From NCBI RefSeq assembly GCF_003574395.1, contig NZ_QMJY01000080.1:1-64000 (forward strand): a stretch of DNA of 64,000 nt, given 5' to 3'. Shown here piece after piece: positions 1 through 64,000 of this stretch. The notes under the pieces were generated by a model. The model was not told the origin of the DNA. It did no database searches and worked only from the letters and a program-made list of their open reading frames with translations. How positions within the stretch are numbered: the stretch's first letter is position 1; each line of letters starts with the position of its first letter. Source of the stretch: Tabrizicola thermarum. Its GTDB lineage: Bacteria; Pseudomonadota; Alphaproteobacteria; Rhodobacterales; Rhodobacteraceae. Made by a program: the position numbers and the translations under genes.

Positions 1-243
1 AGATTTTCCGAACCGTCGCTTCCGTTCCCGTCCGCTTCCGTCCGTCACCGTCGCCGTTCCGCTTCGGTGAGGCGGTATTTACGGACGAGGCGCGGAACCC
101 GCAAGAGCAAAAAACACCTCTGTCGCAAAATTTTTGCAGCAGTCCGAAAACACCGCAAAATCTGGTGGTTGGCGCAAGAAAGCCCACAACGGACGCGGCG
201 TTGCGGCAATTTTCTTGCGATTGCAGCACAGCCGGAGGCCCGA
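1..243. other. Non-coding left edge with TTCCG-rich low-complexity tract
   Basis: I see no credible gene here. Bases 6-66 are an imperfect array of TTCCG and CCGTC words on the plus strand, a low-complexity tract. Bases 100-240 are less GC-rich and contain short words such as GCAAAATTTTTGC (about 125-137), which is a near-palindrome. The msrQ stop lies at 244, so this is the downstream flank of msrQ and probably the edge of a neighbouring gene's control region outside the window. Confidence 0.4.
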
Positions 244-852
244 TCAGACCGATGCGCGCCGCCCTGCCCGGGCCTTCGGCATCAGGCGCAGGGCCAGAAG
301 CCCCAGTGACAGGCCGAAATAGACCAGAACCTCGGTCGTCCACACTTTGGACAACAGCGCCAAATGCACCGCCCCGGCCAGAATCGCCACATAGGCCAGC
401 CGGTGCAGCCGGTTCCATGCCGCCGAGCCCAGCCGCCGGATCGCCCCATTCCACGAGGTCGCCGCCAGCGGAATCATCACGAGGAACCCGATCATCCCCA
501 CGATCACGAAGGGCCGCTTCGTGAGGTCGGCCAGCATCTCGCCCCAGCGCAGGCCCATGTCCAGCCAGACCCAGGCCACCAGATGCAGCGCGACATATGC
601 AAAGGACAGCAGTCCCAAGGCGCGGCGAAAGCGCAAGAGGTTCAGCCCCACCCGCCGCAGGGGCGTGATGGCCAGCGAGGCCAGCAGGAATTGCAGCCCC
701 CGTTCGCCGAGACCCCGCTCGATCGCCTTGACCGGATCGGGACCCAGCCCCCCGAAGACCGCGCCCCAGACCAGAAGGCCCAGGGGCACCAGGCCCAGAA
801 GGTAGACCACCCAGGTCGGAACGCGGCGCGCCTGCGCGTTCAGCCAGTCCAT
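244..852 (-). CDS. msrQ: MsrQ, haem-binding membrane subunit of the MsrPQ methionine sulfoxide reductase
   Basis: A 202-aa integral membrane protein that passes electrons from the quinone pool to periplasmic MsrP for repair of oxidised methionine. Five or six hydrophobic segments are visible, with conserved histidines in YVALHLVAW, WNRLHRLAYVA and GAVHLALL that fit the haem b ligands of the ferric-reductase-like fold. The ATG at 852 overlaps the msrP stop by one base (TGATG), so the two genes are translationally coupled. A TTG one codon upstream is a less likely start. Identity is firm because of the adjacent msrP. Confidence 0.93.
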   Translation of the reverse strand: MDWLNAQARRVPTWVVYLLGLVPLGLLVWGAVFGGLGPDPVKAIERGLGERGLQFLLASLAITPLRRVGLNLLRFRRALGLLSFAYVALHLVAWVWLDMGLRWGEMLADLTKRPFVIVGMIGFLVMIPLAATSWNGAIRRLGSAAWNRLHRLAYVAILAGAVHLALLSKVWTTEVLVYFGLSLGLLALRLMPKARAGRRASV

Positions 853-1751
853 CAATAGTCCTTCGCCAGGTCCTGACCTGCGTACAAGGACGCCACCTCG
901 GCCTCATAGCCGTTGAACATCAGTGTATCCTGCCGTCCGCCGAACAGGCCCGCACCGATCCGGCGTTCCGAGGCCTGGCTCCAGCGCGGGTGATCCACCT
1001 TCGGGTTCACGTTGGCATAGAAGCCGTATTCCTGCGGCTGCAACATGTTCCAGGTGGTGGGCGGCATCTCTGCGGTCAGGCTGATGCGCACGATCGACTT
1101 GATCGACTTGAACCCGTATTTCCACGGCACGACCAGCCGGATCGGCGCGCCGTTCTGTTTGGGCATCGGCTCGCCGTAAAGGCCGGTCGCCAGGATGGTC
1201 AGAGGATGCATCGCCTCGTCAAGGCGCAGCCCCTCACGATAGGGCCAGTCGATGAACGGGCTTTTCTGCCCCGGCATCTCCTCGGGCCGGACCAGCGTCT
1301 CGAAGGCGACGAACTTCGCGGACGGCTGCACGCCCACCCGCTTCAGCAGCCCCGCCAGCTCGAACCCGATCCAGGGCACGACCATCGACCAGGCCTCGAC
1401 ACAGCGAAAGCGGTAGATCCGCTCTTCCAGCGGCTGGCCCTGCATGACATCCGCCAGGTCGTAAGTGCCGGGCTTGTCCACCAGCCCGTCGATGACGATC
1501 GACCAGGGGTCCAAAGTCAGCCCGCCCGCATAGCGCGCCGGGTCGCTCTTGTCGGTGCCGAATTCGTAGAAGTTGTTGTAGCTGGTGATGTCCTCCAGGC
1601 TGTTCGGCTCGGCATCGGTCGAATAGGCGCTGGAGGCCGCCTCGATCCGGGCGAGGGCCGGGGTCGCGGTCAGGGCCGCAGCCCCGGCGATCAGCTGGCG
1701 GCGGTTCAGCCACAGCGGCTTTGGCGTGACATCGGACCAGTGCAGACGCAT
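852..1751 (-). CDS. msrP: MsrP, periplasmic molybdopterin methionine sulfoxide reductase catalytic subunit
   Basis: A 299-aa sulfite-oxidase-fold molybdoenzyme (formerly YedY) that reduces methionine sulfoxide in envelope proteins. The N-terminus carries a Tat signal ([12 protein letters not shown]) ending near PALA. The cysteine in YRFRCVEAW (Cys117) fits the molybdenum-ligating residue of the family. The start at 1751 is preferred because the Tat motif then sits about 16 residues in and a GGAG lies 8 bases upstream. An upstream start at 1811 would add 20 residues of unlikely sequence. It is the first gene of msrPQ. Confidence 0.93.
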
Positions 1752-1850
1752 CAGAAAACTCCGTTTCGGGTTCGCGGAAGGATGCGCCATCTTGCAGGAA
1801 AGGCAAACCAAGGCGCGTCACGTGTGCGGCAAGGCCCTGAAACATTGCTT

Positions 1851-1870
1851 CAGATCGGTCACGTGATCTG
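1851..1870. promoter_or_regulatory. Inverted repeat CAGATC-N8-GATCTG upstream of msrP
   Basis: Bases 1851-1856 (cagatc) and 1865-1870 (gatctg) form a perfect 6-bp inverted repeat with an 8-base spacer that contains TCACGTGA-like symmetry. It lies in the 289-bp divergent spacer between msrP and the first fasciclin gene, about 100 bases before the msrP start. It could be an operator, but no cognate regulator is next to it and none can be named. Confidence 0.35.
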
Positions 1871-1965
1871 AACTCTTCTCACGGAGCTTTTACTGGAAAT
1901 CCTGAAACGACGCGGCTTAGGGCGCGGCGCCCGGGGGTCAAGGGCAACTCACGGAAATGTCGCAC

Positions 1966-1995
1966 TGATCCGATGTCGCATCCCGCGACTATCCC
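1966..1995 (+). promoter_or_regulatory. Possible RpoE (ECF sigma) promoter of the fasciclin genes
   Basis: TGATCC at 1966-1971 is followed after exactly 18 bases by TATCCC (1990-1995), 45 bases before the fasciclin start at 2041. TGATCC with an 18-base spacer is the -35 arrangement I recall for RpoE (singlet-oxygen response) promoters of Rhodobacter sphaeroides, where a fasciclin gene is among the reported targets. The -10 match is weaker than the -35. The motif is seen in the sequence; the sigma-factor assignment is inferred. Confidence 0.5.
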
Positions 1996-2040
1996 TTCTG
2001 CCAATGACGGCATGACCGATCATCACGGGAGTGACACCAC

Positions 2041-2517
2041 ATGATCCGCAGAACCTTTCTTGCCCTGACCGCCGCCACCGCCTTTGCGATGCCTGCCTTC
2101 GCACAGGACAAAGACATCGTCGATACCGCCGTCGCCGCGGGCTCGTTCAACACCCTCGCCGCGGCGCTGACTGCGGCTGGTCTGGTGGAAACGCTGAAGG
2201 GCGAAGGCCCGTTCACCGTCTTCGCGCCGACCGATGCCGCCTTCGCCGCTCTGCCCGCGGGCACCGTCGAGGACCTGCTGAAGCCGGAAAACAAGGACAA
2301 GCTGGTTTCGATCCTCACCTACCACGTCGTGCCGGGCAAGGTCATGTCGACCGACCTGACCGAGGGCATGAAGGCCAAGACCGTGAACGGCGCGGAAGTG
2401 ACCATCACTCTGGACGGCGGGCCGAAGGTCAACGGCGCCGTGATCTCGATGCCGGACGTTGCCGCCTCGAACGGCGTGATCCACGTCATCGACAGCGTCA
2501 TCCTGCCGCCGATGTAA
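2041..2517 (+). CDS. Secreted fasciclin (FAS1) domain protein, first of a tandem pair
   Basis: A 158-aa protein with a Sec signal peptide (about residues 1-22, cleavage after AFA) and one FAS1 domain. Both FAS1 signatures are visible: [15 protein letters not shown] (H1 region) and [10 protein letters not shown] (H2 region), ending with [15 protein letters not shown]1 domains mediate adhesion or extracellular binding in bacteria. In Rhodobacter such a gene has been linked to the singlet-oxygen response (recalled). The next gene is a clear paralogue with the same domain edges, so this is a local tandem duplication with later divergence of the export signal. Confidence 0.92.
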
Positions 2518-2526
2518 GGCAGGTTC

Positions 2527-2549
2527 GGGGGGCGCCGGTGGCGCCCCCC
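2527..2549 (+). terminator. Strong GC hairpin between the two fasciclin genes
   Basis: GGGGGGCGCC (2527-2536) pairs perfectly with GGCGCCCCCC (2540-2549) around a GGT loop. It starts 10 bases after the first fasciclin stop. No T-run follows, so it looks like an mRNA-stabilising or attenuating hairpin that would set unequal expression of the pair, not a full terminator. Confidence 0.6.
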
Positions 2550-2591
2550 GTTCCGTTCCGGACCAGCTATCCATCCAACAGGGGACACCAC

Positions 2592-3083
2592 ATGAACCGC
2601 CGCACCATCCTCCGCCTTGCCGGAGCCGTTTCCGTCGCTGCCCTGCTTTCCGCCTGCGTCGCCACGCCGAAGGAACCCGATATCGTCGACATCGCCTCGT
2701 CGAACGAGGACTTCTCGACCCTCGTCGCCGCCGTGAGCGCGGCGGGCCTTGTCGACACGCTGAAGGGCGACGGCCCCTTCACGGTCTTCGCGCCCACCAA
2801 CGCGGCCTTCGCCGCCCTGCCGAAGGGCACGGTGGAGAACCTGCTGAAGCCGGAAAACAAGGACCAGCTCATCAAGGTGCTGACCTACCATGTCGTGCCG
2901 GGTGCGGTGACCTCGGACCACCTGGCGGGCAAGCGGATGGACGTGGCGACCGTGCAGGGCCAGACGGTCCACATCGACGGCCGCAATGGGGTGAAGGTCA
3001 ACAAATCCCGGGTGACGACGGCGGACATCATGGCCTCGAACGGGGTGATCCACGTCATCGACAAGGTCCTGCTGCCGAAGTGA
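2592..3083 (+). CDS. Fasciclin (FAS1) domain lipoprotein, second of a tandem pair
   Basis: A 163-aa protein with a lipoprotein signal peptide: the lipobox LLSAC places the lipidated cysteine near residue 21. One FAS1 domain follows, with FTVFAPTNAAFAALP and [10 protein letters not shown], very like the preceding protein. The duplicates therefore differ in destination, one soluble or secreted and this one membrane-anchored. The ATG at 2592 follows a purine-rich GGGGAC. It shares the upstream promoter and is separated from its twin by the hairpin at 2527-2549. Confidence 0.92.
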   Translation: MNRRTILRLAGAVSVAALLSACVATPKEPDIVDIASSNEDFSTLVAAVSAAGLVDTLKGDGPFTVFAPTNAAFAALPKGTVENLLKPENKDQLIKVLTYHVVPGAVTSDHLAGKRMDVATVQGQTVHIDGRNGVKVNKSRVTTADIMASNGVIHVIDKVLLPK

Positions 3084-3125
3084 GCGCGCGCGCTGCCCAC
3101 ATGTGGGCCGCTTTTCGACCTTAGT

Positions 3126-3154
3126 GAAATCAATGGCCTAGCTGTGGGCGTCAG
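3126..3154 (+). repeat. Dispersed 29-bp repeat (GAAATCAATGG type), copy 1
   Basis: The segment begins gaaatcaatggcc and ends tgtgggcgtcag. A near-identical copy is at 17103-17132 on the minus strand, and a more diverged copy is at 48083-48111. All three are intergenic and follow the end of a plus-strand gene. No open reading frame or tRNA-like fold explains it. Confidence 0.6.
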
Positions 3155-3182
3155 CCACCCGTCGACCTTTGCCACGCCAGAA

Positions 3183-3208
3183 GAAAGGGGGCCCGAAGGC
3201 CCCCTTTT
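3183..3208. terminator. Bidirectional terminator between fasciclin gene 2 and clpB
   Basis: GGGGGCC (3187-3193) pairs with GGCCCCC (3198-3204) around a CGAA tetraloop. TTTT follows on the plus strand, and AAGAAA precedes it, giving TTTCTT on the minus strand. It can end both convergent transcripts, and clpB stops just beyond at 3212. Confidence 0.85.
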
Positions 3209-3211
3209 GCA

Positions 3212-5827
<2,616 letters not shown>

Positions 5828-5903
5828 CGGTCATTCTCCTTGTGTTAAGCGCCCCGCCTGCGGTGCCCGGGTATCCAGCCCACCGCGTGAAGGCCTTGCG
5901 CTT

Positions 5904-5932
5904 CATCTGGGCGCGGCCCGAAAACTTTGCAA
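5904..5932 (-). promoter_or_regulatory. Possible heat-shock (RpoH) promoter of clpB
   Basis: Read on the minus strand, TTGCAA is followed after 15 bases by CCCAGAT, about 80 bases upstream of the clpB start. This resembles the RpoH layout (CTTGAA, short spacer, CCCCATnT) only partly, and it is the best match I find in the clpB leader. The call rests largely on the knowledge that clpB is a heat-shock gene. Confidence 0.3.
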
Positions 5933-6123
5933 TCCCTGCTTGCGCAAAAACCACAGCGCCGGAAAACCTGTCGCTGCGGCCGGATCTCGGCCTTTCCTTG
6001 CCGATCGCGTGCCCCGGCATCGGCGGTATCGGGCTTGCCCCACCGGCCACGGGGCAGGCTGCCCTTGCGCCCGGCCCCTTGGCCTCCCCATCCTCGGAGC
6101 TTCCGAACGAAAGGCCGAGGCCC

Positions 6124-6558
6124 ATGAGCGACGCCAAACTTCCCCTGATCCACAAGGCCCCGGTCGAGGGTCTTGCCATCCATGTCGCCCGCACCGGCCT
6201 GGCCATCGGCGACAGCGCGCGGCTGGACCGGCTGTCGGACGGGCGCATCGGTGTCTTCGCCCGGCTGCGGAAACCGATCCTGGGCGTGATCCCGCATCAC
6301 CGCGAAGGGCTGGTCGGCCATCTTGGCCCGGTGGCGGAGGAGATCGTTTCCCCCTCGCTGGCGCATGGCGACGACCTGCGGGTGCGGATCATCGACCTTG
6401 TGCCCGAGCATCTGGCGAACGGCTACCCGCCCGAGGTCTACATCTCGGTCTGGGGCGATCCGCGGCACCTGCAACCGATCCTGCAGACGGTAGACCTGCC
6501 GCTGCCCGACCCGAAACCCCGGCCGCCGAAGGGGCTCAGCGGCCTGCGGACCGCCTAG
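6124..6558 (+). CDS. Conserved hypothetical protein, 144 aa, possibly HIRAN-like
   Basis: A soluble protein without signal peptide or membrane segment. Several predicted beta strands surround short motifs (LAIHVARTGLAIG, IGVFARLRKPILGVIPHH, LRVRIIDLVPEHL), and the C-terminus is proline- and lysine-rich. The strand pattern is loosely reminiscent of the small DNA-binding HIRAN fold, but I cannot support a function. The start at 6124 is the first ATG that opens the conserved-looking part. The stop overlaps the convergent TolB-like gene by 4 bp. Confidence 0.7.
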   Translation: MSDAKLPLIHKAPVEGLAIHVARTGLAIGDSARLDRLSDGRIGVFARLRKPILGVIPHHREGLVGHLGPVAEEIVSPSLAHGDDLRVRIIDLVPEHLANGYPPEVYISVWGDPRHLQPILQTVDLPLPDPKPRPPKGLSGLRTA

Positions 6559-7379
6559 GGCTCATAGCGCACATAGGCGAAGGCGCTGCCGTCCGGCGCC
6601 CAGGAGGGGACGTTGATCGTGCCCTGACCGCCGATGAATTCGCGCACCCGTCGCCGGTTGCCACCCTCGGGGTCGCAGAGAACCAGAGCGACAGGCAGGT
6701 CGGGCGGATGCCCCGTGGTGCTCGGCGGATAGGCCAGATAGACCAGATGCCGCCCGTCCGGCGAAGGATGCGGGAACCAGTTCACCTGATCGTCCGCGAA
6801 CAGTTGCCGCTGCCCCGACCCGTCCGCCGCCATCACCCAGATCTGCGCATGGCCCGTCCGGTCGCAGTTATAGTAGATGCGCGCCCCATCGGCGCTGAAA
6901 TCCGGCCCGTCGCAATGCCCCTCGCCGAAGGTCAGCCGCTTCTCCTCCTCCCCCGGCACCAGAGTATGGACGTCGATCACCCGGCTTCCGCCCCGCGAGG
7001 CGACATAGGCCAAGGTCTTCCCATCCGGCGACACCCCATGCCACCAACTCGGGCTGTCGGGCGAGACCTTCACCGGCTCGCCCCCTTCCACCGGCATCAG
7101 ATAGACCTGCGACCCCGCCCCCTCATGGTGCGAGGACAGGATGATCGTCCGGCCATCCGGGCTGATCCCGTGGTCGTTGTTGCATTTCACCGCCGCGCCC
7201 GTGTCCAGCGGCTCAAGCGCAGGCTTCGCCAAGGGCACCCGGAACAGCCGCCCCTCGCCGTTCACCAGCAGCCAATCCCCCGACGGCGCCCAGTTCGGCG
7301 CTTCGATCCGGCCCTCGACCGCCAGCACCTCGGTCACCCGGCCCGAACCCACCTCATAGGTCTCGATGATGCTGCGCAT
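6555..7379 (-). CDS. TolB-like beta-propeller protein
   Basis: A 274-aa protein made of repeated PD40/TolB-type blades. SPDGRTIILSSHH, SPDGKTLAYVAS, SADGARIYYNCDRTG, SPDGRHLVYLA and APDGSAFAYVR recur roughly every 40-45 residues. No signal peptide is visible, so it is probably cytoplasmic, unlike true TolB. Such proteins often bind sugars or act as oligosaccharide lyases, but the substrate is unknown. It is the last gene of a minus-strand run starting with a ROK kinase and cutC, which weakly suggests carbohydrate metabolism. Confidence 0.8.
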   Translation of the reverse strand: MRSIIETYEVGSGRVTEVLAVEGRIEAPNWAPSGDWLLVNGEGRLFRVPLAKPALEPLDTGAAVKCNNDHGISPDGRTIILSSHHEGAGSQVYLMPVEGGEPVKVSPDSPSWWHGVSPDGKTLAYVASRGGSRVIDVHTLVPGEEEKRLTFGEGHCDGPDFSADGARIYYNCDRTGHAQIWVMAADGSGQRQLFADDQVNWFPHPSPDGRHLVYLAYPPSTTGHPPDLPVALVLCDPEGGNRRRVREFIGGQGTINVPSWAPDGSAFAYVRYEP

Positions 7380-7390
7380 GGCCTGACCCC

Positions 7391-7405
7391 TTCAATTCGA
7401 TTGAA
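7391..7405. promoter_or_regulatory. Short inverted repeat TTCAAT-TCG-ATTGAA before the TolB-like gene
   Basis: ttcaat (7391-7396) and attgaa (7400-7405) are perfect reverse complements with a 3-base spacer, 12 bases upstream of the TolB-like start on the minus strand. It abuts the dispersed repeat at 7412-7455. An operator or a by-product of the repeat are both possible. Confidence 0.3.
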
Positions 7406-7411
7406 ATCGCA

Positions 7412-7455
7412 CTTGCTCTTTTCACAAATACTCCGGGGTCCGGGGCAGCGCCCCC
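7412..7455 (-). repeat. Dispersed intergenic repeat (GAGTATTTG family), copy A
   Basis: On the minus strand a GC hairpin-like segment is followed by ggagtatttgtgaaaagagc. The same core recurs at 16865-16894, 42779-42852, 46431-46518 and 48206-48238. Here it lies between the 257-aa gene and the TolB-like gene. The hairpin half (ggggtccggggcagcgcccc on the plus strand) could act in transcript termination. Confidence 0.6.
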
Positions 7456-7473
7456 GGGCCAGCCACATGGCAC

Positions 7474-8247
7474 CTAGCCCCGGTCCTTCGCGACCAGCAG
7501 CTTCTTCGGCCGCAACCCTTCTGCCGCCTTGAACAGCGAAAATGTCTGACTGACGTAGTTCACCACGCCCGAGAGGCTGTCCAGATAGGCCTGCACCTCT
7601 GCCGTCCGCTCCGCCTCGATCAGCTGCACCGGGCGCGAGGGGTCCATCCCCTCGAACTGGACATAGAACAGCGGCTCTCCGCGCCGCAGGATCAGGTCCT
7701 TCTGCGGCTCGTGCCACTCGAACGCCCACATCAGGGGGCGCGGCCAGATCGAGATCGGAAAGCGCCCGCCGAAGATCGTGCCGGGCAAGGGATCGGGCCG
7801 GTAATGCGCAAAGGCCGACAGTTGCGAGAGGTAAACCATCTCGTCGGCGATGAAGTAATAGGGCAGGTGAAGCTGCACCGTGGGCCGGTCGGGGAAACGC
7901 CACTCGGCCTCCGAAACCAGCGTCAGCACCTCGTTCAGCTTCGACGACCGGATGGGCGAGGCCGCACCGGCCTTGTTCACCAGCACCGCCTTGCCCTTCG
8001 CGTCGCGCTGGAACCCGATGTGCAGGTCGAAGGGGCATTTCACCAGGAAATACCGGCTTTCCAGCTGGATCACCGCCGGGCAGCGGCTGGCCGACTTGGC
8101 ATGCGCCTTGTTCGGCGGGCGGATCTGCACCCGCTCGGGCGGGTCATAGAGCACCGCACCCTTGTCCTGCGCCAGGAACCAGCCCACGGTCAGCGGACCG
8201 GACTCCGGCCCGTCCTCGGGGCGCTCGAAAGTCAGAGAGATGTCCAT
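7474..8247 (-). CDS. Hypothetical protein, 257 aa, unknown function
   Basis: A soluble protein with no signal peptide or membrane helix and an unusually high content of aromatic residues and proline. Notable stretches are HLPYYFIADEMVYL, WPRPLMWAFEWHEP and PLFYVQFEG. The family is one I cannot name. It sits 9 bases downstream of cutC in the same direction, so it is probably co-transcribed with the ROK kinase and cutC. Codon use and GC match its neighbours, giving no sign of recent transfer. Confidence 0.75.
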   Translation of the reverse strand: MDISLTFERPEDGPESGPLTVGWFLAQDKGAVLYDPPERVQIRPPNKAHAKSASRCPAVIQLESRYFLVKCPFDLHIGFQRDAKGKAVLVNKAGAASPIRSSKLNEVLTLVSEAEWRFPDRPTVQLHLPYYFIADEMVYLSQLSAFAHYRPDPLPGTIFGGRFPISIWPRPLMWAFEWHEPQKDLILRRGEPLFYVQFEGMDPSRPVQLIEAERTAEVQAYLDSLSGVVNYVSQTFSLFKAAEGLRPKKLLVAKDRG

Positions 8248-8256
8248 GCCGCGCTC

Positions 8257-9051
8257 CTATGCCAAAGCCTTCCGCAGGGCCCGCACCTGATCCGCCGAGG
8301 TCTGCCGCCGGACCGGGGGCGCAAAGCCCAGCTCGACCACGCGGCCCGTGACCGGAACCGCAGCCGAACATGACGCGTGAATCTCGGTGATGCCAAGCCC
8401 CTTCAGCTTTGCCGCATTTCCCGGGGTCACCCCCGACCCCGGCATGACCGTGATCCGCCCCGCCGCCTGCGCGACCAGCGCCGCGATCCGCGCCGCGCCC
8501 GCCTCGGCCGTCACTGCCCCGCCCGAGGTCAGGATACGGTGAAATCCCAGCGCGACCGCCTCTTCCAGGGCCGCGCCCATGTCGGGCACAAGGTCGATGC
8601 AGCGGTGCAGCACCAGATCGGGGGCGTCCGGAGTTTTCGAAAACTCCGGACCGGAGCCTTCGAAGGCTCCGTCCCGATTTCTTCGAAGAAATCGGTCTCC
8701 GGCATCCGGCGTCGCCGCCGCCACCAGCCGCCGCAGCACCGGCACATCCAGCCGCCCATCCGGCAGGCTGGCCCCCAGCACCACCCCGGCCAGCCCCGCC
8801 GCGCGGACCGCCGCGATCTCGACTTCCATCATCGCGACCTCGGCCTCGGACCAGACGAAATCCCCCGCGCGCGGCCGGATCATCGCCACGACGGGCACGC
8901 CACAGCCCGCCGCCAGACCGATCAGCCCGGCCGAGGGCGTGAGGCCCCCCAGCGCCAGCGCCGCGCACAGCTCGATCCGGTCCGCGCCGCCCGCGACGGC
9001 CTGGGCCAGCCCCTCGGCCGTATCGACGCAGACCTCCAGCCTCAGCCCCAT
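8257..9051 (-). CDS. cutC: CutC family protein carrying an in-frame palindromic insertion
   Basis: A 264-aa TIM-barrel protein of the CutC family, historically linked to copper homeostasis, though its biochemical role is unsettled. Family motifs include LEVCVDTAEGL, GGADRIELC and MPGSGVTPGNAAKL. Between VAAATPDAG and the strand PDLVLHRCIDL lies an extra segment, about residues 117-139, rich in Arg, Phe and Gly. It is encoded by three perfect palindromes at 8626-8695. The reading frame stays open, so the product may be functional with a surface loop. The start at 9051 overlaps the upstream ROK gene by 10 bp. A start at 9102 would add only a Gly-rich tail. Confidence 0.88.
   Translation of the reverse strand: MGLRLEVCVDTAEGLAQAVAGGADRIELCAALALGGLTPSAGLIGLAAGCGVPVVAMIRPRAGDFVWSEAEVAMMEVEIAAVRAAGLAGVVLGASLPDGRLDVPVLRRLVAAATPDAGDRFLRRNRDGAFEGSGPEFSKTPDAPDLVLHRCIDLVPDMGAALEEAVALGFHRILTSGGAVTAEAGAARIAALVAQAAGRITVMPGSGVTPGNAAKLKGLGITEIHASCSAAVPVTGRVVELGFAPPVRRQTSADQVRALRKALA
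8626..8695. repeat. Three tandem perfect palindromes centred on TTCGAA, inside cutC
   Basis: Palindrome 1 spans 8626-8651 (26 bp, core ggagttttcgaaaactcc). Palindrome 2 spans 8652-8671 (20 bp, core ggagccttcgaaggctcc). Palindrome 3 spans 8674-8695 (22 bp, core gatttcttcgaagaaatc). All are perfect, nearly abut one another, and share a TTCGAA centre. They lie in frame within cutC at a place where I expect the family to have a short loop. A related, less perfect element is at 45141-45178. This resembles palindromic-element insertion as known in Rickettsia. Confidence 0.85.
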
Positions 9052-9911
9052 GCCGCCGCCCCCGCCAGCGCCGCGCCCAGCAGCCCGGCATCGGCCCCGC
9101 ATTGCGCCGGCACCAGCAGCGGAGCCTTCGTCCGCCGCAGGATGCGCACCCGCACTGCCTCGTCCAGATATTCCACCAGCCCCGGCGCGCGGGACAGGCC
9201 GCCCCCCACCGGCACCACATCCGCGCCGAGGACGTTCAGCACCATCGCCAGCGGCCCCGCCACCAGCTCGCGCCAGAGCGCCATGGTCTCGCCCGCCTCG
9301 GCCTCTCCGGCCATCCAGCCCGCGATGATCGCCTCTGCCCCCAGAAGCGCGGCCGTCCGCTTGCGGTGCAGCCGCTCCAGCCCGCGCGCCGAGCCGACGG
9401 TATCAAGGCAGCCGACCTGCCCGCAGCCGCACCGGAAGGCGAACTCGCCCCGGATCACCGGCCCATGCCCCCATTCCCCGGCATAGCCGCCCGCGCCGGT
9501 CAGCACGCGCCCCGCATGGACCAGCCCGCCGCCGACACCCGAGCCCAGGATGACCCCGAAGACCGACCGCCGCCCCCGCCCCGCACCCTGCATCGCCTCG
9601 GCCAGCGCAAAGCAGTCGGCGTCGTTCTGGACCAGGACCGGCCGCCCCGTCGCCGCCTCCAGCGCGGGTGCCAGGGCCAGACCGTCGATCGCCGGGATAT
9701 TGGCCACCCTGCCAACGCCCGTTACCGGATCGACGACACCTGCGATGGAGACCGCGATCCCGCGCTCGGCGCCCGTCGTGAACCGGGTGAGCGCCTGCAT
9801 GAATGCCGCGGCGTCGCCCGACGGGGTTGCCGCCTCGCCCAGAGGCCGCAGCGCCCCGTCCCAGGCGGCCGCCTTGATCCGGCTGCCGCCGATGTCCAGT
9901 GCCAGGATCAT
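9042..9911 (-). CDS. ROK family sugar kinase (or ROK-fold protein)
   Basis: A 289-aa ASKHA-fold protein. The N-terminal phosphate motif LALDIGGSRIKAA, the sugar/ATP motif GVILGSGVGGGLV, and the ROK zinc motif CGCGQVGCLDT are all present, as is VLVQNDADC with the catalytic Asp. It probably phosphorylates a hexose, N-acetylhexosamine or similar sugar at the expense of ATP. There is no N-terminal helix-turn-helix, so it is a kinase and not a ROK repressor. It begins a minus-strand run with cutC. No transporter is adjacent, so the substrate cannot be assigned. Confidence 0.88.
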   Translation of the reverse strand: MILALDIGGSRIKAAAWDGALRPLGEAATPSGDAAAFMQALTRFTTGAERGIAVSIAGVVDPVTGVGRVANIPAIDGLALAPALEAATGRPVLVQNDADCFALAEAMQGAGRGRRSVFGVILGSGVGGGLVHAGRVLTGAGGYAGEWGHGPVIRGEFAFRCGCGQVGCLDTVGSARGLERLHRKRTAALLGAEAIIAGWMAGEAEAGETMALWRELVAGPLAMVLNVLGADVVPVGGGLSRAPGLVEYLDEAVRVRILRRTKAPLLVPAQCGADAGLLGAALAGAAAWG

Positions 9912-9991
9912 CCCTCACCTCGGTTTTTCCGCCAGTCTTGACAGCCCTGTCCCGCGCCGTCAAACCGCCCCGACCCCTACAGGAGAGCCCG

Positions 9992-10684
9992 ATGCCCGCA
10001 GATGACCGTCTGATCGTCGCCCTGGACGTGCCGAACGTGGTGCAGGGCCTCGACCTCGTCGCCCGGATCGGGGATGCCGCCGGTTTCTACAAGATCGGCC
10101 TCGGGATGCTGACCGGTGGCGGGCTTGCGCTGGCCAATGCGCTGAAGCACGAGCAGGGCAAGCGCGTGTTCCTCGACATGAAGCTGTTCGACATCGGCGC
10201 CACCATCGAGGCCGCCGTGCGGGGCCTTGCGCAATACGATCTCGACTTCCTTACGGTCCACGGCGACCCGCAGGTCGTCACCGCTGCGGCCACCGGCAAG
10301 GGCGGCACGGGGCTGAAGATCCTGGCGGTGACCATCCTCACCTCGCTGGACCGCGCCGACCTGGATGCGAACCTCATCAAGCCCGGCGACATCCACGCCA
10401 TCACCCTGGAACGCGCCGCCCGCGCGCTGGAGGCGGGGGCCGATGGCGTGATCGCCAGCCCGCAGGAGGCCGCGATGATCCGCGCCCTGCCGCAGGCGCG
10501 GGGCAAGCTGATCGTCACACCCGGCGTCCGCCCGGCTGGCGCCGCCACCGGCGACCAGAAGCGGATCGCCACCCCGCATCAGGCCATCGCCGACGGGGCC
10601 GACCACATCGTCGTCGGACGGCCCGTCTGGCAGGCGAAAGACCCCGCCGCCGCCGCCCGCGCCATCCTCGCCGAGCTTCCCTGA
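9992..10684 (+). CDS. pyrF: Orotidine 5'-phosphate decarboxylase
   Basis: A 230-aa TIM-barrel enzyme that converts OMP to UMP, the last step of de novo pyrimidine synthesis. The N-terminus LIVALDVPN and the catalytic loop VFLDMKLFDIGATI (the Lys/Asp array) are clear, as are TPGVRP and the C-terminal VVGRPVWQA phosphate-binding segment. AGGAG lies 6 bases before the ATG at 9992. It is transcribed alone, away from the ROK kinase. Confidence 0.97.
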   Translation: MPADDRLIVALDVPNVVQGLDLVARIGDAAGFYKIGLGMLTGGGLALANALKHEQGKRVFLDMKLFDIGATIEAAVRGLAQYDLDFLTVHGDPQVVTAAATGKGGTGLKILAVTILTSLDRADLDANLIKPGDIHAITLERAARALEAGADGVIASPQEAAMIRALPQARGKLIVTPGVRPAGAATGDQKRIATPHQAIADGADHIVVGRPVWQAKDPAAAARAILAELP

Positions 10685-10728
10685 TCCTTCGCAAAAAGAT
10701 CGCCGCCCGTTTCCCAAGTAAAAGAATC

Positions 10729-10761
10729 GGGTTTACAAACCCTAGCGTTTTTGTCAGACAA
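10729..10761 (+). promoter_or_regulatory. Two inverted repeats upstream of the imelysin/iron cluster
   Basis: gggttt-ac-aaaccc (10729-10742) and ttgtc-a-gacaa (10751-10761) are both perfect inverted repeats. They lie 26-58 bases before the imelysin ATG at 10787, in a locally less GC-rich stretch. Their position fits an operator for an iron regulator such as Irr, RirA, Fur or Mur, but neither matches a consensus I can state confidently. The repeats are seen in the sequence; the role is inferred. Confidence 0.4.
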
Positions 10762-10786
10762 TCGGCAGACAACCGAAGGTCCTGCC

Positions 10787-12028
10787 ATGCGCCTCCTTGC
10801 CGCTTTCGTCCTCAGCGCCACCCCCGCCCTTGCCGTCACGCCCGAAGAGGTGACGCGACACTACGCCGACATCGGCCTTGCCACCTATCAGGACAGCCTG
10901 ACCACCGCCCAGGCCCTGCAAGCGGCCGTCGAGGCCCTGATCGCCAACCCGTCGGAGGACACCCTCCAGGCCGCCCGCGCCGCCTGGATCGCCGCCCGCG
11001 TTCCCTATCAGCAGTCCGAGGCCTTCCGCTTTGGCAACCCGGTCGTCGACGACTGGGAGGGCCGGGTGAACGCCTGGCCGCTGGACGAAGGTCTGATCGA
11101 CTATGTCTCGTCCGACTATGGCAACGAGGAAAACGCCCTTGCCAGACTGAACGTCATCGCCACCCCGACCTTCACCCTGTCGGGTGTCACGATCGACGCC
11201 ACCACCATCACCCCCGCGCTGATTGCCGGGACCCTGCATGAAGCCGACGGGATCGAGGCCAATGTCGCCTCGGGCTATCACGCCATCGAATTCCTCCTTT
11301 GGGGGCAGGACCTGAACGGCACCGGACCGGGCGCAGGCAACCGTCCCTTCACCGACTTCGTGGCGGGCGAAGGCTGCACCGGCGGCAATTGCGACCGCCG
11401 CGCCGCCTATCTTCGGGCCGCAACCGACCTTCTGGTGCAGGATCTGACCGAGATGGTGGACAACTGGGACGCCGATGGCACCGCCCGCGCCCGTGTCACC
11501 GCCGATCCGCAGGCCGGGCTTCTGGCCATGCTGACCGGCATGGGCAGCCTGTCCTACGGCGAACTGGCCGGAGAGCGGATGAAGCTGGGCCTGATGCTGA
11601 ACGACCCCGAGGAAGAGCAGGACTGCTTTTCCGACAACACCCACAACAGCCATTTCTACGACGCCGTGGGCATCCGCAACGTCTATCTGGGCCGGTATAC
11701 CCGGGTGGACGGCACGGTTCTTGAAGGCCCTGCACTGTCCGATCTGGTCGCCGCCGCCGACCCGGCCGTGGACAGCCGGCTCCGGTCCGAACTCGACGCC
11801 TCGGTCGCGGCGCTTGGCGCCGTGAAGGCGGCTGCCGAGTCCGGGTTCGCCTATGACCAGATGCTTGCGCCCGGCAATGCGCGGGGCGAGGGGCTCATCA
11901 TGGCCGGGGTCAATGCCCTGGTGACGCAGACCGCCTCGATCGACCGCGCGGTGACGGCCCTTGGCCTGTCGAAGGTCAGCTTTGAAGGCTCCGACAGTCT
12001 CGACAATCCGGGCGCCGTCTTCCAATGA
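10787..12028 (+). CDS. Imelysin-family periplasmic protein (IrpA-like), peptidase-M75 fold
   Basis: A 413-aa protein with a signal peptide (LLAAFVLSATPALA). The imelysin GxHxxE motif is present as GYHAIEFLLWGQD (about residues 163-175), and the typical FSDNTHNSHFYDAVGI block follows. The family binds iron or haem-like ligands in the periplasm and is tied to iron uptake; protease activity is doubtful. It heads a cluster with bfd, bfr, a di-haem oxidoreductase, a second imelysin and a DUF1513 protein. The start at 10787 gives a proper signal peptide. Its stop overlaps the bfd start (ATGA). Confidence 0.93.
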   Translation: MRLLAAFVLSATPALAVTPEEVTRHYADIGLATYQDSLTTAQALQAAVEALIANPSEDTLQAARAAWIAARVPYQQSEAFRFGNPVVDDWEGRVNAWPLDEGLIDYVSSDYGNEENALARLNVIATPTFTLSGVTIDATTITPALIAGTLHEADGIEANVASGYHAIEFLLWGQDLNGTGPGAGNRPFTDFVAGEGCTGGNCDRRAAYLRAATDLLVQDLTEMVDNWDADGTARARVTADPQAGLLAMLTGMGSLSYGELAGERMKLGLMLNDPEEEQDCFSDNTHNSHFYDAVGIRNVYLGRYTRVDGTVLEGPALSDLVAAADPAVDSRLRSELDASVAALGAVKAAAESGFAYDQMLAPGNARGEGLIMAGVNALVTQTASIDRAVTALGLSKVSFEGSDSLDNPGAVFQ

Positions 12029-12252
12029 TCGTCTGTCATTGCCAGTCCATCACCGACCACGACATCCGCGCGGCGGTGGACTGGATGCGCGCTGCCGATC
12101 CGCAGACGCTCATCACCCCCGGCAAGGTCTATCGCGCCTTGGGCAAACGGGCCGACTGTGGCGGCTGCATGCCCCTGTTTCTTGAAACGCTGCGGCTGAC
12201 CCCGGCCTTCCACATCCCCGCCGCGCCCGATCTCGTCCGCAAGACGGGCTGA
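12025..12252 (+). CDS. bfd: Bacterioferritin-associated ferredoxin (Bfd)
   Basis: A 75-aa [2Fe-2S] protein. The four ligands are Cys4, Cys6, Cys45 and Cys48 (MIVCHC and RADCGGC), the BFD-domain pattern. Bfd docks on bacterioferritin and delivers electrons that release stored iron as Fe2+. It overlaps the imelysin gene by 4 bp, and bfr follows after 57 bases, so storage, release and import genes lie together. The last 20 residues are a little longer than the core domain. Confidence 0.93.
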   Translation: MIVCHCQSITDHDIRAAVDWMRAADPQTLITPGKVYRALGKRADCGGCMPLFLETLRLTPAFHIPAAPDLVRKTG

Positions 12253-12309
12253 GGGAACCACCAACCGCACCCAGCCGTTCACCCGGCACCCGGCACGAAA
12301 GGAGTTGAC

Positions 12310-12795
12310 ATGAAGGGCGACAAGAAAGTCATCGACTACCTCAACGCGGCACTCCGGTCCGAACTGACCGCAGTCAGCCAGTACTGGCTGCACTACCGGC
12401 TGCAAGAGGATTGGGGCGTCGGCCATCTTGCCGACAAGTCCCGCGCGGAATCGGTCGAGGAGATGCACCACGCCGACCGTCTGATCGCGCGGATCATCTT
12501 TCTGGAAGGCCATCCGAACCTGCAGAAGCTGGACCCCCTGCGCATTGGCCAGACGGTGCGCGAAACGCTCGAGGCTGACCTGGCCGCCGAACACGATGCG
12601 CGCGCGCTTTACATCGAGGCCCGCAAATACTGCGATCAGGTCGGCGATTTCGTGACCCGGGCGCTGTTCGACGAACTTCTGGCCGACGAGGAAGGCCATA
12701 TCGACTTTCTGGAAACCCAGCTTGGCCTGTTCGACAGCATCGGCGCCGAGAAATACAGTCTGCTGAACGCCAGGCCCGCCAGCAAGGCCGAGTAG
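12310..12795 (+). CDS. bfr: Bacterioferritin (haem-containing iron-storage protein)
   Basis: A 161-aa four-helix ferritin-like subunit that forms 24-mers, oxidises Fe2+ at a di-iron site and stores ferric mineral in the cytoplasm. Glu18 ([12 protein letters not shown]) and the EEMHHADRL block with the ferroxidase Glu/His and the haem-ligand Met are visible. AEHDAR and [12 protein letters not shown] supply the second half-site. The retained Met marks bacterioferritin and not plain ferritin. GGAG lies shortly before the ATG. It pairs with bfd immediately upstream. Confidence 0.97.
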
Positions 12796-13360
12796 CGCCG
12801 GGCGGGCGTCGGCTGACGCCCCCGGACGCCCCGTCGCCCTGTGGGTGGTGGTCTTCCGGTCGGGACATTTCGCGTCTTCCCATCGCAGGCTTGCCCCCTG
12901 TCGTCGTCGCCTTGACGGCGATGGGTCGGGCAGATCGCCGAGGAGGTGGGCCATGCCCCCGACCGCGCCGGACTGCGGCTGCCGACGGGGCGGACCCTGG
13001 GCGAGGACCCGCGCGCCCAACCGGGCGCCGATGCGATATGACGAACAGCCGGATGACCCGGAGTTTCTGTGATCCCGCACCGCAGGGGGTCCGACCGCGA
13101 GCTGCGGCAGGACCAGGTGCGTGAAGCAAAGCAGAACTCGTTACGCGCACCGTTCTGATGTCGCCATTGAATCGCAGGCCGCGTCGAAGGCAATCGTTTT
13201 CGGGCGGTTTCCGGCTGCGGCGAAGTGACCGCACAGGTCCGGCAGCTTGTCGGGCAGGCCATTGTCCGCGCGGGGAAAACGCCTTGCCGCGCCGCGGAAG
13301 CATTTTCCCGATTGAATCCGTCAGGAAATCAGGAGTATGACTCCCGCGACGGAGGCCACC
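12796..13360. other. 565-bp gap between bfr and the di-haem oxidoreductase gene
   Basis: I find no convincing gene. Short open frames exist on both strands, but none has coding-like composition plus a ribosome-binding site. One plus-strand frame near 12910-13030 reads as a plausible peptide (QIAEEVGHAPDRAG) that is open only briefly, so a decayed gene is possible. Bases 13180-13320 hold the leader of the downstream gene, with GGAGG at 13351-13355. The gap suggests that the second half of the iron cluster has its own promoter. Confidence 0.4.
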
Positions 13361-14866
13361 ATGCGTCTTGCCCTTCTGCTTTGCCTTGCCGCCGCGCCCG
13401 CCCTTGCCGAGGGCCTGGACGACCGCCACCTTGCCGTGATCCCCCGCACCGCAGCCGACGACGCCAGGATCGCCGCCGTTCTGGCCCCCCCTACCGATTT
13501 CTCCAGACCCGAGCCCTTCGAGGCCAGGCCCGCCGGCGCCGCCACCGTCCGCGCCATTGCCACCGCCGATGCCTTCAGCCAGCACTCCGCCAACATGCCC
13601 TTCGAGCGCGAGATGGACTTCAAGCTTGGCAACGCGCTGTTCCGCAAGACCTGGGTCGCCGCGCCGTCCTCCACGCTTGCCTCCGACGGCCTTGGCCCGC
13701 TCTACAACGCCCGCGCCTGCCAGGACTGCCACCTGAAGGACGGCCGCGGCCATACGCCCGCCGATGCCGACGCCTCTCGGGTGTCGATGTTCCTGCGGCT
13801 CTCGGTCCCCGGCGGCCCCGTGCCCGAAGGCATCGCCGACTGGATCGCCACCAGCCCGGACCCGACCTATGGCGGCCAGCTTCAGGACCTTGCCGCCCCC
13901 GGCCATGCCGCCGAGGGCCGGATGGACATCGTCTGGACGGAAACCCCCGTGACCCTTGCCGACGGCACCGTGGTCAGCCTCCGCGCCCCGACCTACAGCT
14001 TCGCCGCCCCCGCCTACGGCGCCCCGGCCGAGGGCCTCATGCTCTCTCCCCGCGTCGCGCCGCAGATGATCGGCCTCGGCCTGCTGGAGGCGATCCCCGC
14101 CGCCGACATCCTGGCCCGCGCCGACGAGGACGACAGGGACGGCGACGGCATCTCCGGCCGCCCGCAGATCGTGCCTTCGGTCGAATACGGCGTGCCGATG
14201 CTTGGCCGCTTCGGCCTCAAGGCCGGCGCTCCGACCGTGCGCGAGCAATCCGCCGGGGCCTTCGCGGGCGACATGGGCCTCTCCACCCCCCTCCACCCCG
14301 AGCCCTGGGGTGACTGCACGAAGGCCCAGCCGACCTGCATCGACGCCCCGCACGGCCAGGAACCGGGCATCCGCGACGGGCTGGAAGTCGATGCTGCCTC
14401 GCTCGACCTCGTCACCTTCTACGCCCGCAACCTGGGCGTCCCCGAGCGTCGCAACATCGACGACCCGCAGGTCCTGCGGGGCAAACAGGTCTTCTACAGC
14501 ACCGGCTGCCAGTCCTGCCACACGCCGAAACACGTCACACACCGCCTGGAGGGCCAGCCCGAGCAGAGTTTCCAGCTGATCTGGCCCTACACCGACCTCC
14601 TCCTCCACGACATGGGGGAGGGCCTGGCCGACAACCGCCCCGAGGGTCGCGCAACGGGCAGCGAATGGAAGACCCCGCCGCTCTGGGGCATCGGGTTGAC
14701 CGAACAGGTCTCCGGCCACAGCGAATACCTGCACGACGGCCGCGCCCGCAGCCTGCTTGAAGCCATCCTCTGGCACGGCGGCGAGGCCCAGTCCCAGCGC
14801 GACGCCGTCGCTGCCATGTCCACCGAGGACCGCAACGCGCTCCTCGCCTTTCTGGAAAGCCTCTGA
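13361..14866 (+). CDS. Periplasmic di-haem oxidoreductase (DHOR/COG3488 family)
   Basis: A 501-aa protein with a signal peptide (LALLLCLAAAPALA). Two c-type haem sites are visible: CQDCH (Cys120, Cys123, His124) and CQSCH (Cys383, Cys386, His387). The family is often annotated as a putative thiol oxidoreductase and is repeatedly found beside imelysins. A plausible role is redox handling of iron in the periplasm. The start at 13361 has GGAGG 5 bases upstream; a start 24 bases earlier is less good. Its stop overlaps the next start (TGATG). Confidence 0.92.
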   Translation: MRLALLLCLAAAPALAEGLDDRHLAVIPRTAADDARIAAVLAPPTDFSRPEPFEARPAGAATVRAIATADAFSQHSANMPFEREMDFKLGNALFRKTWVAAPSSTLASDGLGPLYNARACQDCHLKDGRGHTPADADASRVSMFLRLSVPGGPVPEGIADWIATSPDPTYGGQLQDLAAPGHAAEGRMDIVWTETPVTLADGTVVSLRAPTYSFAAPAYGAPAEGLMLSPRVAPQMIGLGLLEAIPAADILARADEDDRDGDGISGRPQIVPSVEYGVPMLGRFGLKAGAPTVREQSAGAFAGDMGLSTPLHPEPWGDCTKAQPTCIDAPHGQEPGIRDGLEVDAASLDLVTFYARNLGVPERRNIDDPQVLRGKQVFYSTGCQSCHTPKHVTHRLEGQPEQSFQLIWPYTDLLLHDMGEGLADNRPEGRATGSEWKTPPLWGIGLTEQVSGHSEYLHDGRARSLLEAILWHGGEAQSQRDAVAAMSTEDRNALLAFLESL

Positions 14867-15810
14867 TGCGCGTTGCCCTCCTGGCCCTGCTTCTCGCCAC
14901 CCCCGCGCTGGCCGACACCGCCGCCGTGGTCACAGATCACGCCCGCCCCGGCTTTGCCGCCTTTGCCGAAGCCGCCCAGAGCCTGGCAGACCTTGACACC
15001 TGCGACCCTGCGACGCTCCGCCCCGCCTTCCACGCAGCCTACGACGCCTGGATGGCGGTCGATCACCTGCGCCTCGGACCCGCCGAAGAGGACGGCCGCG
15101 GCCTGGCCGTGCTTTTCTGGCCCGACCCGAAAGGCGCAGGCTGGAAGGCCCAGCGCGCACTTCTCGCAGCCCCCCCGACGGCCGAGGCGATGGCGCAGCA
15201 ATCCGTCGCCGCCCGGGGCCTTCCCGCGCTTGAACGCCTGCTCTACCCCGCCGAGACCCTGCCAACCGACCCCTGCCCGCTGATCCGGGCCACCGCTGAC
15301 GATCTTGCCGCCACGGCGTCACGCCTCGCCGCCGACTGGGGGCCCTTTGGTGCGCTGATGCTGGGTGCGGGCGCGCCCGACAACCCCCGTTTCCTGAAAC
15401 CGGACGAGGCGACCCAGGCCCTGTTCACCCAGCTTGCCACCGGCCTTGAAGCCCTGGCCGACCGCCGCATCGGCCGACCGCTCGCGAGCCTGGACAAGCC
15501 CCGACCCGACCTTGCGGAAGCCCATGCCTCCGGCCGCTCGATCCGCAACATCGCCCTGTCGCTCGCCGCGCTGAAACAGCTCGCGCTGACGCTGAACCCC
15601 GACAGCCCGCGCAGTCTTGCGGCCTTCGATCAGGCGCTGGCGCTGGCGCAAGGTCTCGACCCCGACATCGACCGCATCGCCGACCCGCAGGCCTGGCTGA
15701 AACTCGAAATCCTGCAACAGGCCGTGCGCCAGACCCGCGACACCGTCCTGGCCGAGCTTGGCCCCGCCCTGGGCGTCGAGCTTGGCTTCAACGCGCAGGA
15801 TGGCGACTGA
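14866..15810 (+). CDS. Second imelysin-family periplasmic protein
   Basis: A 314-aa protein with a short signal peptide (VALLALLLATPALA). It has the general all-helical imelysin layout, including a C-terminal GVELGFNAQDGD segment typical of the shorter imelysin-like partners. The GxHxxE motif is not obvious here, unlike in the imelysin at 10787. It overlaps the DHOR gene by one base and the DUF1513 gene by one base, so the three are translationally coupled. It probably partners the DHOR protein in periplasmic iron handling. Confidence 0.87.
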   Translation: MRVALLALLLATPALADTAAVVTDHARPGFAAFAEAAQSLADLDTCDPATLRPAFHAAYDAWMAVDHLRLGPAEEDGRGLAVLFWPDPKGAGWKAQRALLAAPPTAEAMAQQSVAARGLPALERLLYPAETLPTDPCPLIRATADDLAATASRLAADWGPFGALMLGAGAPDNPRFLKPDEATQALFTQLATGLEALADRRIGRPLASLDKPRPDLAEAHASGRSIRNIALSLAALKQLALTLNPDSPRSLAAFDQALALAQGLDPDIDRIADPQAWLKLEILQQAVRQTRDTVLAELGPALGVELGFNAQDGD

Positions 15811-16856
15811 TGCGGCGCCGCGCCTTCCTGGCCACGCTGGCCGCAAGTCTTGCCCCGCGCCTGACCTGGGCCGACATCGGAGCCCCGGCCTTCCTGGCCG
15901 CCGGGAAGGCGGGCGAGGCCTATGTCCTGCACGGCCTCTCCGCCGCCGGCACCAGCCTGTTCCGGGTCGCCCTGCCCGGTCGCGGCCATGCCGCCGCGGC
16001 CCACCCCGTGCGCGCCGAAGCCGTCGCCTTCGCCCGCCGCCCCGGCACCTTCGCTCTTGTCATCGACTGTGCCACCGGCACCACCCGACACCGCCTGACC
16101 CCGCCCGACGGCATGCAGTTCAACGGCCACGGCGCCTTTTCGGCGGATGGCACGCTTCTGATGACCTCCGAAGTCGTGGCCGAAACCTCCGAAGGGCGCA
16201 TCGGCCTTTGGAACACGCAAGGCTACACGCGCCTGACCGACTGGCCCAGCCACGGCATCGGGCCGCATGAAATCAGGCGCCTGCCCGACGGCCGCCTTGC
16301 CGTCGCCAATGGCGGCATCCGCACCGACCCGGTGGACCGCACCAAGCTGAACATCCCGGACATGGCGCCCAACCTGACGCTGCTGGCGGAAGACGGCGCG
16401 CTTCTTGACCAGATCGACCTCCCCGACCTGCGCCAGAACTCCATCCGCCACCTTGCACTGTCCGGCAGCGCCATCGCCTTCGCCATGCAATGGGAAGGCG
16501 ATCCTGCCGAACCCGTCCCGCAGCTTGGCCTCTGGACCCCCGGCACAGCACCCCTGCTGTGCGCGCCGCCCGAAGCAGAGGCCTTCACGATGCAGGGCTA
16601 TGCCGGGTCCATCGCCGCAACGCGGGACCGCGTTCTCATCACCTCGCCGAAGGGCGGCGCGCTGATGCTGTTCGATGCCAAGGGTCGCCACATCGCCACC
16701 CACCACCGCGCCGATCTCTGCGGCGCGGCCAGCACCGAAGGCACCTTCACCGTGACCGACGGCAGCGGCGCGGTCTGGACCGCCGACGACACGGGCCTCA
16801 CCCCCCTCGCCCGCGCAGACACCCGATGGGACAACCATCTGGTCGCCCTAGGCTGA
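15810..16856 (+). CDS. DUF1513 beta-propeller protein with Tat-like signal
   Basis: A 348-aa protein starting MRRRAFLATLAASL, a Tat-type leader, so it is likely exported folded. The body is a WD40-like propeller. Recognisable family stretches are MQFNGHGAFSADGTLL, SHGIGPHEIRRLPDG and AVANGGIRTDP. DUF1513 proteins are regular partners of imelysin and DHOR genes. The exact function is unknown; a periplasmic cofactor or iron-binding partner is an inference from context. It is the last gene of the coupled triplet. Confidence 0.9.
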   Translation: MRRRAFLATLAASLAPRLTWADIGAPAFLAAGKAGEAYVLHGLSAAGTSLFRVALPGRGHAAAAHPVRAEAVAFARRPGTFALVIDCATGTTRHRLTPPDGMQFNGHGAFSADGTLLMTSEVVAETSEGRIGLWNTQGYTRLTDWPSHGIGPHEIRRLPDGRLAVANGGIRTDPVDRTKLNIPDMAPNLTLLAEDGALLDQIDLPDLRQNSIRHLALSGSAIAFAMQWEGDPAEPVPQLGLWTPGTAPLLCAPPEAEAFTMQGYAGSIAATRDRVLITSPKGGALMLFDAKGRHIATHHRADLCGAASTEGTFTVTDGSGAVWTADDTGLTPLARADTRWDNHLVALG

Positions 16857-16864
16857 CCACACCC

Positions 16865-16972
16865 CTTGCTCTTGCCCTTTGCCAAATACTCTCCGGGGGT
16901 CTGGGGGGCGAAGCGCCCCCAGGTCCCGAGGAGGAGGCGCAGCCCGACGACGAGACAAAAGGCTTGCGCGGA
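16865..16972 (-). repeat. Dispersed intergenic repeat, copy B (full-length)
   Basis: Read on the minus strand: a module tctcgtcgtcgggctgcgcc (within 16927-16956), a hairpin gggggcgcttcgccccc (about 16902-16921), then gagtatttggcaaagggcaa (16865-16894). The same order occurs at 46431-46518 on the plus strand. It sits between the convergent DUF1513 and mtaB genes, where the hairpin could terminate transcription. Confidence 0.7.
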
Positions 16973-17102
16973 ACGCGCTCCGGTTCACCAGCGCCGCCAC
17001 CCGCGATACCGTCACCGGACCCGGTGCCGTCATCCCCGCTCTCACCACCCCGGAGTGAGGCCCTGGGCAAACGGAAGCGAACCCGGAAAAGGTAAACGTT
17101 TT

Positions 17103-17132
17103 CCTGACGCCCACAGGCAAGCCATTGATTTC
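17103..17132 (-). repeat. Dispersed 30-bp repeat (GAAATCAATGG type), copy 2
   Basis: On the minus strand the segment begins gaaatcaatggcttgcc and ends tgtgggcgtcagg. It matches 3126-3154 at all but a few positions. It lies 33 bases downstream of the mtaB stop. Just beside it, ggaaaa (17087-17092) and ttttcc (about 17099-17104) form a further short inverted repeat. Confidence 0.6.
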
Positions 17133-17165
17133 CCAGAGGCTGACCGCCTGTCCGCACGCGGCGCG

Positions 17166-18428
17166 TCAAACCAGCAGCCGCGCCCCGTCCTGGCCCGCGA
17201 TGCGGACCTCCAGGATCGTCCCCTCCGGCTGGTCGGCGGCGAAGGCCACCTCGGCGAAGCCCTCGGTCCGCCCGACTCTCGCCCCCTCGGTCAGCACCCG
17301 GTGGACCCGCCCCACCTGAGCCGCCAGATGCTCGGCCAGCACCCGGTCCCCCAGGGCCCGCAGCCGCGCCGCCCTTTCCCGGATCTCGGGCCCCCGGACC
17401 TGCGGCATCCGCGCCGCCGGGGTGCCCTTGCGGGGCGAGAAGGGAAAGACATGCAGGAAGGTCAGACCGCAGTCCTCGACCAGGTCCAGCGACCGCTGGA
17501 ACATCGCCTCGGTCTCGGTCGGAAACCCCGCGATGATGTCCGCCCCGAAGACGATCTCGGGCCGCTGCGCGCGGACCTCCTGGCAGAAGCGGATCGCATC
17601 GTCCCGCAGGTGCCGCCGCTTCATCCGTTTCAGGATCAGGTCGTCTCCGGCCTGCAAGGACAGGTGCAGATGCGGCATCAGCCGCGGTTCGGTCGCGATG
17701 GCCTCGATCAGCGCGGGATCGGCCTCGATGCTGTCGATCGAGGAAATCCGCAGCCGGGGAACCTGCGTCAGCTTCAGGATCCGCCGCACCAGATCGCCAA
17801 GCCGAGGCTCCCCCGGCAGGTCCGCGCCCCATGAGGTCAGGTCCACCCCGGTCAGCACCACCTCGTTGAAGCCGCGATCCACCAGACGGCTGATCTGCTC
17901 GACCACCACCCCCGCCGGGACGGATCGGGAGTTTCCCCGCCCGAACGGAATGATGCAGAAGGTGCAGCGATGGTCGCAGCCGTTCTGGACCTGGACATAG
18001 GCCCGGTGCCGCCCGAACCCGTCTATCAGGTGGCCCGCCGTCTCGCGCACCGACATGATGTCATCGACCTGCACCTTCTCGGTCGTGCCGATCAGGTCGG
18101 GGGCGGCGATGGCCGTCCAGGTCTCGGCCTGCATCTTCTCGTGGTTGCCGACGACCCGCGTCACCTCGGGCATCGCCGCGAAGGTCTCGGGTTCGGTCTG
18201 GGCCGCGCAGCCGGTGACGATGATCGCCGCCCCCGGATTTTCGCGCGCCAGCCGCCGGATTTCCTGTTTGGCCTTGCGCACCGCCTCGCCCGTCACGGCG
18301 CAGGTATTGACCACGACCGCCCCGCCCAGACCGGCCGCGGCGGCCAGTTCCTTCATCGCCTCGGTCTCGTAGGCGTTGAGACGGCAGCCCAGCGTCGCAA
18401 AGACCGGGGGCTTCTGCGGCGCGTTCAT
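17166..18428 (-). CDS. mtaB: MtaB, tRNA t6A37 methylthiotransferase (radical SAM)
   Basis: A 420-aa enzyme that converts t6A37 to ms2t6A37 in tRNAs decoding ANN codons. The N-terminal UPF0004 domain has Cys in [15 protein letters not shown] and TGCAAQT for one 4Fe-4S cluster. The radical-SAM cluster is [19 protein letters not shown]-terminal TRAM-like region follows. It is not MiaB, because the N-terminus matches the MtaB type. It overlaps dapF by 4 bp (ATGA) and forms a dapF-mtaB operon. Its tRNA substrate class includes the tRNA-Lys encoded next door. Confidence 0.95.
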
Positions 18429-19261
18429 CGGTACGCCGCCAGATAGTCGGGCGACAGCATCCCGTCGAAGACCCGCGCCACCGGGCCGGTCAGCCAGACC
18501 CCATCCGCGCGCCAGTCCACCTCCAGCTCGCCGCCATCGACCGTCAGCGCCACGCGCCGGCCCGTCATGCCGCGCAGATGCGCCGCCACCGCCACGGCGC
18601 AGGCGCCCGAGCCGCAGGCCAGCGTGATCCCGGTGCCGCGTTCCCAGACGCGCATGCGGATGCGCCCGGGCGAGATCAGCGAGGCAAACTCGACGTTGGT
18701 GCGCTGGGGAAACAGCGGATCATGCTCGATCCGCGGCCCGAGGGTCGCAAGGTCCACCGCCTCGGCATCCGGCACGAAATGCACGCAATGCGGATTGCCC
18801 ATGCCCACGGCCACCGGATCGCCCGGCAGGGGCAGATGCAGATGGTCCACCTCGCGCGCGAGGGGAATCGCGGTCCAGTTCAGCTGCGGCGGACCCATGT
18901 TGACCCAGATCCGGCCATCCGCTGCCCTCTCGGCCCGCAGACCGCCCCGCGCCGTCACCAGCGAGACGCGATCGGCCCCGAGCCCCCGCATCACATGGTC
19001 CGCGACACAGCGCGTCGCATTGCCGCAAGCCCCGGCCTGCGAGCCGTCGCTGTTCCAGAACACCAGACCGAAATCGGCCTGGTCGGAGTCGGTGATCTCG
19101 GCCAGTTGGTCGAAGCCGACACCCCGATTCCGGTCCCCCAGCGCCTGCGCCAGGGCAGCCGTCATCACCGCCCCGCGCCCGCGCGAGTCGATCACCACGA
19201 AGTCATTGCCCGCGCCGTGCATTTTCATGAACGGCAGGCCGGTCTGCGCCCGGGTATCCAT
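18425..19261 (-). CDS. dapF: Diaminopimelate epimerase
   Basis: A 278-aa PLP-independent racemase that converts LL- to meso-diaminopimelate for peptidoglycan and lysine. The N-terminal [15 protein letters not shown] is diagnostic. The two catalytic cysteines are in [10 protein letters not shown] and [12 protein letters not shown]. ATGs at 19264 and 19261 are adjacent alternatives; longer versions are unlikely. It is upstream of and overlaps mtaB. The other dap genes of the window are in separate units. Confidence 0.96.
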
Positions 19262-19319
19262 CATGGTCCGGCATATACGCCTGCGCTGCACGATTTGCCA
19301 GTGCGGCACGTTTTTGCCC

Positions 19320-19348
19320 TTGACCCCCGGTGCGGCCTTGCCTAATCA
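19320..19348 (+). promoter_or_regulatory. Sigma-70 promoter of tRNA-Lys
   Basis: TTGACC (19320-19325) and TAATCA (19343-19348) are separated by exactly 17 bases, and the mature tRNA begins 12 bases after the -10 box. This is a good housekeeping promoter match placed where the tRNA needs it. Confidence 0.75.
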
Positions 19349-19359
19349 GCCGCCTCGTG

Positions 19360-19435
19360 GGGCCGGTAGCTCAGTTGGTAGAGCAGCTGACTTTTAATCA
19401 GCGGGTCACAGGTTCGAATCCTGTCCGGCTCACCA
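19360..19435 (+). tRNA. tRNA-Lys (anticodon TTT)
   Basis: A 76-nt cloverleaf. The acceptor arm GGGCCGG pairs with CCGGCTC (one G-T pair). The D-arm is GCTC...GAGC, the anticodon stem GCTGA/TCAGC closes the loop CTTTTAA with anticodon TTT, and the T-arm contains GGTTCGAATCC. Discriminator A is followed by an encoded CCA at 19433-19435. It has its own promoter and terminator, so it is monocistronic. Confidence 0.98.
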
Positions 19436-19443
19436 CCCGCACG

Positions 19444-19471
19444 AAAGGCCCGAGGGAAACCTTGGGCCTTT
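19444..19471. terminator. Bidirectional terminator after tRNA-Lys
   Basis: AAAGGCCCGAGG (19444-19455) pairs with CCTTGGGCCTTT (19460-19471), with one G-T pair and a GAAA loop. T-rich flanks exist in both directions. It can end the tRNA transcript and the convergent gene at 19477. Confidence 0.8.
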
Positions 19472-19476
19472 CGCAT

Positions 19477-20181
19477 TCAGATCATCCTGATCGTGTCCTT
19501 GCCGACGGCCAGCATGTAGCCGCGCCGGGCGATCGTCTTGACCAGCAGTTCACTGACCAGCTGGTTGCCCAGGGCATCGCGCAGCCGCTTGACCCGGGTC
19601 GCACCCGCCGCCTCGTCGCAATCGGCCTCGTTCCGGCCCGAGATCACCGCCTCGATCTGGGCGCCGGTCAGGACCTCGTCATCCATCCGCGCCTCGGCCA
19701 GAACGGCCAGGGTTTCCAGCGCGGCTTCGGTCAGCTGGAATTCAAGGTCGTTGATGTAGACCGCCCTCGCCTCGCGGGAGATCATCAGGCTGGCGACCTG
19801 GATGCCCGAGCGCTGGATCGCCGAGATGCGCCGGTTCAGCGCGATGATCATCACCAGAAACACCAGTGCTGCGATCAGAAGGGCCGTCGAGAACACCAGA
19901 AGGACGAAGATCACCGACCGATAGCTGGTCAGCACCTCGGAAAACGCGGTGCCCGACTGCGCCAGAATCTCCAGAAGCTTGATCTGCGCGTTCGAGGTCA
20001 GATCGTTGTTTTCGACGAAGATCCGTTCGACCCGCGCGTTGAAGGCATTCGCATCCGGCAGGTTCAGGAACAGGAAAAGCGCCGCACCCAGAAGGATGAG
20101 GACGATGGCCGCAATTCCGAAGGCGACGACGCGGTTGCCGGCTTTCAGGCTTTCAGTAACGGAGGAAGTAGTCTCCGGCAC
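19477..20181 (-). CDS. Membrane-anchored protein with C-terminal OmpR-like winged helix
   Basis: A 234-aa protein with two transmembrane helices (about residues 18-40 and 89-115) enclosing a roughly 50-residue extracytoplasmic loop. The cytoplasmic C-terminal part (about 135-228) has the OmpR/PhoB winged-helix pattern: a strand then LTEAALETLAVLAEA, a middle helix LTGAQIEAVI, then TRVKRLRDALG, and a final wing ARRGYMLAV. This is ToxR/CadC-like membrane regulation in reversed order. The GTG at 20181 follows GAGGAAAGG. It overlaps the upstream 94-aa gene by 29 bp. I infer transcriptional control by an envelope signal; targets are unknown. Confidence 0.72.
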   Translation of the reverse strand: MPETTSSVTESLKAGNRVVAFGIAAIVLILLGAALFLFLNLPDANAFNARVERIFVENNDLTSNAQIKLLEILAQSGTAFSEVLTSYRSVIFVLLVFSTALLIAALVFLVMIIALNRRISAIQRSGIQVASLMISREARAVYINDLEFQLTEAALETLAVLAEARMDDEVLTGAQIEAVISGRNEADCDEAAGATRVKRLRDALGNQLVSELLVKTIARRGYMLAVGKDTIRMI

Positions 20182-20437
20182 TCGCTTTCCTTTCCTCGAG
20201 ACCTTCGGGCCCGAATGTGGACAGAACGTTCAGAAGCGTCCAGCCCGCGGCCGCCAGTCTCGGCGCCAATTCGCCTTCGGCCGCGCCGGGGCTGCAGTTG
20301 GCGTCCGACACCCGCGCGACACCGTAATGCAGTTGCAACGGCTCGTCACGCTTGGCCTTGTAGTCCGCATAACACTCTGCCGCGGCCGGACCCGCAAGGG
20401 CCAGGGCAAGGGCGACAGTGGTGACAAGTCTTTTCAT
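20153..20437 (-). CDS. Small secreted protein, 94 aa, unknown function
   Basis: A signal peptide (LVTTVALALALAGPAAA) is followed by a short mature domain with two cysteines (ECYADYKAK and DANC), likely a disulfide. It starts at 20437 with GGAG 9 bases upstream. It overlaps the membrane winged-helix gene by 29 bp in the same direction, so the two are translationally coupled and this small periplasmic protein may feed the regulator. A palindrome at 20494-20510 lies just upstream. Confidence 0.75.
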   Translation of the reverse strand: MKRLVTTVALALALAGPAAAECYADYKAKRDEPLQLHYGVARVSDANCSPGAAEGELAPRLAAAGWTLLNVLSTFGPEGLEERKASAGDYFLRY

Positions 20438-20493
20438 TTTACCGCTCCGGCAAGGAGGCTGCTCGATCACGACGGACAATGCGCCGACGCAGG

Positions 20494-20510
20494 GTGATAT
20501 TCAATATCAC
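20494..20510. promoter_or_regulatory. Perfect operator-like repeat GTGATATT-C-AATATCAC
   Basis: gtgatatt (20494-20501) and aatatcac (20503-20510) are perfect reverse complements around one base. The site is AT-rich in a GC-rich genome and lies in the 247-bp divergent spacer between the 94-aa/winged-helix pair (minus) and the gene at 20685 (plus). It is a strong candidate binding site for a dimeric regulator, perhaps the neighbouring winged-helix protein. Confidence 0.55.
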
Positions 20511-20684
20511 GCCAGAGTTTGCCGCCCTGTTATCGGATAGCAAGTCGGCATTCCCCAACCGTTATTCCATAGCGGGCGGGCGATATTGCTTACCGGGCGG
20601 GCCGAGGGCGAGGGTTGGCCATCGGGGTCGCACGGCAGGTCGGGTGGCCCTCCGGGACCAAGACATCCGTATCAGGAGGCAACC

Positions 20685-21173
20685 ATGTCCGTAGAGTTCA
20701 GAAGCAAGTCGCATCGCGTCAGTTCGCAGGGAATCTCTGAAAGCAACCTTTCCGGGCGCCGGTTCGCGGCGATGCTGACAGGCGGTGCGGCAGCGCTGGC
20801 GCTGGTCCTGGCGACGGCCATCCCGGCCAAGGCCGACAAGAAGGATGACCTGACGAAGGCGCTGATCGCGGCGCTGGTCGTGGGGGCCATCGCCCATGAA
20901 TTGAACGACAACCGCAAGCCCGCCCCGGCCCCCGTGCCCGAGCCCGAGCCCGAGCCGGTCAGGTCGAAGCGCGTCCCCTCGGTCTGCGCAATCTCGATCG
21001 ACGGGGCGGATCGTTCGGTGACGCTGTATTCCGAAAGCTGCCTGCGCGGGGAAGGCTTTGGCCATCGCCTGCCGCGCGGCTGCGCCAACAGCGCGACGAT
21101 CTTCGGCGAGCGCGACCGGGTCTATTCGGCGCAATGCCTGCGCGATGCCGGGTTCCGGGTGACGGGCCGCTGA
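20685..21173 (+). CDS. Exported Cys-containing protein, 162 aa, unknown function
   Basis: An N-terminal hydrophobic segment preceded by about 25 polar residues (FAAMLTGGAAALALVLATAI) fits a long signal peptide or anchor. A second hydrophobic stretch (LIAALVVGAIAHEL) and a Pro-Glu repeat linker (PAPVPEPEPEPV) follow. The C-terminal 65 residues contain four cysteines (VCAIS, SCLRG, GCANS and QCLRD), probably two disulfides. AGGAGG 6 bases upstream fixes the start at 20685. It is divergent from the membrane regulator locus. Confidence 0.75.
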   Translation: MSVEFRSKSHRVSSQGISESNLSGRRFAAMLTGGAAALALVLATAIPAKADKKDDLTKALIAALVVGAIAHELNDNRKPAPAPVPEPEPEPVRSKRVPSVCAISIDGADRSVTLYSESCLRGEGFGHRLPRGCANSATIFGERDRVYSAQCLRDAGFRVTGR

Positions 21174-21246
21174 GGCGCTCCATCCACAGCACGGGGCGCC
21201 GAGGTGCCCTGACCGAAGCGGGATTGCCCTGTCCCGCTTCTTCTGA

Positions 21247-21282
21247 GGGGGTGGGAGGGTGAGCAGCTTCCACCCCCTTTTT
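21247..21282 (+). terminator. Terminator after the 162-aa exported protein gene
   Basis: GGGGGTGG (21247-21254) pairs with CCACCCCC (21270-21277), followed by TTTTT. It separates the 162-aa gene from rnhB at 21312. Confidence 0.85.
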
Positions 21283-21311
21283 CTGTCGGTGTTTCCGGGA
21301 TAGTCCGGGGC

Positions 21312-21942
21312 ATGGCCGCACCGATCCCCGATCTTGCCCATGAGACCGCAGCCCTGGCGCGTGGCGCGCTTCGGGTTGTGGGGGTGGACGAGGTGGGCCG
21401 GGGTCCGCTTGCAGGCCCGGTGACCGCCTGCGCCGTGCGGCTGGATCCGGACCGGGTGCCGCAGGGCCTGCGCGATTCCAAGCAGCTGACGGCCGCGCGG
21501 CGCGAGGCCCTGTTCGACGAGATCATGGCGGTGGCCGAGGTTTCCGTCGCCCATGCCAGCGTCGAGGAGATCGACAGCCTGAACATCCTGCGGGCCAGCC
21601 ACCTGGCGATGGAGCGGGCCGTCGCCGGCTTGCAGGCCGACCATGCGCTGATCGACGGCAACCTGATACCGCGCGGGCTGCGCTGTGCGGCGACCGCGAT
21701 CGTCAAGGGTGACGCGAAGTCCCTGTCCATCGCCGCAGCCTCGATCGTGGCCAAGGTGACGCGCGACCGGATCATGGTGGATTTGGCGCAACAGCACCCC
21801 GGCTATGGCTGGGAAGCCAATGCCGGCTATCCGACTGCCGCCCATCTGAAGGCCCTGCAAACTTTGGGCGTGACCCCTTGGCATAGACGTTCCTTCAGAC
21901 CCGTCCACAACATCTTGTATCAAGAGAATTCTGTAAGCTGTT

Positions 21943-21944
<2 letters not shown>
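21312..21944 (+). CDS. rnhB: Ribonuclease HII
   Basis: A 210-aa endonuclease that cuts the RNA strand of RNA/DNA hybrids and starts removal of misincorporated ribonucleotides. [15 protein letters not shown] carries the catalytic Asp26 and Glu27 and the GRG substrate-reading motif. The later catalytic Asp is in ALIDGNLIP, and [21 protein letters not shown] follows. The C-terminal half has the usual [12 protein letters not shown]. It lies just upstream of ccrM, an order I recall as conserved in Rhodobacterales. Confidence 0.97.
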
Positions 21945-23155
<1,211 letters not shown>

Positions 23156-23172
23156 GTTTCCGCAACACGCCT

Positions 23173-23232
23173 GTCCCCCGGACCGCCTGGGGGACACCTT
23201 CACCCCGCCGGGATGTCCCGGCGGGGTTTTTT
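23173..23232 (+). terminator. Strong terminator after ccrM
   Basis: A first hairpin pairs GTCCCCC (from 23173) with GGGGGAC (ending 23194). The main one pairs CCCCGCCGGGA (23203-23213) with TCCCGGCGGGG (23216-23226), followed by TTTTTT (23227-23232). It isolates ccrM from the DUF2062 gene. Confidence 0.9.
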
Positions 23233-23307
23233 CCGTTTCCGGCGGTGGAGTTGGTTGATCCCGGCACCCATGTTTCCTATCCCGGTTCCGACAGGATTGG
23301 AGAACGG

Positions 23308-23958
23308 ATGGTCTTTCGCCGTCGAACACCGCTGAACCTGATGCAGAAGCTGCGCGCCCTGGTCTTGCCTAAAGGCGGCTGGGGCCGGGCGTTCCGCTAT
23401 CTGCGCCATCGCGCCAGCCGCATTCCCGACGCGCCGCACCGGATCGCCCGGGGGATTGCCTGCGGCGTCTTTGCCTCGTTCACGCCGCTGTTCGGGCTGC
23501 ATTTCTTCCTCGCCATCTTCCTGGCCTGGATCGCGCGGGGCAATGTCATCGCCGCGCTGATCGGCACGGCGGCGGGCAATCCGTTGACCTTCCCGTTCAT
23601 CGCGGTCCTCTCGATCGACCTTGGCCACATGATCCTGGGGTCGCGGGCCGATGGCGTGCCGGTGTCGCAGATCATGACGGCCTTCGGCCAGGCCGGGGAC
23701 GAGATCTTCCGCAACATCCGCGCGATCTTCGGCGCCGAGGAGATGCGCTGGGACCGGCTGGAGCGGTTCTTCCGCGGGGTGTTCCTGCCCTATCTCGTCG
23801 GCGGGCTGGGACCGGGGCTGGTCGCGGCCCTGGTATCCTACTGGCTAAGCCTTCCCGCCCTGAACGGGTATCAGAGGCTGCGGGCCGCCCGGCGCGAGGC
23901 GCGGGCGCGCAAACCGGCAGAGAAACCCGCCCCGTCGAAGGAAGAGGACAGGACATGA
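23308..23958 (+). CDS. DUF2062 membrane protein
   Basis: A 216-aa protein. The DUF2062 core is visible: RIARGIACGVFASFTPLFG, then FFLAIFLAWIARGN, then GTAAGNPLTFPFIAVLS, with three or four membrane segments and a basic C-terminal tail (RREARARKPAEK). The molecular function of DUF2062 is not established. The start at 23308 follows GGAGAACGG. It overlaps the next gene by 4 bp (ATGA), so it is translationally coupled to a TPP enzyme. Confidence 0.88.
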   Translation: MVFRRRTPLNLMQKLRALVLPKGGWGRAFRYLRHRASRIPDAPHRIARGIACGVFASFTPLFGLHFFLAIFLAWIARGNVIAALIGTAAGNPLTFPFIAVLSIDLGHMILGSRADGVPVSQIMTAFGQAGDEIFRNIRAIFGAEEMRWDRLERFFRGVFLPYLVGGLGPGLVAALVSYWLSLPALNGYQRLRAARREARARKPAEKPAPSKEEDRT

Positions 23959-25499
23959 ACGGTGCCGAGACCCTGGTGCAGACCTTGCTGGCCAGCGGCG
24001 TGCGGGTCTGCTTTGCCAACCCCGGCACGTCCGAGATGCATTTCGTCGCTGCACTGGACCGACACCCCGAGATGCGCTGCATCCTGTGCCTGTTCGAGGG
24101 CGGGGTTTCGGGCGCGGCGGATGGCTACTACCGGATGTCGGGCCAGGTGGCGGCAACGCTGCTGCACCTGGCGCCGGGGTTCGGCAATGCCTTTGCCAAC
24201 CTGCACAACGCCCGGAAGGCGCAGAGTGGCGTGCTGAACATCATGGGCGACCATGCCGACTACCACCTGCGGTTCGAGGCCCCCTTGAAGGGCGACACGG
24301 TGGGGGTGGCGCAGGCGGTGTCGCACTGGACGCGGGTCTGCTCTTCGGCCGAAAAGGTCGCCAGCGACGCGGCCGAGGCGGTGCAGGCGGCGCGGGCCAA
24401 GGGCGGGCAGATCGCCACGCTGATCCTGCCGGCGAACACGGCCTGGGAGGAGGCGTCGGGCCTTGCGGTGGCGGCCCCGGCCCCCGCCTTGCGGCGCCCG
24501 TCGCCGGGCGAGGTCAGGGCGGCAGCCCATGCGCTGCGCCAGCCGGGGGCGATCCTGATGATCGATGGCCCGGCGCTTTTCACCGATCTCGGCCTTTTGG
24601 CCAAGCGGATCGCCAAATCCTGCGGTGCCCGGCTGATGCAGCCCTTCTTCGTCAGCCGTTTCCGCCGCGGCGCGGGCTCGGTCCTGATCGAGCGGATGGC
24701 CTATCGGATCGAGGACAACATCAGGCTTCTGGCCGGGGCATCGTCGCTGGTCCTGTGCGGCACGGCGCGGCCGGCCGGGTTCTTCGCCTATCCCGGTCTG
24801 CCTTCCACCCCCGATGACCCTCAGACGCGGCTGATCGAGTTGTGCAGCCGGGACATGGACATCGAGGGAACGCTGAGGGCGCTGGCGGAAGAGGTGGGAG
24901 AGGCGGAACTGGGACCGGAGGATTTCGTGCCCCTGGACCTGCCCACGCTGCCGCAGGGCGAGCTGACCGTGACCAGGGTCGGCGAGGCGATTGCCGCGCT
25001 GATGCCCGAGAATGCGGTGGTGGTGGATGAAGGGATCTCGGCGTCCTACTACCTCGCGCCGGGGCTGAAGCGGGCACGGGGGCATGATGCGCTGACGATC
25101 ACCGGGGGGTCGATCGGCTTTGGCCTGCCGAATGCGGTGGGCGCGGCGGTGGCCTGCCCGGACCGCAAGGTCGTGGTGCTGGAGGGCGACGGGTCGGGGA
25201 TGTACACGCTGCAGTCGCTGTGGACGATGGCGCGCGAGGGGCTGGACGTGACCACGGTGATCTTCGCCAACCGCGGCTATCAGATCCTGCGCGACGAATT
25301 GGCGGCGATGGGGGTGAACGAGGTCGGCCGCAACGCCCGGCGGATGTTCGATGTCGAGAGACCTCTGCTCGACTGGGTCGCGCTGGCCCGGGGACATGGC
25401 GTGCAGGCGGTGCGGGTCGACGACATGGGCGCGTTCAACGCGGCCTTCGCCGCAGCGATGGGCCAGCGCGGGCCTCGGCTGATCGAGGTGGTCTGCTGA
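23955..25499 (+). CDS. Thiamine-pyrophosphate enzyme, acetolactate synthase large-subunit-like
   Basis: A 514-aa TPP-dependent protein. The activating Glu48 lies in LCLFEGGVSGAADGYY. The TPP/Mg motif runs from GDGSGMY to FANRGY with the usual spacing. FANPGTSEMHFV and GSIGFGLPNAVGAA fit the family. It lacks the length and the adjacent small subunit of true acetolactate synthase. It resembles the solo group annotated as acetolactate synthase or benzoylformate decarboxylase, so it is a 2-oxo acid decarboxylase or lyase of unknown substrate. Confidence 0.85.
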   Translation: MNGAETLVQTLLASGVRVCFANPGTSEMHFVAALDRHPEMRCILCLFEGGVSGAADGYYRMSGQVAATLLHLAPGFGNAFANLHNARKAQSGVLNIMGDHADYHLRFEAPLKGDTVGVAQAVSHWTRVCSSAEKVASDAAEAVQAARAKGGQIATLILPANTAWEEASGLAVAAPAPALRRPSPGEVRAAAHALRQPGAILMIDGPALFTDLGLLAKRIAKSCGARLMQPFFVSRFRRGAGSVLIERMAYRIEDNIRLLAGASSLVLCGTARPAGFFAYPGLPSTPDDPQTRLIELCSRDMDIEGTLRALAEEVGEAELGPEDFVPLDLPTLPQGELTVTRVGEAIAALMPENAVVVDEGISASYYLAPGLKRARGHDALTITGGSIGFGLPNAVGAAVACPDRKVVVLEGDGSGMYTLQSLWTMAREGLDVTTVIFANRGYQILRDELAAMGVNEVGRNARRMFDVERPLLDWVALARGHGVQAVRVDDMGAFNAAFAAAMGQRGPRLIEVVC

Positions 25500-25543
25500 C
25501 GCAGCCGCTGCGGAGAGGCGCAATCTGGCGCCGGGTTTGCCGG

Positions 25544-26659
25544 TCAACCGGCGACCGGGTTCAGCGCCTTGTTGTAGGGATGCCAGTCCGTGATGTCGGG
25601 GTAATGCTGGCGGCGCCAGTCCTTGACCCGCCGGTTCATCACCCGCTTCCACAGCGGCGGGACCATCGCGATCATGGTCATCAGGGGATAGCCGAAGGGC
25701 AATTGCGGCGCATCGCTCTTGCTGTAGGTCTGGAGGACTGGAAACCGGCGGTCGGGCTTGTAATGATGGTCCGAATGGCGCTGGAGGTTGATGAGAAGCC
25801 AGTTCGACGCCCGATGATCGGCATTCCAGCTGTGGCGCGGCAGGACATGTTCATACCTGCCCCCGCCCAGATGCCGGCGGGTCAGGCCGTAGTGTTCGAT
25901 GTAATTCACCAGCTCCAGCTGCCAGATCGCCGTGAAGGCCTGGACCAGGAACAGACCGAGGCCCGGCAAGCCACCCAGGGCAAGCGCCAGGGCAAGGAAT
26001 GCCGCCTGAAGCCCGGCATAGCGCCAGAAGGGATTGCTGCGGTGCCAGGCGGGCAGGCCCTTGCGGGCCAGCATCGCCACTTCGGCCCGCCAGGCCGAGG
26101 CCGGGCACTGCACCAGTACGCGGGGGAAAAAGCGGTGGAACCCTTCATTGTAGCGCGCCGTGACCGGGTCCCTTGGCGTGCCGACGTGGATATGGTGCAC
26201 GCGCAGATGCTCTGACCTGAAATGCGAATACAGGACCGAGGCCAGCAGAAGGTCGGCCAGCCAGCGTTCCAGCCGCGACTTCTGGTGCATGAGCTCGTGG
26301 CTGTAATTGATGCCGATGGTGCCCGACAGGACGCCCATGCCGAAGAACAGGGCAATCCGCTCTCCCGTGGCAAGATGCGGGGCCTGCGGCACATGCCACA
26401 GCATCGCGGCCAGCAGGGCGAACTGGAGCGGTGGCCAGATCAGCGTGACCAGACGGTAGGCGGTCAGCGCATCCTCGGGCGTCCGGGGGTCCGGGTTGGC
26501 GGTGTTGTGGCCGGTGATCGCGTCGAGAACGGTGAACAGACCCCAGGTCGAGATCGGCAGGAGCGCGATGGTCCAGCCGCCCTGGGCCATGCCCAGAACG
26601 GCCAGAGGCAGCAGGCAGAGGGACATCCAGAACGGCAGCGCGGCGGGAAGCGGGCTCAT
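25544..26659 (-). CDS. alkB: AlkB-type alkane 1-monooxygenase
   Basis: A 371-aa integral membrane di-iron hydroxylase. Histidine boxes are HELMHQ, EHLRVHH and QRHSDHH, plus the AlkB signature NYIEHYGL. About six transmembrane helices are visible. It oxidises the terminal carbon of medium-chain alkanes or similar alkyl groups, using electrons from a rubredoxin that is not encoded nearby. It is downstream of mutY in the same direction with an 85-bp gap. The exact substrate cannot be read from the sequence. Confidence 0.93.
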   Translation of the reverse strand: MSPLPAALPFWMSLCLLPLAVLGMAQGGWTIALLPISTWGLFTVLDAITGHNTANPDPRTPEDALTAYRLVTLIWPPLQFALLAAMLWHVPQAPHLATGERIALFFGMGVLSGTIGINYSHELMHQKSRLERWLADLLLASVLYSHFRSEHLRVHHIHVGTPRDPVTARYNEGFHRFFPRVLVQCPASAWRAEVAMLARKGLPAWHRSNPFWRYAGLQAAFLALALALGGLPGLGLFLVQAFTAIWQLELVNYIEHYGLTRRHLGGGRYEHVLPRHSWNADHRASNWLLINLQRHSDHHYKPDRRFPVLQTYSKSDAPQLPFGYPLMTMIAMVPPLWKRVMNRRVKDWRRQHYPDITDWHPYNKALNPVAG

Positions 26660-26744
26660 GCGGGCGAGTGTAGCGGAAGCGGGGGGCGGCGTGAACTGTC
26701 GGATGATGCGGCTTCCGCGCGATCTTCCGCAGCGGTGGTCGGGG

Positions 26745-27785
26745 TCAATTCAGCCGGTCGCGGGCAAGGTCCCAGGCCTTGCGCATGACCGTGGGCAGGT
26801 CGGAGGGCCGGAAGGACTGGCGCGGGATCAGGTCGCCGCGGCTGGGCGGGCCGTCCAGAGGCGCGACAAGGACGGCAAGGATCAGGTGGAAATGGGTGAA
26901 GGTGTGGCGGACCTCGCCGATCCTTTCCCATTGCGCGGGGGCCGGGGCCGGGCCGCCCTGCCCGTCCCAGCCATCCCCCGGAATACCCAGCATCCCGCCA
27001 AGAAGGCCCTTGTCCGGGCGGCGCTCCAGCAGGATCGCCCCGTCCCGGTGGCCCAGCCAGAGCGTGCCATGGCGGGTCGGTTTCTCGGGCCTGGGCGACT
27101 TGCGCGGCAGGTCGGCCTGGATGCCTGCGGCCCGGGCGATGCAGGCGTGTGACCAGGGACAGATTCCGCAGGCAGGCGAGCGCGGCGTGCAGATCGTGGC
27201 GCCAAGGTCCATGATGGCCTGGGCATGGTCGCCCGGTCTTTGGCTGGGCGTGAGGCGGGCGGCGAGATCGGTCAGCTCGGGCTTGGCGGCGGGCAGCGGG
27301 GTTTCCACCCGGAAAAGCCGGGAAAGGACGCGCTCGACATTGCCGTCGACCACGGTCGCCGGTTCGTCATAGGCGATGGCGGCGATGGCCGAGGCCGTGT
27401 AGGGGCCGATGCCGGGGAGGGTCAGGAGGCCCTCACGGCTTGTCGGGAACTGGCCGCCGTGGTCGGCAACGACGGCGCGGGCGCATTTCAGCAGGTTCCG
27501 GGCGCGGGCATAATAGCCAAGACCCGCCCATTCCCCCATCACTTCGGCATCCGGCGCGGCGGCCAGCGCAGCCACGGTCGGCCAGCGGGCGGTGAAGCGG
27601 TGGAAATAGTCCTTAACGGCGGCCACGGTGGTCTGTTGCAGCATCACCTCGGACAGCCAGACGCGATAGGGGTCGGGGCGGACACCCTTTGCCCGGTCCC
27701 CTGGCGACACGCGCCAGGGCATCACGCGGGCATGACGGTCATACCAGGCAAGCAGCCGGGCAGAGAGGGATTCGGGGTCGTCCAT
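26745..27785 (-). CDS. mutY: MutY, adenine DNA glycosylase
   Basis: A 346-aa base-excision repair enzyme that removes adenine mispaired with 8-oxoguanine. The catalytic Glu46 is in WLSEVMLQQTTV. The helix-hairpin-helix LLTLPGIGPYTASAI and the catalytic Asp segment VVDGNVERVLSR follow. The 4Fe-4S ligands show the C-X6-C-X2-C-X5-C pattern (CTPRSPACGICPWSHAC). A C-terminal NUDIX-like domain reads the oxidised base. The start at 27785 gives the full N-terminal helix. Confidence 0.97.
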   Translation of the reverse strand: MDDPESLSARLLAWYDRHARVMPWRVSPGDRAKGVRPDPYRVWLSEVMLQQTTVAAVKDYFHRFTARWPTVAALAAAPDAEVMGEWAGLGYYARARNLLKCARAVVADHGGQFPTSREGLLTLPGIGPYTASAIAAIAYDEPATVVDGNVERVLSRLFRVETPLPAAKPELTDLAARLTPSQRPGDHAQAIMDLGATICTPRSPACGICPWSHACIARAAGIQADLPRKSPRPEKPTRHGTLWLGHRDGAILLERRPDKGLLGGMLGIPGDGWDGQGGPAPAPAQWERIGEVRHTFTHFHLILAVLVAPLDGPPSRGDLIPRQSFRPSDLPTVMRKAWDLARDRLN

Positions 27786-27938
27786 CGCGGCGAAGATAGC
27801 CGAGCCGGGGCGGGCGGCCAGTCCCGTCTTCCCGGCATCAGGTAAACCCTCGCTAACGCAATGTTTATTCCTGTTTCAGCCTTGCCACTGGCGGGGGGCG
27901 GGCCTTGCGGTAGAATGCAGCCCAAGGAACCGGAGCAG

Positions 27939-28463
27939 ATGAGCCGCAAACCCCTTCCCTCGCCCAGCGCCGATCACCGGATGCGCGGGTTCGAACCGGC
28001 CTTCGGGCTGATGAAGGAGGCTGTCCGCGCGGCGGGGGAATCGCGGGGCTTTGCGGTGGCACGGCTGCTGACGCACTGGGCCGAGGTGGCGGGCGAGGAG
28101 ATGGCGCGCAAGACCCGGCCGGTGAAGATCGGTTACGGCAAGGGTGGCATGGGTGCGACGCTGACGCTGCTGGTCAAGGCAAGCGAGGCACCGATGGTGC
28201 AGATGGCGCTGCCGGTGCTGAAGGAACGGGTGAACGCCGTCTACGGCTACAACGCCATCAACCACATCCATCTGACCCAGACCGCCGCCACCGGATTTGC
28301 CGAAGGCCAGGCAGAGTTCGCTCCGGCCCCGAAGGTGGGCAAGACCCCCGATCCCGCCACGCTGGCCAAGGCGCAGGCCGTGGCCGAGGGCGTGACTGAC
28401 CCAAGCCTGCGCAGCGCGCTTGAACAGCTGGCGCAAAACATCTTAACTCGCCCCCGATCCTGA
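27939..28463 (+). CDS. DciA-like DUF721 protein
   Basis: A 174-aa protein with the DUF721 core: HWAEVAGEEMARKTRPVKI, then LTLLVKASEAPMVQMALPVLKERVNAVYGYNAI. DUF721 includes DciA, the helicase-loading operator of DnaB in bacteria without DnaC/DnaI, so a role in loading the replicative helicase is likely. The start at 27939 follows CGGAG; an ATG at 27915 is possible. It is divergent from mutY and followed 28 bases later by the DsbA-like gene. Confidence 0.85.
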   Translation: MSRKPLPSPSADHRMRGFEPAFGLMKEAVRAAGESRGFAVARLLTHWAEVAGEEMARKTRPVKIGYGKGGMGATLTLLVKASEAPMVQMALPVLKERVNAVYGYNAINHIHLTQTAATGFAEGQAEFAPAPKVGKTPDPATLAKAQAVAEGVTDPSLRSALEQLAQNILTRPRS

Positions 28464-28491
28464 CCATCGGGCTGACAAAGGACGCCGACCC

Positions 28492-29121
28492 ATGATGAAG
28501 CTGAACCGCCGGGCGATGATTGCCCTTGCCGCTGCCGCGACTGCGGCCATGACGCCGGCCCTGGCGCAGGAAACCGCCACGGCCGCCACCGCACCGGCGG
28601 TTGGCGATTATTCCCTGGGCTCACCGGACGCCAAGGTGAAGATCGTCGAATACGCCAGCTTCACCTGCCCGCATTGCGCGCATTTCCATGATACGGTCTT
28701 CAATCAGCTGAAGACCGACTACATCGACACCGGAAAGGTCCACTTCACCCTGCGCGAAGTGTATTTCGACCGCTACGGCCTGTGGGCCGCGCTGATCGCC
28801 CGCTGCGGCGGCGAGATGAAGTATTTCGGCATCCACGACATGCTGTTTGCCAAGCAGAAGGAATGGGCCGCCGCCGAGAGCCCGCAGCAGGTGGTCGACA
28901 ACCTCAAGACCATCGGCCGGGCGGCAGGGCTGGAAGATGCGGCAATGGATGCCTGCCTGAACGACACCGCCAATGCCGAGGCGCTGATCAAGCAGTTCCA
29001 GACCAATTTCGAGGCCGACGGGGTTCAGGGTACTCCGACGCTGTTCATCAACGGGACCAAGTATTCGAACATGGCCTACGCCGACCTGAAGGCCATCCTC
29101 GACGCCGAGCTGGCCAAGTAG
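28492..29121 (+). CDS. Periplasmic DsbA-family thiol-disulfide oxidoreductase
   Basis: A 209-aa thioredoxin-fold protein with a signal peptide (ALAAAATAAMTPALA). The active site is CPHC (Cys59, Cys62) and the cis-proline loop is GTPTLFING. The helical insertion resembles BdbD/DsbA-type single-domain oxidoreductases. In this position after DUF721 and mutY it probably oxidises or shuffles disulfides of exported proteins. ATGs at 28492 and 28495 are equivalent. Confidence 0.93.
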   Translation: MMKLNRRAMIALAAAATAAMTPALAQETATAATAPAVGDYSLGSPDAKVKIVEYASFTCPHCAHFHDTVFNQLKTDYIDTGKVHFTLREVYFDRYGLWAALIARCGGEMKYFGIHDMLFAKQKEWAAAESPQQVVDNLKTIGRAAGLEDAAMDACLNDTANAEALIKQFQTNFEADGVQGTPTLFINGTKYSNMAYADLKAILDAELAK

Positions 29122-29122
29122 C

Positions 29123-30259
29123 ATGGCGGCACCGCTGGAGGGCATCCGCGTCATCGAACTGGCGCGGATCCTGGCTGGCCCCTGGGCCGGGCAGACCCTG
29201 GCTGACCTGGGCGCCGATGTCATCAAGGTCGAGGCCCCCGAAGGCGACGACACAAGGCGCTGGGGGCCTCCGTTCATCGAGGCAGGGGGCGAACGGACCG
29301 CAGCCTATTTCCATTCCGCGAACCGGGGCAAGCGGGGGATCACCTGCGATTTCCGCACGGCCGAGGGGCAGGAAACCGTCCGTCGGCTGGTCGCCGATGC
29401 GGATGTGGTGATCGAGAATTTCAAGGTCGGGGGCCTGGCGAAATACGGGCTCGACTGGGAATCCCTGCGCAAGGTGAACCCCCGGCTGATCTACTGTTCG
29501 ATCACCGGCTTCGGGCAGGACGGACCCTATGCGCATAGGGCGGGATACGACTTCATCATCCAGGGCATGTCGGGGCTGATGTCGGTCACCGGCCCGGCGG
29601 ATGGCCAGCCGCAGAAGGTGGGCGTGGCGGTGACGGACATCTTCACCGGCGTCTATGCCGCAACCGCGATCCTGGCCGCGCTGGTGCAGCGCGGACGGAC
29701 CGGCGAAGGCCAGCAGATCGACATGGCCTTGCTGGACGTGGCGACTTCGATCATGGCGAACCAGGCGATGAACTATCTGGCTTCGGGCAAGGCGCCCGGA
29801 CTGATGGGCAACGCGCATCCGAACCTCGCGCCCTATGCGGTTTTCGACTGCAAGGACGGCTGGCTGATCCTGGCCACCGGCAACGACGCGCAGTATCAGC
29901 GGCTGTGCAGGATTCTGGGGCTGGAGGCGATGGCGAACGAGCCCGCCTTCCTGACCAATGCCGATCGCGTCGCCAACCGGGCCGCCTTGACCGAGCGGTT
30001 GACGGCTGCGACGAAGACCTGGCCCAAGGCGGACCTGCTTGCCGCTTGCGAGGCCGAGGGCGTTCCTGCCGGACCGATCAACAACCTCGCCGAGGTCTTT
30101 GCCGACCCGCAGGTGGTGGCGCGGCGGTTGCAGATCGCGCCCGAAGGCGTGCCGGGGGTGCGCAGCCCGATGACATTCTCGGGTGCCAGTCTGGCACTGG
30201 ACCGGCCAGCACCCCGGCTGGGGCAGCACCAGGATGAGGTTCTGGGCAGGAAAGACTAG
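29123..30259 (+). CDS. CaiB/BaiF family (class III) CoA-transferase
   Basis: A 378-aa protein that moves CoA between carboxylic acids through an aspartyl-CoA thioester. Family motifs are VIELARILAGPWAGQTLADLGADVIKVE (given here by its edges, VIELARI and LGADVIKVE), NRGKRGITCDF and the catalytic region AGYDFIIQGMSGLMS. Substrate specificity cannot be assigned, and no acyl-CoA dehydrogenase or other pathway gene is next to it. It starts one base after the DsbA-like stop, and its own stop overlaps the convergent HTH gene by 4 bp. Confidence 0.93.
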   Translation: MAAPLEGIRVIELARILAGPWAGQTLADLGADVIKVEAPEGDDTRRWGPPFIEAGGERTAAYFHSANRGKRGITCDFRTAEGQETVRRLVADADVVIENFKVGGLAKYGLDWESLRKVNPRLIYCSITGFGQDGPYAHRAGYDFIIQGMSGLMSVTGPADGQPQKVGVAVTDIFTGVYAATAILAALVQRGRTGEGQQIDMALLDVATSIMANQAMNYLASGKAPGLMGNAHPNLAPYAVFDCKDGWLILATGNDAQYQRLCRILGLEAMANEPAFLTNADRVANRAALTERLTAATKTWPKADLLAACEAEGVPAGPINNLAEVFADPQVVARRLQIAPEGVPGVRSPMTFSGASLALDRPAPRLGQHQDEVLGRKD

Positions 30260-30480
30260 GGGGCGGGTTCCGCCTCGAGAAGGTCGCCCGGCTGACAGTC
30301 CAGCGCAGCGCAGATGGCGGCGAGGGTGTCGAACCGGATGCCCTTCACCTTTCCCGACTTCAGCAGGCTGAGATTCTGTTCGGTGATACCGATCCTTTCG
30401 GCCAGTTCGCGCGACCGCATCTTGCGGCGGGCCAGCATCACGTCCAGCCGGACGACGATCTGCAAGCTCGGCTGTGCCAT
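30256..30480 (-). CDS. Small Cro/C1-type helix-turn-helix regulator
   Basis: A 74-aa DNA-binding protein consisting of one HTH domain: VRLDVMLARRKMRSRELAERIG, given here as its recognition region SRELAERIGITEQNLSLLKSG. It is the type that regularly accompanies DUF2975 membrane proteins. Its start overlaps the DUF2975 stop by one base (TGATG). It probably represses its own operon, and a symmetric AT-rich site lies upstream at 31023-31035. Confidence 0.9.
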   Translation of the reverse strand: MAQPSLQIVVRLDVMLARRKMRSRELAERIGITEQNLSLLKSGKVKGIRFDTLAAICAALDCQPGDLLEAEPAP

Positions 30481-31004
30481 CAGACGAACCCCGCGTTCTC
30501 GGCCTTGACCGCAGCCGCCTCGCGCATGGCCCAGCCGATCACGGTCAACAGGCCCGCCGCCAGCAGAAAGCCCAGTGTGCCATCGTCAAGCGCGATGGAT
30601 AGCGTCCTGTGCGGAGCGTTCCAGCTGAGGATCAGCAGGCGCAGCGTCGGTCCGATCACGGTAAACAGGGCGACGACCACCATGGCCCGACCGATCCTCA
30701 GGATGGTCTCGGCATTTTCAAGGCTGAGGACCTCGGCCATCCGGTAGCGCCCGAAGAGCCGCACCATGCCACGCAGAGCGGCCACCATGGGCAGGACCGA
30801 GACCAGCGCCACCGCGGCCACCAATCCGGCCTGCACCGCCGTCACCGTGGTTCCCGGCGGCGCATCCGCGCCGACAAGCGAGCCCGGATCGGCCACCCAT
30901 TTCCCGGCTTGGACAAGGACAAGCAGCGGCAGGGCCACCGACAGGACCAGGGCGACCCAGTACAGGATTCCGGACAGCGATTGCAGGCGGCTGCGATCTT
31001 TCAT
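30480..31004 (-). CDS. DUF2975 membrane protein
   Basis: A 174-aa protein with four hydrophobic segments (near residues 12-30, 58-78, 105-125 and 143-160), the DUF2975 layout. It may sense or modulate the co-encoded HTH regulator, as a membrane sensor or antagonist, but this is inferred only from their constant pairing. It is the first gene of the two-gene minus-strand unit and is divergent from the lipoprotein gene at 31072. Confidence 0.85.
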   Translation of the reverse strand: MKDRSRLQSLSGILYWVALVLSVALPLLVLVQAGKWVADPGSLVGADAPPGTTVTAVQAGLVAAVALVSVLPMVAALRGMVRLFGRYRMAEVLSLENAETILRIGRAMVVVALFTVIGPTLRLLILSWNAPHRTLSIALDDGTLGFLLAAGLLTVIGWAMREAAAVKAENAGFV

Positions 31005-31022
31005 CTTTACCTCTTTTCACAG

Positions 31023-31035
31023 CGATAAATTATCG
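31023..31035. promoter_or_regulatory. Operator-like repeat CGATAA-A-TTATCG in the divergent spacer
   Basis: cgataa (31023-31028) and ttatcg (31030-31035) are perfect reverse complements around one A. The surrounding 31010-31065 is the most AT-rich spacer nearby and must hold the promoters of DUF2975-HTH and the lipoprotein gene. It is a likely binding site for the co-encoded HTH protein. Confidence 0.5.
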
Positions 31036-31071
31036 TATTACAGTAAAATATATCTGTCAAAGGAGAATCCT

Positions 31072-31629
31072 ATGCGTTTGACCCCTGCCTGGCTGGCCAG
31101 TCTGGCCCTGGCGGCCTGCTCGGCCATCGTGCCCTCGACGGCTGCGCGGCTTGCGGCGATCGACCCGCTGACGGCCGACCCGGCCGCGATCGAACTGGTG
31201 GTGATCCTGCCGCCCGGCCTTGCGATCAGCCCGGGGACGGCGGAGCTGAGGCTTGGGGCAAGCCGTGGCAAGGACCAGCTGGCCCAGAGTTTCCGGCTGG
31301 AGGATCGCCCCGTTGTCCCGGGGATCGACCTGCCCGAAGGCGCGACGGCGCGGCAGTTTGCGCTGGCCGAGCCCGAGGTCGCGCAGATGCGGGCCTTGCA
31401 GGCGAGGATCGGCAAGTGGAAACAGGAGGGGAATGCGCAGGGGACCTTCGGGCTTGGCATCGGCGGCTGCGCCATCGGGGCGGGGCCTGCGCCCGAGGCC
31501 CGCGGCTCGGTGCTGATCCGCCTCGCTAAGGACGCGCCCTTCCTGCCGCTGATCGCGGATGGAAAGTTGTCCGACCTCCTGGGGGCGGAAACGCTGGCGG
31601 CGATCAAGCCTTGCCAAGGCGCCGAATAA
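31072..31629 (+). CDS. Putative lipoprotein, 185 aa, unknown function
   Basis: The lipobox LALAAC places the lipidated Cys near residue 16. The mature part is rich in Ala, Leu and Pro and includes ELVVILPPGLAISPG, a predicted helix QMRALQARIGKWKQEGN, and two more cysteines (GGCAIG and KPCQG). AGGAG precedes the ATG at 31072. It is divergent from DUF2975-HTH and shares a spacer with an operator-like site, so the three genes may form one regulated module. Confidence 0.78.
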   Translation: MRLTPAWLASLALAACSAIVPSTAARLAAIDPLTADPAAIELVVILPPGLAISPGTAELRLGASRGKDQLAQSFRLEDRPVVPGIDLPEGATARQFALAEPEVAQMRALQARIGKWKQEGNAQGTFGLGIGGCAIGAGPAPEARGSVLIRLAKDAPFLPLIADGKLSDLLGAETLAAIKPCQGAE

Positions 31630-31685
31630 GGCGTAGGCGCCCGCCTCCGGTTGAGATTGCCCCGCCCGGGTGCTAGTCTGAAACC

Positions 31686-32165
31686 ATGGCCCGGCGCGGG
31701 GGCCGAGTGGACCGCGCTTCGTTGGAGGACCCGGTCCTGTCGCATTCTGATCCTGCCACCGGCCTGCCGGTCGGTCCGCGCCCGACGCCCGCCGAAGGCA
31801 CCGCCGGCCCGGAAGGGCACAACTCGCAAGCCGTTCTGGACCTTGTTCTGAAATCCGTCGATGACGACAAGGCCGAGGACATCGTCCAGATCGACCTGCG
31901 CGGTCGGTCGGACGTGGCGGATTACATGGTGATCTGCTCGGGCCGGTCCTCGCGGCAGGTCGCCTCGATCTCGGAAAAGCTGGCCGACCGGCTGAAGCAG
32001 GAGATGCGGATTTCCGTCCGCATGGAAGGCAAGGAAACCGGCGACTGGGTGCTGATCGACGCGGGCGACGTGATCGTCCATGTCTTCCGTCCGGAAGTGC
32101 GCGAATTCTACCAGCTGGAAAAGATGTGGCTTCCGGCAGGGTCTTCCCTGGCCGCCAAGGCCTGA
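31686..32165 (+). CDS. rsfS: Ribosomal silencing factor RsfS
   Basis: A 159-aa protein. The conserved RsfS core covers roughly the last 115 residues: DKAEDIVQIDLRGRSDVADY, VICSGRSSRQVASI and GDWVLIDAGDVIVHVF. RsfS binds ribosomal protein L14 and blocks subunit joining during starvation. The first about 45 residues are not conserved-looking, so translation may start later, for example at a GTG or TTG around 31707-31722. It is coupled to rlmH by a TGATG overlap, the usual arrangement. Confidence 0.92.
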   Translation: MARRGGRVDRASLEDPVLSHSDPATGLPVGPRPTPAEGTAGPEGHNSQAVLDLVLKSVDDDKAEDIVQIDLRGRSDVADYMVICSGRSSRQVASISEKLADRLKQEMRISVRMEGKETGDWVLIDAGDVIVHVFRPEVREFYQLEKMWLPAGSSLAAKA

Positions 32166-32635
32166 TGCGCCTGCATCTCTGCGCCGTGGGCCGCCTGCGG
32201 GCGGGGCCAGAGCGCGATCTGGTGGACGACTACCTGGCACGGCTGGACCGGACCGGGCGGCCCCTGGGGCTTGGCCCGGTGATCGAGCATGAAGTGGAAG
32301 ACCGGAAGGGCGGCGGCATGGCGGCCGAAGGCGCGCTCCTGTCCCGTGCGATCCCCGAAGGGGCGGCGCTGTGCGTGCTGGACGAACGCGGCAAGACGCT
32401 CTCCAGCCCCGAATTTGCGCAGACCCTGGCCCAGTGGCGCGACGGCGGTCGGCAGGACGCAGCCTTTGTCATCGGCGGAGCGGACGGCGTCGATCCCGCC
32501 CTTCGCGCGCGCGCCGATCTGACGATCAGCCTGGGCCGGATGGTCTGGCCGCACATGCTGGTGCGGGTCATGCTGGCCGAACAGCTTTACCGAGCGGCAA
32601 CCATCCTTGCCGGGTCGCCCTATCACCGCGCCTGA
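32165..32635 (+). CDS. rlmH: RlmH, 23S rRNA pseudouridine-1915 N3-methyltransferase
   Basis: A 156-aa SPOUT-fold methyltransferase acting on the 70S ribosome. AAFVIGGADGVD and LTISLGRMVWPHMLVRVML form the knotted AdoMet-binding region, and the C-terminus SPYHR is typical. The ATG at 32165 overlaps the rsfS stop. It forms a two-gene ribosome-maintenance operon with rsfS; nadD, often upstream in other bacteria, is not here. Confidence 0.96.
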   Translation: MRLHLCAVGRLRAGPERDLVDDYLARLDRTGRPLGLGPVIEHEVEDRKGGGMAAEGALLSRAIPEGAALCVLDERGKTLSSPEFAQTLAQWRDGGRQDAAFVIGGADGVDPALRARADLTISLGRMVWPHMLVRVMLAEQLYRAATILAGSPYHRA

Positions 32636-32644
32636 GCAGCGGCT

Positions 32645-33976
32645 CTATCGCAGCGCCCGTTCCGCCGCCGCGCCCAGCTTCAGCAGCCGCGCTTCCTGCC
32701 CTGGTCCGGCCATCAGGCTGATTCCGCAGGACGGTTGCGACGTGGGCAGGGTCAGCGCGCAGACGCCCAGCATGTTGCCGACCCGCGTGTTGCGCAGGGC
32801 AAGGAGGTTTTCGGTCACATAATAGGCGTCGTCCGTCAGCAGGCGGTCGGCCGAGGGCGGCAGGATCGGCGAGGTCGGCACCAGAACGGCATCGAAAGCT
32901 GCGGTCTCGGCGGCCCAGTTGCGGCGGATCGCCTCAAGCCTGCGCCACCCTGCGACATAGTCCATGCCAAGGACGTTTGCGCCGGACCGGAAGCGTTCGA
33001 GGATACGAGGGAACATCTTCTGCGGCGCGGTTTCGATGATGTCGCGCCAGATGCCATAGGCTTCGGCGGTGAACAGGGCGGCGGAAAGCGCCATCGCTTC
33101 GGCGGCTTCGGGAAAGCTGAGGCGCGCAATGCTGGCCCCGGCCCTGCCAAGGCGCGCGACGGCGTCGTCGAAGCCCTGTGCCGGGCGGTCGCGGAGGTCA
33201 TCCAGCGCGACGGTTTCCAGGATGGCAAGCCGCTTGCCCGACAGCGTCGCCCCGGCAAGGTCGGTCGGCGCGCCACCGGACAGGGCCGCCAGCAGCAGCG
33301 CGCAATCCTCGACCGAATGGGACAGCGGGCCGATGGTGTCAAAGCGTTCGCACAGGGGCAGAACGCCACCCATCGGCAGGCTGCCGACGCTGGTCTTGAG
33401 CCCGACAAGGTCGTTCCAGGCGGCGGGAACCCGCACCGACCCGCCGGTATCGGACCCGATGGCCGCCGGAGCCAGCCCGAAGGCAACCGAAGCTGCCGCC
33501 CCTGACGACGACCCTCCCGGAACGGCTCTGTCGTCGTTCAGGCAGGGCGGCGTCGCCGTCACCGGGTTCAGACCCAGGCCCGAGAAGGCCAGTTCCGACA
33601 TGTGCGTCTTGCCCAGGCAGACAAGGCCCTGCAGCGTCGCGGTTTCCAGCACCGTTGCGTCCCGGTCCGGTATGCGACCCTTGAGCAAGGCCGATCCGCC
33701 CTCGGTCGCCACGCCGGCACTGTCGAACAGGTCCTTCCAGCTGATCGGCACCCCGTCCAACAGGCCCTTGCGCAGCCCCGTCTTGGCGCGTGAGGCAGCG
33801 GCCATCGCCTCGGCCCGCGCGCGGGCCGGGGTGGCACGGGCATAGATGCGCGGCGCAAGCGGGTGGCTTTCGATCTGGTCGAGGAAGGCCTCGGTCAGTT
33901 CGACCGGGTGGATGCGGCCCTTGCCGATCTCGCGTCCAAGCTCGGCTGCCGTCATGTGCGCCCAGGTTCCGGTCAT
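32645..33976 (-). CDS. Amidase-signature family hydrolase
   Basis: A 443-aa enzyme with the Ser-cisSer-Lys triad: Lys81 (ISWKD), the cis-Ser region PGGSSSGAA (Ser156-158), and the nucleophile Ser180 in GSDTGGSVR. It hydrolyses an amide, perhaps a short-chain or aryl amide. It resembles GatA, but gatB and gatC are absent, so a role in tRNA amidation is unlikely. It is convergent with rlmH, with 9 bases between the stops, and divergent from the UbiH-like gene. Confidence 0.92.
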   Translation of the reverse strand: MTGTWAHMTAAELGREIGKGRIHPVELTEAFLDQIESHPLAPRIYARATPARARAEAMAAASRAKTGLRKGLLDGVPISWKDLFDSAGVATEGGSALLKGRIPDRDATVLETATLQGLVCLGKTHMSELAFSGLGLNPVTATPPCLNDDRAVPGGSSSGAAASVAFGLAPAAIGSDTGGSVRVPAAWNDLVGLKTSVGSLPMGGVLPLCERFDTIGPLSHSVEDCALLLAALSGGAPTDLAGATLSGKRLAILETVALDDLRDRPAQGFDDAVARLGRAGASIARLSFPEAAEAMALSAALFTAEAYGIWRDIIETAPQKMFPRILERFRSGANVLGMDYVAGWRRLEAIRRNWAAETAAFDAVLVPTSPILPPSADRLLTDDAYYVTENLLALRNTRVGNMLGVCALTLPTSQPSCGISLMAGPGQEARLLKLGAAAERALR

Positions 33977-34053
33977 CTTTTCCCCCTTGTTGCCGCAAGG
34001 GTAGCGGCTTGGCGACGCATGGACAATCCGCCTGCGCGGGGTATGTAAGGCCG

Positions 34054-35283
34054 ATGGAAAGAGATACCGACATCCTGATCGCGGGCGGAGGGCTGAACGG
34101 CCCGGCGCTGGCCCTGGCGCTGGCGCAAGGAGGGTTTCGCGTGACGGTGGTCGATGCGCGCCCGGCGCCCTTGCGGGCCGAAGCCGGGTTCGACGGGCGG
34201 GCCTATGCGCTGGCGATCGCGTCGGTCAGGCTGCTGACCGCGATCGGGGTCTGGCCGCTGGTCGCCGACAAGGCGCAGCCGATGCTGGAGATCAAGGCCT
34301 CGGACGGGCGCGCGGGCGAAGGGGCGGCTCCGTTCTTCCTGCACTTCGACGCGGCCGAGATCGAGGAAGGCCCGGTGGGGCACATGCTGGAGGACCGGCA
34401 TCTTTATGCGGCCTTCCTGGCGGCGATGCGGGACACCCCGGGCATCACGCTTCTGTCGGGCGAAACCGTTGTCGCGCAAGAGGTTGCGCCTTCCGGCGTG
34501 ACGGTGAGCCTGGCATCCGGCCGGACGCTGACGGCGGGGCTGCTGGTCGGCTGCGACGGTCGCGGGTCGGGCGTTGCAGCGCGGGCCGGGATCCGCAGGG
34601 TGGGCTGGGGCTATGGCCAGACCGCGCTGGTCACGGCGATCCGGCACGAGAAGGACCACCACGGCGTAGCGCAGCAGTTCTTCATGCCCTCGGGTCCGCT
34701 GGCGATCCTGCCGCTGAAGGGCGGGCATCATTCCAGCATCGTCTGGAGCGAGACGGACGCGAACGCGGCGGCGATCCAGGCCTTGCCGGACGCCGAATAT
34801 CTGGAGGCGCTGCGCCCCCGGTTCGGCGATTTCCTGGGCGAGATTTCCCTGGCCGGCGAACGGTTTACCTATCCGCTTTCGCTGTCCCTTGCCGAACGTT
34901 TCATCGCCCCGCGCGTGGCTTTGGTGGGCGACGCGGCGCATGGCGTCCACCCCATCGCCGGCCAGGGGCTGAACCTTGGCCTGCGCGATGTGGCGGCGCT
35001 GGCCGAAGTGCTGATCCTGGCCCGCCGCCGCGGTGAGGACCCCGGCAGCCCCACATCGCTGGAGGAGTATCAGCGCTGGCGGCGGTTCGACGCGACGGCG
35101 CTGGCCCTGGGCATGGATACGGTCAACCGGGTATTCTCCAGCGACAATCCGCTGCTGCGGTTGGGCCGCGACCTTGGCATGGGCGTGGTCAGTGCCTTGC
35201 CGTCCCTGCGCCGCGGCTTCATGCGGCAGGCGGCGGGACTGTCGGGCGAGCTTCCGAAACTTCTGACGGGGCGTCAGGTCTGA
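34054..35283 (+). CDS. UbiH/Coq6-family FAD-dependent hydroxylase
   Basis: A 409-aa flavoprotein monooxygenase. The N-terminal dinucleotide motif is ILIAGGGLNGPAL, the mid motif is VGCDGRGSGVA, and the second FAD motif GDAAHGVHPIAGQGLNLGLRD is marked by GDAAHGVHP. It hydroxylates the ubiquinone ring; which position (C5, C6 or C1) cannot be told from the sequence. The start at 34054 is the first ATG giving a direct Rossmann strand. Its 3' end overlaps the convergent antiporter gene by 65 bp. Confidence 0.92.
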   Translation: MERDTDILIAGGGLNGPALALALAQGGFRVTVVDARPAPLRAEAGFDGRAYALAIASVRLLTAIGVWPLVADKAQPMLEIKASDGRAGEGAAPFFLHFDAAEIEEGPVGHMLEDRHLYAAFLAAMRDTPGITLLSGETVVAQEVAPSGVTVSLASGRTLTAGLLVGCDGRGSGVAARAGIRRVGWGYGQTALVTAIRHEKDHHGVAQQFFMPSGPLAILPLKGGHHSSIVWSETDANAAAIQALPDAEYLEALRPRFGDFLGEISLAGERFTYPLSLSLAERFIAPRVALVGDAAHGVHPIAGQGLNLGLRDVAALAEVLILARRRGEDPGSPTSLEEYQRWRRFDATALALGMDTVNRVFSSDNPLLRLGRDLGMGVVSALPSLRRGFMRQAAGLSGELPKLLTGRQV

Positions 35284-36550
35284 CCTCGGCGCCTTCCGGG
35301 GCTGGCTCCGCCACGGTCGCCTTGCGCGCCCAGCGCAGGTCGAGAAGGTGGAACAGAAGCGGGTTCGCGAGGATCGAGATCATGGCACCGGCCACCACCA
35401 GATCGCGCGCCTCGGTCGCGACGATGTTCAGCTTGACGCCCATGCTGATGAGAATGAAGGAAAACTCGCCGATCTGCGCCAGGCTTGCCGCGATGGTCAG
35501 CCCCTGGTCGTGACCGCGCCCGAAGGCCTTCACGATGTAATAGGCCGCGACCGACTTCACGATCAGGATGATGGCGACCGTTCCGATCAGCGCAAGCGGC
35601 GAGACGACGACGATGCCGGGGTTGAAGAGCATACCCACGGACACGAAGAACAGAACGGCAAAGGCGTCGCGCAGGGGAAGCGTTTCGCGCATGGCCTGCT
35701 GCGACAGGGTCGAGGAGGACAAGACCATGCCGGCGAAGAACGCACCCAGTGCGAAGGAGACGCCGAAGAAATGGGTGGCCCCGTAGGCGACGCCCAGGGC
35801 GATGGCGAGGACCGACAGCCGGAACAGCTCGCGCGAACGGGTCTGGGCGACGAAGTGCAGGATCCAGGGGATCACGCGCTGGCCGACGATCAGCATCAGC
35901 GCCACGAAGGCCGCCGCCTTGGCCAGCGTGATGAGGACCGTCGCCGCGATGGGGCCGATGCCGATGGTGCTGGTCACTTCCGCGACGGCCTCTGCCTCTT
36001 CTCCGACCGGCAGGGCATTGCCGCCCAGAAGCCCCGCCAGGGGCGGGATCAGGACCAGAGCGATGACCATCACCAGGTCCTCGACGATCAGCCAGCCGAC
36101 AGCCACCCTGCCCTTTTCGGTGGTGACAAGGTCACGGTCCTGCAACGCGCGCAGAAGCACCACGGTCGAGGCGACCGAAAGGGCGAGGCCGAAGATCAGC
36201 CCGGCCCCGATGCTCCAGCCCAGGGCCCAGCCCATCGCGGTGCCGAAGGCTGTGGCGACGGCGATCTGCCCCAGCGCACCCGGAACCGCGATCGCCTTCA
36301 CCGCCATCAGGTCGCGGGGGGAAAAGTGCAGACCCACGCCGAACATCAGCAGGATCACCCCAAGCTCGGCCAGTTCGGTGGCAAGCCCCATGTCGGCGAC
36401 ATAGCCCGGCGTGAACGGACCGATCACGACGCCCGCCAGAAGATAACCGGCGATCAGCGGCAGTTTCAGCCGCTGGGCCAGCAGGCCGAACAGAAAGGCC
36501 AGGCCGAAACCGGCGACCAGAGTGGTGATGAGGGGCGTGTCGTGGGGCAA
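35219..36550 (-). CDS. CPA2-family monovalent cation/proton antiporter without RCK domain
   Basis: A 443-aa protein with about 12 membrane helices of the Na_H_Exchanger type: LKLPLIAGYLLAGVVIGP, LLMFGVGLHFSPRDL and SVASTVVLLRALQD are hallmark KefB/YbaL stretches. The C-terminal TrkA-N (RCK) domain of KefB is missing; after LLDLRWARK there is only a Pro/Glu tail. I place the start at a TTG (36550-36548) just before the first helix. The longer open frame upstream is Arg-rich and unlikely. It mediates potassium or sodium efflux against protons. Confidence 0.82.
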   Translation of the reverse strand: MPHDTPLITTLVAGFGLAFLFGLLAQRLKLPLIAGYLLAGVVIGPFTPGYVADMGLATELAELGVILLMFGVGLHFSPRDLMAVKAIAVPGALGQIAVATAFGTAMGWALGWSIGAGLIFGLALSVASTVVLLRALQDRDLVTTEKGRVAVGWLIVEDLVMVIALVLIPPLAGLLGGNALPVGEEAEAVAEVTSTIGIGPIAATVLITLAKAAAFVALMLIVGQRVIPWILHFVAQTRSRELFRLSVLAIALGVAYGATHFFGVSFALGAFFAGMVLSSSTLSQQAMRETLPLRDAFAVLFFVSVGMLFNPGIVVVSPLALIGTVAIILIVKSVAAYYIVKAFGRGHDQGLTIAASLAQIGEFSFILISMGVKLNIVATEARDLVVAGAMISILANPLLFHLLDLRWARKATVAEPAPEGAEVRPDAPSEVSEARPTVPPPAA

Positions 36551-36679
36551 TGCGCTTCGGGTCCTTGCCGGCCCGCACCTCCGGGGTCCGGGTGCGGCCA
36601 AACGGGTTGCGGGAAAGGTGTCGGGAGACAGGGAAAGAGTAAGGGCCGGGACCCGCATTGCAAGCTTCGGAGCCGACCG

Positions 36680-36709
36680 TTTCGGCAAAATTCCGTCCTT
36701 TTGCCGAAA
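36680..36709. promoter_or_regulatory. 11-bp inverted repeat TTTCGGCAAAA-N8-TTTTGCCGAAA
   Basis: The arms at 36680-36690 and 36699-36709 are perfect reverse complements separated by ttccgtcc. The repeat lies 26 bases before the YcaQ-like start and about 130 bases before the antiporter start, in a divergent spacer. The length and perfection suggest a dimeric repressor site. It has no T-run typical of a terminator. Confidence 0.6.
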
Positions 36710-36734
36710 CACTTTGCAATGATAGGTCTTGGCG

Positions 36735-37946
36735 ATGCTGCCCGTGATCCCGAACCCCCGCGCCCGCCGTCTGTTCCTGGACCGCCACGCCCTGTCGGAA
36801 GCCCCGACCGGGGCGGCCTCCGGGCAGGCGCTGCACGATCTGATCGAGCGCATCGGCTTTGTTCAGGTCGACAGCATCAACACCGTGGCCCGGGCGCATG
36901 ACATGATCCTGTGGTCGCGGCGGCAGTCCTATCGCCCCCCGGCGCTGAAGCGGTTGCTGGAGAAGGATCGGAGCCTTTGGGAGCACTGGACGCATGATGC
37001 CTCGATCCTGCCCACACGGCTGCATGGGGTCTGGCAGCACCGGTTCCAGCGCGATGCGGTGCGGCTGGAAGCAAACTGGAAGCGCTGGTTCCGGGATGGC
37101 TATGAGGCGCAATTCGACAATATTCTCAACCGGATAGCACGCGACGGTCCGGTGGGGACGGCGGATGTGGGCGAAGGCGAGGTGCGGGGCAAAGGCGGCT
37201 GGTGGGACTGGCATCCGTCGAAGACCGCGCTGGAATGGCTGTGGCGGACGGGGCGTCTGGCGATCACCCGGCGCGAGGGGTTCGCCAAGATCTACGACCT
37301 GACCGAACGGGTGATCCCCGACGTCCACCGCGCACCGGTGCCCGAGGAAGAGGTCTGCGACTGGGCCTGCCGAAGCGCCCTGCGGCATCTGGGGTTCGGC
37401 ACCAGCGGCGAAATCGCGGCCTACTGGAATGCGGTCAGCCCGCAGGCCGCGCGGGACTGGTGCCGCGCGGCGCAGGCCCGGGGCGAGATCATCGAGGCGG
37501 AGGTGGAGGGATCGCGGGGCCAGCGCCGCAAGGTGTGCATTTTCCCCGACATTCTGGATGAAGCTCCCCCCGACCCTTGCGCCCGGCTGCGCATCCTGTC
37601 GCCGTTCGACCCGGCCCTGCGCGACCGCGACCGGGCGGAGTTCCTGTTCGGTTTCCACTACCGGATCGAGGTCTTCGTGCCCGAGCCGAAGCGGGTTTAC
37701 GGCTACTATGTCTTTCCGGTTCTGGAGGGCGACCGACTGGTGGGCCGGATCGACGTGAAGGCCTTCCGCGATGCAGGCGCGCTGCGGGTCAGGGCGTTCT
37801 GGCCCGATGCGAGAGTGGCGCTGACCAAGGGGCGCCGGGCGAAGCTGGAGGCGGAGCTTGACCGGCTTGCGCGGTTTGCGGGGTGTGAGCGGGTGGAGTT
37901 TCAGGACGGGTGGGAGAGAGAAACGCTGGCGCGGCCAAGTGTCTGA
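36735..37946 (+). CDS. YcaQ/AlkZ-like DNA glycosylase (winged-helix family)
   Basis: A 403-aa protein of the AlkZ-like superfamily (DUF1006, HTH_42), which removes bulky alkylated bases or unhooks interstrand cross-links. The catalytic QxD-type motif is FVQVDSINTV (Gln44, Asp46), the YcaQ/AlkX form and not the QxQ of antibiotic-cluster AlkZ. Other family stretches are ARAHDMILWSR, WEHWTHDASILP and GRIDVKAFR. The ATG at 36735 is preferred over a TTG 6 bases earlier. Confidence 0.88.
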   Translation: MLPVIPNPRARRLFLDRHALSEAPTGAASGQALHDLIERIGFVQVDSINTVARAHDMILWSRRQSYRPPALKRLLEKDRSLWEHWTHDASILPTRLHGVWQHRFQRDAVRLEANWKRWFRDGYEAQFDNILNRIARDGPVGTADVGEGEVRGKGGWWDWHPSKTALEWLWRTGRLAITRREGFAKIYDLTERVIPDVHRAPVPEEEVCDWACRSALRHLGFGTSGEIAAYWNAVSPQAARDWCRAAQARGEIIEAEVEGSRGQRRKVCIFPDILDEAPPDPCARLRILSPFDPALRDRDRAEFLFGFHYRIEVFVPEPKRVYGYYVFPVLEGDRLVGRIDVKAFRDAGALRVRAFWPDARVALTKGRRAKLEAELDRLARFAGCERVEFQDGWERETLARPSV

Positions 37947-38135
37947 GAACGCTGTGGTAAACTTGTCACCCCGTGAAAGACCAGAGAGGTGCATCCGGCA
38001 TGCAGGGCGTGTTCGTTCCCTGCATCGGCGGGGGCAGACGGCAATGCGTTGACCATCAACACGAACCTATTGGCAAGCCACAGGGCACGCGGTTAGCTTG
38101 TCGGACATTCGATGCGCCCAACCTGTCCGATTGCG

Positions 38136-38675
38136 ATGACCGAACAGACTGCCTTCCCGTTGCTGATTGTCGCCGCCCTGATCGCGGTCTTCCTGATCCT
38201 CTGGAAAAAGCGGCGCGGCGCGAAAGCCGATGCGGCCTCTGATGAATCCTGGGTTCTGGTGGACGGATCGAACGTCATGCACTGGCGCGACAACCTTCCC
38301 GACCTCGATACGGTCCGGCAGGTCGTGCAGGTCCTGTCCGACGACGGTTGGGTCCCCGGAGTCGTCTTCGATGCCAACGCAGGCTGGAAACTGTTCGGCC
38401 GCTATCTGCATGATGGCGACTTTGCCAGGCTTCTTGGTCTGGAGAAGCGACAGGTTCTGGTGGTCGAAAAGGGCACGCAGGCCGATGGCTTTCTCTTGCG
38501 CACCGCGCGGGAATTCGGTGCGCGGATCGTGACCAGTGACCGCTTCCGCGACTGGGCAGAGGCCCACCCCGAAGTGAAGGACCCGGGGTTTCTGATCCGG
38601 GGCGGGATGCGCGACGGGCGGGTCTGGCTGACGGGGCTGGACGCCGGGCACGCGGCCGGGAAAGGTGCGCTGTAG
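38136..38675 (+). CDS. Membrane-anchored NYN (Zc3h12a-like) RNase-domain protein
   Basis: A 179-aa protein with one N-terminal membrane helix (about residues 6-23, LLIVAALIAVFLILW) followed by a cytoplasmic PIN-like NYN domain. The acidic catalytic residues appear in WVLVDGSNVMHW (Asp43, Asn46), GTQADGFLL and RIVTSDRFRDW, the order seen in Zc3h12a/regnase-type RNases. I infer a membrane-tethered endoribonuclease. The start at 38136 places the helix directly at the N-terminus. It stands alone between YcaQ-like and LOG genes. Confidence 0.8.
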   Translation: MTEQTAFPLLIVAALIAVFLILWKKRRGAKADAASDESWVLVDGSNVMHWRDNLPDLDTVRQVVQVLSDDGWVPGVVFDANAGWKLFGRYLHDGDFARLLGLEKRQVLVVEKGTQADGFLLRTAREFGARIVTSDRFRDWAEAHPEVKDPGFLIRGGMRDGRVWLTGLDAGHAAGKGAL

Positions 38676-38681
38676 CGCACC

Positions 38682-39500
38682 CTACGAGGGCACCCAGCCG
38701 TCGATCGCCGCGACCGCCTCTTCCGCGGTTTCGACCATGGAGAACAGCGACAGGTCCCCGGGGCTGATGACCCCGGCTTCGGCAAGCTGCTGCCAGTTCA
38801 CCACCCGTTCCCACCAGTCGCGGCCGAAGAGGAGGAAGGGCACCTGCTTCATCCGACCGGTCTGGATCAGGGTGAGCGATTCGAACATCTCGTCCAGCGT
38901 GCCGAAGCCGCCGGGAAAGACGACGATGGCGCGGGCGCGCATCAGGAAATGCATCTTGCGGATGGCGAAGTAGTGGAAGTTGAACGACAGGTCCGGCGTC
39001 ACATAGGCGTTGGGCGCCTGTTCGTGCGGCAGGACGATGTTGAGGCCGATGCTCTGGCCCCCGGCCTCGTCCGCGCCGCGGTTGCCGGCCTCCATCACGC
39101 CGGGGCCGCCGCCGGTGCAGATCACCCAGTCGCGGCCATAGCTGGCGACGCTGCGTTCGGTGATCGCCTTCGCAAAGCGGCGCGCCTCGTCATAGTAGTG
39201 CGACAGGCTGGCGAGGATCGGCGTGGCGGCCTGGTCGCGGTGTTCGGGCGCGGGGATGCGGGCGCCGCCGAACATGACCACGGTCGTCTCGATGCCGCGT
39301 TCGTCCATAACCATCTGCGGCTTCAGAAGCTCCAGTTGCAGCCGCACCGGGCGCAACTCGTCGCGCAGCATGAAGTCGCGGTCCAGGAAGGCCAGCCGGT
39401 AGGCGGGTGCGCGCGTCTGGGCGGTGTCGGGGATGCGGCGGACGGCGGCGGCGTCCTCGATGCTGTCACGGAACTTGTGGCTGCGGTGGTCTTCGGTCAT
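38682..39500 (-). CDS. LOG-family protein (TIGR00730 type), possible nucleotide 5'-monophosphate phosphoribohydrolase
   Basis: A 272-aa Rossmann-fold protein. The LOG signature PGGFGTLDE is present, preceded by CTGGGPGVMEAGNRGA, and VVMFGGARIPAP opens the fold. The family cleaves cytokinin-riboside or purine monophosphates to base and ribose phosphate; bacterial members act as nucleotide hydrolases such as PpnN. The N-terminal about 60 residues are an extension as in longer LOG proteins. A start at 39524 would add 8 residues. It is divergent from dapD. Confidence 0.9.
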   Translation of the reverse strand: MTEDHRSHKFRDSIEDAAAVRRIPDTAQTRAPAYRLAFLDRDFMLRDELRPVRLQLELLKPQMVMDERGIETTVVMFGGARIPAPEHRDQAATPILASLSHYYDEARRFAKAITERSVASYGRDWVICTGGGPGVMEAGNRGADEAGGQSIGLNIVLPHEQAPNAYVTPDLSFNFHYFAIRKMHFLMRARAIVVFPGGFGTLDEMFESLTLIQTGRMKQVPFLLFGRDWWERVVNWQQLAEAGVISPGDLSLFSMVETAEEAVAAIDGWVPS

Positions 39501-39579
39501 CAACTCGCTCGGATTGCGTGGCATTGGCCCAAGGCTTATAGGGTCGGCGGAGCCTTGACCAACCGAAAAGGGAAGCCCC

Positions 39580-40404
39580 ATGTCGAACGCCGCGCTGGAG
39601 ACCGCCATCGAAGCCGCCTGGGAGGCGCGCGACGGTATCAGCCCGGCGACGAAGGGCGAGGTGCGCGATGCCATCGAGGCGACGCTGACGGCGCTGGACA
39701 ATGGCAGCCTGCGGGTGGCGGAAAAGCGCGGCAATGACTGGCATGTGAACCAGTGGGCGAAGAAGGCGGTGCTTCTGTCGTTCCGGCTGACCGACATGCA
39801 CGAGATCTCCGGGTCGAACGGCGGCGGGAACTGGTGGGACAAGGTCCCGTCTAAGTGGCAGGGCTGGACGGCGGAGGACTGGCGCAAGGCGGGGTTCCGG
39901 GCGGTGCCGGGGTCGATCGTGCGGCGGTCGGCCTTCATCGGCAGGAACGTGGTGCTGATGCCCAGCTTCGTGAACATCGGCGCCTATGTGGACGAGGGCA
40001 CGATGGTCGATGGCTGGGCCACGGTGGGATCCTGCGCGCAGATCGGGAAGAACGTGCATCTGTCGGGCGGCGTGGGCATCGGCGGGGTGCTGGAGCCGAT
40101 GCAGGCGGGCCCCACGATCATCGAGGACAACTGTTTCATCGGCGCGCGGTCCGAGGTGGTGGAGGGCTGCATCGTCCGCGAGGGATCCGTCCTTGGCATG
40201 GGCGTCTTCATCGGCAAGTCCACCAAGATCGTGGACCGGGAAACCGGCGAGGTGATGTATGGCGAAGTGCCTGCCGGGTCGGTCGTGGTGGCAGGCTCGA
40301 TACCGTCGAAGGGGGGCGTGAACCTTTACTGCGCGGTGATCGTGAAGAAGGTCGATGCCCAGACCCGGGCCAAGACCAGCATCAACGAATTGCTGAGGGA
40401 CTGA
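39580..40404 (+). CDS. dapD: Tetrahydrodipicolinate N-succinyltransferase
   Basis: A 274-aa left-handed beta-helix enzyme that succinylates tetrahydrodipicolinate, the committed step of the succinylase diaminopimelate route. Hexapeptide repeats are clear: [35 protein letters not shown] and [15 protein letters not shown]. The N-terminal helical domain and the [18 protein letters not shown] tail match the family. It is the first gene of a compact run with two small genes, dapE and a GNAT gene. Confidence 0.97.
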
Positions 40405-40406
40405 CC

Positions 40407-40745
40407 ATGCGCGGCGCGATGGCGGGGCTTTTCCTGGCAGTTTCGGCAACCGCGGCCGCCGCGGGTCCGTTCGACGGGCTATACGCCCCGGAGGGCTGGG
40501 ACTGCCGGACCGTGGGATCGGACGGCGGGGCGATCATGGTGCAGGACGACCAGTTCCATGGGGTCGAAAGCCTGTGTCGGCTCAAGAACCCGACCCGGGT
40601 GAACGGAATGTCGGCAGTGCTTTACGACGCGGACTGCGACGGCGAAGGCATGTCCTATGGCTATCGGATGATGCTGATGAAGGTGCCCGAGGGGCTTGCC
40701 GTGATCCAGGATGGAAACGTGAGCCTGCTGAGGACCTGCCCATGA
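40407..40745 (+). CDS. Small secreted protein, 112 aa, between dapD and dapE
   Basis: A signal peptide (GAMAGLFLAVSATAAAAG) leads to a mature domain of about 93 residues with four cysteines (DCRT, LCRLK, DCDG and TCP), likely two disulfides. It starts 2 bases after the dapD stop, and its own stop overlaps the next ATG. Its function is unknown. An envelope or cell-wall link is suggested only by its place among diaminopimelate genes. Confidence 0.8.
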   Translation: MRGAMAGLFLAVSATAAAAGPFDGLYAPEGWDCRTVGSDGGAIMVQDDQFHGVESLCRLKNPTRVNGMSAVLYDADCDGEGMSYGYRMMLMKVPEGLAVIQDGNVSLLRTCP

Positions 40746-41083
40746 CCCATCAGCCGGATCAGGACAAGCCGAAGCGCCCGCAGCAGGTCTATTCGCTGAT
40801 CGTGCAGGTCGGCCGCAAGGAGGGCGACGGGCTGCCGCCCCGGGCCACGGGGGCGGCGCTTCTGTGCTATGCCTCGGGCGTGGACGAGGCCGAGGCGGTG
40901 CGCGAGACGGTGGCGATCCTGAAAGAGGCCGACATGGCGCCGTTGGAGGTCCAGGGGCTGGGCACGCTGGAAGAGCGGCTGAGCGCAAGCGACGAGATCG
41001 ACGACGAGGAGCGGTTCCTGATGGAACGCGCGCTGAAGGAGAACTCGGTCATCGTGGCCGAGGTCACGCCGTTCTTCGACTGA
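40742..41083 (+). CDS. Conserved hypothetical protein, 113 aa, between dapD and dapE
   Basis: A soluble acidic protein without signal peptide. The beta-alpha pattern QVYSLIVQVGRKEGDG, AALLCYASGVDEAEAVRETV, ILKEADMAPLEVQGLG suggests a small ferredoxin-like fold. The C-terminus ERFLMERALKENSVIVAEVTPFFD is characteristic. I do not recognise a family function. The ATG at 40742 overlaps the preceding stop; dapE follows after 79 bases. Confidence 0.8.
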   Translation: MTHQPDQDKPKRPQQVYSLIVQVGRKEGDGLPPRATGAALLCYASGVDEAEAVRETVAILKEADMAPLEVQGLGTLEERLSASDEIDDEERFLMERALKENSVIVAEVTPFFD

Positions 41084-41162
41084 CCGGGCGCGAACGCCTT
41101 CTGGTTGCAGGCGCCGGGCCAAGCGGCTAGGGATCCTGCGCGCCCCAACCCGGACCTGACAG

Positions 41163-42314
41163 ATGCCCTTCGAACCCGTTGACCCGGTCGAGCTGACCGC
41201 CAAGCTGATCCGCTGCCCTTCGGTCACTCCGGCCGAGGGTGGAGCGATTGCCCTGCTGGCCGAGGTTCTGGGCGAGGCGGGCTTTGACTGCACGCGGGTG
41301 GACCGGGGCGGCATCGCCAATCTTTACGCGCGCTGGGGCAAGCGGGGGGCGAACCGGGCCTTCGGCTTCAACGGGCACACGGACGTGGTGCCGGTGGGCG
41401 ACCGGGCGGCCTGGCGGTTCGATCCGTTCGGGGCCGAGGTGAAGGACGGGGTGATGTATGGCCGGGGCGCCTGCGACATGAAGTCGGGCGTGGCGGCCTT
41501 CGTCGCGGCGGCGGTGGATTTCGTGCGCGAGACGCCGCCGGACGGCGCGGTGATCCTGGCGATCACGGGCGACGAGGAAGGCGAAGGCAAGGACGGCACC
41601 GTGGCGATCCTGGACTGGATGGCCTTCAACGGCGAGCGGATGACGCATTGCCTGGTGGGCGAGCCGACCTGCCCGAACCAGATGGGCGAGATGATGAAGA
41701 TCGGCCGCCGCGGCAGCATGACGGCGCGGATCACGGTGACGGGGGTGCAAGGGCATAGCGCCTATCCGCATCGGGCGAAGAACCCGCTGTCGGCGCTGGT
41801 GAAGCTGTTGGCGAAGCTGGACGCGGAACCGCTGGACCGGGGGACGCAGCATTTCGACCCCTCGACCCTGGCGATCACCACGATCGACTGCGGCAATCCG
41901 GCGTCGAACGTCATTCCGGCCGAGGCACGGGCCACGGTCAACATCCGCTTCAACGACACCCATTCCGGTGATACCCTGTCAGCCTGGCTGCGGCATGAGG
42001 CGGAAGCGATGGCCGAGGCCACGGGCTGCGAGATCGGGTTGCAGATCAGCGTCTCGGGCGAGGCGTTCCTGACCCCTCCGGGCGAACTTTCGGCGCTGGT
42101 CGCGCGCGCGGTGCAGGCCGAGACGGGCCGGAAGCCGGTGGCCTCGACGTCCGGGGGCACGTCGGATGCGCGGTTCATCAAGGACCATTGCCCGGTGATC
42201 GAGTTCGGGCTGGTCGGCAAGACGATGCATCAGGTCGACGAAAGGGTGGAGATCGCGCATATCCTTCAGCTGAAGGCAATCTATGGCCGCATCCTGCGGG
42301 AGTATTTCGCGTGA
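41163..42314 (+). CDS. dapE: Succinyl-diaminopimelate desuccinylase
   Basis: A 383-aa M20-family di-zinc hydrolase that releases LL-diaminopimelate from its N-succinyl form. The zinc ligands lie in [12 protein letters not shown] and [10 protein letters not shown], the catalytic Glu in ITGDEEGEG, and the dimerisation domain contains [10 protein letters not shown]. The C-terminal [12 protein letters not shown] supplies the last ligand. Its stop overlaps the GTG start of the GNAT gene. It works directly after DapC and before DapF, both encoded elsewhere in the window. Confidence 0.97.
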
Positions 42315-42745
42315 GCCTGTCAGAGACGGTGAAGATCGAGGTGACGGGCGACATCCCGACCTGCCAGGCGCTGCGCCGGGTGGTGTTCATCGACGAGCAG
42401 GGGGTTTCCGAGGCCGACGAGGTGGACGGGCTGGATGGGCAGGCGATTCATCTGCTGGCCTGGGACGGGGACTGTCCGGTGGGCACGGCGCGGCTTTTGG
42501 TGAAGGGCGCGGTCGGCAAGATCGGCCGGGTCTGTGTGCTGCCGGAAGTGCGGGGGGCGGGCCTTGGCGCGGCGCTGATCCGCGCGGCACTGGAGGTGCT
42601 GCGGGGTCAGCCGGGGGTGACCGAGGCCTATCTCGGCGCGCAAAGCCATGCGACCGGGTTCTACGAGAAGCTGGGCTTCGTGATCGAGGGCGAGGAGTTC
42701 CTGGACGCCGGCATCCCGCACCGCCACATGCGCCGCACCTTGTGA
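42311..42745 (+). CDS. GNAT-family N-acetyltransferase
   Basis: A 144-aa single-domain protein starting at GTG (42311), overlapping the dapE stop by 4 bp. The acetyl-CoA motif A is [21 protein letters not shown], given by its key part [10 protein letters not shown]. The motif B region is [17 protein letters not shown], and the ending [10 protein letters not shown] matches the ElaA-like/YjcF group. The acceptor is unknown. It is the last gene of the dapD-dapE run. Confidence 0.9.
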
Positions 42746-42778
42746 CCGGCGGCTTTCAAGCGGAGCGCCGGAGGCGCA

Positions 42779-42852
42779 AGTCTTTTGTCTCGTCGTCGGG
42801 CTTGCGCCTCCTCCTCGGGGTGAAGATGAGTATTTGTGAAAAGGGCAAATGG
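42779..42852 (+). repeat. Dispersed intergenic repeat, copy C
   Basis: The module tctcgtcgtcgggcttgcgc is followed by cctcctcctcgg and then gagtatttgtgaaaagggca. It lacks the GC hairpin between modules that copies B and D have. It lies in the 151-bp spacer between the GNAT gene and rnr, downstream of a gene end as in the other copies. Confidence 0.7.
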
Positions 42853-42896
42853 GGGTCGGGTAGTCTTGGGGGATGGGGCGTGCTAGCTAGGCGAGC

Positions 42897-45128
42897 ATGA
42901 AACCTTTGCCCTCCAAGGATGAAATCCGTCAGTGGATTTCCGAGAACCCCGGCCTTGCGGCCAAGCGCGACATTGCCAGGGCCTTTGGCATCAAGGGCGA
43001 TGCGCGGATCGCGTTGAAGGCGCTGTTGCGTGAACTGGAAGGCGAAGGCGTGGTGGAGAAATCCGGGCGCCGCTTCCGCGCGCCGGGGATCCTGCCTCCG
43101 GTGGCCGTCTTGCAGGTTCTGGCCCCGGATGCGGCGGGAGATCTGTTTGCCCGGCCCCTTGAAGAGGGCGTGGAGGAGGGACCGCGCATCCTGATCGTGC
43201 CGAAGAAGGGCGATCCGGCGCTGGGGGCCGGGGACCGGATTCTGGCGCGGCTGGCGAAGGTCGAAGCCGAGGATCGCGATTATGAGGCGCGGCTGATCCG
43301 CAAGCTGGGGTCGAACCCGGCGAAGGTGCTGGGGGTGTTCCGGCAGGGCGCCGAAGGCGGGCGGATCGTGCCCATCGAGAAGGGCTCGGACCGCGAATGG
43401 CGGGTGGCGTCGGACATGACCGGGGGGGCCAGGGATGGCGAGCTGGTCGAGGCCGAGGCGGTGGGCGGGCGGCGGCTGGGGCTGCCGGCGGCGCAGGTGG
43501 TGGCGCGGCTGGGCGATCCGGCGGGGCCGCGGGCGGCGAGCCTGATCGCCATTCACCAGCACGGCATCCCGGATGTGTTCCCGGATGCGGTGATTGCCGA
43601 GGCGGATCGGGCCGAGCCGGTGGGCATGAAGGGGCGCGAGGACTTGCGTGATCTGCCGCTGGTCACCATCGACCCGGTGGACGCGCGGGACCGGGACGAT
43701 GCGGTTTATGCCGAGGCGGATACTGACCCGGGCAATCCGGGCGGGTTCGTGATCTGGGTGGCCATCGCCGACGTGGCGCATTTCGTGACTCCGGGGTCTG
43801 CCCTGGACCGCGAGGCGCGGCGGCGGGGGAATTCGACCTATTTCCCCGACCGGGTGGTGCCGATGCTGCCGGACATCCTGTCGGGGGACCTGTGCAGCCT
43901 GCACGAGGGCGTGGACCGGGCCTGCATCGCGGTGCGGATGGTGATCGACAAGGATGGCCACAAGCGGAGCCATCGCTTCGTGCGCGGGATGATGCGGTCG
44001 GTGGCGTCCTTGCACTATGCGCAGGTGCAGGCAGCGGTGGACGGGGCGCCGGATGAGAAGACGGCCCCACTGGTCGATTGGGTGCTGAAGCCGCTGTATG
44101 CCGCCTATGCGGCGCTGAAACAGGCGCGGGAGCAGCGGCAGCCGCTGGATCTGGAGCTGCCGGAGCGCAAGATCGAGCTGGGCGAGGACGGGCGTGTCGT
44201 CTCGGTCGCGTTCAAGGAGCGGCTGGAAGCGCACAAGCTGATCGAGGAGATGATGATCCTCGCCAATGTCGCGGCGGCGGAGGAGTTGATCCGGCTGAAG
44301 CGGCCCCTGCTGTTCCGGGTGCATGAGGAGCCCTCTCCGCTGAAGCTGGAAGGCTTGCGCGAGGTTGCGGAAGGCGCGGGGCTGACGCTGGCCAAGGGGC
44401 AGGTGTTGCAGACGAGGCACCTGAACCGACTTTTGGCGCAGGCCGAAGGGACGGAGTTCGACGAGCTCATCAACCTGTCCACCCTGCGGTCGATGACGCA
44501 GGCCTATTATCACCCGGAGAATTTCGGGCATTTCGGGCTGGCGCTGCGGAACTATGCGCATTTCACGTCGCCCATCCGGCGCTATTCCGACCTGATCGTG
44601 CACCGCGCGCTGATCTCGGCGCATGGCTGGGGGCAGGACGGGTTGTCGGCCTGGGACGAGGAGAACCTCGAGGAGACGGGCAAGCTGATCTCGGAAGCCG
44701 AGCGGCGCAGCATGGCGGCAGAGCGGGATACCAATGACCGCTATCTGGCGGCCTATCTGGCCGACCGGGTGGGGGCGGAGTTTGCCGGGCGGATTTCCGG
44801 GGTGCAGCGGTTTGGGGTGTTCGTTCGGCTGGACGAGACCGGGGCGGACGGGCTGATCCCGGTACGGGCGCTGGGGCGGGAGTATTTCAACTACGACGAG
44901 GGCAGCCAGACGCTGAGGGGGTCGGAGACCGGGCTGGTGCTGGGGATCGGGCAGAAGGTCATGGTGCGGCTGGCCGAAGCCGTGCCGGTGACGGGCGGGC
45001 TGATCCTGGAGCTTCTGTCGGTCGAGGGGGCGGCGATGCGGCCGTCGCGGCGTTCGGGGGGGAAGTATCAGCCCCGGAAGCCTGCGCAGGCGGCGGCGAA
45101 GCGGCGGCTGGTGCGCAAGCGGCGATGA
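42897..45128 (+). CDS. rnr: Ribonuclease R
   Basis: A 743-aa 3'-5' exoribonuclease. An N-terminal winged-helix-like segment is followed by cold-shock domains, then the RNB catalytic domain with the aspartate cluster VTIDPVDARDRDDAVY. An S1 domain follows (GRISGVQRFGVFVRLDETGA), then a basic tail (RRLVRKRR) that helps unwind structured RNA. The length is normal. The ATG of the lytic transglycosylase gene overlaps its stop, so the two are co-translated. Confidence 0.96.
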   Translation: MKPLPSKDEIRQWISENPGLAAKRDIARAFGIKGDARIALKALLRELEGEGVVEKSGRRFRAPGILPPVAVLQVLAPDAAGDLFARPLEEGVEEGPRILIVPKKGDPALGAGDRILARLAKVEAEDRDYEARLIRKLGSNPAKVLGVFRQGAEGGRIVPIEKGSDREWRVASDMTGGARDGELVEAEAVGGRRLGLPAAQVVARLGDPAGPRAASLIAIHQHGIPDVFPDAVIAEADRAEPVGMKGREDLRDLPLVTIDPVDARDRDDAVYAEADTDPGNPGGFVIWVAIADVAHFVTPGSALDREARRRGNSTYFPDRVVPMLPDILSGDLCSLHEGVDRACIAVRMVIDKDGHKRSHRFVRGMMRSVASLHYAQVQAAVDGAPDEKTAPLVDWVLKPLYAAYAALKQAREQRQPLDLELPERKIELGEDGRVVSVAFKERLEAHKLIEEMMILANVAAAEELIRLKRPLLFRVHEEPSPLKLEGLREVAEGAGLTLAKGQVLQTRHLNRLLAQAEGTEFDELINLSTLRSMTQAYYHPENFGHFGLALRNYAHFTSPIRRYSDLIVHRALISAHGWGQDGLSAWDEENLEETGKLISEAERRSMAAERDTNDRYLAAYLADRVGAEFAGRISGVQRFGVFVRLDETGADGLIPVRALGREYFNYDEGSQTLRGSETGLVLGIGQKVMVRLAEAVPVTGGLILELLSVEGAAMRPSRRSGGKYQPRKPAQAAAKRRLVRKRR

Positions 45129-46387
45129 GGGGCGGGGCAAGACTTTTCGAAAGGTTTTGCAAGATCCTTCGAAGGATTCTGGTGGCGCTTTGGGTGGCCG
45201 GGGTGCCTGGTCTGGCAGCCGCGCAGACGATCCTGCCCGATCCGGTGGCGGGGGTGGAGGGTGTGATGGGGTCTCAGGCCGGGCTTGACGCATGGGTGAA
45301 GGACTTCCGGCCTCGGGCGCTGGCGGCGGGGGTGTCGGCGGCGACCTTCGACGCGGCACTGCGGGGGGTGGAGTTCAACCCCAAGGTCGTAGAGCGCGAC
45401 CGGAACCAGAACGAGTTCACCAAGACGATCTGGGACTACCTGGACACCGCCGTGTCGGAGGACCGGGTGGGGCTGGGGTTGAAGGCCATCGCGAAGCACC
45501 GGGACGTTCTGGAGCGGATCGAGGCGGAGTACGGGGTGGAAAAGGAAGTCGTCGCGGCGATCTGGGGACTGGAAAGTGCCTATGGAACCTACCGGGGTGA
45601 TCTGCCGGTGTTGGGGTCGCTCGCGACGCTGGCCTATGAGGGGCGGCGGGGGGCGTTTTTCGAGGCGGAGCTGATCGCGGCGCTGCGGATCGTCGAAGGC
45701 GGGCATGTGGAGCGTTTTGTCGGCAGTTGGGCGGGGGCGAGCGGGCATACGCAGTTCATGCCGTCCAGCTGGGAAAAGTTCGCGGTCGATTTCGATGGGG
45801 ACGGGAAGCGGAACCTTTGGGGGGAGGATCCAGCGGACGCTTTGGCCTCGACGGCGAATTACCTGCGGCACTGGGGCTGGGCCAAGGGGCAGCCCTGGGG
45901 GGTGGAGGTGCGCCTGCCCCAGGGGTTCGACTATGACCAGACGACAGAGCGGGTGGTGAAACCCGTGGCGGAGTGGCAGGCGATGGGGGTGCGGACGGTG
46001 TTCGGCGCGGACCTGCCGGACCATGGGCCGGGGTCGATCCTGTTGCCCGGGGGGTATCGGGGGGCGGCCTTTCTGATCTGGCCGAATTTCCAGGTGATCG
46101 AGCATTACAACACGGCGGATGCCTATGTGGTGGCGATCGGGTCGCTGTCGGACCGGCTGGCCGGGGGCGCGGCGATCCAGTCCGGGTGGCCGCGCGAGTT
46201 GCGGGCGCTGACGCTGGAGGAGCGGCGGGAGTTGCAGGATTTGCTGACGAAGGCCGGGTTCGATGCGGGGGGTGTCGACGGGCGGATGGGGCCGAAGACG
46301 GTGGCCGCGGTGAAGGCCTTCCAGAATGCGCGGGGGCTGGTGCCGGACGGCTATCCGTCGCTGGAGGTGCTGGAACTGTTGCGCTGA
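45125..46387 (+). CDS. Periplasmic lytic murein transglycosylase (MltB-like) with peptidoglycan-binding domain
   Basis: A 420-aa exported enzyme that cleaves glycan strands to 1,6-anhydro products. The SLT_2 catalytic Glu is in AAIWGLESAYGTYR, and HTQFMPSSWEKF follows. A C-terminal PG_binding_1 domain (about the last 60 residues, ELQDLLTKAGFDAGGVDG) is present. The signal region is odd: residues 5-18 (ARLFERFCKILRRI) come from a TTCGAA palindromic element before the hydrophobic core LVALWVAGVPGLAAA. The start overlaps the rnr stop (ATGA). Confidence 0.93.
   Translation: MRGGARLFERFCKILRRILVALWVAGVPGLAAAQTILPDPVAGVEGVMGSQAGLDAWVKDFRPRALAAGVSAATFDAALRGVEFNPKVVERDRNQNEFTKTIWDYLDTAVSEDRVGLGLKAIAKHRDVLERIEAEYGVEKEVVAAIWGLESAYGTYRGDLPVLGSLATLAYEGRRGAFFEAELIAALRIVEGGHVERFVGSWAGASGHTQFMPSSWEKFAVDFDGDGKRNLWGEDPADALASTANYLRHWGWAKGQPWGVEVRLPQGFDYDQTTERVVKPVAEWQAMGVRTVFGADLPDHGPGSILLPGGYRGAAFLIWPNFQVIEHYNTADAYVVAIGSLSDRLAGGAAIQSGWPRELRALTLEERRELQDLLTKAGFDAGGVDGRMGPKTVAAVKAFQNARGLVPDGYPSLEVLELLR
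45141..45178 (+). repeat. TTCGAA palindromic element at the start of the lytic transglycosylase gene
   Basis: Two TTCGAA- or TTTCGAAA-centred units lie 10 bases apart: acttttcgaaaggt (45142-45155, nearly palindromic) and atccttcgaaggat (45164-45177, perfect 14 bp). They encode the charged n-region of the signal peptide. The element is related in centre and style to the triplet in cutC at 8626-8695. Confidence 0.65.
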
Positions 46388-46430
46388 TGTCTTCGCACGG
46401 GACCGGAACGGCGCGCTGACGCGCAGGTCC

Positions 46431-46518
46431 ACTGTCTCGTCGTCGGGCTGCGCCTCCTCCTCGGTCGTTGGGGCGCTTCGCCCCCAAACCCCCGAGAGTA
46501 TTTGGAAAAGGGCAAGAC
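46431..46518 (+). repeat. Dispersed intergenic repeat, copy D (full-length)
   Basis: In order: tctcgtcgtcgggctgcgcc with a cctcctcctcgg extension, hairpin ggggcgcttcgcccc, then gagtatttggaaaagggcaa. It mirrors copy B at 16865-16972. It lies between the convergent lytic transglycosylase and rsmB genes and ends 8 bases before the rsmB stop. Confidence 0.7.
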
Positions 46519-46525
46519 CGGGTGG

Positions 46526-47758
46526 TCAGGCGACCTTGCGCAGGCGGGCGAGGAAGAAGCCGTCCATGCCGCCCCTGTCCGCCCAGTAGTCGGGGCGCAG
46601 GCGGAGGGCGCTGTCCGGGGTCCACCAGGCGGGGTCGATGCCTTCGAGCTGGGCGCGTTCGGTGGTGAGGCCGGGGTGGCGGCTCAGGGCGGCGGCGAGT
46701 TGGGCCTCGCCTTCCTCGGGCAGGAGCGAGCAGGTGGAAAAGACGAGGCGTCCCTGGGGTTTCAGCCAGCCGAGGGCGCGGTCGATGAGCTGGGATTGCA
46801 GGCTGGTGAGGGAGGGGAGTTCGGATCCGTCCTTGACGAAGGGCAGGTCCGGGTGGCGGCGGATGGTGCCGGTGGCGGAACAGGGGGCGTCAAGGAGGAT
46901 GGCGTCGAAGGGGGCGTCGGGCTGCCAGCAGAGGGCGTCGGCGGTGATGGGGGTGGCGGTCAGGCCGGTGCGGGCGAGGTTGGCCTGGACGCGGGCCATG
47001 CGGGGGGCGGAGATGTCGAGGGCTGTGACTTCGGCCCCGGCGGCGGCGAGTTGCAGGGTCTTGCCTCCCGGTGCGGCGCAGAGGTCGAGAATGCGTTCGC
47101 CCGGCCGGGGTTGCAGGAGTTTGACAGGCAGCGCGGCGGCGGCGTCCTGGACCCACCAGCCGCCTTCGGCGTAGCCGGGGAGCGTGGAGAGCTGGCCGGG
47201 ACTGCGGAGGCGGAGGCTGCCGGTGGGCAGGAGGTCTCCGTCCGGGTGCGGGAAGCCGTCGCGGAGGGTGAGGTCGAGCGGGGGTTCCTGGGCGTGGATG
47301 GTCTCGATGGCGGTGACAGTGTCGCGGCCGAAAGCGTGGACGAGGGGTTGGCGGAGCCAGCGGGGGAGTTTCTGCGGCGGGAGGGTGAGGTCTTCGGGCA
47401 GGGCGCGGAGGACGGCGTTGACGAGGCCGGTGAGGTGGGCGGTGCGTTTGCCGCCCTGGCGGGTGATCTCGACCGCCGCGTTCACCGTGCCGTGGGCGGG
47501 GGCGCCTTGCGCGCGTTCGACGACGGCGAGGCGGAGGGTGTTGCGGACGGTGAGGGGCGGGGACTTGCGGAGGTGTTTGTCGAGGAGCTTGTCTGCGGGT
47601 TCCAGGTGGCGGAGGGTGGTTTCGGCCAGGCGCAGCGCGCGGGCGCGGTCGGCGGGGGCGAGGTGGTCGCCGGAGAAGTCCGACAGCATCCGGCCTTCGC
47701 CGAGGACGCCGTCCAGGATTGCGACTGCTGTGGCGCGCGCAGTGAGGCCTTCAGCCAT
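46526..47758 (-). CDS. rsmB: RsmB-type 16S rRNA m5C methyltransferase
   Basis: A 410-aa protein. The N-terminal about 140 residues form a NusB-like RNA-binding domain (VNAAVEITRQGGKRTAHLTGLVNAVLR, cited by its edges). The methyltransferase has AdoMet motif LDLCAAPGGKTLQLA and the two catalytic cysteines in LDAPCSATGT and FSTCSLLPEEGE. It ends GGMDGFFLARL. NusB plus methyltransferase is the RsmB layout (C967 in E. coli). It is convergent with the lytic transglycosylase gene. Confidence 0.93.
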   Translation of the reverse strand: MAEGLTARATAVAILDGVLGEGRMLSDFSGDHLAPADRARALRLAETTLRHLEPADKLLDKHLRKSPPLTVRNTLRLAVVERAQGAPAHGTVNAAVEITRQGGKRTAHLTGLVNAVLRALPEDLTLPPQKLPRWLRQPLVHAFGRDTVTAIETIHAQEPPLDLTLRDGFPHPDGDLLPTGSLRLRSPGQLSTLPGYAEGGWWVQDAAAALPVKLLQPRPGERILDLCAAPGGKTLQLAAAGAEVTALDISAPRMARVQANLARTGLTATPITADALCWQPDAPFDAILLDAPCSATGTIRRHPDLPFVKDGSELPSLTSLQSQLIDRALGWLKPQGRLVFSTCSLLPEEGEAQLAAALSRHPGLTTERAQLEGIDPAWWTPDSALRLRPDYWADRGGMDGFFLARLRKVA

Positions 47759-47828
47759 TCCGGTCCCCTTGTTGGTTCGCAGAGGGGCCTATATCAGGAC
47801 GCAGGGCCATACAAGGAAGGGGTCAGTC

Positions 47829-47999
47829 ATGGACGACGATCTGCCACCCGCGGCGAAGCGGGCGCTGGCCGAGGCCGAGGAACGGCGGAAGGCGGCGGCC
47901 GTGAAGGCCCCCCTGCCGAAGGAGCTGGGGGGCCGGGACGGGCCGGAGCCGGTGCGCTATGGCGACTGGGAGAAGAAGGGGCTGGCGATCGATTTCTGA
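47829..47999 (+). CDS. DUF1674 (SDHAF4-like) small protein
   Basis: A 56-aa protein with the complete DUF1674 signature near its end: ELGGRDGPEPVRYGDWEKKG then LAIDF. The eukaryotic homologue SDHAF4/Sdh8 helps assemble flavinylated succinate dehydrogenase. A similar role in this bacterium is an inference from homology. It is a single small gene, divergent from rsmB. Confidence 0.9.
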   Translation: MDDDLPPAAKRALAEAEERRKAAAVKAPLPKELGGRDGPEPVRYGDWEKKGLAIDF

Positions 48000-48082
48000 G
48001 GGTTTGCCTGCGGGGCAGCTCTTGCGTCGCGCCTTCCGCGTCTCGTCGCTTGTCCGCGCGCGGGCAGTTTTTCGTGACCTTT

Positions 48083-48111
48083 GATTTCAATCACTTGGCT
48101 GTGGACGTTAG
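48083..48111 (+). repeat. Diverged copy 3 of the 29-bp repeat
   Basis: gatttcaatcacttggctgt followed by ggacgttag. It aligns without gaps to 3126-3154, sharing the TCAAT core and the GCTGTGG-CGT block. The divergence makes homology likely but not certain. Confidence 0.4.
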
Positions 48112-48205
48112 GGATTTGGCAAGCATTGCCGAGGGGAGCGCGGCTGAGGGCTGCGCCTGGATACCGCGCCTCGTCGGTGCGCCTGGGCCTGCAGACAGGC
48201 AGGTG

Positions 48206-48238
48206 CCTCCGGCGGGAGTATTTGGGAAAAGAGCAAGC
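48206..48238 (+). repeat. Dispersed intergenic repeat, copy E (partial)
   Basis: Only the gagtatttgggaaaagagca module is present, preceded by cctccggcgg. The tctcgtcgtcggg module and hairpin of copies B and D are absent. Confidence 0.55.
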
Positions 48239-48321
48239 CGGAGCCTGGTCAGGCTGGCGCTGCGGTGCGCTTGTGAGGGATGGGCAGGCGCTGCGGTCGC
48301 TGGCCCGGGCCGGCGGGCCGC

Positions 48322-48729
48322 CTACCCTTCCGGTGCGGCTGCGTAGTCGGTGTCGCTGACCGGCTCCATCCAGTCGACGCTTCGTCCGTCCTGGACCTCG
48401 TGGATGGCGATGTGGGACATGCCCCTGTCGGGGGCGGCGCCGTGCCAGTGGCGTTCGCCCGGGGCGAAGGTGACGACGTCACCGGGGCGGATCGCGCGGA
48501 CAGGGCCGCCGTCCGACTGGCAGAGGCCGAGGCCTGCGGTGACGATCAGGGTCTGGCCGAGGGGATGCGTATGCCAGGCGGTGCGGGCGCCGGGGTCGAA
48601 GGTGACGAGCGCGCCCTGCACGCGGTCGGGGGCTTCGGGGTTGAACAGGGGGTCGAGGCGGACGCGGCCGGTGAACCAGTCCGGGGCGCCGGGGCGGGAG
48701 GGGGCGTGGCCTGCGGGGTAGATCTTCAT
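48322..48729 (-). CDS. Cupin-domain protein
   Basis: A 135-aa single-domain cupin. The metal-binding motif 1 is ARTAWHTHPLGQTLIVTAG, and motif 2 is GDVVTFAPGERHWHGA. DWFTGRVRLDPLF and HIAIHEVQDG put it in the group often annotated near manganese-dependent (R)-mandelonitrile-lyase-like or carboxymuconolactone-decarboxylase-associated cupins. Its real substrate is unknown. The start at 48729 opens directly on the cupin; the longer frame upstream is Arg-rich and unlikely. Confidence 0.88.
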   Translation of the reverse strand: MKIYPAGHAPSRPGAPDWFTGRVRLDPLFNPEAPDRVQGALVTFDPGARTAWHTHPLGQTLIVTAGLGLCQSDGGPVRAIRPGDVVTFAPGERHWHGAAPDRGMSHIAIHEVQDGRSVDWMEPVSDTDYAAAPEG

Positions 48730-48946
48730 GGGCGTCTTCCGATGGGTCTGGCGGGAGCTTGGCAGGGATCGGGAGAGTGAGCACCGTGTTTGCGGGCCTG
48801 TCGAGCGCCTTCGTCGTCTTGTCGCCCGGGACGCGATGGAGGTGGTTCTGCCCTGTCGCCGGAGCAAGACCTGCCTTGGCTTCACGGAAGCGACGGGTCG
48901 CGCAAGGCAGAAGGCCGGCGAGGCGCGGCGCAGCCTTCGCCGCGCG

Positions 48947-49309
48947 TCACCGCAGGCGGAACGTCGCAGAGTCGCCCTGTCCCTGATCGACCGTGAAGCG
49001 GAGTTTCTCGGCCCCCTGTGCCTCGACCAGCTGGCAGTTGTAGCGGATGGGCATCCCGCTCCAGTCCATCTCGCGGCAGAAGTAGCCGTCTTTCCAGGAC
49101 CAGTTGCCGGTGATCTTCCAGCCGAGCGCCGAGCCGTCGATGCGGCCGTCGGGCAGGACCTTGATCGACAGGTTGTAAAGGCCGATGCGCAGGGTGCGGT
49201 CCTTGACCAGGGTCAGGAAGCGGTCCTTTTCCTTCACCGGCTCGAAATCGTTTGCTGCGGCCGTGACCGGGACCGACAGCACAAGCAGCATTGCAGCCAG
49301 ACGCAGCAT
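48947..49309 (-). CDS. Small secreted protein, 120 aa, downstream of dapB
   Basis: A signal peptide (LAAMLLVLSVPVTAAA) precedes a mature domain of about 100 residues, rich in Trp and Lys, with two cysteines (YFCREM and YNCQL) that may pair. The segment WKITGNWSWKDGYFCREMDW, noted by its Trp spacing, is distinctive. It lies 62 bases downstream of dapB in the same direction, so it is probably co-transcribed. Its function is unknown. Confidence 0.78.
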   Translation of the reverse strand: MLRLAAMLLVLSVPVTAAANDFEPVKEKDRFLTLVKDRTLRIGLYNLSIKVLPDGRIDGSALGWKITGNWSWKDGYFCREMDWSGMPIRYNCQLVEAQGAEKLRFTVDQGQGDSATFRLR

Positions 49310-49371
49310 GACATCCCCCGGGTGACAGAGATGCGACTGTTACGCCGCGGGACGCGGATCGGATCATCCGG

Positions 49372-50181
49372 TCAGATGCCGAGCACGTCCATCATGTCGT
49401 ACTGACCGGGTTTCCGGCCCTGTCCCCAGAGTGCGGCGCGCAGCGCGCCCCGGGCGAAGATGGCGCGGTCGGTGGCGACATGGCGCAGGATCACCCGCTC
49501 GCCTTCGCCGGCGAAGATCACGTCGTGTTCGCCGACGATGTCGCCGCCGCGGATGGCGGAGAAGCCGATGCTGCCCCGCGCCCGCGCGCCGGTGATGCCG
49601 TCGCGGCCCGAGACGCGCGCGTCGTCCAGGCTGATGCCCCGGCCTTCCGCGGCGGCCTGGCCCAGCATGAGCGCAGTGCCCGAGGGGGCGTCGACCTTCA
49701 TGCGGTGGTGGGCCTCGACCACTTCCACGTCCCAGTCGGCATCCAGCGCGGCGGCGACCATCCGGGTCAGCCGGACAAGGAGATTGACGCCCAGCGACAT
49801 GTTCCCGGCGCGGATGATGGTGGCGTGGCGGGCGGCGGCCTCGATCTTCGCCAGGTGCTGGGGTTCAAGGCCCGTGGTGCCGATGACATGGACAGCGCGG
49901 GCCTGGGCGGCCAGCGCGGCGAACTCGACCGTGGCGGCGGGGGCGGTGAAGTCGATCACGGCCTGCGCCTGTGCAAAGGCCTCGAGCGCGTCGTCGGTGA
50001 CCTTGACCCCGATCGGGGCGCCGCCCATTGCCTCGCCCACGTCGCGGCCGATCCAGGGATGGCCCGCGCGTTCGACGCAGGCCACGAGGCGCAGGCGGTC
50101 GGACCCCTGCGACAGGCGGATCAGGGTCTGTCCCATCCGCCCCGAAGCGCCTGTCACCACCAATCCCGGAGCGTCGGTCAT
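49372..50181 (-). CDS. dapB: 4-hydroxy-tetrahydrodipicolinate reductase
   Basis: A 269-aa NAD(P)H-dependent enzyme making tetrahydrodipicolinate for lysine and peptidoglycan. The N-terminal [15 protein letters not shown] binds the cofactor. [28 protein letters not shown] and the signature [19 protein letters not shown] carry the catalytic His/Lys. GGGAG lies 8 bases before the ATG at 50181. It is divergent from rbfA. Confidence 0.97.
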
Positions 50182-50276
50182 GCTTGTCTCCCTTGCGATG
50201 CCTCTCCGTAGCCGGTTCCCGCAGGCGTGAGAAGCCCGGCGTTGCGGGCGCGGGTGAAAGGGCATAAAGGGGCGGC

Positions 50277-50705
50277 ATGGGGAACAAGCGCTTCAACACC
50301 GGGACCGGCCCGTCGCAACGCCAGTTGCGCGTGGGCGAACTGATCCGCCGCACGCTGTCGGATGTGCTGAACCGGGCCGAAATCCATGACCCGGACCTGA
50401 ACGCCATGTCGATCACGGTGGGCGAGGTGTCATGCTCGCCCGATCTGAAGGTGGCGACGGTCTATGTGATGCCGCTGATGGGCTCGGTCCCGGTGGAGAA
50501 TGCCATCGCGGCGCTGGCGCGCAACAAGGCAGAGCTGCGGCATCTGGTGGCGGCGCAGCTGACGCTGAAATACGCGCCGGACCTGCGGTTCCGCCCGGAC
50601 GAGACCTTCGATCGGCTGGACGAGACGCGGCGGCTGTTCGCGGACCCCGCGGTGCAGCGCGATCTTGGCGCGCCCGATCCCGACCCCGCGGACGGTGCGG
50701 AATGA
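50277..50705 (+). CDS. rbfA: Ribosome-binding factor A
   Basis: A 142-aa KH-fold protein needed for 16S rRNA 5'-end maturation and cold adaptation. The family pattern is clear: [17 protein letters not shown], then [16 protein letters not shown], then [18 protein letters not shown]. The C-terminal acidic tail is variable in the family. Its stop overlaps the ATG of the NAGPA-like gene, so rbfA, the NAGPA-like gene and truB form a tight operon. Confidence 0.96.
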
Positions 50706-51424
50706 GGTGGCTGGCTGCTGTCTTCCTGCTGACGCCGGTGGCGGCAGGGGCGGCGGACTGCCGGGATACACGCTTCGAGGGTGCGTCCTACACGGTCTGC
50801 GAGGTGCAGGCGGGCGAGGATCTGCGGCTGTTCCATTCCGGGCCGGAGGGTGCCTATGGCAGCTTTCGCAAGGTCGATGAGGCGCTGGCCGCCGAGGGCA
50901 AGGCGCTGGGCTTTGCGATGAATGCGGGGATGTATCACCGCGATCTTTCTCCGGTAGGGTTGTATGTCGAGGACGGGGTGGAGGTGTCGAAACTGGTCAC
51001 GCGCGCCGGACCGGGGAACTTCGGGCTGCTGCCGAACGGGGTGTTCTGCATCGGCGACGGGTTCCGGGTGATCGAAAGCCGGATCTTCAAGGCGGAGAAA
51101 CCCGCCTGCCGCTATGCGACCCAGTCCGGTCCGATGCTGGTCATCAAGGGCAGGCTGCACCCGAAACTTCTGCCGGGGAGCGACTCGACCTATGTGCGAA
51201 ACGGGGTCGGAGTCAGCGAGGATGGCAGCCGGGCGGTCTTTGCGATTTCCAACGATGCGGTGAACTTCCATGCCTTCGCCCGGTTCTTCCGGGATGAGCT
51301 TGGCCTGCCGGATGCGCTGTATTTCGATGGCAACATCTCGCGGCTTTATGCGCCGCAGCTGGCGCGGCATGACGGCGGGTTTCCGATGGGGCCGATCGTC
51401 GGCACCGTGGTTCCGAAGGGCTGA
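50702..51424 (+). CDS. Exported phosphodiester glycosidase (NAGPA/DUF2233) family protein
   Basis: A 240-aa protein with a signal peptide ([15 protein letters not shown]). The NAGPA fold is marked by [22 protein letters not shown], cited by NAGMYH, and by [12 protein letters not shown] and the late [12 protein letters not shown]. The family hydrolyses glycan phosphodiesters such as those in wall polymers or capped sugars. It is inserted between rbfA and truB, which usually adjoin. The start overlaps the rbfA stop (ATGA), and truB begins 3 bases after it ends. Confidence 0.9.
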
Positions 51425-51427
51425 GGG

Positions 51428-52330
51428 ATGGGTCGGGGGAAGAAGGGCCGCGCGGTCAGCGGCTGGCTGATCGTGGACAAGCCCGCCGGGGTGACCTCGA
51501 CGGCGGTGGTGAACAAGGTGAAATGGGCGCTGGGGGCCGCGAAGGCGGGGCATGCCGGGACGCTGGACCCGGATGCGACCGGCGTGCTGGCGGTGGCGCT
51601 GGGCGAGGCGACGAAGACGATCCCCTATGTCACCGACGCGCTGAAGTGCTACCGGTTCCGGGTGGTTCTGGGGGCGGCAACGGAGACCGATGATGCCTCG
51701 GGCCGGGTGATCGCAACGTCCGGGCTGCGCCCCACGGATGCGCAGATCGAGGCGGCGCTGGGGGCGTTCAGGGGGCAGATCGAACAGGTCCCGCCGCAGT
51801 ATTCGGCGGTCAAGGTCGATGGCGAGCGGGCCTATGACCTGGCGCGGGAGGGCGAGACGATGGAGCTTGCCGCGCGGCCCCTGTGGGTGGAGCGGCTGGT
51901 GATGCTGGGCCGCCCGGATGCGGATCACGTCGATCTGGAAATGGTCTGCGGCAAGGGTGGCTATGTGCGGTCCATCGCGCGGGACCTCGGGCGGGCGCTG
52001 GGGTGCCTGGGGCATGTGGAATGGCTGCGGCGGGAGTGGTCGGGGCCGTTCAACGCGGATCAGGGTGTGACGCTGGAGGTGATCGACGCCGAGGCAAAGA
52101 CCGAAGCTCTGGACGCGCGGCTGTTGCCTTTGGAGCTGGGCTTGCAGGACCTGCCGGAGTTCACCGCGACACCGGAAGGTGCGGTGCGGTTGCGCAACGG
52201 CAATCCGGGTCAGGTGATCGGCCACGCGGATTGGGGCACCGAGGGGTGGGCGAGCCTGGATGGGCAGGCGGTGGCGGTGGGGCACTACAGGGGTGGGGAG
52301 TTGCACCCGAGCCGGGTGTTCAACCGCTGA
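51428..52330 (+). CDS. truB: TruB, tRNA pseudouridine-55 synthase
   Basis: A 300-aa enzyme that isomerises U55 in the T-loop of tRNAs. The catalytic Asp47 is in [26 protein letters not shown] opens the fold, and [18 protein letters not shown] and [15 protein letters not shown] follow. The C-terminal domain is full length. It is followed by a terminator shared with the convergent rplT. Confidence 0.97.
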
Positions 52331-52413
52331 ACGGCCGCCTTGGCCCGAGACCTGAGCCGGGGCCTGCGGGTGACACGGGAGGTCCCGGGTCAGGCCCGGG
52401 ACGGGGAAAAGGA

Positions 52414-52441
52414 AAAGGCCCCGCTGCGAGGCGGGGCCTTT
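52414..52441. terminator. Bidirectional terminator between truB and rplT
   Basis: AAAGGCCCCGC (52414-52424) pairs with GCGGGGCCTTT (52431-52441), loop TGCGAG, with A and T ends on both strands. Just upstream, gtcccggg (from 52382) and cccgggac (to 52402) form another inverted repeat. It ends both convergent transcripts. Confidence 0.88.
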
Positions 52442-52465
52442 CCACATGCGGAAGGATCCGACCGA

Positions 52466-52828
52466 TCAGGCCAGCGCGGCCTTGGCCTGGCCGGCGATGG
52501 CGTTGAACGCCTCGGGCTCGTGGACGGCGAGGTCGGCGAGCACCTTGCGATCGACTTCGATCCCGGCTTTCGACAGGCCGTTGATCAGACGCGAATAGGT
52601 CATCTCGGCGTCGAACAGACGTACGGCGGCGTTGATCCGCTGGATCCACAGCGCGCGGAACTGGCGCTTGCGGACCTTGCGGTCGCGGGTCGCGTACTGG
52701 TTGGCCTTGTCAACGGCCTGAGTGGCGGTGCGGAAATTGGTGGAACGGGCGGCATAATAGCCAGCCGCCTGCTTGATCACCTTGCGGTGACGGGCATGCG
52801 TGACCTTGCCGGATTTGACGCGGGACAT
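52466..52828 (-). CDS. rplT: 50S ribosomal protein L20
   Basis: A 120-aa basic ribosomal protein that binds 23S rRNA early in 50S assembly. The N-terminal [26 protein letters not shown] region (cited in part as [16 protein letters not shown]) and [15 protein letters not shown] are diagnostic. It lies 12 bases after rpmI and is co-transcribed with it. infC is not upstream, as is common in this group. Confidence 0.98.
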
Positions 52829-52840
52829 CTTGTGCTCTCC

Positions 52841-53041
52841 TTACCGGTCGTAGGGCATGTATTTCTTGACGATCTTCGCATCGCTGTCGTTCAGGATCAT
52901 GGTCCCGGCCGAGTTGCGGACGAATTTCGCCGTGCGCTTGATCATGCCGTGGCGCTTGCCGGCGGGACCGGCCTTCACCCGACCGGTGGCCGTGAAGCTG
53001 AAGCGCTTCTTCGCCGCCGACTTGGTCTTCATCTTGGGCAT
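52841..53041 (-). CDS. rpmI: 50S ribosomal protein L35
   Basis: A 66-aa basic protein starting [14 protein letters not shown], with [14 protein letters not shown] and the family ending KKYMPYDR. The start at 53041 gives the usual L35 N-terminus. It is the first gene of rpmI-rplT and has a good sigma-70 promoter about 70-100 bases upstream. Confidence 0.98.
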
Positions 53042-53107
53042 TTCCATCTCCGTGGTTTCAGGCACGACTCGGCATGCCACTCTGGCCGGCCGTGCGGGTA
53101 AGAAGCC

Positions 53108-53139
53108 GCCCCTATAGGGGCAGCCGGGCAAAGGTGCAA
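53108..53139 (-). promoter_or_regulatory. Sigma-70 promoter of rpmI-rplT overlapping a palindrome
   Basis: On the minus strand TTGCAC (53139-53134) and TATAGG (53116-53111) are exactly 17 bases apart, 70 bases before the rpmI start. The -10 lies inside the perfect 14-bp palindrome gcccctataggggc (53108-53121), which could serve as an operator or an early hairpin. Confidence 0.7.
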
Positions 53140-53149
53140 GAGCCGAAAG

Positions 53150-53380
53150 CTAGCGCAGGAACCCGGCGACGACCTTCAGCATCACGCCGGGCACCTCGTT
53201 GAAGGCATAGCCGCCCGGCTTGGTCATGATGGCGGCGACGATCAGGCCCAGCGCGGCGATCGACATGATCGCGCCCATACGCGGCGCGCGGCCTTCGACC
53301 CAGGCGGACAGAAGCGACGGGACGGACAGGACAATCAGGATGATCCCGACCGTCAGCATCAGATCGACATCGGCGTCCAT
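53150..53380 (-). CDS. Small membrane protein, 76 aa
   Basis: A short protein with two hydrophobic helices (LMLTVGIILIVLSVPSLLSAW, about residues 7-27, and MGAIMSIAALGLIVAAI, about 35-51) and a conserved-looking tail (PGGYAFNEVPGVMLKVV). Its function is unknown. It lies 33 bases downstream of pyk in the same direction and is probably its operon partner. Confidence 0.75.
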   Translation of the reverse strand: MDADVDLMLTVGIILIVLSVPSLLSAWVEGRAPRMGAIMSIAALGLIVAAIMTKPGGYAFNEVPGVMLKVVAGFLR

Positions 53381-53413
53381 GACCCCTCGCCCAACCGGTT
53401 GCAGGCGGAGAGG

Positions 53414-54859
53414 TTACTCCGGGTCGACCCGTGAGATCAATCGCTCGTCGCAGGGGGCGACGCGCAGGATGTTCGTGGTGCCCTTGACGTTGAACGGCAC
53501 CCCGGCGGTGACGACGATCTGGTCTTCCTCGGTCGCAAAGCCATCGGCGCGGGCGGCGCCCACGGCGGCCAGAACGGCGCCCTTGAAGCGGTCCTGCGGC
53601 GGGGTGATGACGCAATGCGCCCCCCAGGTCAGCGCCATGCGCCGCGCGGTGGACAGGAGCGGCGTCAGCGCCAGGATCGGCACATGCGGGCGTTCGCGGG
53701 CCACCAGTGCTGCGGTCGTGCCGGTCTGGCTGAAGCAGCAGATCGCCTTGATGTTCGTCGCCTCGGCAATCTCTCGCGCGGCGGCGACGATGCCGTCGGC
53801 CACCGATTCCCGGCGGACGACGCGGCTGGCCTCGATCACCGAGCGGTAGGTCGGATCCTTCTCGACGCTCATCGCCACGTCGTTCATCGTGGTGACGGCC
53901 TCGACCGGATATTTCCCGGCGGCGGATTCGGCCGAGAGCATGATCGCATCGGCGCCTTCATAGATCGCGGTGGCGACGTCCGAGACCTCGGCCCGGGTCG
54001 GCACGGGCGATTCGATCATCGATTCGAGCATCTGCGTCGCCACGATCACCGGCTTTGCCGCCGCCCGGGCACCCCGGACAAGGCGCTTCTGGATCGGCGG
54101 CACCGAGGTGACGGGCAGTTCCACGCCCAGATCGCCGCGCGCGACCATGATCCCGTCCGACACTTGCAGGATGGCGTCATAGGCCTTCACGGCGGCGGGT
54201 TTCTCGATCTTGGACAGGATCGCGGCGCGGCCCTTGGCAAGGCTGCGCGCCTCGATCACATCCTCGGGACGCTGCACGAAGGACAGGGCGAGCCAGTCCA
54301 CGCCCAGTTCGCAGACGAATTCGAGGTCGGAACGGTCCTTTTCGGACAGGGCGGCGAGCGGCAGGACCACGTCGGGCACGTTCACGCCCTTGCGGTTGGA
54401 GATGGTGCCGCCGACCTCGACGGTGCAATCGGCGAAGTCCTTGCCGCAGGCGTTCACGCGCAGGCGGATCTTGCCGTCGTTGACCAGAAGCGTCGCGCCG
54501 GGTTCCAGCGCGGCGAAGATCTCCGGGTGCGGCAGGTTCACGCGATGCGCGTCGCCGGGCGTGGTGGAGAGGTCCATGCGGAAGGCGGCGCCTTCGATCA
54601 GCTCTTCCTGGCCATTGGCAAAGACGCCGACGCGCAGTTTCGGCCCCTGGAGGTCGGCGAGGATGCCGATCGGGCGGCCGAGGTCCTTTTCGACCTGGCG
54701 GATGATCTCGTGCCGCTTCCTGATGTCCTCGTGGGCGCCGTGGCTCATGTTCAGGCGGAACACGTCGGCCCCGGCCTCGAACAGCGCGCGGATCATCTCG
54801 TAGGTCGAGGAAGCGGGGCCGAGCGTGGCCACAATCTTCACGTTGCGGTGACGGCGCAT
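53414..54859 (-). CDS. pyk: Pyruvate kinase
   Basis: A 481-aa glycolytic enzyme that makes pyruvate and ATP from phosphoenolpyruvate and ADP. IVATLGPASS, the active-site AILSKIEKPAAVKAYDAI (key part SKIEKP), MVARGDLGVELPV and VATQMLESMI are all present. The C-terminal regulatory domain is complete. AGGAGG ends 6 bases before the ATG at 54859. The ATG at 54865 touches the Shine-Dalgarno and is less likely. Confidence 0.97.
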   Translation of the reverse strand: MRRHRNVKIVATLGPASSTYEMIRALFEAGADVFRLNMSHGAHEDIRKRHEIIRQVEKDLGRPIGILADLQGPKLRVGVFANGQEELIEGAAFRMDLSTTPGDAHRVNLPHPEIFAALEPGATLLVNDGKIRLRVNACGKDFADCTVEVGGTISNRKGVNVPDVVLPLAALSEKDRSDLEFVCELGVDWLALSFVQRPEDVIEARSLAKGRAAILSKIEKPAAVKAYDAILQVSDGIMVARGDLGVELPVTSVPPIQKRLVRGARAAAKPVIVATQMLESMIESPVPTRAEVSDVATAIYEGADAIMLSAESAAGKYPVEAVTTMNDVAMSVEKDPTYRSVIEASRVVRRESVADGIVAAAREIAEATNIKAICCFSQTGTTAALVARERPHVPILALTPLLSTARRMALTWGAHCVITPPQDRFKGAVLAAVGAARADGFATEEDQIVVTAGVPFNVKGTTNILRVAPCDERLISRVDPE

Positions 54860-55025
54860 CGCCATCCTCCTGCTGATAAATTCCGGTTCATGTGGGCCGC
54901 GTGCCTTATGGCGCAATCGGCTGCGCCCCGCAACGCCTTACCGACGCCCTTCGCTGCGTTTCAGTTGCTCATCGCTGGCCTTGCGCGAAGAACGACCGTA
55001 AGGGAGGGATGAGCACCGCGCGAGG

Positions 55026-55760
55026 ATGACCTTGGCCTTTCAGATCGACGGAGAACATCGCCCCGGGCGCTGGCTGGTGACCTGCGACCATGCCTCGAAC
55101 CGGGTGCCGGATTGGGTGAACGGCGGCGATCTGGGGATACCGGCGGCGGAGATGGCCCGCCACATCGCCTGGGATGTGGGTGCGGCGGGCGTGGCGCGGG
55201 AGCTGGGCCGCCTGCTGGACAGCCCGGTGATCCTGTCGGACTTCAGCCGCCTGGTGATCGATCCGAACCGGGGCGAGGACGACCCGACGCTGGTGATGAA
55301 GCTGTATGACGGGACGATCATCCCGGCGAACCGGCACATCACGGCGGCGGGCGTGGAAGAGCGGCTGGACCGGCTTTATCGCCCCTATCACGCGGCTTAT
55401 GCGCGTCTGGCGGCGAAGCGACCGGACCGGGTGATCGTGGCGGTGCATTCCTTTACCCCCTGTCTGCGCGGGCGCGCGCCCCGGCCCTGGCATGTGGGGG
55501 TGCTGTATTCGCATCTGGACGAGCGGCTTTCGAAACCGCTGATCGCGCGGCTGAAGGCCGAGACCGACCTGTGCATCGGCGACAACGAGCCATACTCGGG
55601 CCACCTGCCGGGCGATGCGATCGACCGTCATGCCTTGCGTCTGGGGCGGCACAACACTCTTATAGAGATCAGGAACGATCTGATCGGGACGGCCGAGCAG
55701 CAGGCCCATTGGGCGGGGCGGCTGGCGGGGATCCTGACCGAAGTGCTGGAGGGTCTGTAG
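55026..55760 (+). CDS. N-formylglutamate amidohydrolase family protein
   Basis: A 244-aa protein of the FGase/HutG2 family. LVTCDHASNRVPD near the N-terminus, then LSDFSRLVIDPNRGEDD and IVAVHSFTP carry the conserved metal-binding Asp/His set. The family cleaves N-formylglutamate in histidine breakdown, but no hut gene is nearby. A general deformylating or acyl-amino-acid hydrolase role is possible. A DUF1244 gene follows with no spacer. Confidence 0.88.
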   Translation: MTLAFQIDGEHRPGRWLVTCDHASNRVPDWVNGGDLGIPAAEMARHIAWDVGAAGVARELGRLLDSPVILSDFSRLVIDPNRGEDDPTLVMKLYDGTIIPANRHITAAGVEERLDRLYRPYHAAYARLAAKRPDRVIVAVHSFTPCLRGRAPRPWHVGVLYSHLDERLSKPLIARLKAETDLCIGDNEPYSGHLPGDAIDRHALRLGRHNTLIEIRNDLIGTAEQQAHWAGRLAGILTEVLEGL

Positions 55761-56075
55761 ATGGACGACGCGACGCGGACGGAACTGGAGGCGGCGGCCT
55801 TTCGCGCGCTGGTGCATCACCTGATGGTCAAGCGGCCCGATGTGCAGAACATCGACCTGATGAACCTGGGCGGCTTCTGCCGCAACTGCCTGAGCCGCTG
55901 GTATCAGGAGGCGGCGAACGCACGCGGAATCGAGATGACGAAGGACGAGGCGCGGGAAGTGGTCTACGGGATGCCCTATGCCGACTGGGTCGCGCAGCAC
56001 CAGACCGAGGCCGATGCGGGCAAGAAGGCGGCTTTCGACAAGGCCTTCGAGCAGAATGTGGGCAGGAAAGACTGA
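55761..56075 (+). CDS. DUF1244 protein
   Basis: A 104-aa soluble protein with the DUF1244 signature: FRALVHHLMVKRPDVQNIDLMNL (cited by HHLMVKRPDVQN), then GGFCRNCLSRWY with the conserved Cys pair, then VVYGMPYADW. The family function is unknown; the two cysteines could bind metal. It begins directly after the N-formylglutamate amidohydrolase stop, so the two are co-expressed. Confidence 0.92.
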   Translation: MDDATRTELEAAAFRALVHHLMVKRPDVQNIDLMNLGGFCRNCLSRWYQEAANARGIEMTKDEAREVVYGMPYADWVAQHQTEADAGKKAAFDKAFEQNVGRKD

Positions 56076-56124
56076 TCCGAAGGATGTGATCCGCAGTTCG
56101 GCGTTTTTCCGCTATTTTCGCGGG

Positions 56125-56787
56125 ATGCTGCTGCCGGTCCGTCACGACTATTCCCGCGCCGAGCGTCTGAGCGATGCCGTCGTCCACCTTCTGGGCATCG
56201 GCGCGGCGCTGGTTGCAGTTCCGGTCCTGATCGCCCTGGCGGTGATCCTGCGCGGCGATGCGGCGGCGGTCGCCTCGACCGTGATCTACGGGCTGGCGCT
56301 TGTGGCGACGCTGGTCTTTTCGGCGCTGTTCCACCTGAGCCGGCAGCCGAGGCTGCGGCGCATCTTCCGCAGCCTGGACCATACCGCCACGCTCTGTCTG
56401 ATCGCGGGGACCTACACGCCCTTCGTCCTGCTGTCGGGGGCCGAGGTGAAGGGATTGCTGGTCGCGCTTTGGGTCGCTGCCCTGCTGGGAGCCGCCCTGC
56501 GCGCCCTGGCGCCCGACCGGCTGAGGCTGGCGGCTGTCGCGCTTTCGCTGGCCATGGGCTGGGCGGCGCTGTTCGGCGGGGGCGAGCTTCTGGCCGCGCT
56601 TTCGACCCCGGTGCTGGTTCTGATCACGCTGGGCGGGGTGCTGTATTCGGTGGGCGTGGCCTTCTGCCTGTGGCATCGGCTGCCGTTCCACTACACGATC
56701 TGGCATCTCTGCGTGCTTGCGGCGAGCGCGGTGTTCTATGCCGCCGTGACCCTGCAACTAGTGCAATCGGCGGCAGACCTGCCGTAG
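56125..56787 (+). CDS. HlyIII/PAQR-family membrane protein
   Basis: A 220-aa protein with seven hydrophobic helices. The conserved zinc-site residues fit SALFHLSRQP, SLDHTATLCLIAGTY and HYTIWHLCVL. Members of the family (YqfA/TrhA in E. coli) influence membrane energetics or lipid homeostasis; the haemolysin name is historical. The start at 56125 puts a short cytoplasmic N-terminus before helix 1. It is 49 bases after the DUF1244 gene. Confidence 0.9.
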   Translation: MLLPVRHDYSRAERLSDAVVHLLGIGAALVAVPVLIALAVILRGDAAAVASTVIYGLALVATLVFSALFHLSRQPRLRRIFRSLDHTATLCLIAGTYTPFVLLSGAEVKGLLVALWVAALLGAALRALAPDRLRLAAVALSLAMGWAALFGGGELLAALSTPVLVLITLGGVLYSVGVAFCLWHRLPFHYTIWHLCVLAASAVFYAAVTLQLVQSAADLP

Positions 56788-56945
56788 GTCCGGGCCCCGC
56801 GGTCAAACCCGCCAGTCACATCAGCGGAAATGCAACAGACGGGGTCCCAAGCCTCTCATGGGGAAGGATTTTTTGTGGACCTGAGGCGCGCGCCCGGCTA
56901 TCGTCCGGTCAAACGGGGCGCTCAGACCCCGCGATCGAGGCAGTA

Positions 56946-58124
56946 ATGGCGTTTCCTGAGCGGTTTTCGAACCTGCCGGACTATGCGTTTCCGCGTCTGC
57001 GGGGGCTTCTGGACGCGCATCCTCCGGGGGGCGAGCCCATCGCCATGACCATCGGCGAGCCGCGCCATGCGATGCCGGAGTTCGTCGGGCCGATCCTTGC
57101 GGCGAACCTGTCGGGCTTCGGTGTCTATCCGCCGAACGACGGCACGCCCGAGCTGCTGGCGGCGATCCGTGGCTGGATCGGACGGCGCTATGGGGTGGAT
57201 ATGGCCGAGGACCGGCTGATGGTGCTGAACGGCACGCGGGAAGGGTTGTTCAACGCGGCCATCGCACTGTGCCCGGAAGCGAAGAACGGCCAGAGGCCGG
57301 TCGTCCTGATGCCGAACCCGTTCTATCAGGTCTATGCCGTGGCCGCTCTGACCGTGGGGGCCGACCCGGTCTATGTGCCCGCCACCGCCGCCACCGGGTT
57401 TCTGCCGGACTATGGCGGCCTGCCGAAGGATGTGCTGGACCGCGTGGCGCTGGCCTATATCTGTTCGCCCGCGAACCCTCAGGGCGCGGTGGCGTCGCGG
57501 GACTATCTGGCGGACCTGCTGACCCTGGCCGAAAAGCACGATTTCCGGGTGCTGGCCGACGAGTGCTATTCGGAAATCTGGCGCGAGACGCCGCCGCCCG
57601 GCCTGTTGCAGGTCGCCGAGGCTCAGGGCGCGGACCCCGAGCGGGTGGCGGTGTTCCATTCGCTGTCGAAACGGTCGAACCTGCCCGGCCTGCGGTCGGG
57701 TTTCGTGGCCGCAGGGCCGGAGTGCATGAACCGCATCCGCAAGCTGCGGTCCTTTGCGGGCGCCCCGCTGCCCCTGCCCTTGCAGCGCGTGGCCGAGGCG
57801 GCCTGGGCGGACGAAGCGCATGTCGAGGCAAGCCGCGCGCTGTATCAGGCGAAGTTCCGCGATGCGGATGCGATCTTCGCCGGGGTGCAAGGCTATCAGG
57901 CACCGGAGGGCGGGTTCTTCCTGTGGCTGCCGGTCGAGGATGGCGAGCAGGCGGCGCTGAAGCTGTGGCGCGAGACGGGGGTGCGGGTTCTGCCCGGCGC
58001 TTACCTCTCGCGCGAGGTCGGGGGCGAGAACCCCGGCAAGGGTTATATCCGGGTGGCCCTTGTGGCCCCTCAGGAAGAAACGCAGCGCGGGCTGACAGGC
58101 TTGCGCGACTGCATCTATGGGTGA
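56946..58124 (+). CDS. dapC: Succinyldiaminopimelate transaminase (DapC type)
   Basis: A 392-aa fold-type I PLP aminotransferase. The PLP lysine lies in [17 protein letters not shown], which matches the DapC group closely. [27 protein letters not shown] and [11 protein letters not shown] are further family sites. It transfers an amino group from glutamate to N-succinyl-2-amino-6-ketopimelate. With dapB, D, E and F in the same window the assignment is strengthened. ftsK starts 11 bases after the stop. Confidence 0.85.
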
Positions 58125-58135
58125 GTGAGGGACGA

Positions 58136-61100
58136 ATGGCTTCGTATCAGGCACGGCAGCGCGATCCGCTTCTGGACCAGGGCACGCAGGCGATGCTGGA
58201 ACGCCGGGGGCGCGAGCTTCTGGGGCTGATCCTCCTGCTGGTGGGCCTGGGGTTCACGCTGATGCTGTGGAGCTATTCGCCCGAGGATCCGGGCTGGATG
58301 GTGGCGACCGAGGAACCGGCGCAGAACCTGCTGGGCCGGTTCGGGGCGGCCATGGCCTCGACGCTGATCATCCTGATCGGCAAGGGGGCCTGGACGATCC
58401 CGATGATCTTCACGGCCTGGGGCGTGCGCTTCATGATCCATCGCGGCGGCGAGCGGGCGATCGGCCGGGTGGTCTTTGCGGTGATCGCGGTGGCCTTTGC
58501 GGCGGTCCATTGCGCGACGCTGGTTCCGGGGCATGACTGGACGCATACCTTCGGGCTGGGCGGCTTGTTCGGGGACACGGTGACCGGGTCGCTGCTGGGC
58601 ATCCTGCCGGGATCGGCCGGATTCGGGCTGAAGGTCCTGTCGCTGCTGACCTTTGTCGGTCTGGCCGCGATGATGCTGTTCGTGTGCGGCTTTGACCTGG
58701 ACGAGTTGAAGGCGATCCAGCGCTTCCTGCTTCTGGGGTCGGTCATGGCCTATGCGACGCTGCGCCAGGGGCTGGGTGCCGGAGCGCGCGGGGCGCTGCA
58801 GGGCGCGGCCGCCTTGCAGGACCGGGCGCGGAGCCGGGCCGAAGCGCGCGCTGCCGTGCATCGCCATGAGCCGCCGGTCGCCTTGCGCGGGGATCCGGCC
58901 GCGACGCGGCGCGGTGTTCCGCCGGTGACGGCGGATATGGCGCCCAAGCCGCTGCGGGCGAACAGCGCGCGGGCGGTGCCGGGGTCGCTGCGGCCCGAGC
59001 CGCGTCACGCCGAGCCGCGTCATGCCGAAGCAGACCCTGCCCCGGTGAAGGAGAAGCCGGGTCTCCTTGAACGTCTGCGCCGCAAGGCCCAGCCCGAGCC
59101 GGAGCCGGAGCTGATCGAGCGCGAGCCCTCCTGGAACCCCGCCATGCCGCAGGACGAGCGGATCAAGGCGCGGATTTCCGACGTGATCCGCAGCCGGGTG
59201 ATGCGCAGCCCCGATTTCCCGGTGGCCCCGCCGCCGTTGCCGCCTGCGGCCCGGATCGAGCCTCCGGTGATGCGGCCGAAGGGTCCGGTGGTGCTGATGG
59301 CCGACACCCGCCCCCTGCCCCGTTCGGTCCCGCCGGTGGCGGCTGCGGCGGCTGCGGCGCATGGGGCGCAGGACCGGGCCTCGGGCGAGGACCTGCCGAA
59401 GAATGTCTTTGCCGAGGACGATGCCTGGGACCGCCTGCCCGAGGACTATGCCCCCGAGGACAGGGATCCGATGGACGGACTGGATGAGCTGGAGGACGAA
59501 CTGCCTCCACCCCGTCCGATGGCCTATGCCCAGGATCGCAAGGCGGTGGTGCAACATGCGGTGAAGAAGCCCGCTCCGTCGCGGCAGGCGATGGCGGAGA
59601 GCCAGCCAGCACTGCGGTTCGACGATGCGGCGCAGGCCTATGAACTGCCGCCGCTGAGCCTGCTGTCGGCCCCGAGCAAGGTGCAGGGGATGCAGCTTTC
59701 GGACGAGGCGCTGGAAGAAAACGCACGGATGCTGGAATCGGTGCTGGACGACTATGGCGTGAAGGGCGAGATCACTGCGGTGCGCCCGGGGCCGGTCGTG
59801 ACGATGTATGAGCTGGAGCCTGCTCCGGGCCTGAAGGCAAGCCGCGTCATCGGGCTGGCAGACGACATCGCGCGGTCCATGTCGGCGCTGTCGGCGCGTG
59901 TCTCGACGGTGCCGGGGCGCAGCGTGATCGGGATCGAACTGCCGAACGCCCACCGCGAGAAGGTGGTCCTGCGCGAGATCCTGTCGTCGCGCGACTTCGG
60001 CGACAGCCAGATGCGGCTGCCGCTGGCACTGGGCAAGGACATCGGCGGCGAACCGGTGGTGGCGAACCTGGCCAAGATGCCTCACCTTCTGATCGCCGGG
60101 ACCACCGGGTCGGGGAAATCGGTGGCGATCAACACGATGATCCTGTCGCTTCTCTACAAGCTGACGCCCGAGGAATGCCGGCTGATCATGATCGACCCGA
60201 AGATGCTGGAACTGTCGGTCTATGACGGCATCCCGCATCTGCTGTCCCCCGTCGTCACGGACCCGAAGAAGGCGGTCGTCGCCCTGAAATGGGTCGTGGG
60301 CGAGATGGAGGAACGTTACCGCAAGATGTCCAAGATGGGCGTGCGCAACATCGAGGGCTACAACGGCCGGGTGCGCGAGGCACTTGCCAAGGGCGAGATG
60401 TTCAAGCGCACGATCCAGACCGGGTTCGACGAGGAAACCGGCGATCCGGTCTTCGAGACGGAAGAATTCGCGCCGCAGCCCTTCCCCTATATCGTCGTCA
60501 TCGTGGACGAGATGGCCGACCTGATGATGGTGGCGGGCAAGGAGATCGAGGCCTGCATCCAGCGTCTGGCGCAGATGGCGCGGGCCTCCGGTATCCACCT
60601 CATCATGGCGACGCAGCGGCCTTCGGTCGATGTCATCACCGGCACGATCAAGGCGAACTTCCCGACGCGGATTTCCTTCCAGGTCACGTCGAAGATCGAC
60701 AGCCGCACGATCCTTGGCGAACAGGGGGCGGAGCAGCTGCTGGGCGCGGGCGACATGCTTTACATGGGTAACGGGGCGAAGATCACCCGTATCCACGGGC
60801 CGTTCGTCAGCGACGAGGAAGTGGAAGAGATCGTCAACCACCTGAAGAGCTTCGGCCCGCCGGTCTACATGTCGGGCGTGGTCGAAGGGCCGGAGGACGA
60901 GGTGGCCTCGGACATCGACATGGTGCTGGGCCTCGGCTCGGGCGAGGCATCGGACGACGCGCTGTATGATCAGGCCGTGGCGATCGTGGCGCGGGACCGG
61001 AAGTGTTCCACCAGCTACATCCAGCGGAAACTGGGCATCGGCTACAACAAGGCCGCGCGTCTGGTCGAGCAGATGGAGGATCAGGGCGTGGTCACCCGCG

Positions 61101-61144
61101 CCAACCACGTCGGCAAGCGCGAGATTCTGGTCGAAGAACGGTAA
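58136..61144 (+). CDS. ftsK: FtsK, septal DNA translocase
   Basis: A 1002-aa protein that pumps chromosome ends through the division septum and activates XerCD at dif. The N-terminal four membrane helices lie within about residues 28-200. A Pro/Arg/Glu-rich linker spans about 200-480. The motor has Walker [14 protein letters not shown] (about 654) and Walker [13 protein letters not shown] (about 789). The C-terminal gamma winged helix is [20 protein letters not shown], which reads KOPS. The start at 58136 is 11 bases after dapC; the open frame extends upstream through dapC but is not coding there. Confidence 0.97.
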
Positions 61145-61166
61145 AACTTTGACCGGACCCTACGCC

Positions 61167-61191
61167 AACCCCGGCAAAACCCGCCGGGGTT
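61167..61191 (+). terminator. Terminator-like hairpin after ftsK
   Basis: AACCCCGGC (61167-61175) pairs perfectly with GCCGGGGTT (61183-61191), loop AAAACCC. It is followed by gaggtatttgtgg (61192-61204), which resembles a shortened GAGTATTTG repeat module. No clear T-run is present. Confidence 0.6.
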
Positions 61192-61351
61192 GAGGTATTT
61201 GTGGCATTTCAGACATCAATTCGCCTCAATCCCGCCCGAATCGCACCACAACCTGAAGTTGTATAAACGGCCTGATCTTCGCCGGGGAAACCGCTTCGCT
61301 CCCGAGGGTCACGTCAAGCTTCTTGTGGGGAAGGGGGCTTGTTGAAACATC

Positions 61352-62812
61352 ATGGCATTCGATACGTCTGAAACGCTGGCCCAGACAGAATTCGGAGACG
61401 AGCTGCTGCCGGGCACGACGCTTTTCCATGGCACCTACCGGATTACCCGCTTCATCAATTCGGGCGGCTTCGGGATCACCTATCTTGCGACCGACAGTCT
61501 GGGTCGGGATGTGGTGGTCAAGGAGTGCTTTTCGTCGACCTTCTGCCGCCGGTCGCAGACCCGGGTCCGGGCAAGATCCTCGGGCACGCGCGACCATATG
61601 GGGAAGATCGTCAAGAGTTTTTTGAACGAGGCGCGAAGCCTGGCCAGGTTGAAGCATCCCAACATCGTCGGCGTCCATCAGGTCTTCGAGGAGAACGACA
61701 CCGCCTATATGGCGATGGACTATATCCGCGGCCATGACCTGCTGGAAATCATCGAGGAAAACCGCACCGAGCTGACGCCGGACATGATCGTGCGCATGAC
61801 GGGCAAGCTGATCTCGGCGGTGGGCTATATCCACGACAATCAGCTGCTGCATTGCGACATCTCGCCGGACAACATCTTTGTCACGCCTGCGGGCGAGCCG
61901 ATCCTCATCGACTTTGGTGCTGCGCGGCGGACGGCGGCGGGGGCGGTCGAGAAATACTCGGGCCTCAGCGTGGTGAAGGACGGCTACTCGCCGCACGAGC
62001 TGTATACGGTGGGCGGCAACAGCGGGCGGTGGAGCGACATCTACGCGCTGGCGGCGTCGCTGTATCATGCGATTGCGGGCGTGGCACCGCCGAACTGCCA
62101 GAGCCGGCTGGCGGCGATGGCGGAAAAGCGGCCCGACCCGTGCAAACCCCTGGCGGGATCGGTCGTGGGCTATCCGGCGGGGTTCCTCGAGACGATCGAC
62201 CGGGCGATGGCCGTGATGCCTGCCGCGCGGTTCCAGACGGCGGGCGACTGGTTGAAGGCGCTGCCGCAGGCCGAAAGCCGGGCGGATCGCAAGGTCGTGC
62301 TGGTGCGGCGGGTGGTGCCTGCGCCGGTCGAGGGTGCGGCAAAGACCCAGGTCAAGGCGATGGCGCTGGCCGAGGGTCAGCCGATCGCGGTGACAAGGCC
62401 GGTCGCGGCACCTCCTGCCCCGCAACCTCTGTTGCGACCCCGGCGACCGACAACCCGGGTAGCGGCGGTCGATCTGTCCGGGCTGCGGCGGATCAGCGGG
62501 TTCAGCGGCGGGTGCCTGGTGGACAGTCTTTCAGGCCAGGTTCTGGCGCGCGAGGTCGGGACGGGCGATGTCGAGGCGACCATCCGCTCGACGCTGGCGA
62601 TTGCGCGGGCCAATCTGCAAGCGGTGGCAGAGCTTGGCGCGCATCAGGACGTCGAGGACATCCAGATCGCCCTGGGGCAGCGGTTTCATCTTCTGCGCCC
62701 CCTGGACGGCGACCCGCGCTATCTGGTCTGCGTCACGCTGGAGCGGGAAGCCGCGAACCTGGGGCTGGCGCGCATCCAGTTGCGTCGGGTGGCGCAGTCG
62801 ATCCGGCTCTGA
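61352..62812 (+). CDS. Ser/Thr protein kinase with C-terminal Roadblock/LC7-like domain
   Basis: A 486-aa soluble protein. The Hanks-type kinase domain covers about residues 28-300: Gly loop SGGFGITYLA (37-46), Lys57 in VVVKE, Glu93, catalytic loop LLHCDISPDN with Asp169 and Asn174 (HCD, so a non-RD type), and DFG at 187-189. A Pro/Ala linker (about 310-370) leads to a C-terminal domain (about 371-486) with the Roadblock/LC7 pattern: LVDSLSGQVLAREVG, a long helix, then FHLLRPLDGDPRYLVCV and LGLARIQLRRVAQ. No transmembrane helix or PASTA repeats are visible. Substrate unknown. Confidence 0.88.
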   Translation: MAFDTSETLAQTEFGDELLPGTTLFHGTYRITRFINSGGFGITYLATDSLGRDVVVKECFSSTFCRRSQTRVRARSSGTRDHMGKIVKSFLNEARSLARLKHPNIVGVHQVFEENDTAYMAMDYIRGHDLLEIIEENRTELTPDMIVRMTGKLISAVGYIHDNQLLHCDISPDNIFVTPAGEPILIDFGAARRTAAGAVEKYSGLSVVKDGYSPHELYTVGGNSGRWSDIYALAASLYHAIAGVAPPNCQSRLAAMAEKRPDPCKPLAGSVVGYPAGFLETIDRAMAVMPAARFQTAGDWLKALPQAESRADRKVVLVRRVVPAPVEGAAKTQVKAMALAEGQPIAVTRPVAAPPAPQPLLRPRRPTTRVAAVDLSGLRRISGFSGGCLVDSLSGQVLAREVGTGDVEATIRSTLAIARANLQAVAELGAHQDVEDIQIALGQRFHLLRPLDGDPRYLVCVTLEREAANLGLARIQLRRVAQSIRL

Positions 62813-62978
62813 CCCCCGGGGCCTTCGCCATCGGCCCTGCGCCTTGCGCGGGGTGACGGCTGGTCTGCGGCATCAGGTCTGGGCGTTGTCGGAGGGGACA
62901 GGGCTGGCCTCTGCCGAGGGGATCGGCGCCGGGGTTCCTTGGCATGACAATCAGGCCGCCCGGCGAGCGGAGGGGCGC

Positions 62979-63803
62979 TCAGTAGTCCAGCTGGCCCTTC
63001 CTGGACGCCTGAATGACGGTGTCGATGACCTGCGCCAGAAGGACGCTGCCGACCAGCGAAAACAGCGCAAGCTCGATGTAGGTGATCCGCAGCGATTGTC
63101 CGACGATGATGACCAGAGGATGCGACAGATACAGCAAGAGCGACACCCGCGCGCACCAGTCCGAAAGCGGCGTGGCGGGCATGTGGTTCGACAGGAAGAG
63201 AAGCGCAAGCCCGGTGCCGACAAGGATCGTGATGTTGTCCGGCGAGGGCTGGCCAAGAAACAGGATCAGCGTGCCGAGAAACAGCGTGGTGACTGCAAGT
63301 CTCCAACCCCAGGAGAAATAGGCGATCCCGACCAGGACGGGGATCGTTCCAAACACCCACTGGCCGAAGGGGACGGTCTGAGGGTACCCGTTCAGGACGA
63401 TCAGCGTTGCCACCAGAAGGGCCGCCCCAAGCGAGGCCAGCGGATGCCGAAGCCAGGGCGACACCAGAGCCGCCAGAAAGGCGAAAGGCAGAAGCCACAG
63501 GTGGATCCATGTGCCGGACAGGATCATGGTCCAGCGCCACCACTCGAACGGGGGCAATTGGCTTTTGAGCGCGAGCGCGGTGTGCAGCATGGCAAAGACC
63601 AGCGACCAGGTCAGAAACGGCAGCAACAGCCGCTTGGCCTGGACCAGCACGCCGGAGTTCGACGGCATCGCCAGCAGGACAAGGTAGAACGGCAGCGCGG
63701 TATAGGCCACCCGGAACCCCGGCGCCTGCGTGTCGAACCAGACAAGACCGAGCGCGGCCAGAAACCGTCCGTAGTCGATCAGTCCGTTCCGCCCCGTGTC
63801 CAC
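62979..63803 (-). CDS. Acyltransferase-3-like multi-span membrane protein
   Basis: A 274-aa protein with eight or nine hydrophobic helices. The N-terminus (GLIDYGRFLAALGLVWFD) and the block LSDWCARVSLLLYLSHPLVI resemble AT3 proteins that O-acetylate surface glycans. Where AT3 members usually have a catalytic His at the end of helix 1, an Asp-containing WFDTQAPG stands here, so activity is uncertain. I prefer the GTG at 63803, with GGGAAGG 5 bases upstream; an ATG at 63833 is the alternative. It is convergent with the kinase gene. Confidence 0.7.
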   Translation of the reverse strand: MDTGRNGLIDYGRFLAALGLVWFDTQAPGFRVAYTALPFYLVLLAMPSNSGVLVQAKRLLLPFLTWSLVFAMLHTALALKSQLPPFEWWRWTMILSGTWIHLWLLPFAFLAALVSPWLRHPLASLGAALLVATLIVLNGYPQTVPFGQWVFGTIPVLVGIAYFSWGWRLAVTTLFLGTLILFLGQPSPDNITILVGTGLALLFLSNHMPATPLSDWCARVSLLLYLSHPLVIIVGQSLRITYIELALFSLVGSVLLAQVIDTVIQASRKGQLDY

Positions 63804-63833
63804 GTCCGCCTTCCCCCAGGCATGGCCCCCCAA

Positions 63834-64000
63834 GGCTGCAGTCTGCGGGCAAAAGGCCCGGCGATCCAGTTTTTTGGCCGCCGATTCAGGCTATTCTTGC
63901 GATTTCTGGTGCCCTGGGGTGCCTTCGACCCCTGAACTGTCCGCGTCGCCTTAGGCGGGTTGCAATGCCTTGTCGGTCTGGGGTTGTGCCGACCGTCTTG
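63834..64000. other. Gene-free right edge
   Basis: No start with a ribosome-binding site or clear coding frame is seen in the last 167 bases. The segment is upstream of the acyltransferase-like gene and may contain its promoter. Confidence 0.4.

Follow-up and report, generated by a model that had tools for sequence, protein, structure and literature searches.

The three tandem palindromes that interrupt cutC in Tabrizicola thermarum are almost certainly a copy of a dispersed repeat. The explanation that we favor for the whole of the data, and consider probable, is that of a 68-bp REP-like repeat that serves as a hairpin at the ends of genes, with one copy inside cutC. The stretch of DNA analyzed (the window) is 64,000 nucleotides long, and the features discussed here are collected in Table 1.

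Table 1. Features of the window, in coordinates of the 64,000-nucleotide stretch.
Feature	Position	Strand	Remarks
Palindrome P1	8626-8651	no strand	26 bp, perfect
Palindrome P2	8652-8671	no strand	20 bp, perfect
Palindrome P3	8674-8695	no strand	22 bp, perfect
Repeat unit P1-P2-P3 (family B)	8628-8695	+	68 bp; limits set by covariance model R1
cutC (PF03932)	8257-9051	-	interrupted in frame by the unit; likely start ATG at 9051; longest ORF from 9102
Family A copy	45138-45181	no strand	two neighboring 22-bp palindromes with slight decay, 9 nt downstream of the rnr stop codon
SLT_2 transglycosylase gene	45125-46387	+	likely frame starts upstream of the family A copy and crosses it

The first-pass annotation described perfect palindromes of 26, 20 and 22 bp with TTCGAA centres, and the sequence agrees with it; the centres are spaced 23 bp apart. 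Thirty first-order Markov simulations of the window gave palindromes of exactly 20, 22 and 24 bp at rates of 0.2, 0.07 and 0.03 per 64 kb, respectively, and no longer ones, so that three within 70 bp are far beyond expectation and a chance origin was ruled out. The region is predicted to fold as RNA into three hairpins within a longer stem (z -6.5 against shuffles). When the whole window was compared with Rfam at gathering thresholds the sole match was a tRNA, and the tract was therefore rejected as a known RNA family. A terminator scan gave no terminator-like site at the cutC copy.

The suspicion that such palindromes recur elsewhere in the genome was borne out. Run against the own genome by blastn, the 70-nt tract matched in 82 rows, many of them hits to a sub-palindrome; the rows include 14 full-length copies (66-70 nt, 81-100% identity, that of the window among them) and further shorter copies of about 38-46 nt. 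P2 is missing from several of the shorter copies, and one (G000:C9:23750-23817) was extended to full length by the covariance model R1. With R1, matches at E≤1e-3 were found in 32 of 32 genomes of the genus, at 3 to 89 per genome, counts that are inflated (one copy may score on both strands) and that come from the best 150 candidates, at most, of each genome. The best E value was 1.4e-14 or lower in 24 genomes. The other eight (G001, G008, G009, G011, G013, G014, G028 and G029), some of which are incomplete, gave weaker matches, with best E values of 3.7e-11 to 9.9e-6; their copies may be relics of a decaying family, and a partner factor may have been lost there. In the family-wide sample, searched with stricter filters and mostly with one genome per genus, R1 matched at E≤1e-8 in 14 of 394 genomes, i.e., in 13 of 393 genera including the own one (12 of 392 others). 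Among the matches listed by a pattern scan (at least 120 stretches) were Tabrizicola, Pseudogemmobacter, Fuscovulum, Xinfangfangia, Gemmobacter aestuarii, a Rhodobacter sp. and a Pseudorhodobacter MAG. A record titled Exiguobacterium profundum (CP059262.1, locus L213) also carries the unit; the other matches listed are Rhodobacteraceae-type and proteobacterial records, and this one is probably a mislabelled MAG.

The alignment of the 14 own copies revealed P1, P2 and P3 as three distinct conserved units with short spacers and paired substitutions. The claim that the arms vary around a constant TTCGAA does not stand as made: each of the three units is conserved in its own right, and the centre differs among copies (TCGA, TCAA, TTGA). 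In these copies 96.6% of the cells pair, and five pairs are changed on both sides, against 1.5 in shuffles. For a larger sample, 172 distinct family B copies were located in the loci collected, by means of a weight matrix built from the 14 own copies and in loci many of which came from searches for near-consensus copies. By similarity of their flanks, a measure short of full synteny, 108 of the 172 fall into 34 groups, one of which is cutC. In the remaining 33 orthologous junction groups (99 copies) differences amount to 6.8% in stems, 19.5% in loops, 44% in spacers and 52% in the 12-nt flanks (ungapped), and where a position departs from the commonest pair it is still paired in 68 cases, G-U in 15 and broken in 47. 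The preserved pairing in both data sets agrees with the first-pass annotation, which had suggested either a mobile palindromic element or a recognition signal under selection. Gene conversion among copies could mimic paired changes, but stems differ less between orthologous (6.8%) than between non-orthologous copies (10.2%; 0 of 2000 permutations), a difference that favors inheritance at the site over constant homogenization. The loops conform to TYRA in 136 (P1), 154 (P2) and 152 (P3) of the 163 copies outside cutC; with constraint on the loops as well, selection could in fact act through a protein that binds the DNA or the RNA. The outer flanks of the same 163 copies weakly prefer GGCG to the left of the unit and CGCC to its right (0.26-0.45 bits per base), so the unit may be slightly longer than the 68 bp modelled.

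Eleven of the 172 copies passed the in-gene test, in a sample that includes 20 regions picked mostly for long open frames and hence favors such cases. Nine of these are the orthologous cutC inserts; the other two (L009 and L084), which have weak scores, were rejected as in-gene copies because they start 2 and 1 nt past the stop codons of rarA and pth, so that cutC is the only in-gene site left standing. The other 163 copies lie between convergent genes in 67 cases, between co-directional genes in 83 and between divergent genes in 4, with one side uncalled in 9, whereas of 800 points placed at random in non-coding DNA, 22 fell between convergent, 332 between co-directional and 160 between divergent genes, and 286 had a side uncalled; the control points were weighted by intergenic length and stop-filtered and the copies were not, which overstates the contrast in orientation by an unknown amount, and genes were called by a purpose-made codon-usage score instead of a standard annotation. 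A stop codon was found within 15 nt of the copy at 159 of the 223 gene ends that face copies, compared with 64 of 415 at control points. Both sides contribute to this proximity, the P1 side with 72 of 111 ends (median 8 nt) and the P3 side with 87 of 112 (median 7 nt), and only 3 of the 223 called ends run 36-59 nt into the element. A TTTT within 12 nt downstream was present in 6 of 163 copies (2.5% in controls), and this rarity of T-tracts makes ordinary intrinsic termination unlikely.

A second family (A) occupies similar places. It is a 44-bp element of two adjacent 22-bp palindromes, the core of which is common to family B, and by reading, 38 of the 47 palindrome pairs listed were assigned to it. 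In 12 copies (9 distinct) 97.5% of the positions pair, and 9 of 18 pairs are changed on both sides, compared with 3.1 in shuffles. Eleven of the 12 own-genome copies face at least one gene end at 0-25 nt, and one is divergent. The family search supplied 12 loci, ten of which lie outside the genus; in 9 of the 12 a gene end is 0-40 nt from the element, two have divergent neighbors and one has an uncalled side. The corresponding model (R2), run like R1 in the family-wide sample, matched at E≤1e-6 in 50 of 394 genomes. After the rarA stop, families B and A replace each other across species: among 30 loci, classed by eye except for the three family B scores, there are 3 with family B, 5 with family A, 2 with three hairpins of changed sequence, 2 with A-like hairpins with changed loops, 2 with partial or decayed elements and 1 cut by a contig end; of those without an element, 14 have another downstream sequence and 1 has the same kind of downstream sequence. 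At pth, the peptidyl-tRNA hydrolase gene, B-type elements follow at 4 of 27 loci, two of them as a P3-P1 short form, and none is present at 23 of 27. At two pth loci (L327 and L328, from G000 and G003) the element downstream is the same and the proteins share 99% identity, in two species whose remaining genes are less alike, which suggests a recent exchange between species.

The cutC copy is the exception to the rule of placement. The minus-strand frame of 8257-9051 is open across all three palindromes, as the first-pass annotation had maintained, and reads the unit in the order P3-P2-P1; the frame is likewise kept in 9 of 9 carriers of the insert. PF03932 aligns to the CutC of the window in two separate stretches, the first of which ends at residue 115. 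The same split was seen with NF008603, which matched an insert-free relative in one stretch, and all three proteins scored fall below the curated cut-off of this model. A search of the genus genomes gave a cutC match in 31 of 32, three of these being matches to the element only. The alignment contains 28 loci, of which L116, which is partial and without the site, was left out of the cutC tree and 27 were compared: the insert is present in 9 of 27 and absent in 18 of 27, so that the residues taken to be extra are indeed missing from most CutC proteins of the genus. Their number, given as 23, holds for the element alone; relative to insert-free relatives the net gain in this genome is 84 nt, i.e., 28 codons, and in the nine carriers it ranges from 72 to 84 nt (24-28 codons). 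From the general build of TIM barrels, the site would be a helix-to-strand turn on the face opposite the active site. It lies just ahead of the segment with the HR motif, as judged from an alignment to the CutC structures 3iwp and 1twd. Mean pairwise differences at codon positions 1/2/3 are 0.128/0.210/0.171 in the insert, without a codon-like pattern, compared with 0.136/0.092/0.362 in the N-terminal and 0.205/0.193/0.418 in the C-terminal part of CutC. Hence, the protein is constrained and the inserted residues apparently little, and selection for the encoded peptide is unsupported by the variation among codon positions. Six of the 9 carriers retain the full set of 26 stem pairs; the stem departures of the cutC group are 5 paired, 1 G-U and 16 broken, and the palindromes did not differ significantly in decay between cutC and the other copies (Mann-Whitney p 0.59).

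The carriers do not form a single clade. The cutC tree, with 8 changes, rejects this arrangement (AU p 4e-53), although stars mark just 4 of its 24 inner branches and only 2 changes are forced by those four, and on a tree of rarA plus the transglycosylase the carriers are scattered, with 9 changes of the insert, at least 5 of them forced. The insert-free locus L100 has four extra codons that resemble, by eye, a deletion scar, and the inserts of L096 and L097 have a common stem variant that is found in 2 of 163 other copies. Because of these two observations we prefer a history in which one insertion would have been followed by losses or by short-tract exchange, with independent insertions at one hot spot as a possible alternative. 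In the carrier L094 the left flank of the insert repeats letters of the empty site, a possible target duplication as judged by eye.

Family A may also have contributed to a protein. If translation begins at the putative start codon, the copy at 45138-45181 would encode the signal-peptide n-region (LFERFCKILRRIL) of the SLT_2 transglycosylase. Twelve of the 30 loci of the genus have such an N-terminus, and one more carries a likely remnant (by eye); one or more palindromes of at least 14 bp survive at 11 of the SLT_2 loci.

We found no earlier description of this element in this bacterial group in the open-access full-text literature. In excerpts of PMC3733652 and PMC12306157, REPs are described as lying near stop codons and inside genes, and as translational regulators when within 15 nt of a stop; the excerpts of PMC3733652 add that GTAG REPs often supply the TAG stop of the neighboring gene and that CGTC repeats predominate in the alpha division. 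The unit resembles REPs and BIMEs as a short palindrome with many dispersed copies, mainly extragenic, in convergent or co-directional intervals and often near stops (some REPs are reported in genes), and it sits downstream of genes and seldom between divergent ones, as judged against a length-weighted control. It differs from REPs in being built of three (B) or two (A) tandem palindromes of 20-22 bp, mostly with TYRA loops, and in keeping its pairing by paired changes at orthologous junctions. No consistent GTAG or CGTC terminal tag was found among the 163 copies. GTAG occurred within 12 nt of an end in 22 of them (1.6% in controls), a place where TAG stop codons lie, and CGTC near an end in 13 (10.3% in controls); a distant link to GTAG REPs is possible. 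The unit is thus a new variant whose position and shape are REP-like, but it does not qualify as a strict REP. With intrinsic terminators it shares hairpins after stop codons, but there is no T-tract after nearly all copies, and two or three hairpins stand directly at the stop. Compared with MITEs, it offers the weak four-base outer preference and the one possible target duplication seen by eye.

The alternatives to a gene-end hairpin are partly compatible with it, as spread by transposition and a function can both hold, and the confidences given to them are not exclusive. Spread as a MITE or REP-type element by a dedicated transposase would account for the dispersed copies and the cutC insert, with conservation as a sign of recent spread; it fits the GGCG/CGCC preference, the excess of GTAG and the possible target duplication and deletion-like scar of L094 and L100, both seen by eye. 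However, a Y1_Tnp/RAYT transposase (PF01797) exceeds the cut-off in 0 of 32 genus genomes (two reach 21 bits, with the cut-off at 23) and in 5 of 14 control genomes, and RAYT was rejected as the mobilizer. Since the termini carry no consistent tag and copies are common to orthologous sites, with stem variants typical of each site, we regard this reading as unlikely. We give somewhat more credit, though still little, to a signal at the DNA level, in which a nucleoid, gyrase or recombination protein would recognize the units as binding sites or cruciforms, and their position after stops would merely reflect avoidance of promoters and coding sequence. The near-symmetrical units, their TYRA loops and the palindromes kept by the cutC copy agree with it, and the 70-nt strand also folds well below its shuffles as DNA (z -6.9), but the stem bases change in pairs, the centre can differ from TTCGAA, and the distance to the stop is shorter than mere avoidance requires.

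The first-pass annotation also drew a parallel to the RPEs of Rickettsia, which in excerpts of PMC10969869 and PMC3733652 are about 150 bp long and lie, nearly half of them, in ORFs of unrelated genes. A selfish palindrome of this kind, spreading into genes in a translatable frame, would explain why the cutC insert is in frame in every carrier and placed at a turn, and the possible signal-peptide start in family A would be a further instance. Five or six frames are open in 76 of 172 copies, compared with 49 of 3000 shuffled copies and 93 of 3000 palindromes with shuffled arms; yet six-frame openness does not exceed that of random 68-mers of the window (10 of 172 copies against 403 of 3000), and an unusual freedom of the unit from stop codons was rejected on this ground. 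The likeness holds for cutC alone, where a palindromic element would be read in frame inside a conserved protein, but repeated invasion of genes was not upheld: the unit has 68 bp and a single orthologous in-gene site among 172 copies, two apparent others begin just past stops, the usual place after stops is REP-like, and the differences within the insert lack the codon-like pattern of the rest of CutC. An RPE-like origin is accordingly improbable.

We return to the gene-end hairpin, whose role at the RNA level we judge to be somewhat likely. Transcripts of either strand would carry two or three hairpins at their end, and these may shape 3' ends by blocking exonucleases, by attenuation or by slowing ribosome release at the stop, the last as reported for REPs of E. 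coli that lie no more than 15 nt from a stop. One copy would have entered the turn of CutC that precedes the strand with the LHRCxD motif. Since the unit has no stop in the cutC frame, translation probably continues through this copy and adds residues, read in sense as P3-P2-P1, and later loss or exchange between species would have produced the scattered distribution. The preservation of the stem pairs inside cutC in six species, away from any gene end, is not predicted by a function purely at 3' ends. The lack of an element at 14 of 30 rarA loci and at 23 of 27 pth loci also weighs against a gene-end role, as do the three called gene ends that extend into the element.

The paired substitutions at orthologous junctions and the exchange of families at one stop speak for selection on the hairpins themselves, in genomes where no RAYT exceeds the cut-off, and this bears on whether hosts need their REP-like repeats. 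As a tentative extension, the Rhodobacteraceae might possess interchangeable tandem-palindrome modules at gene ends, the TYRA-loop hairpins of which would be recognized by a putative factor and would mark the points where translation and transcription end, or control them, single modules having been co-opted as protein in the CutC loop and in the signal-peptide start of a secreted transglycosylase. If this is true, one stretch of DNA would serve as hairpin and as peptide at once, and the cutC and transglycosylase cases would represent routes by which such repeats can turn into protein sequence.
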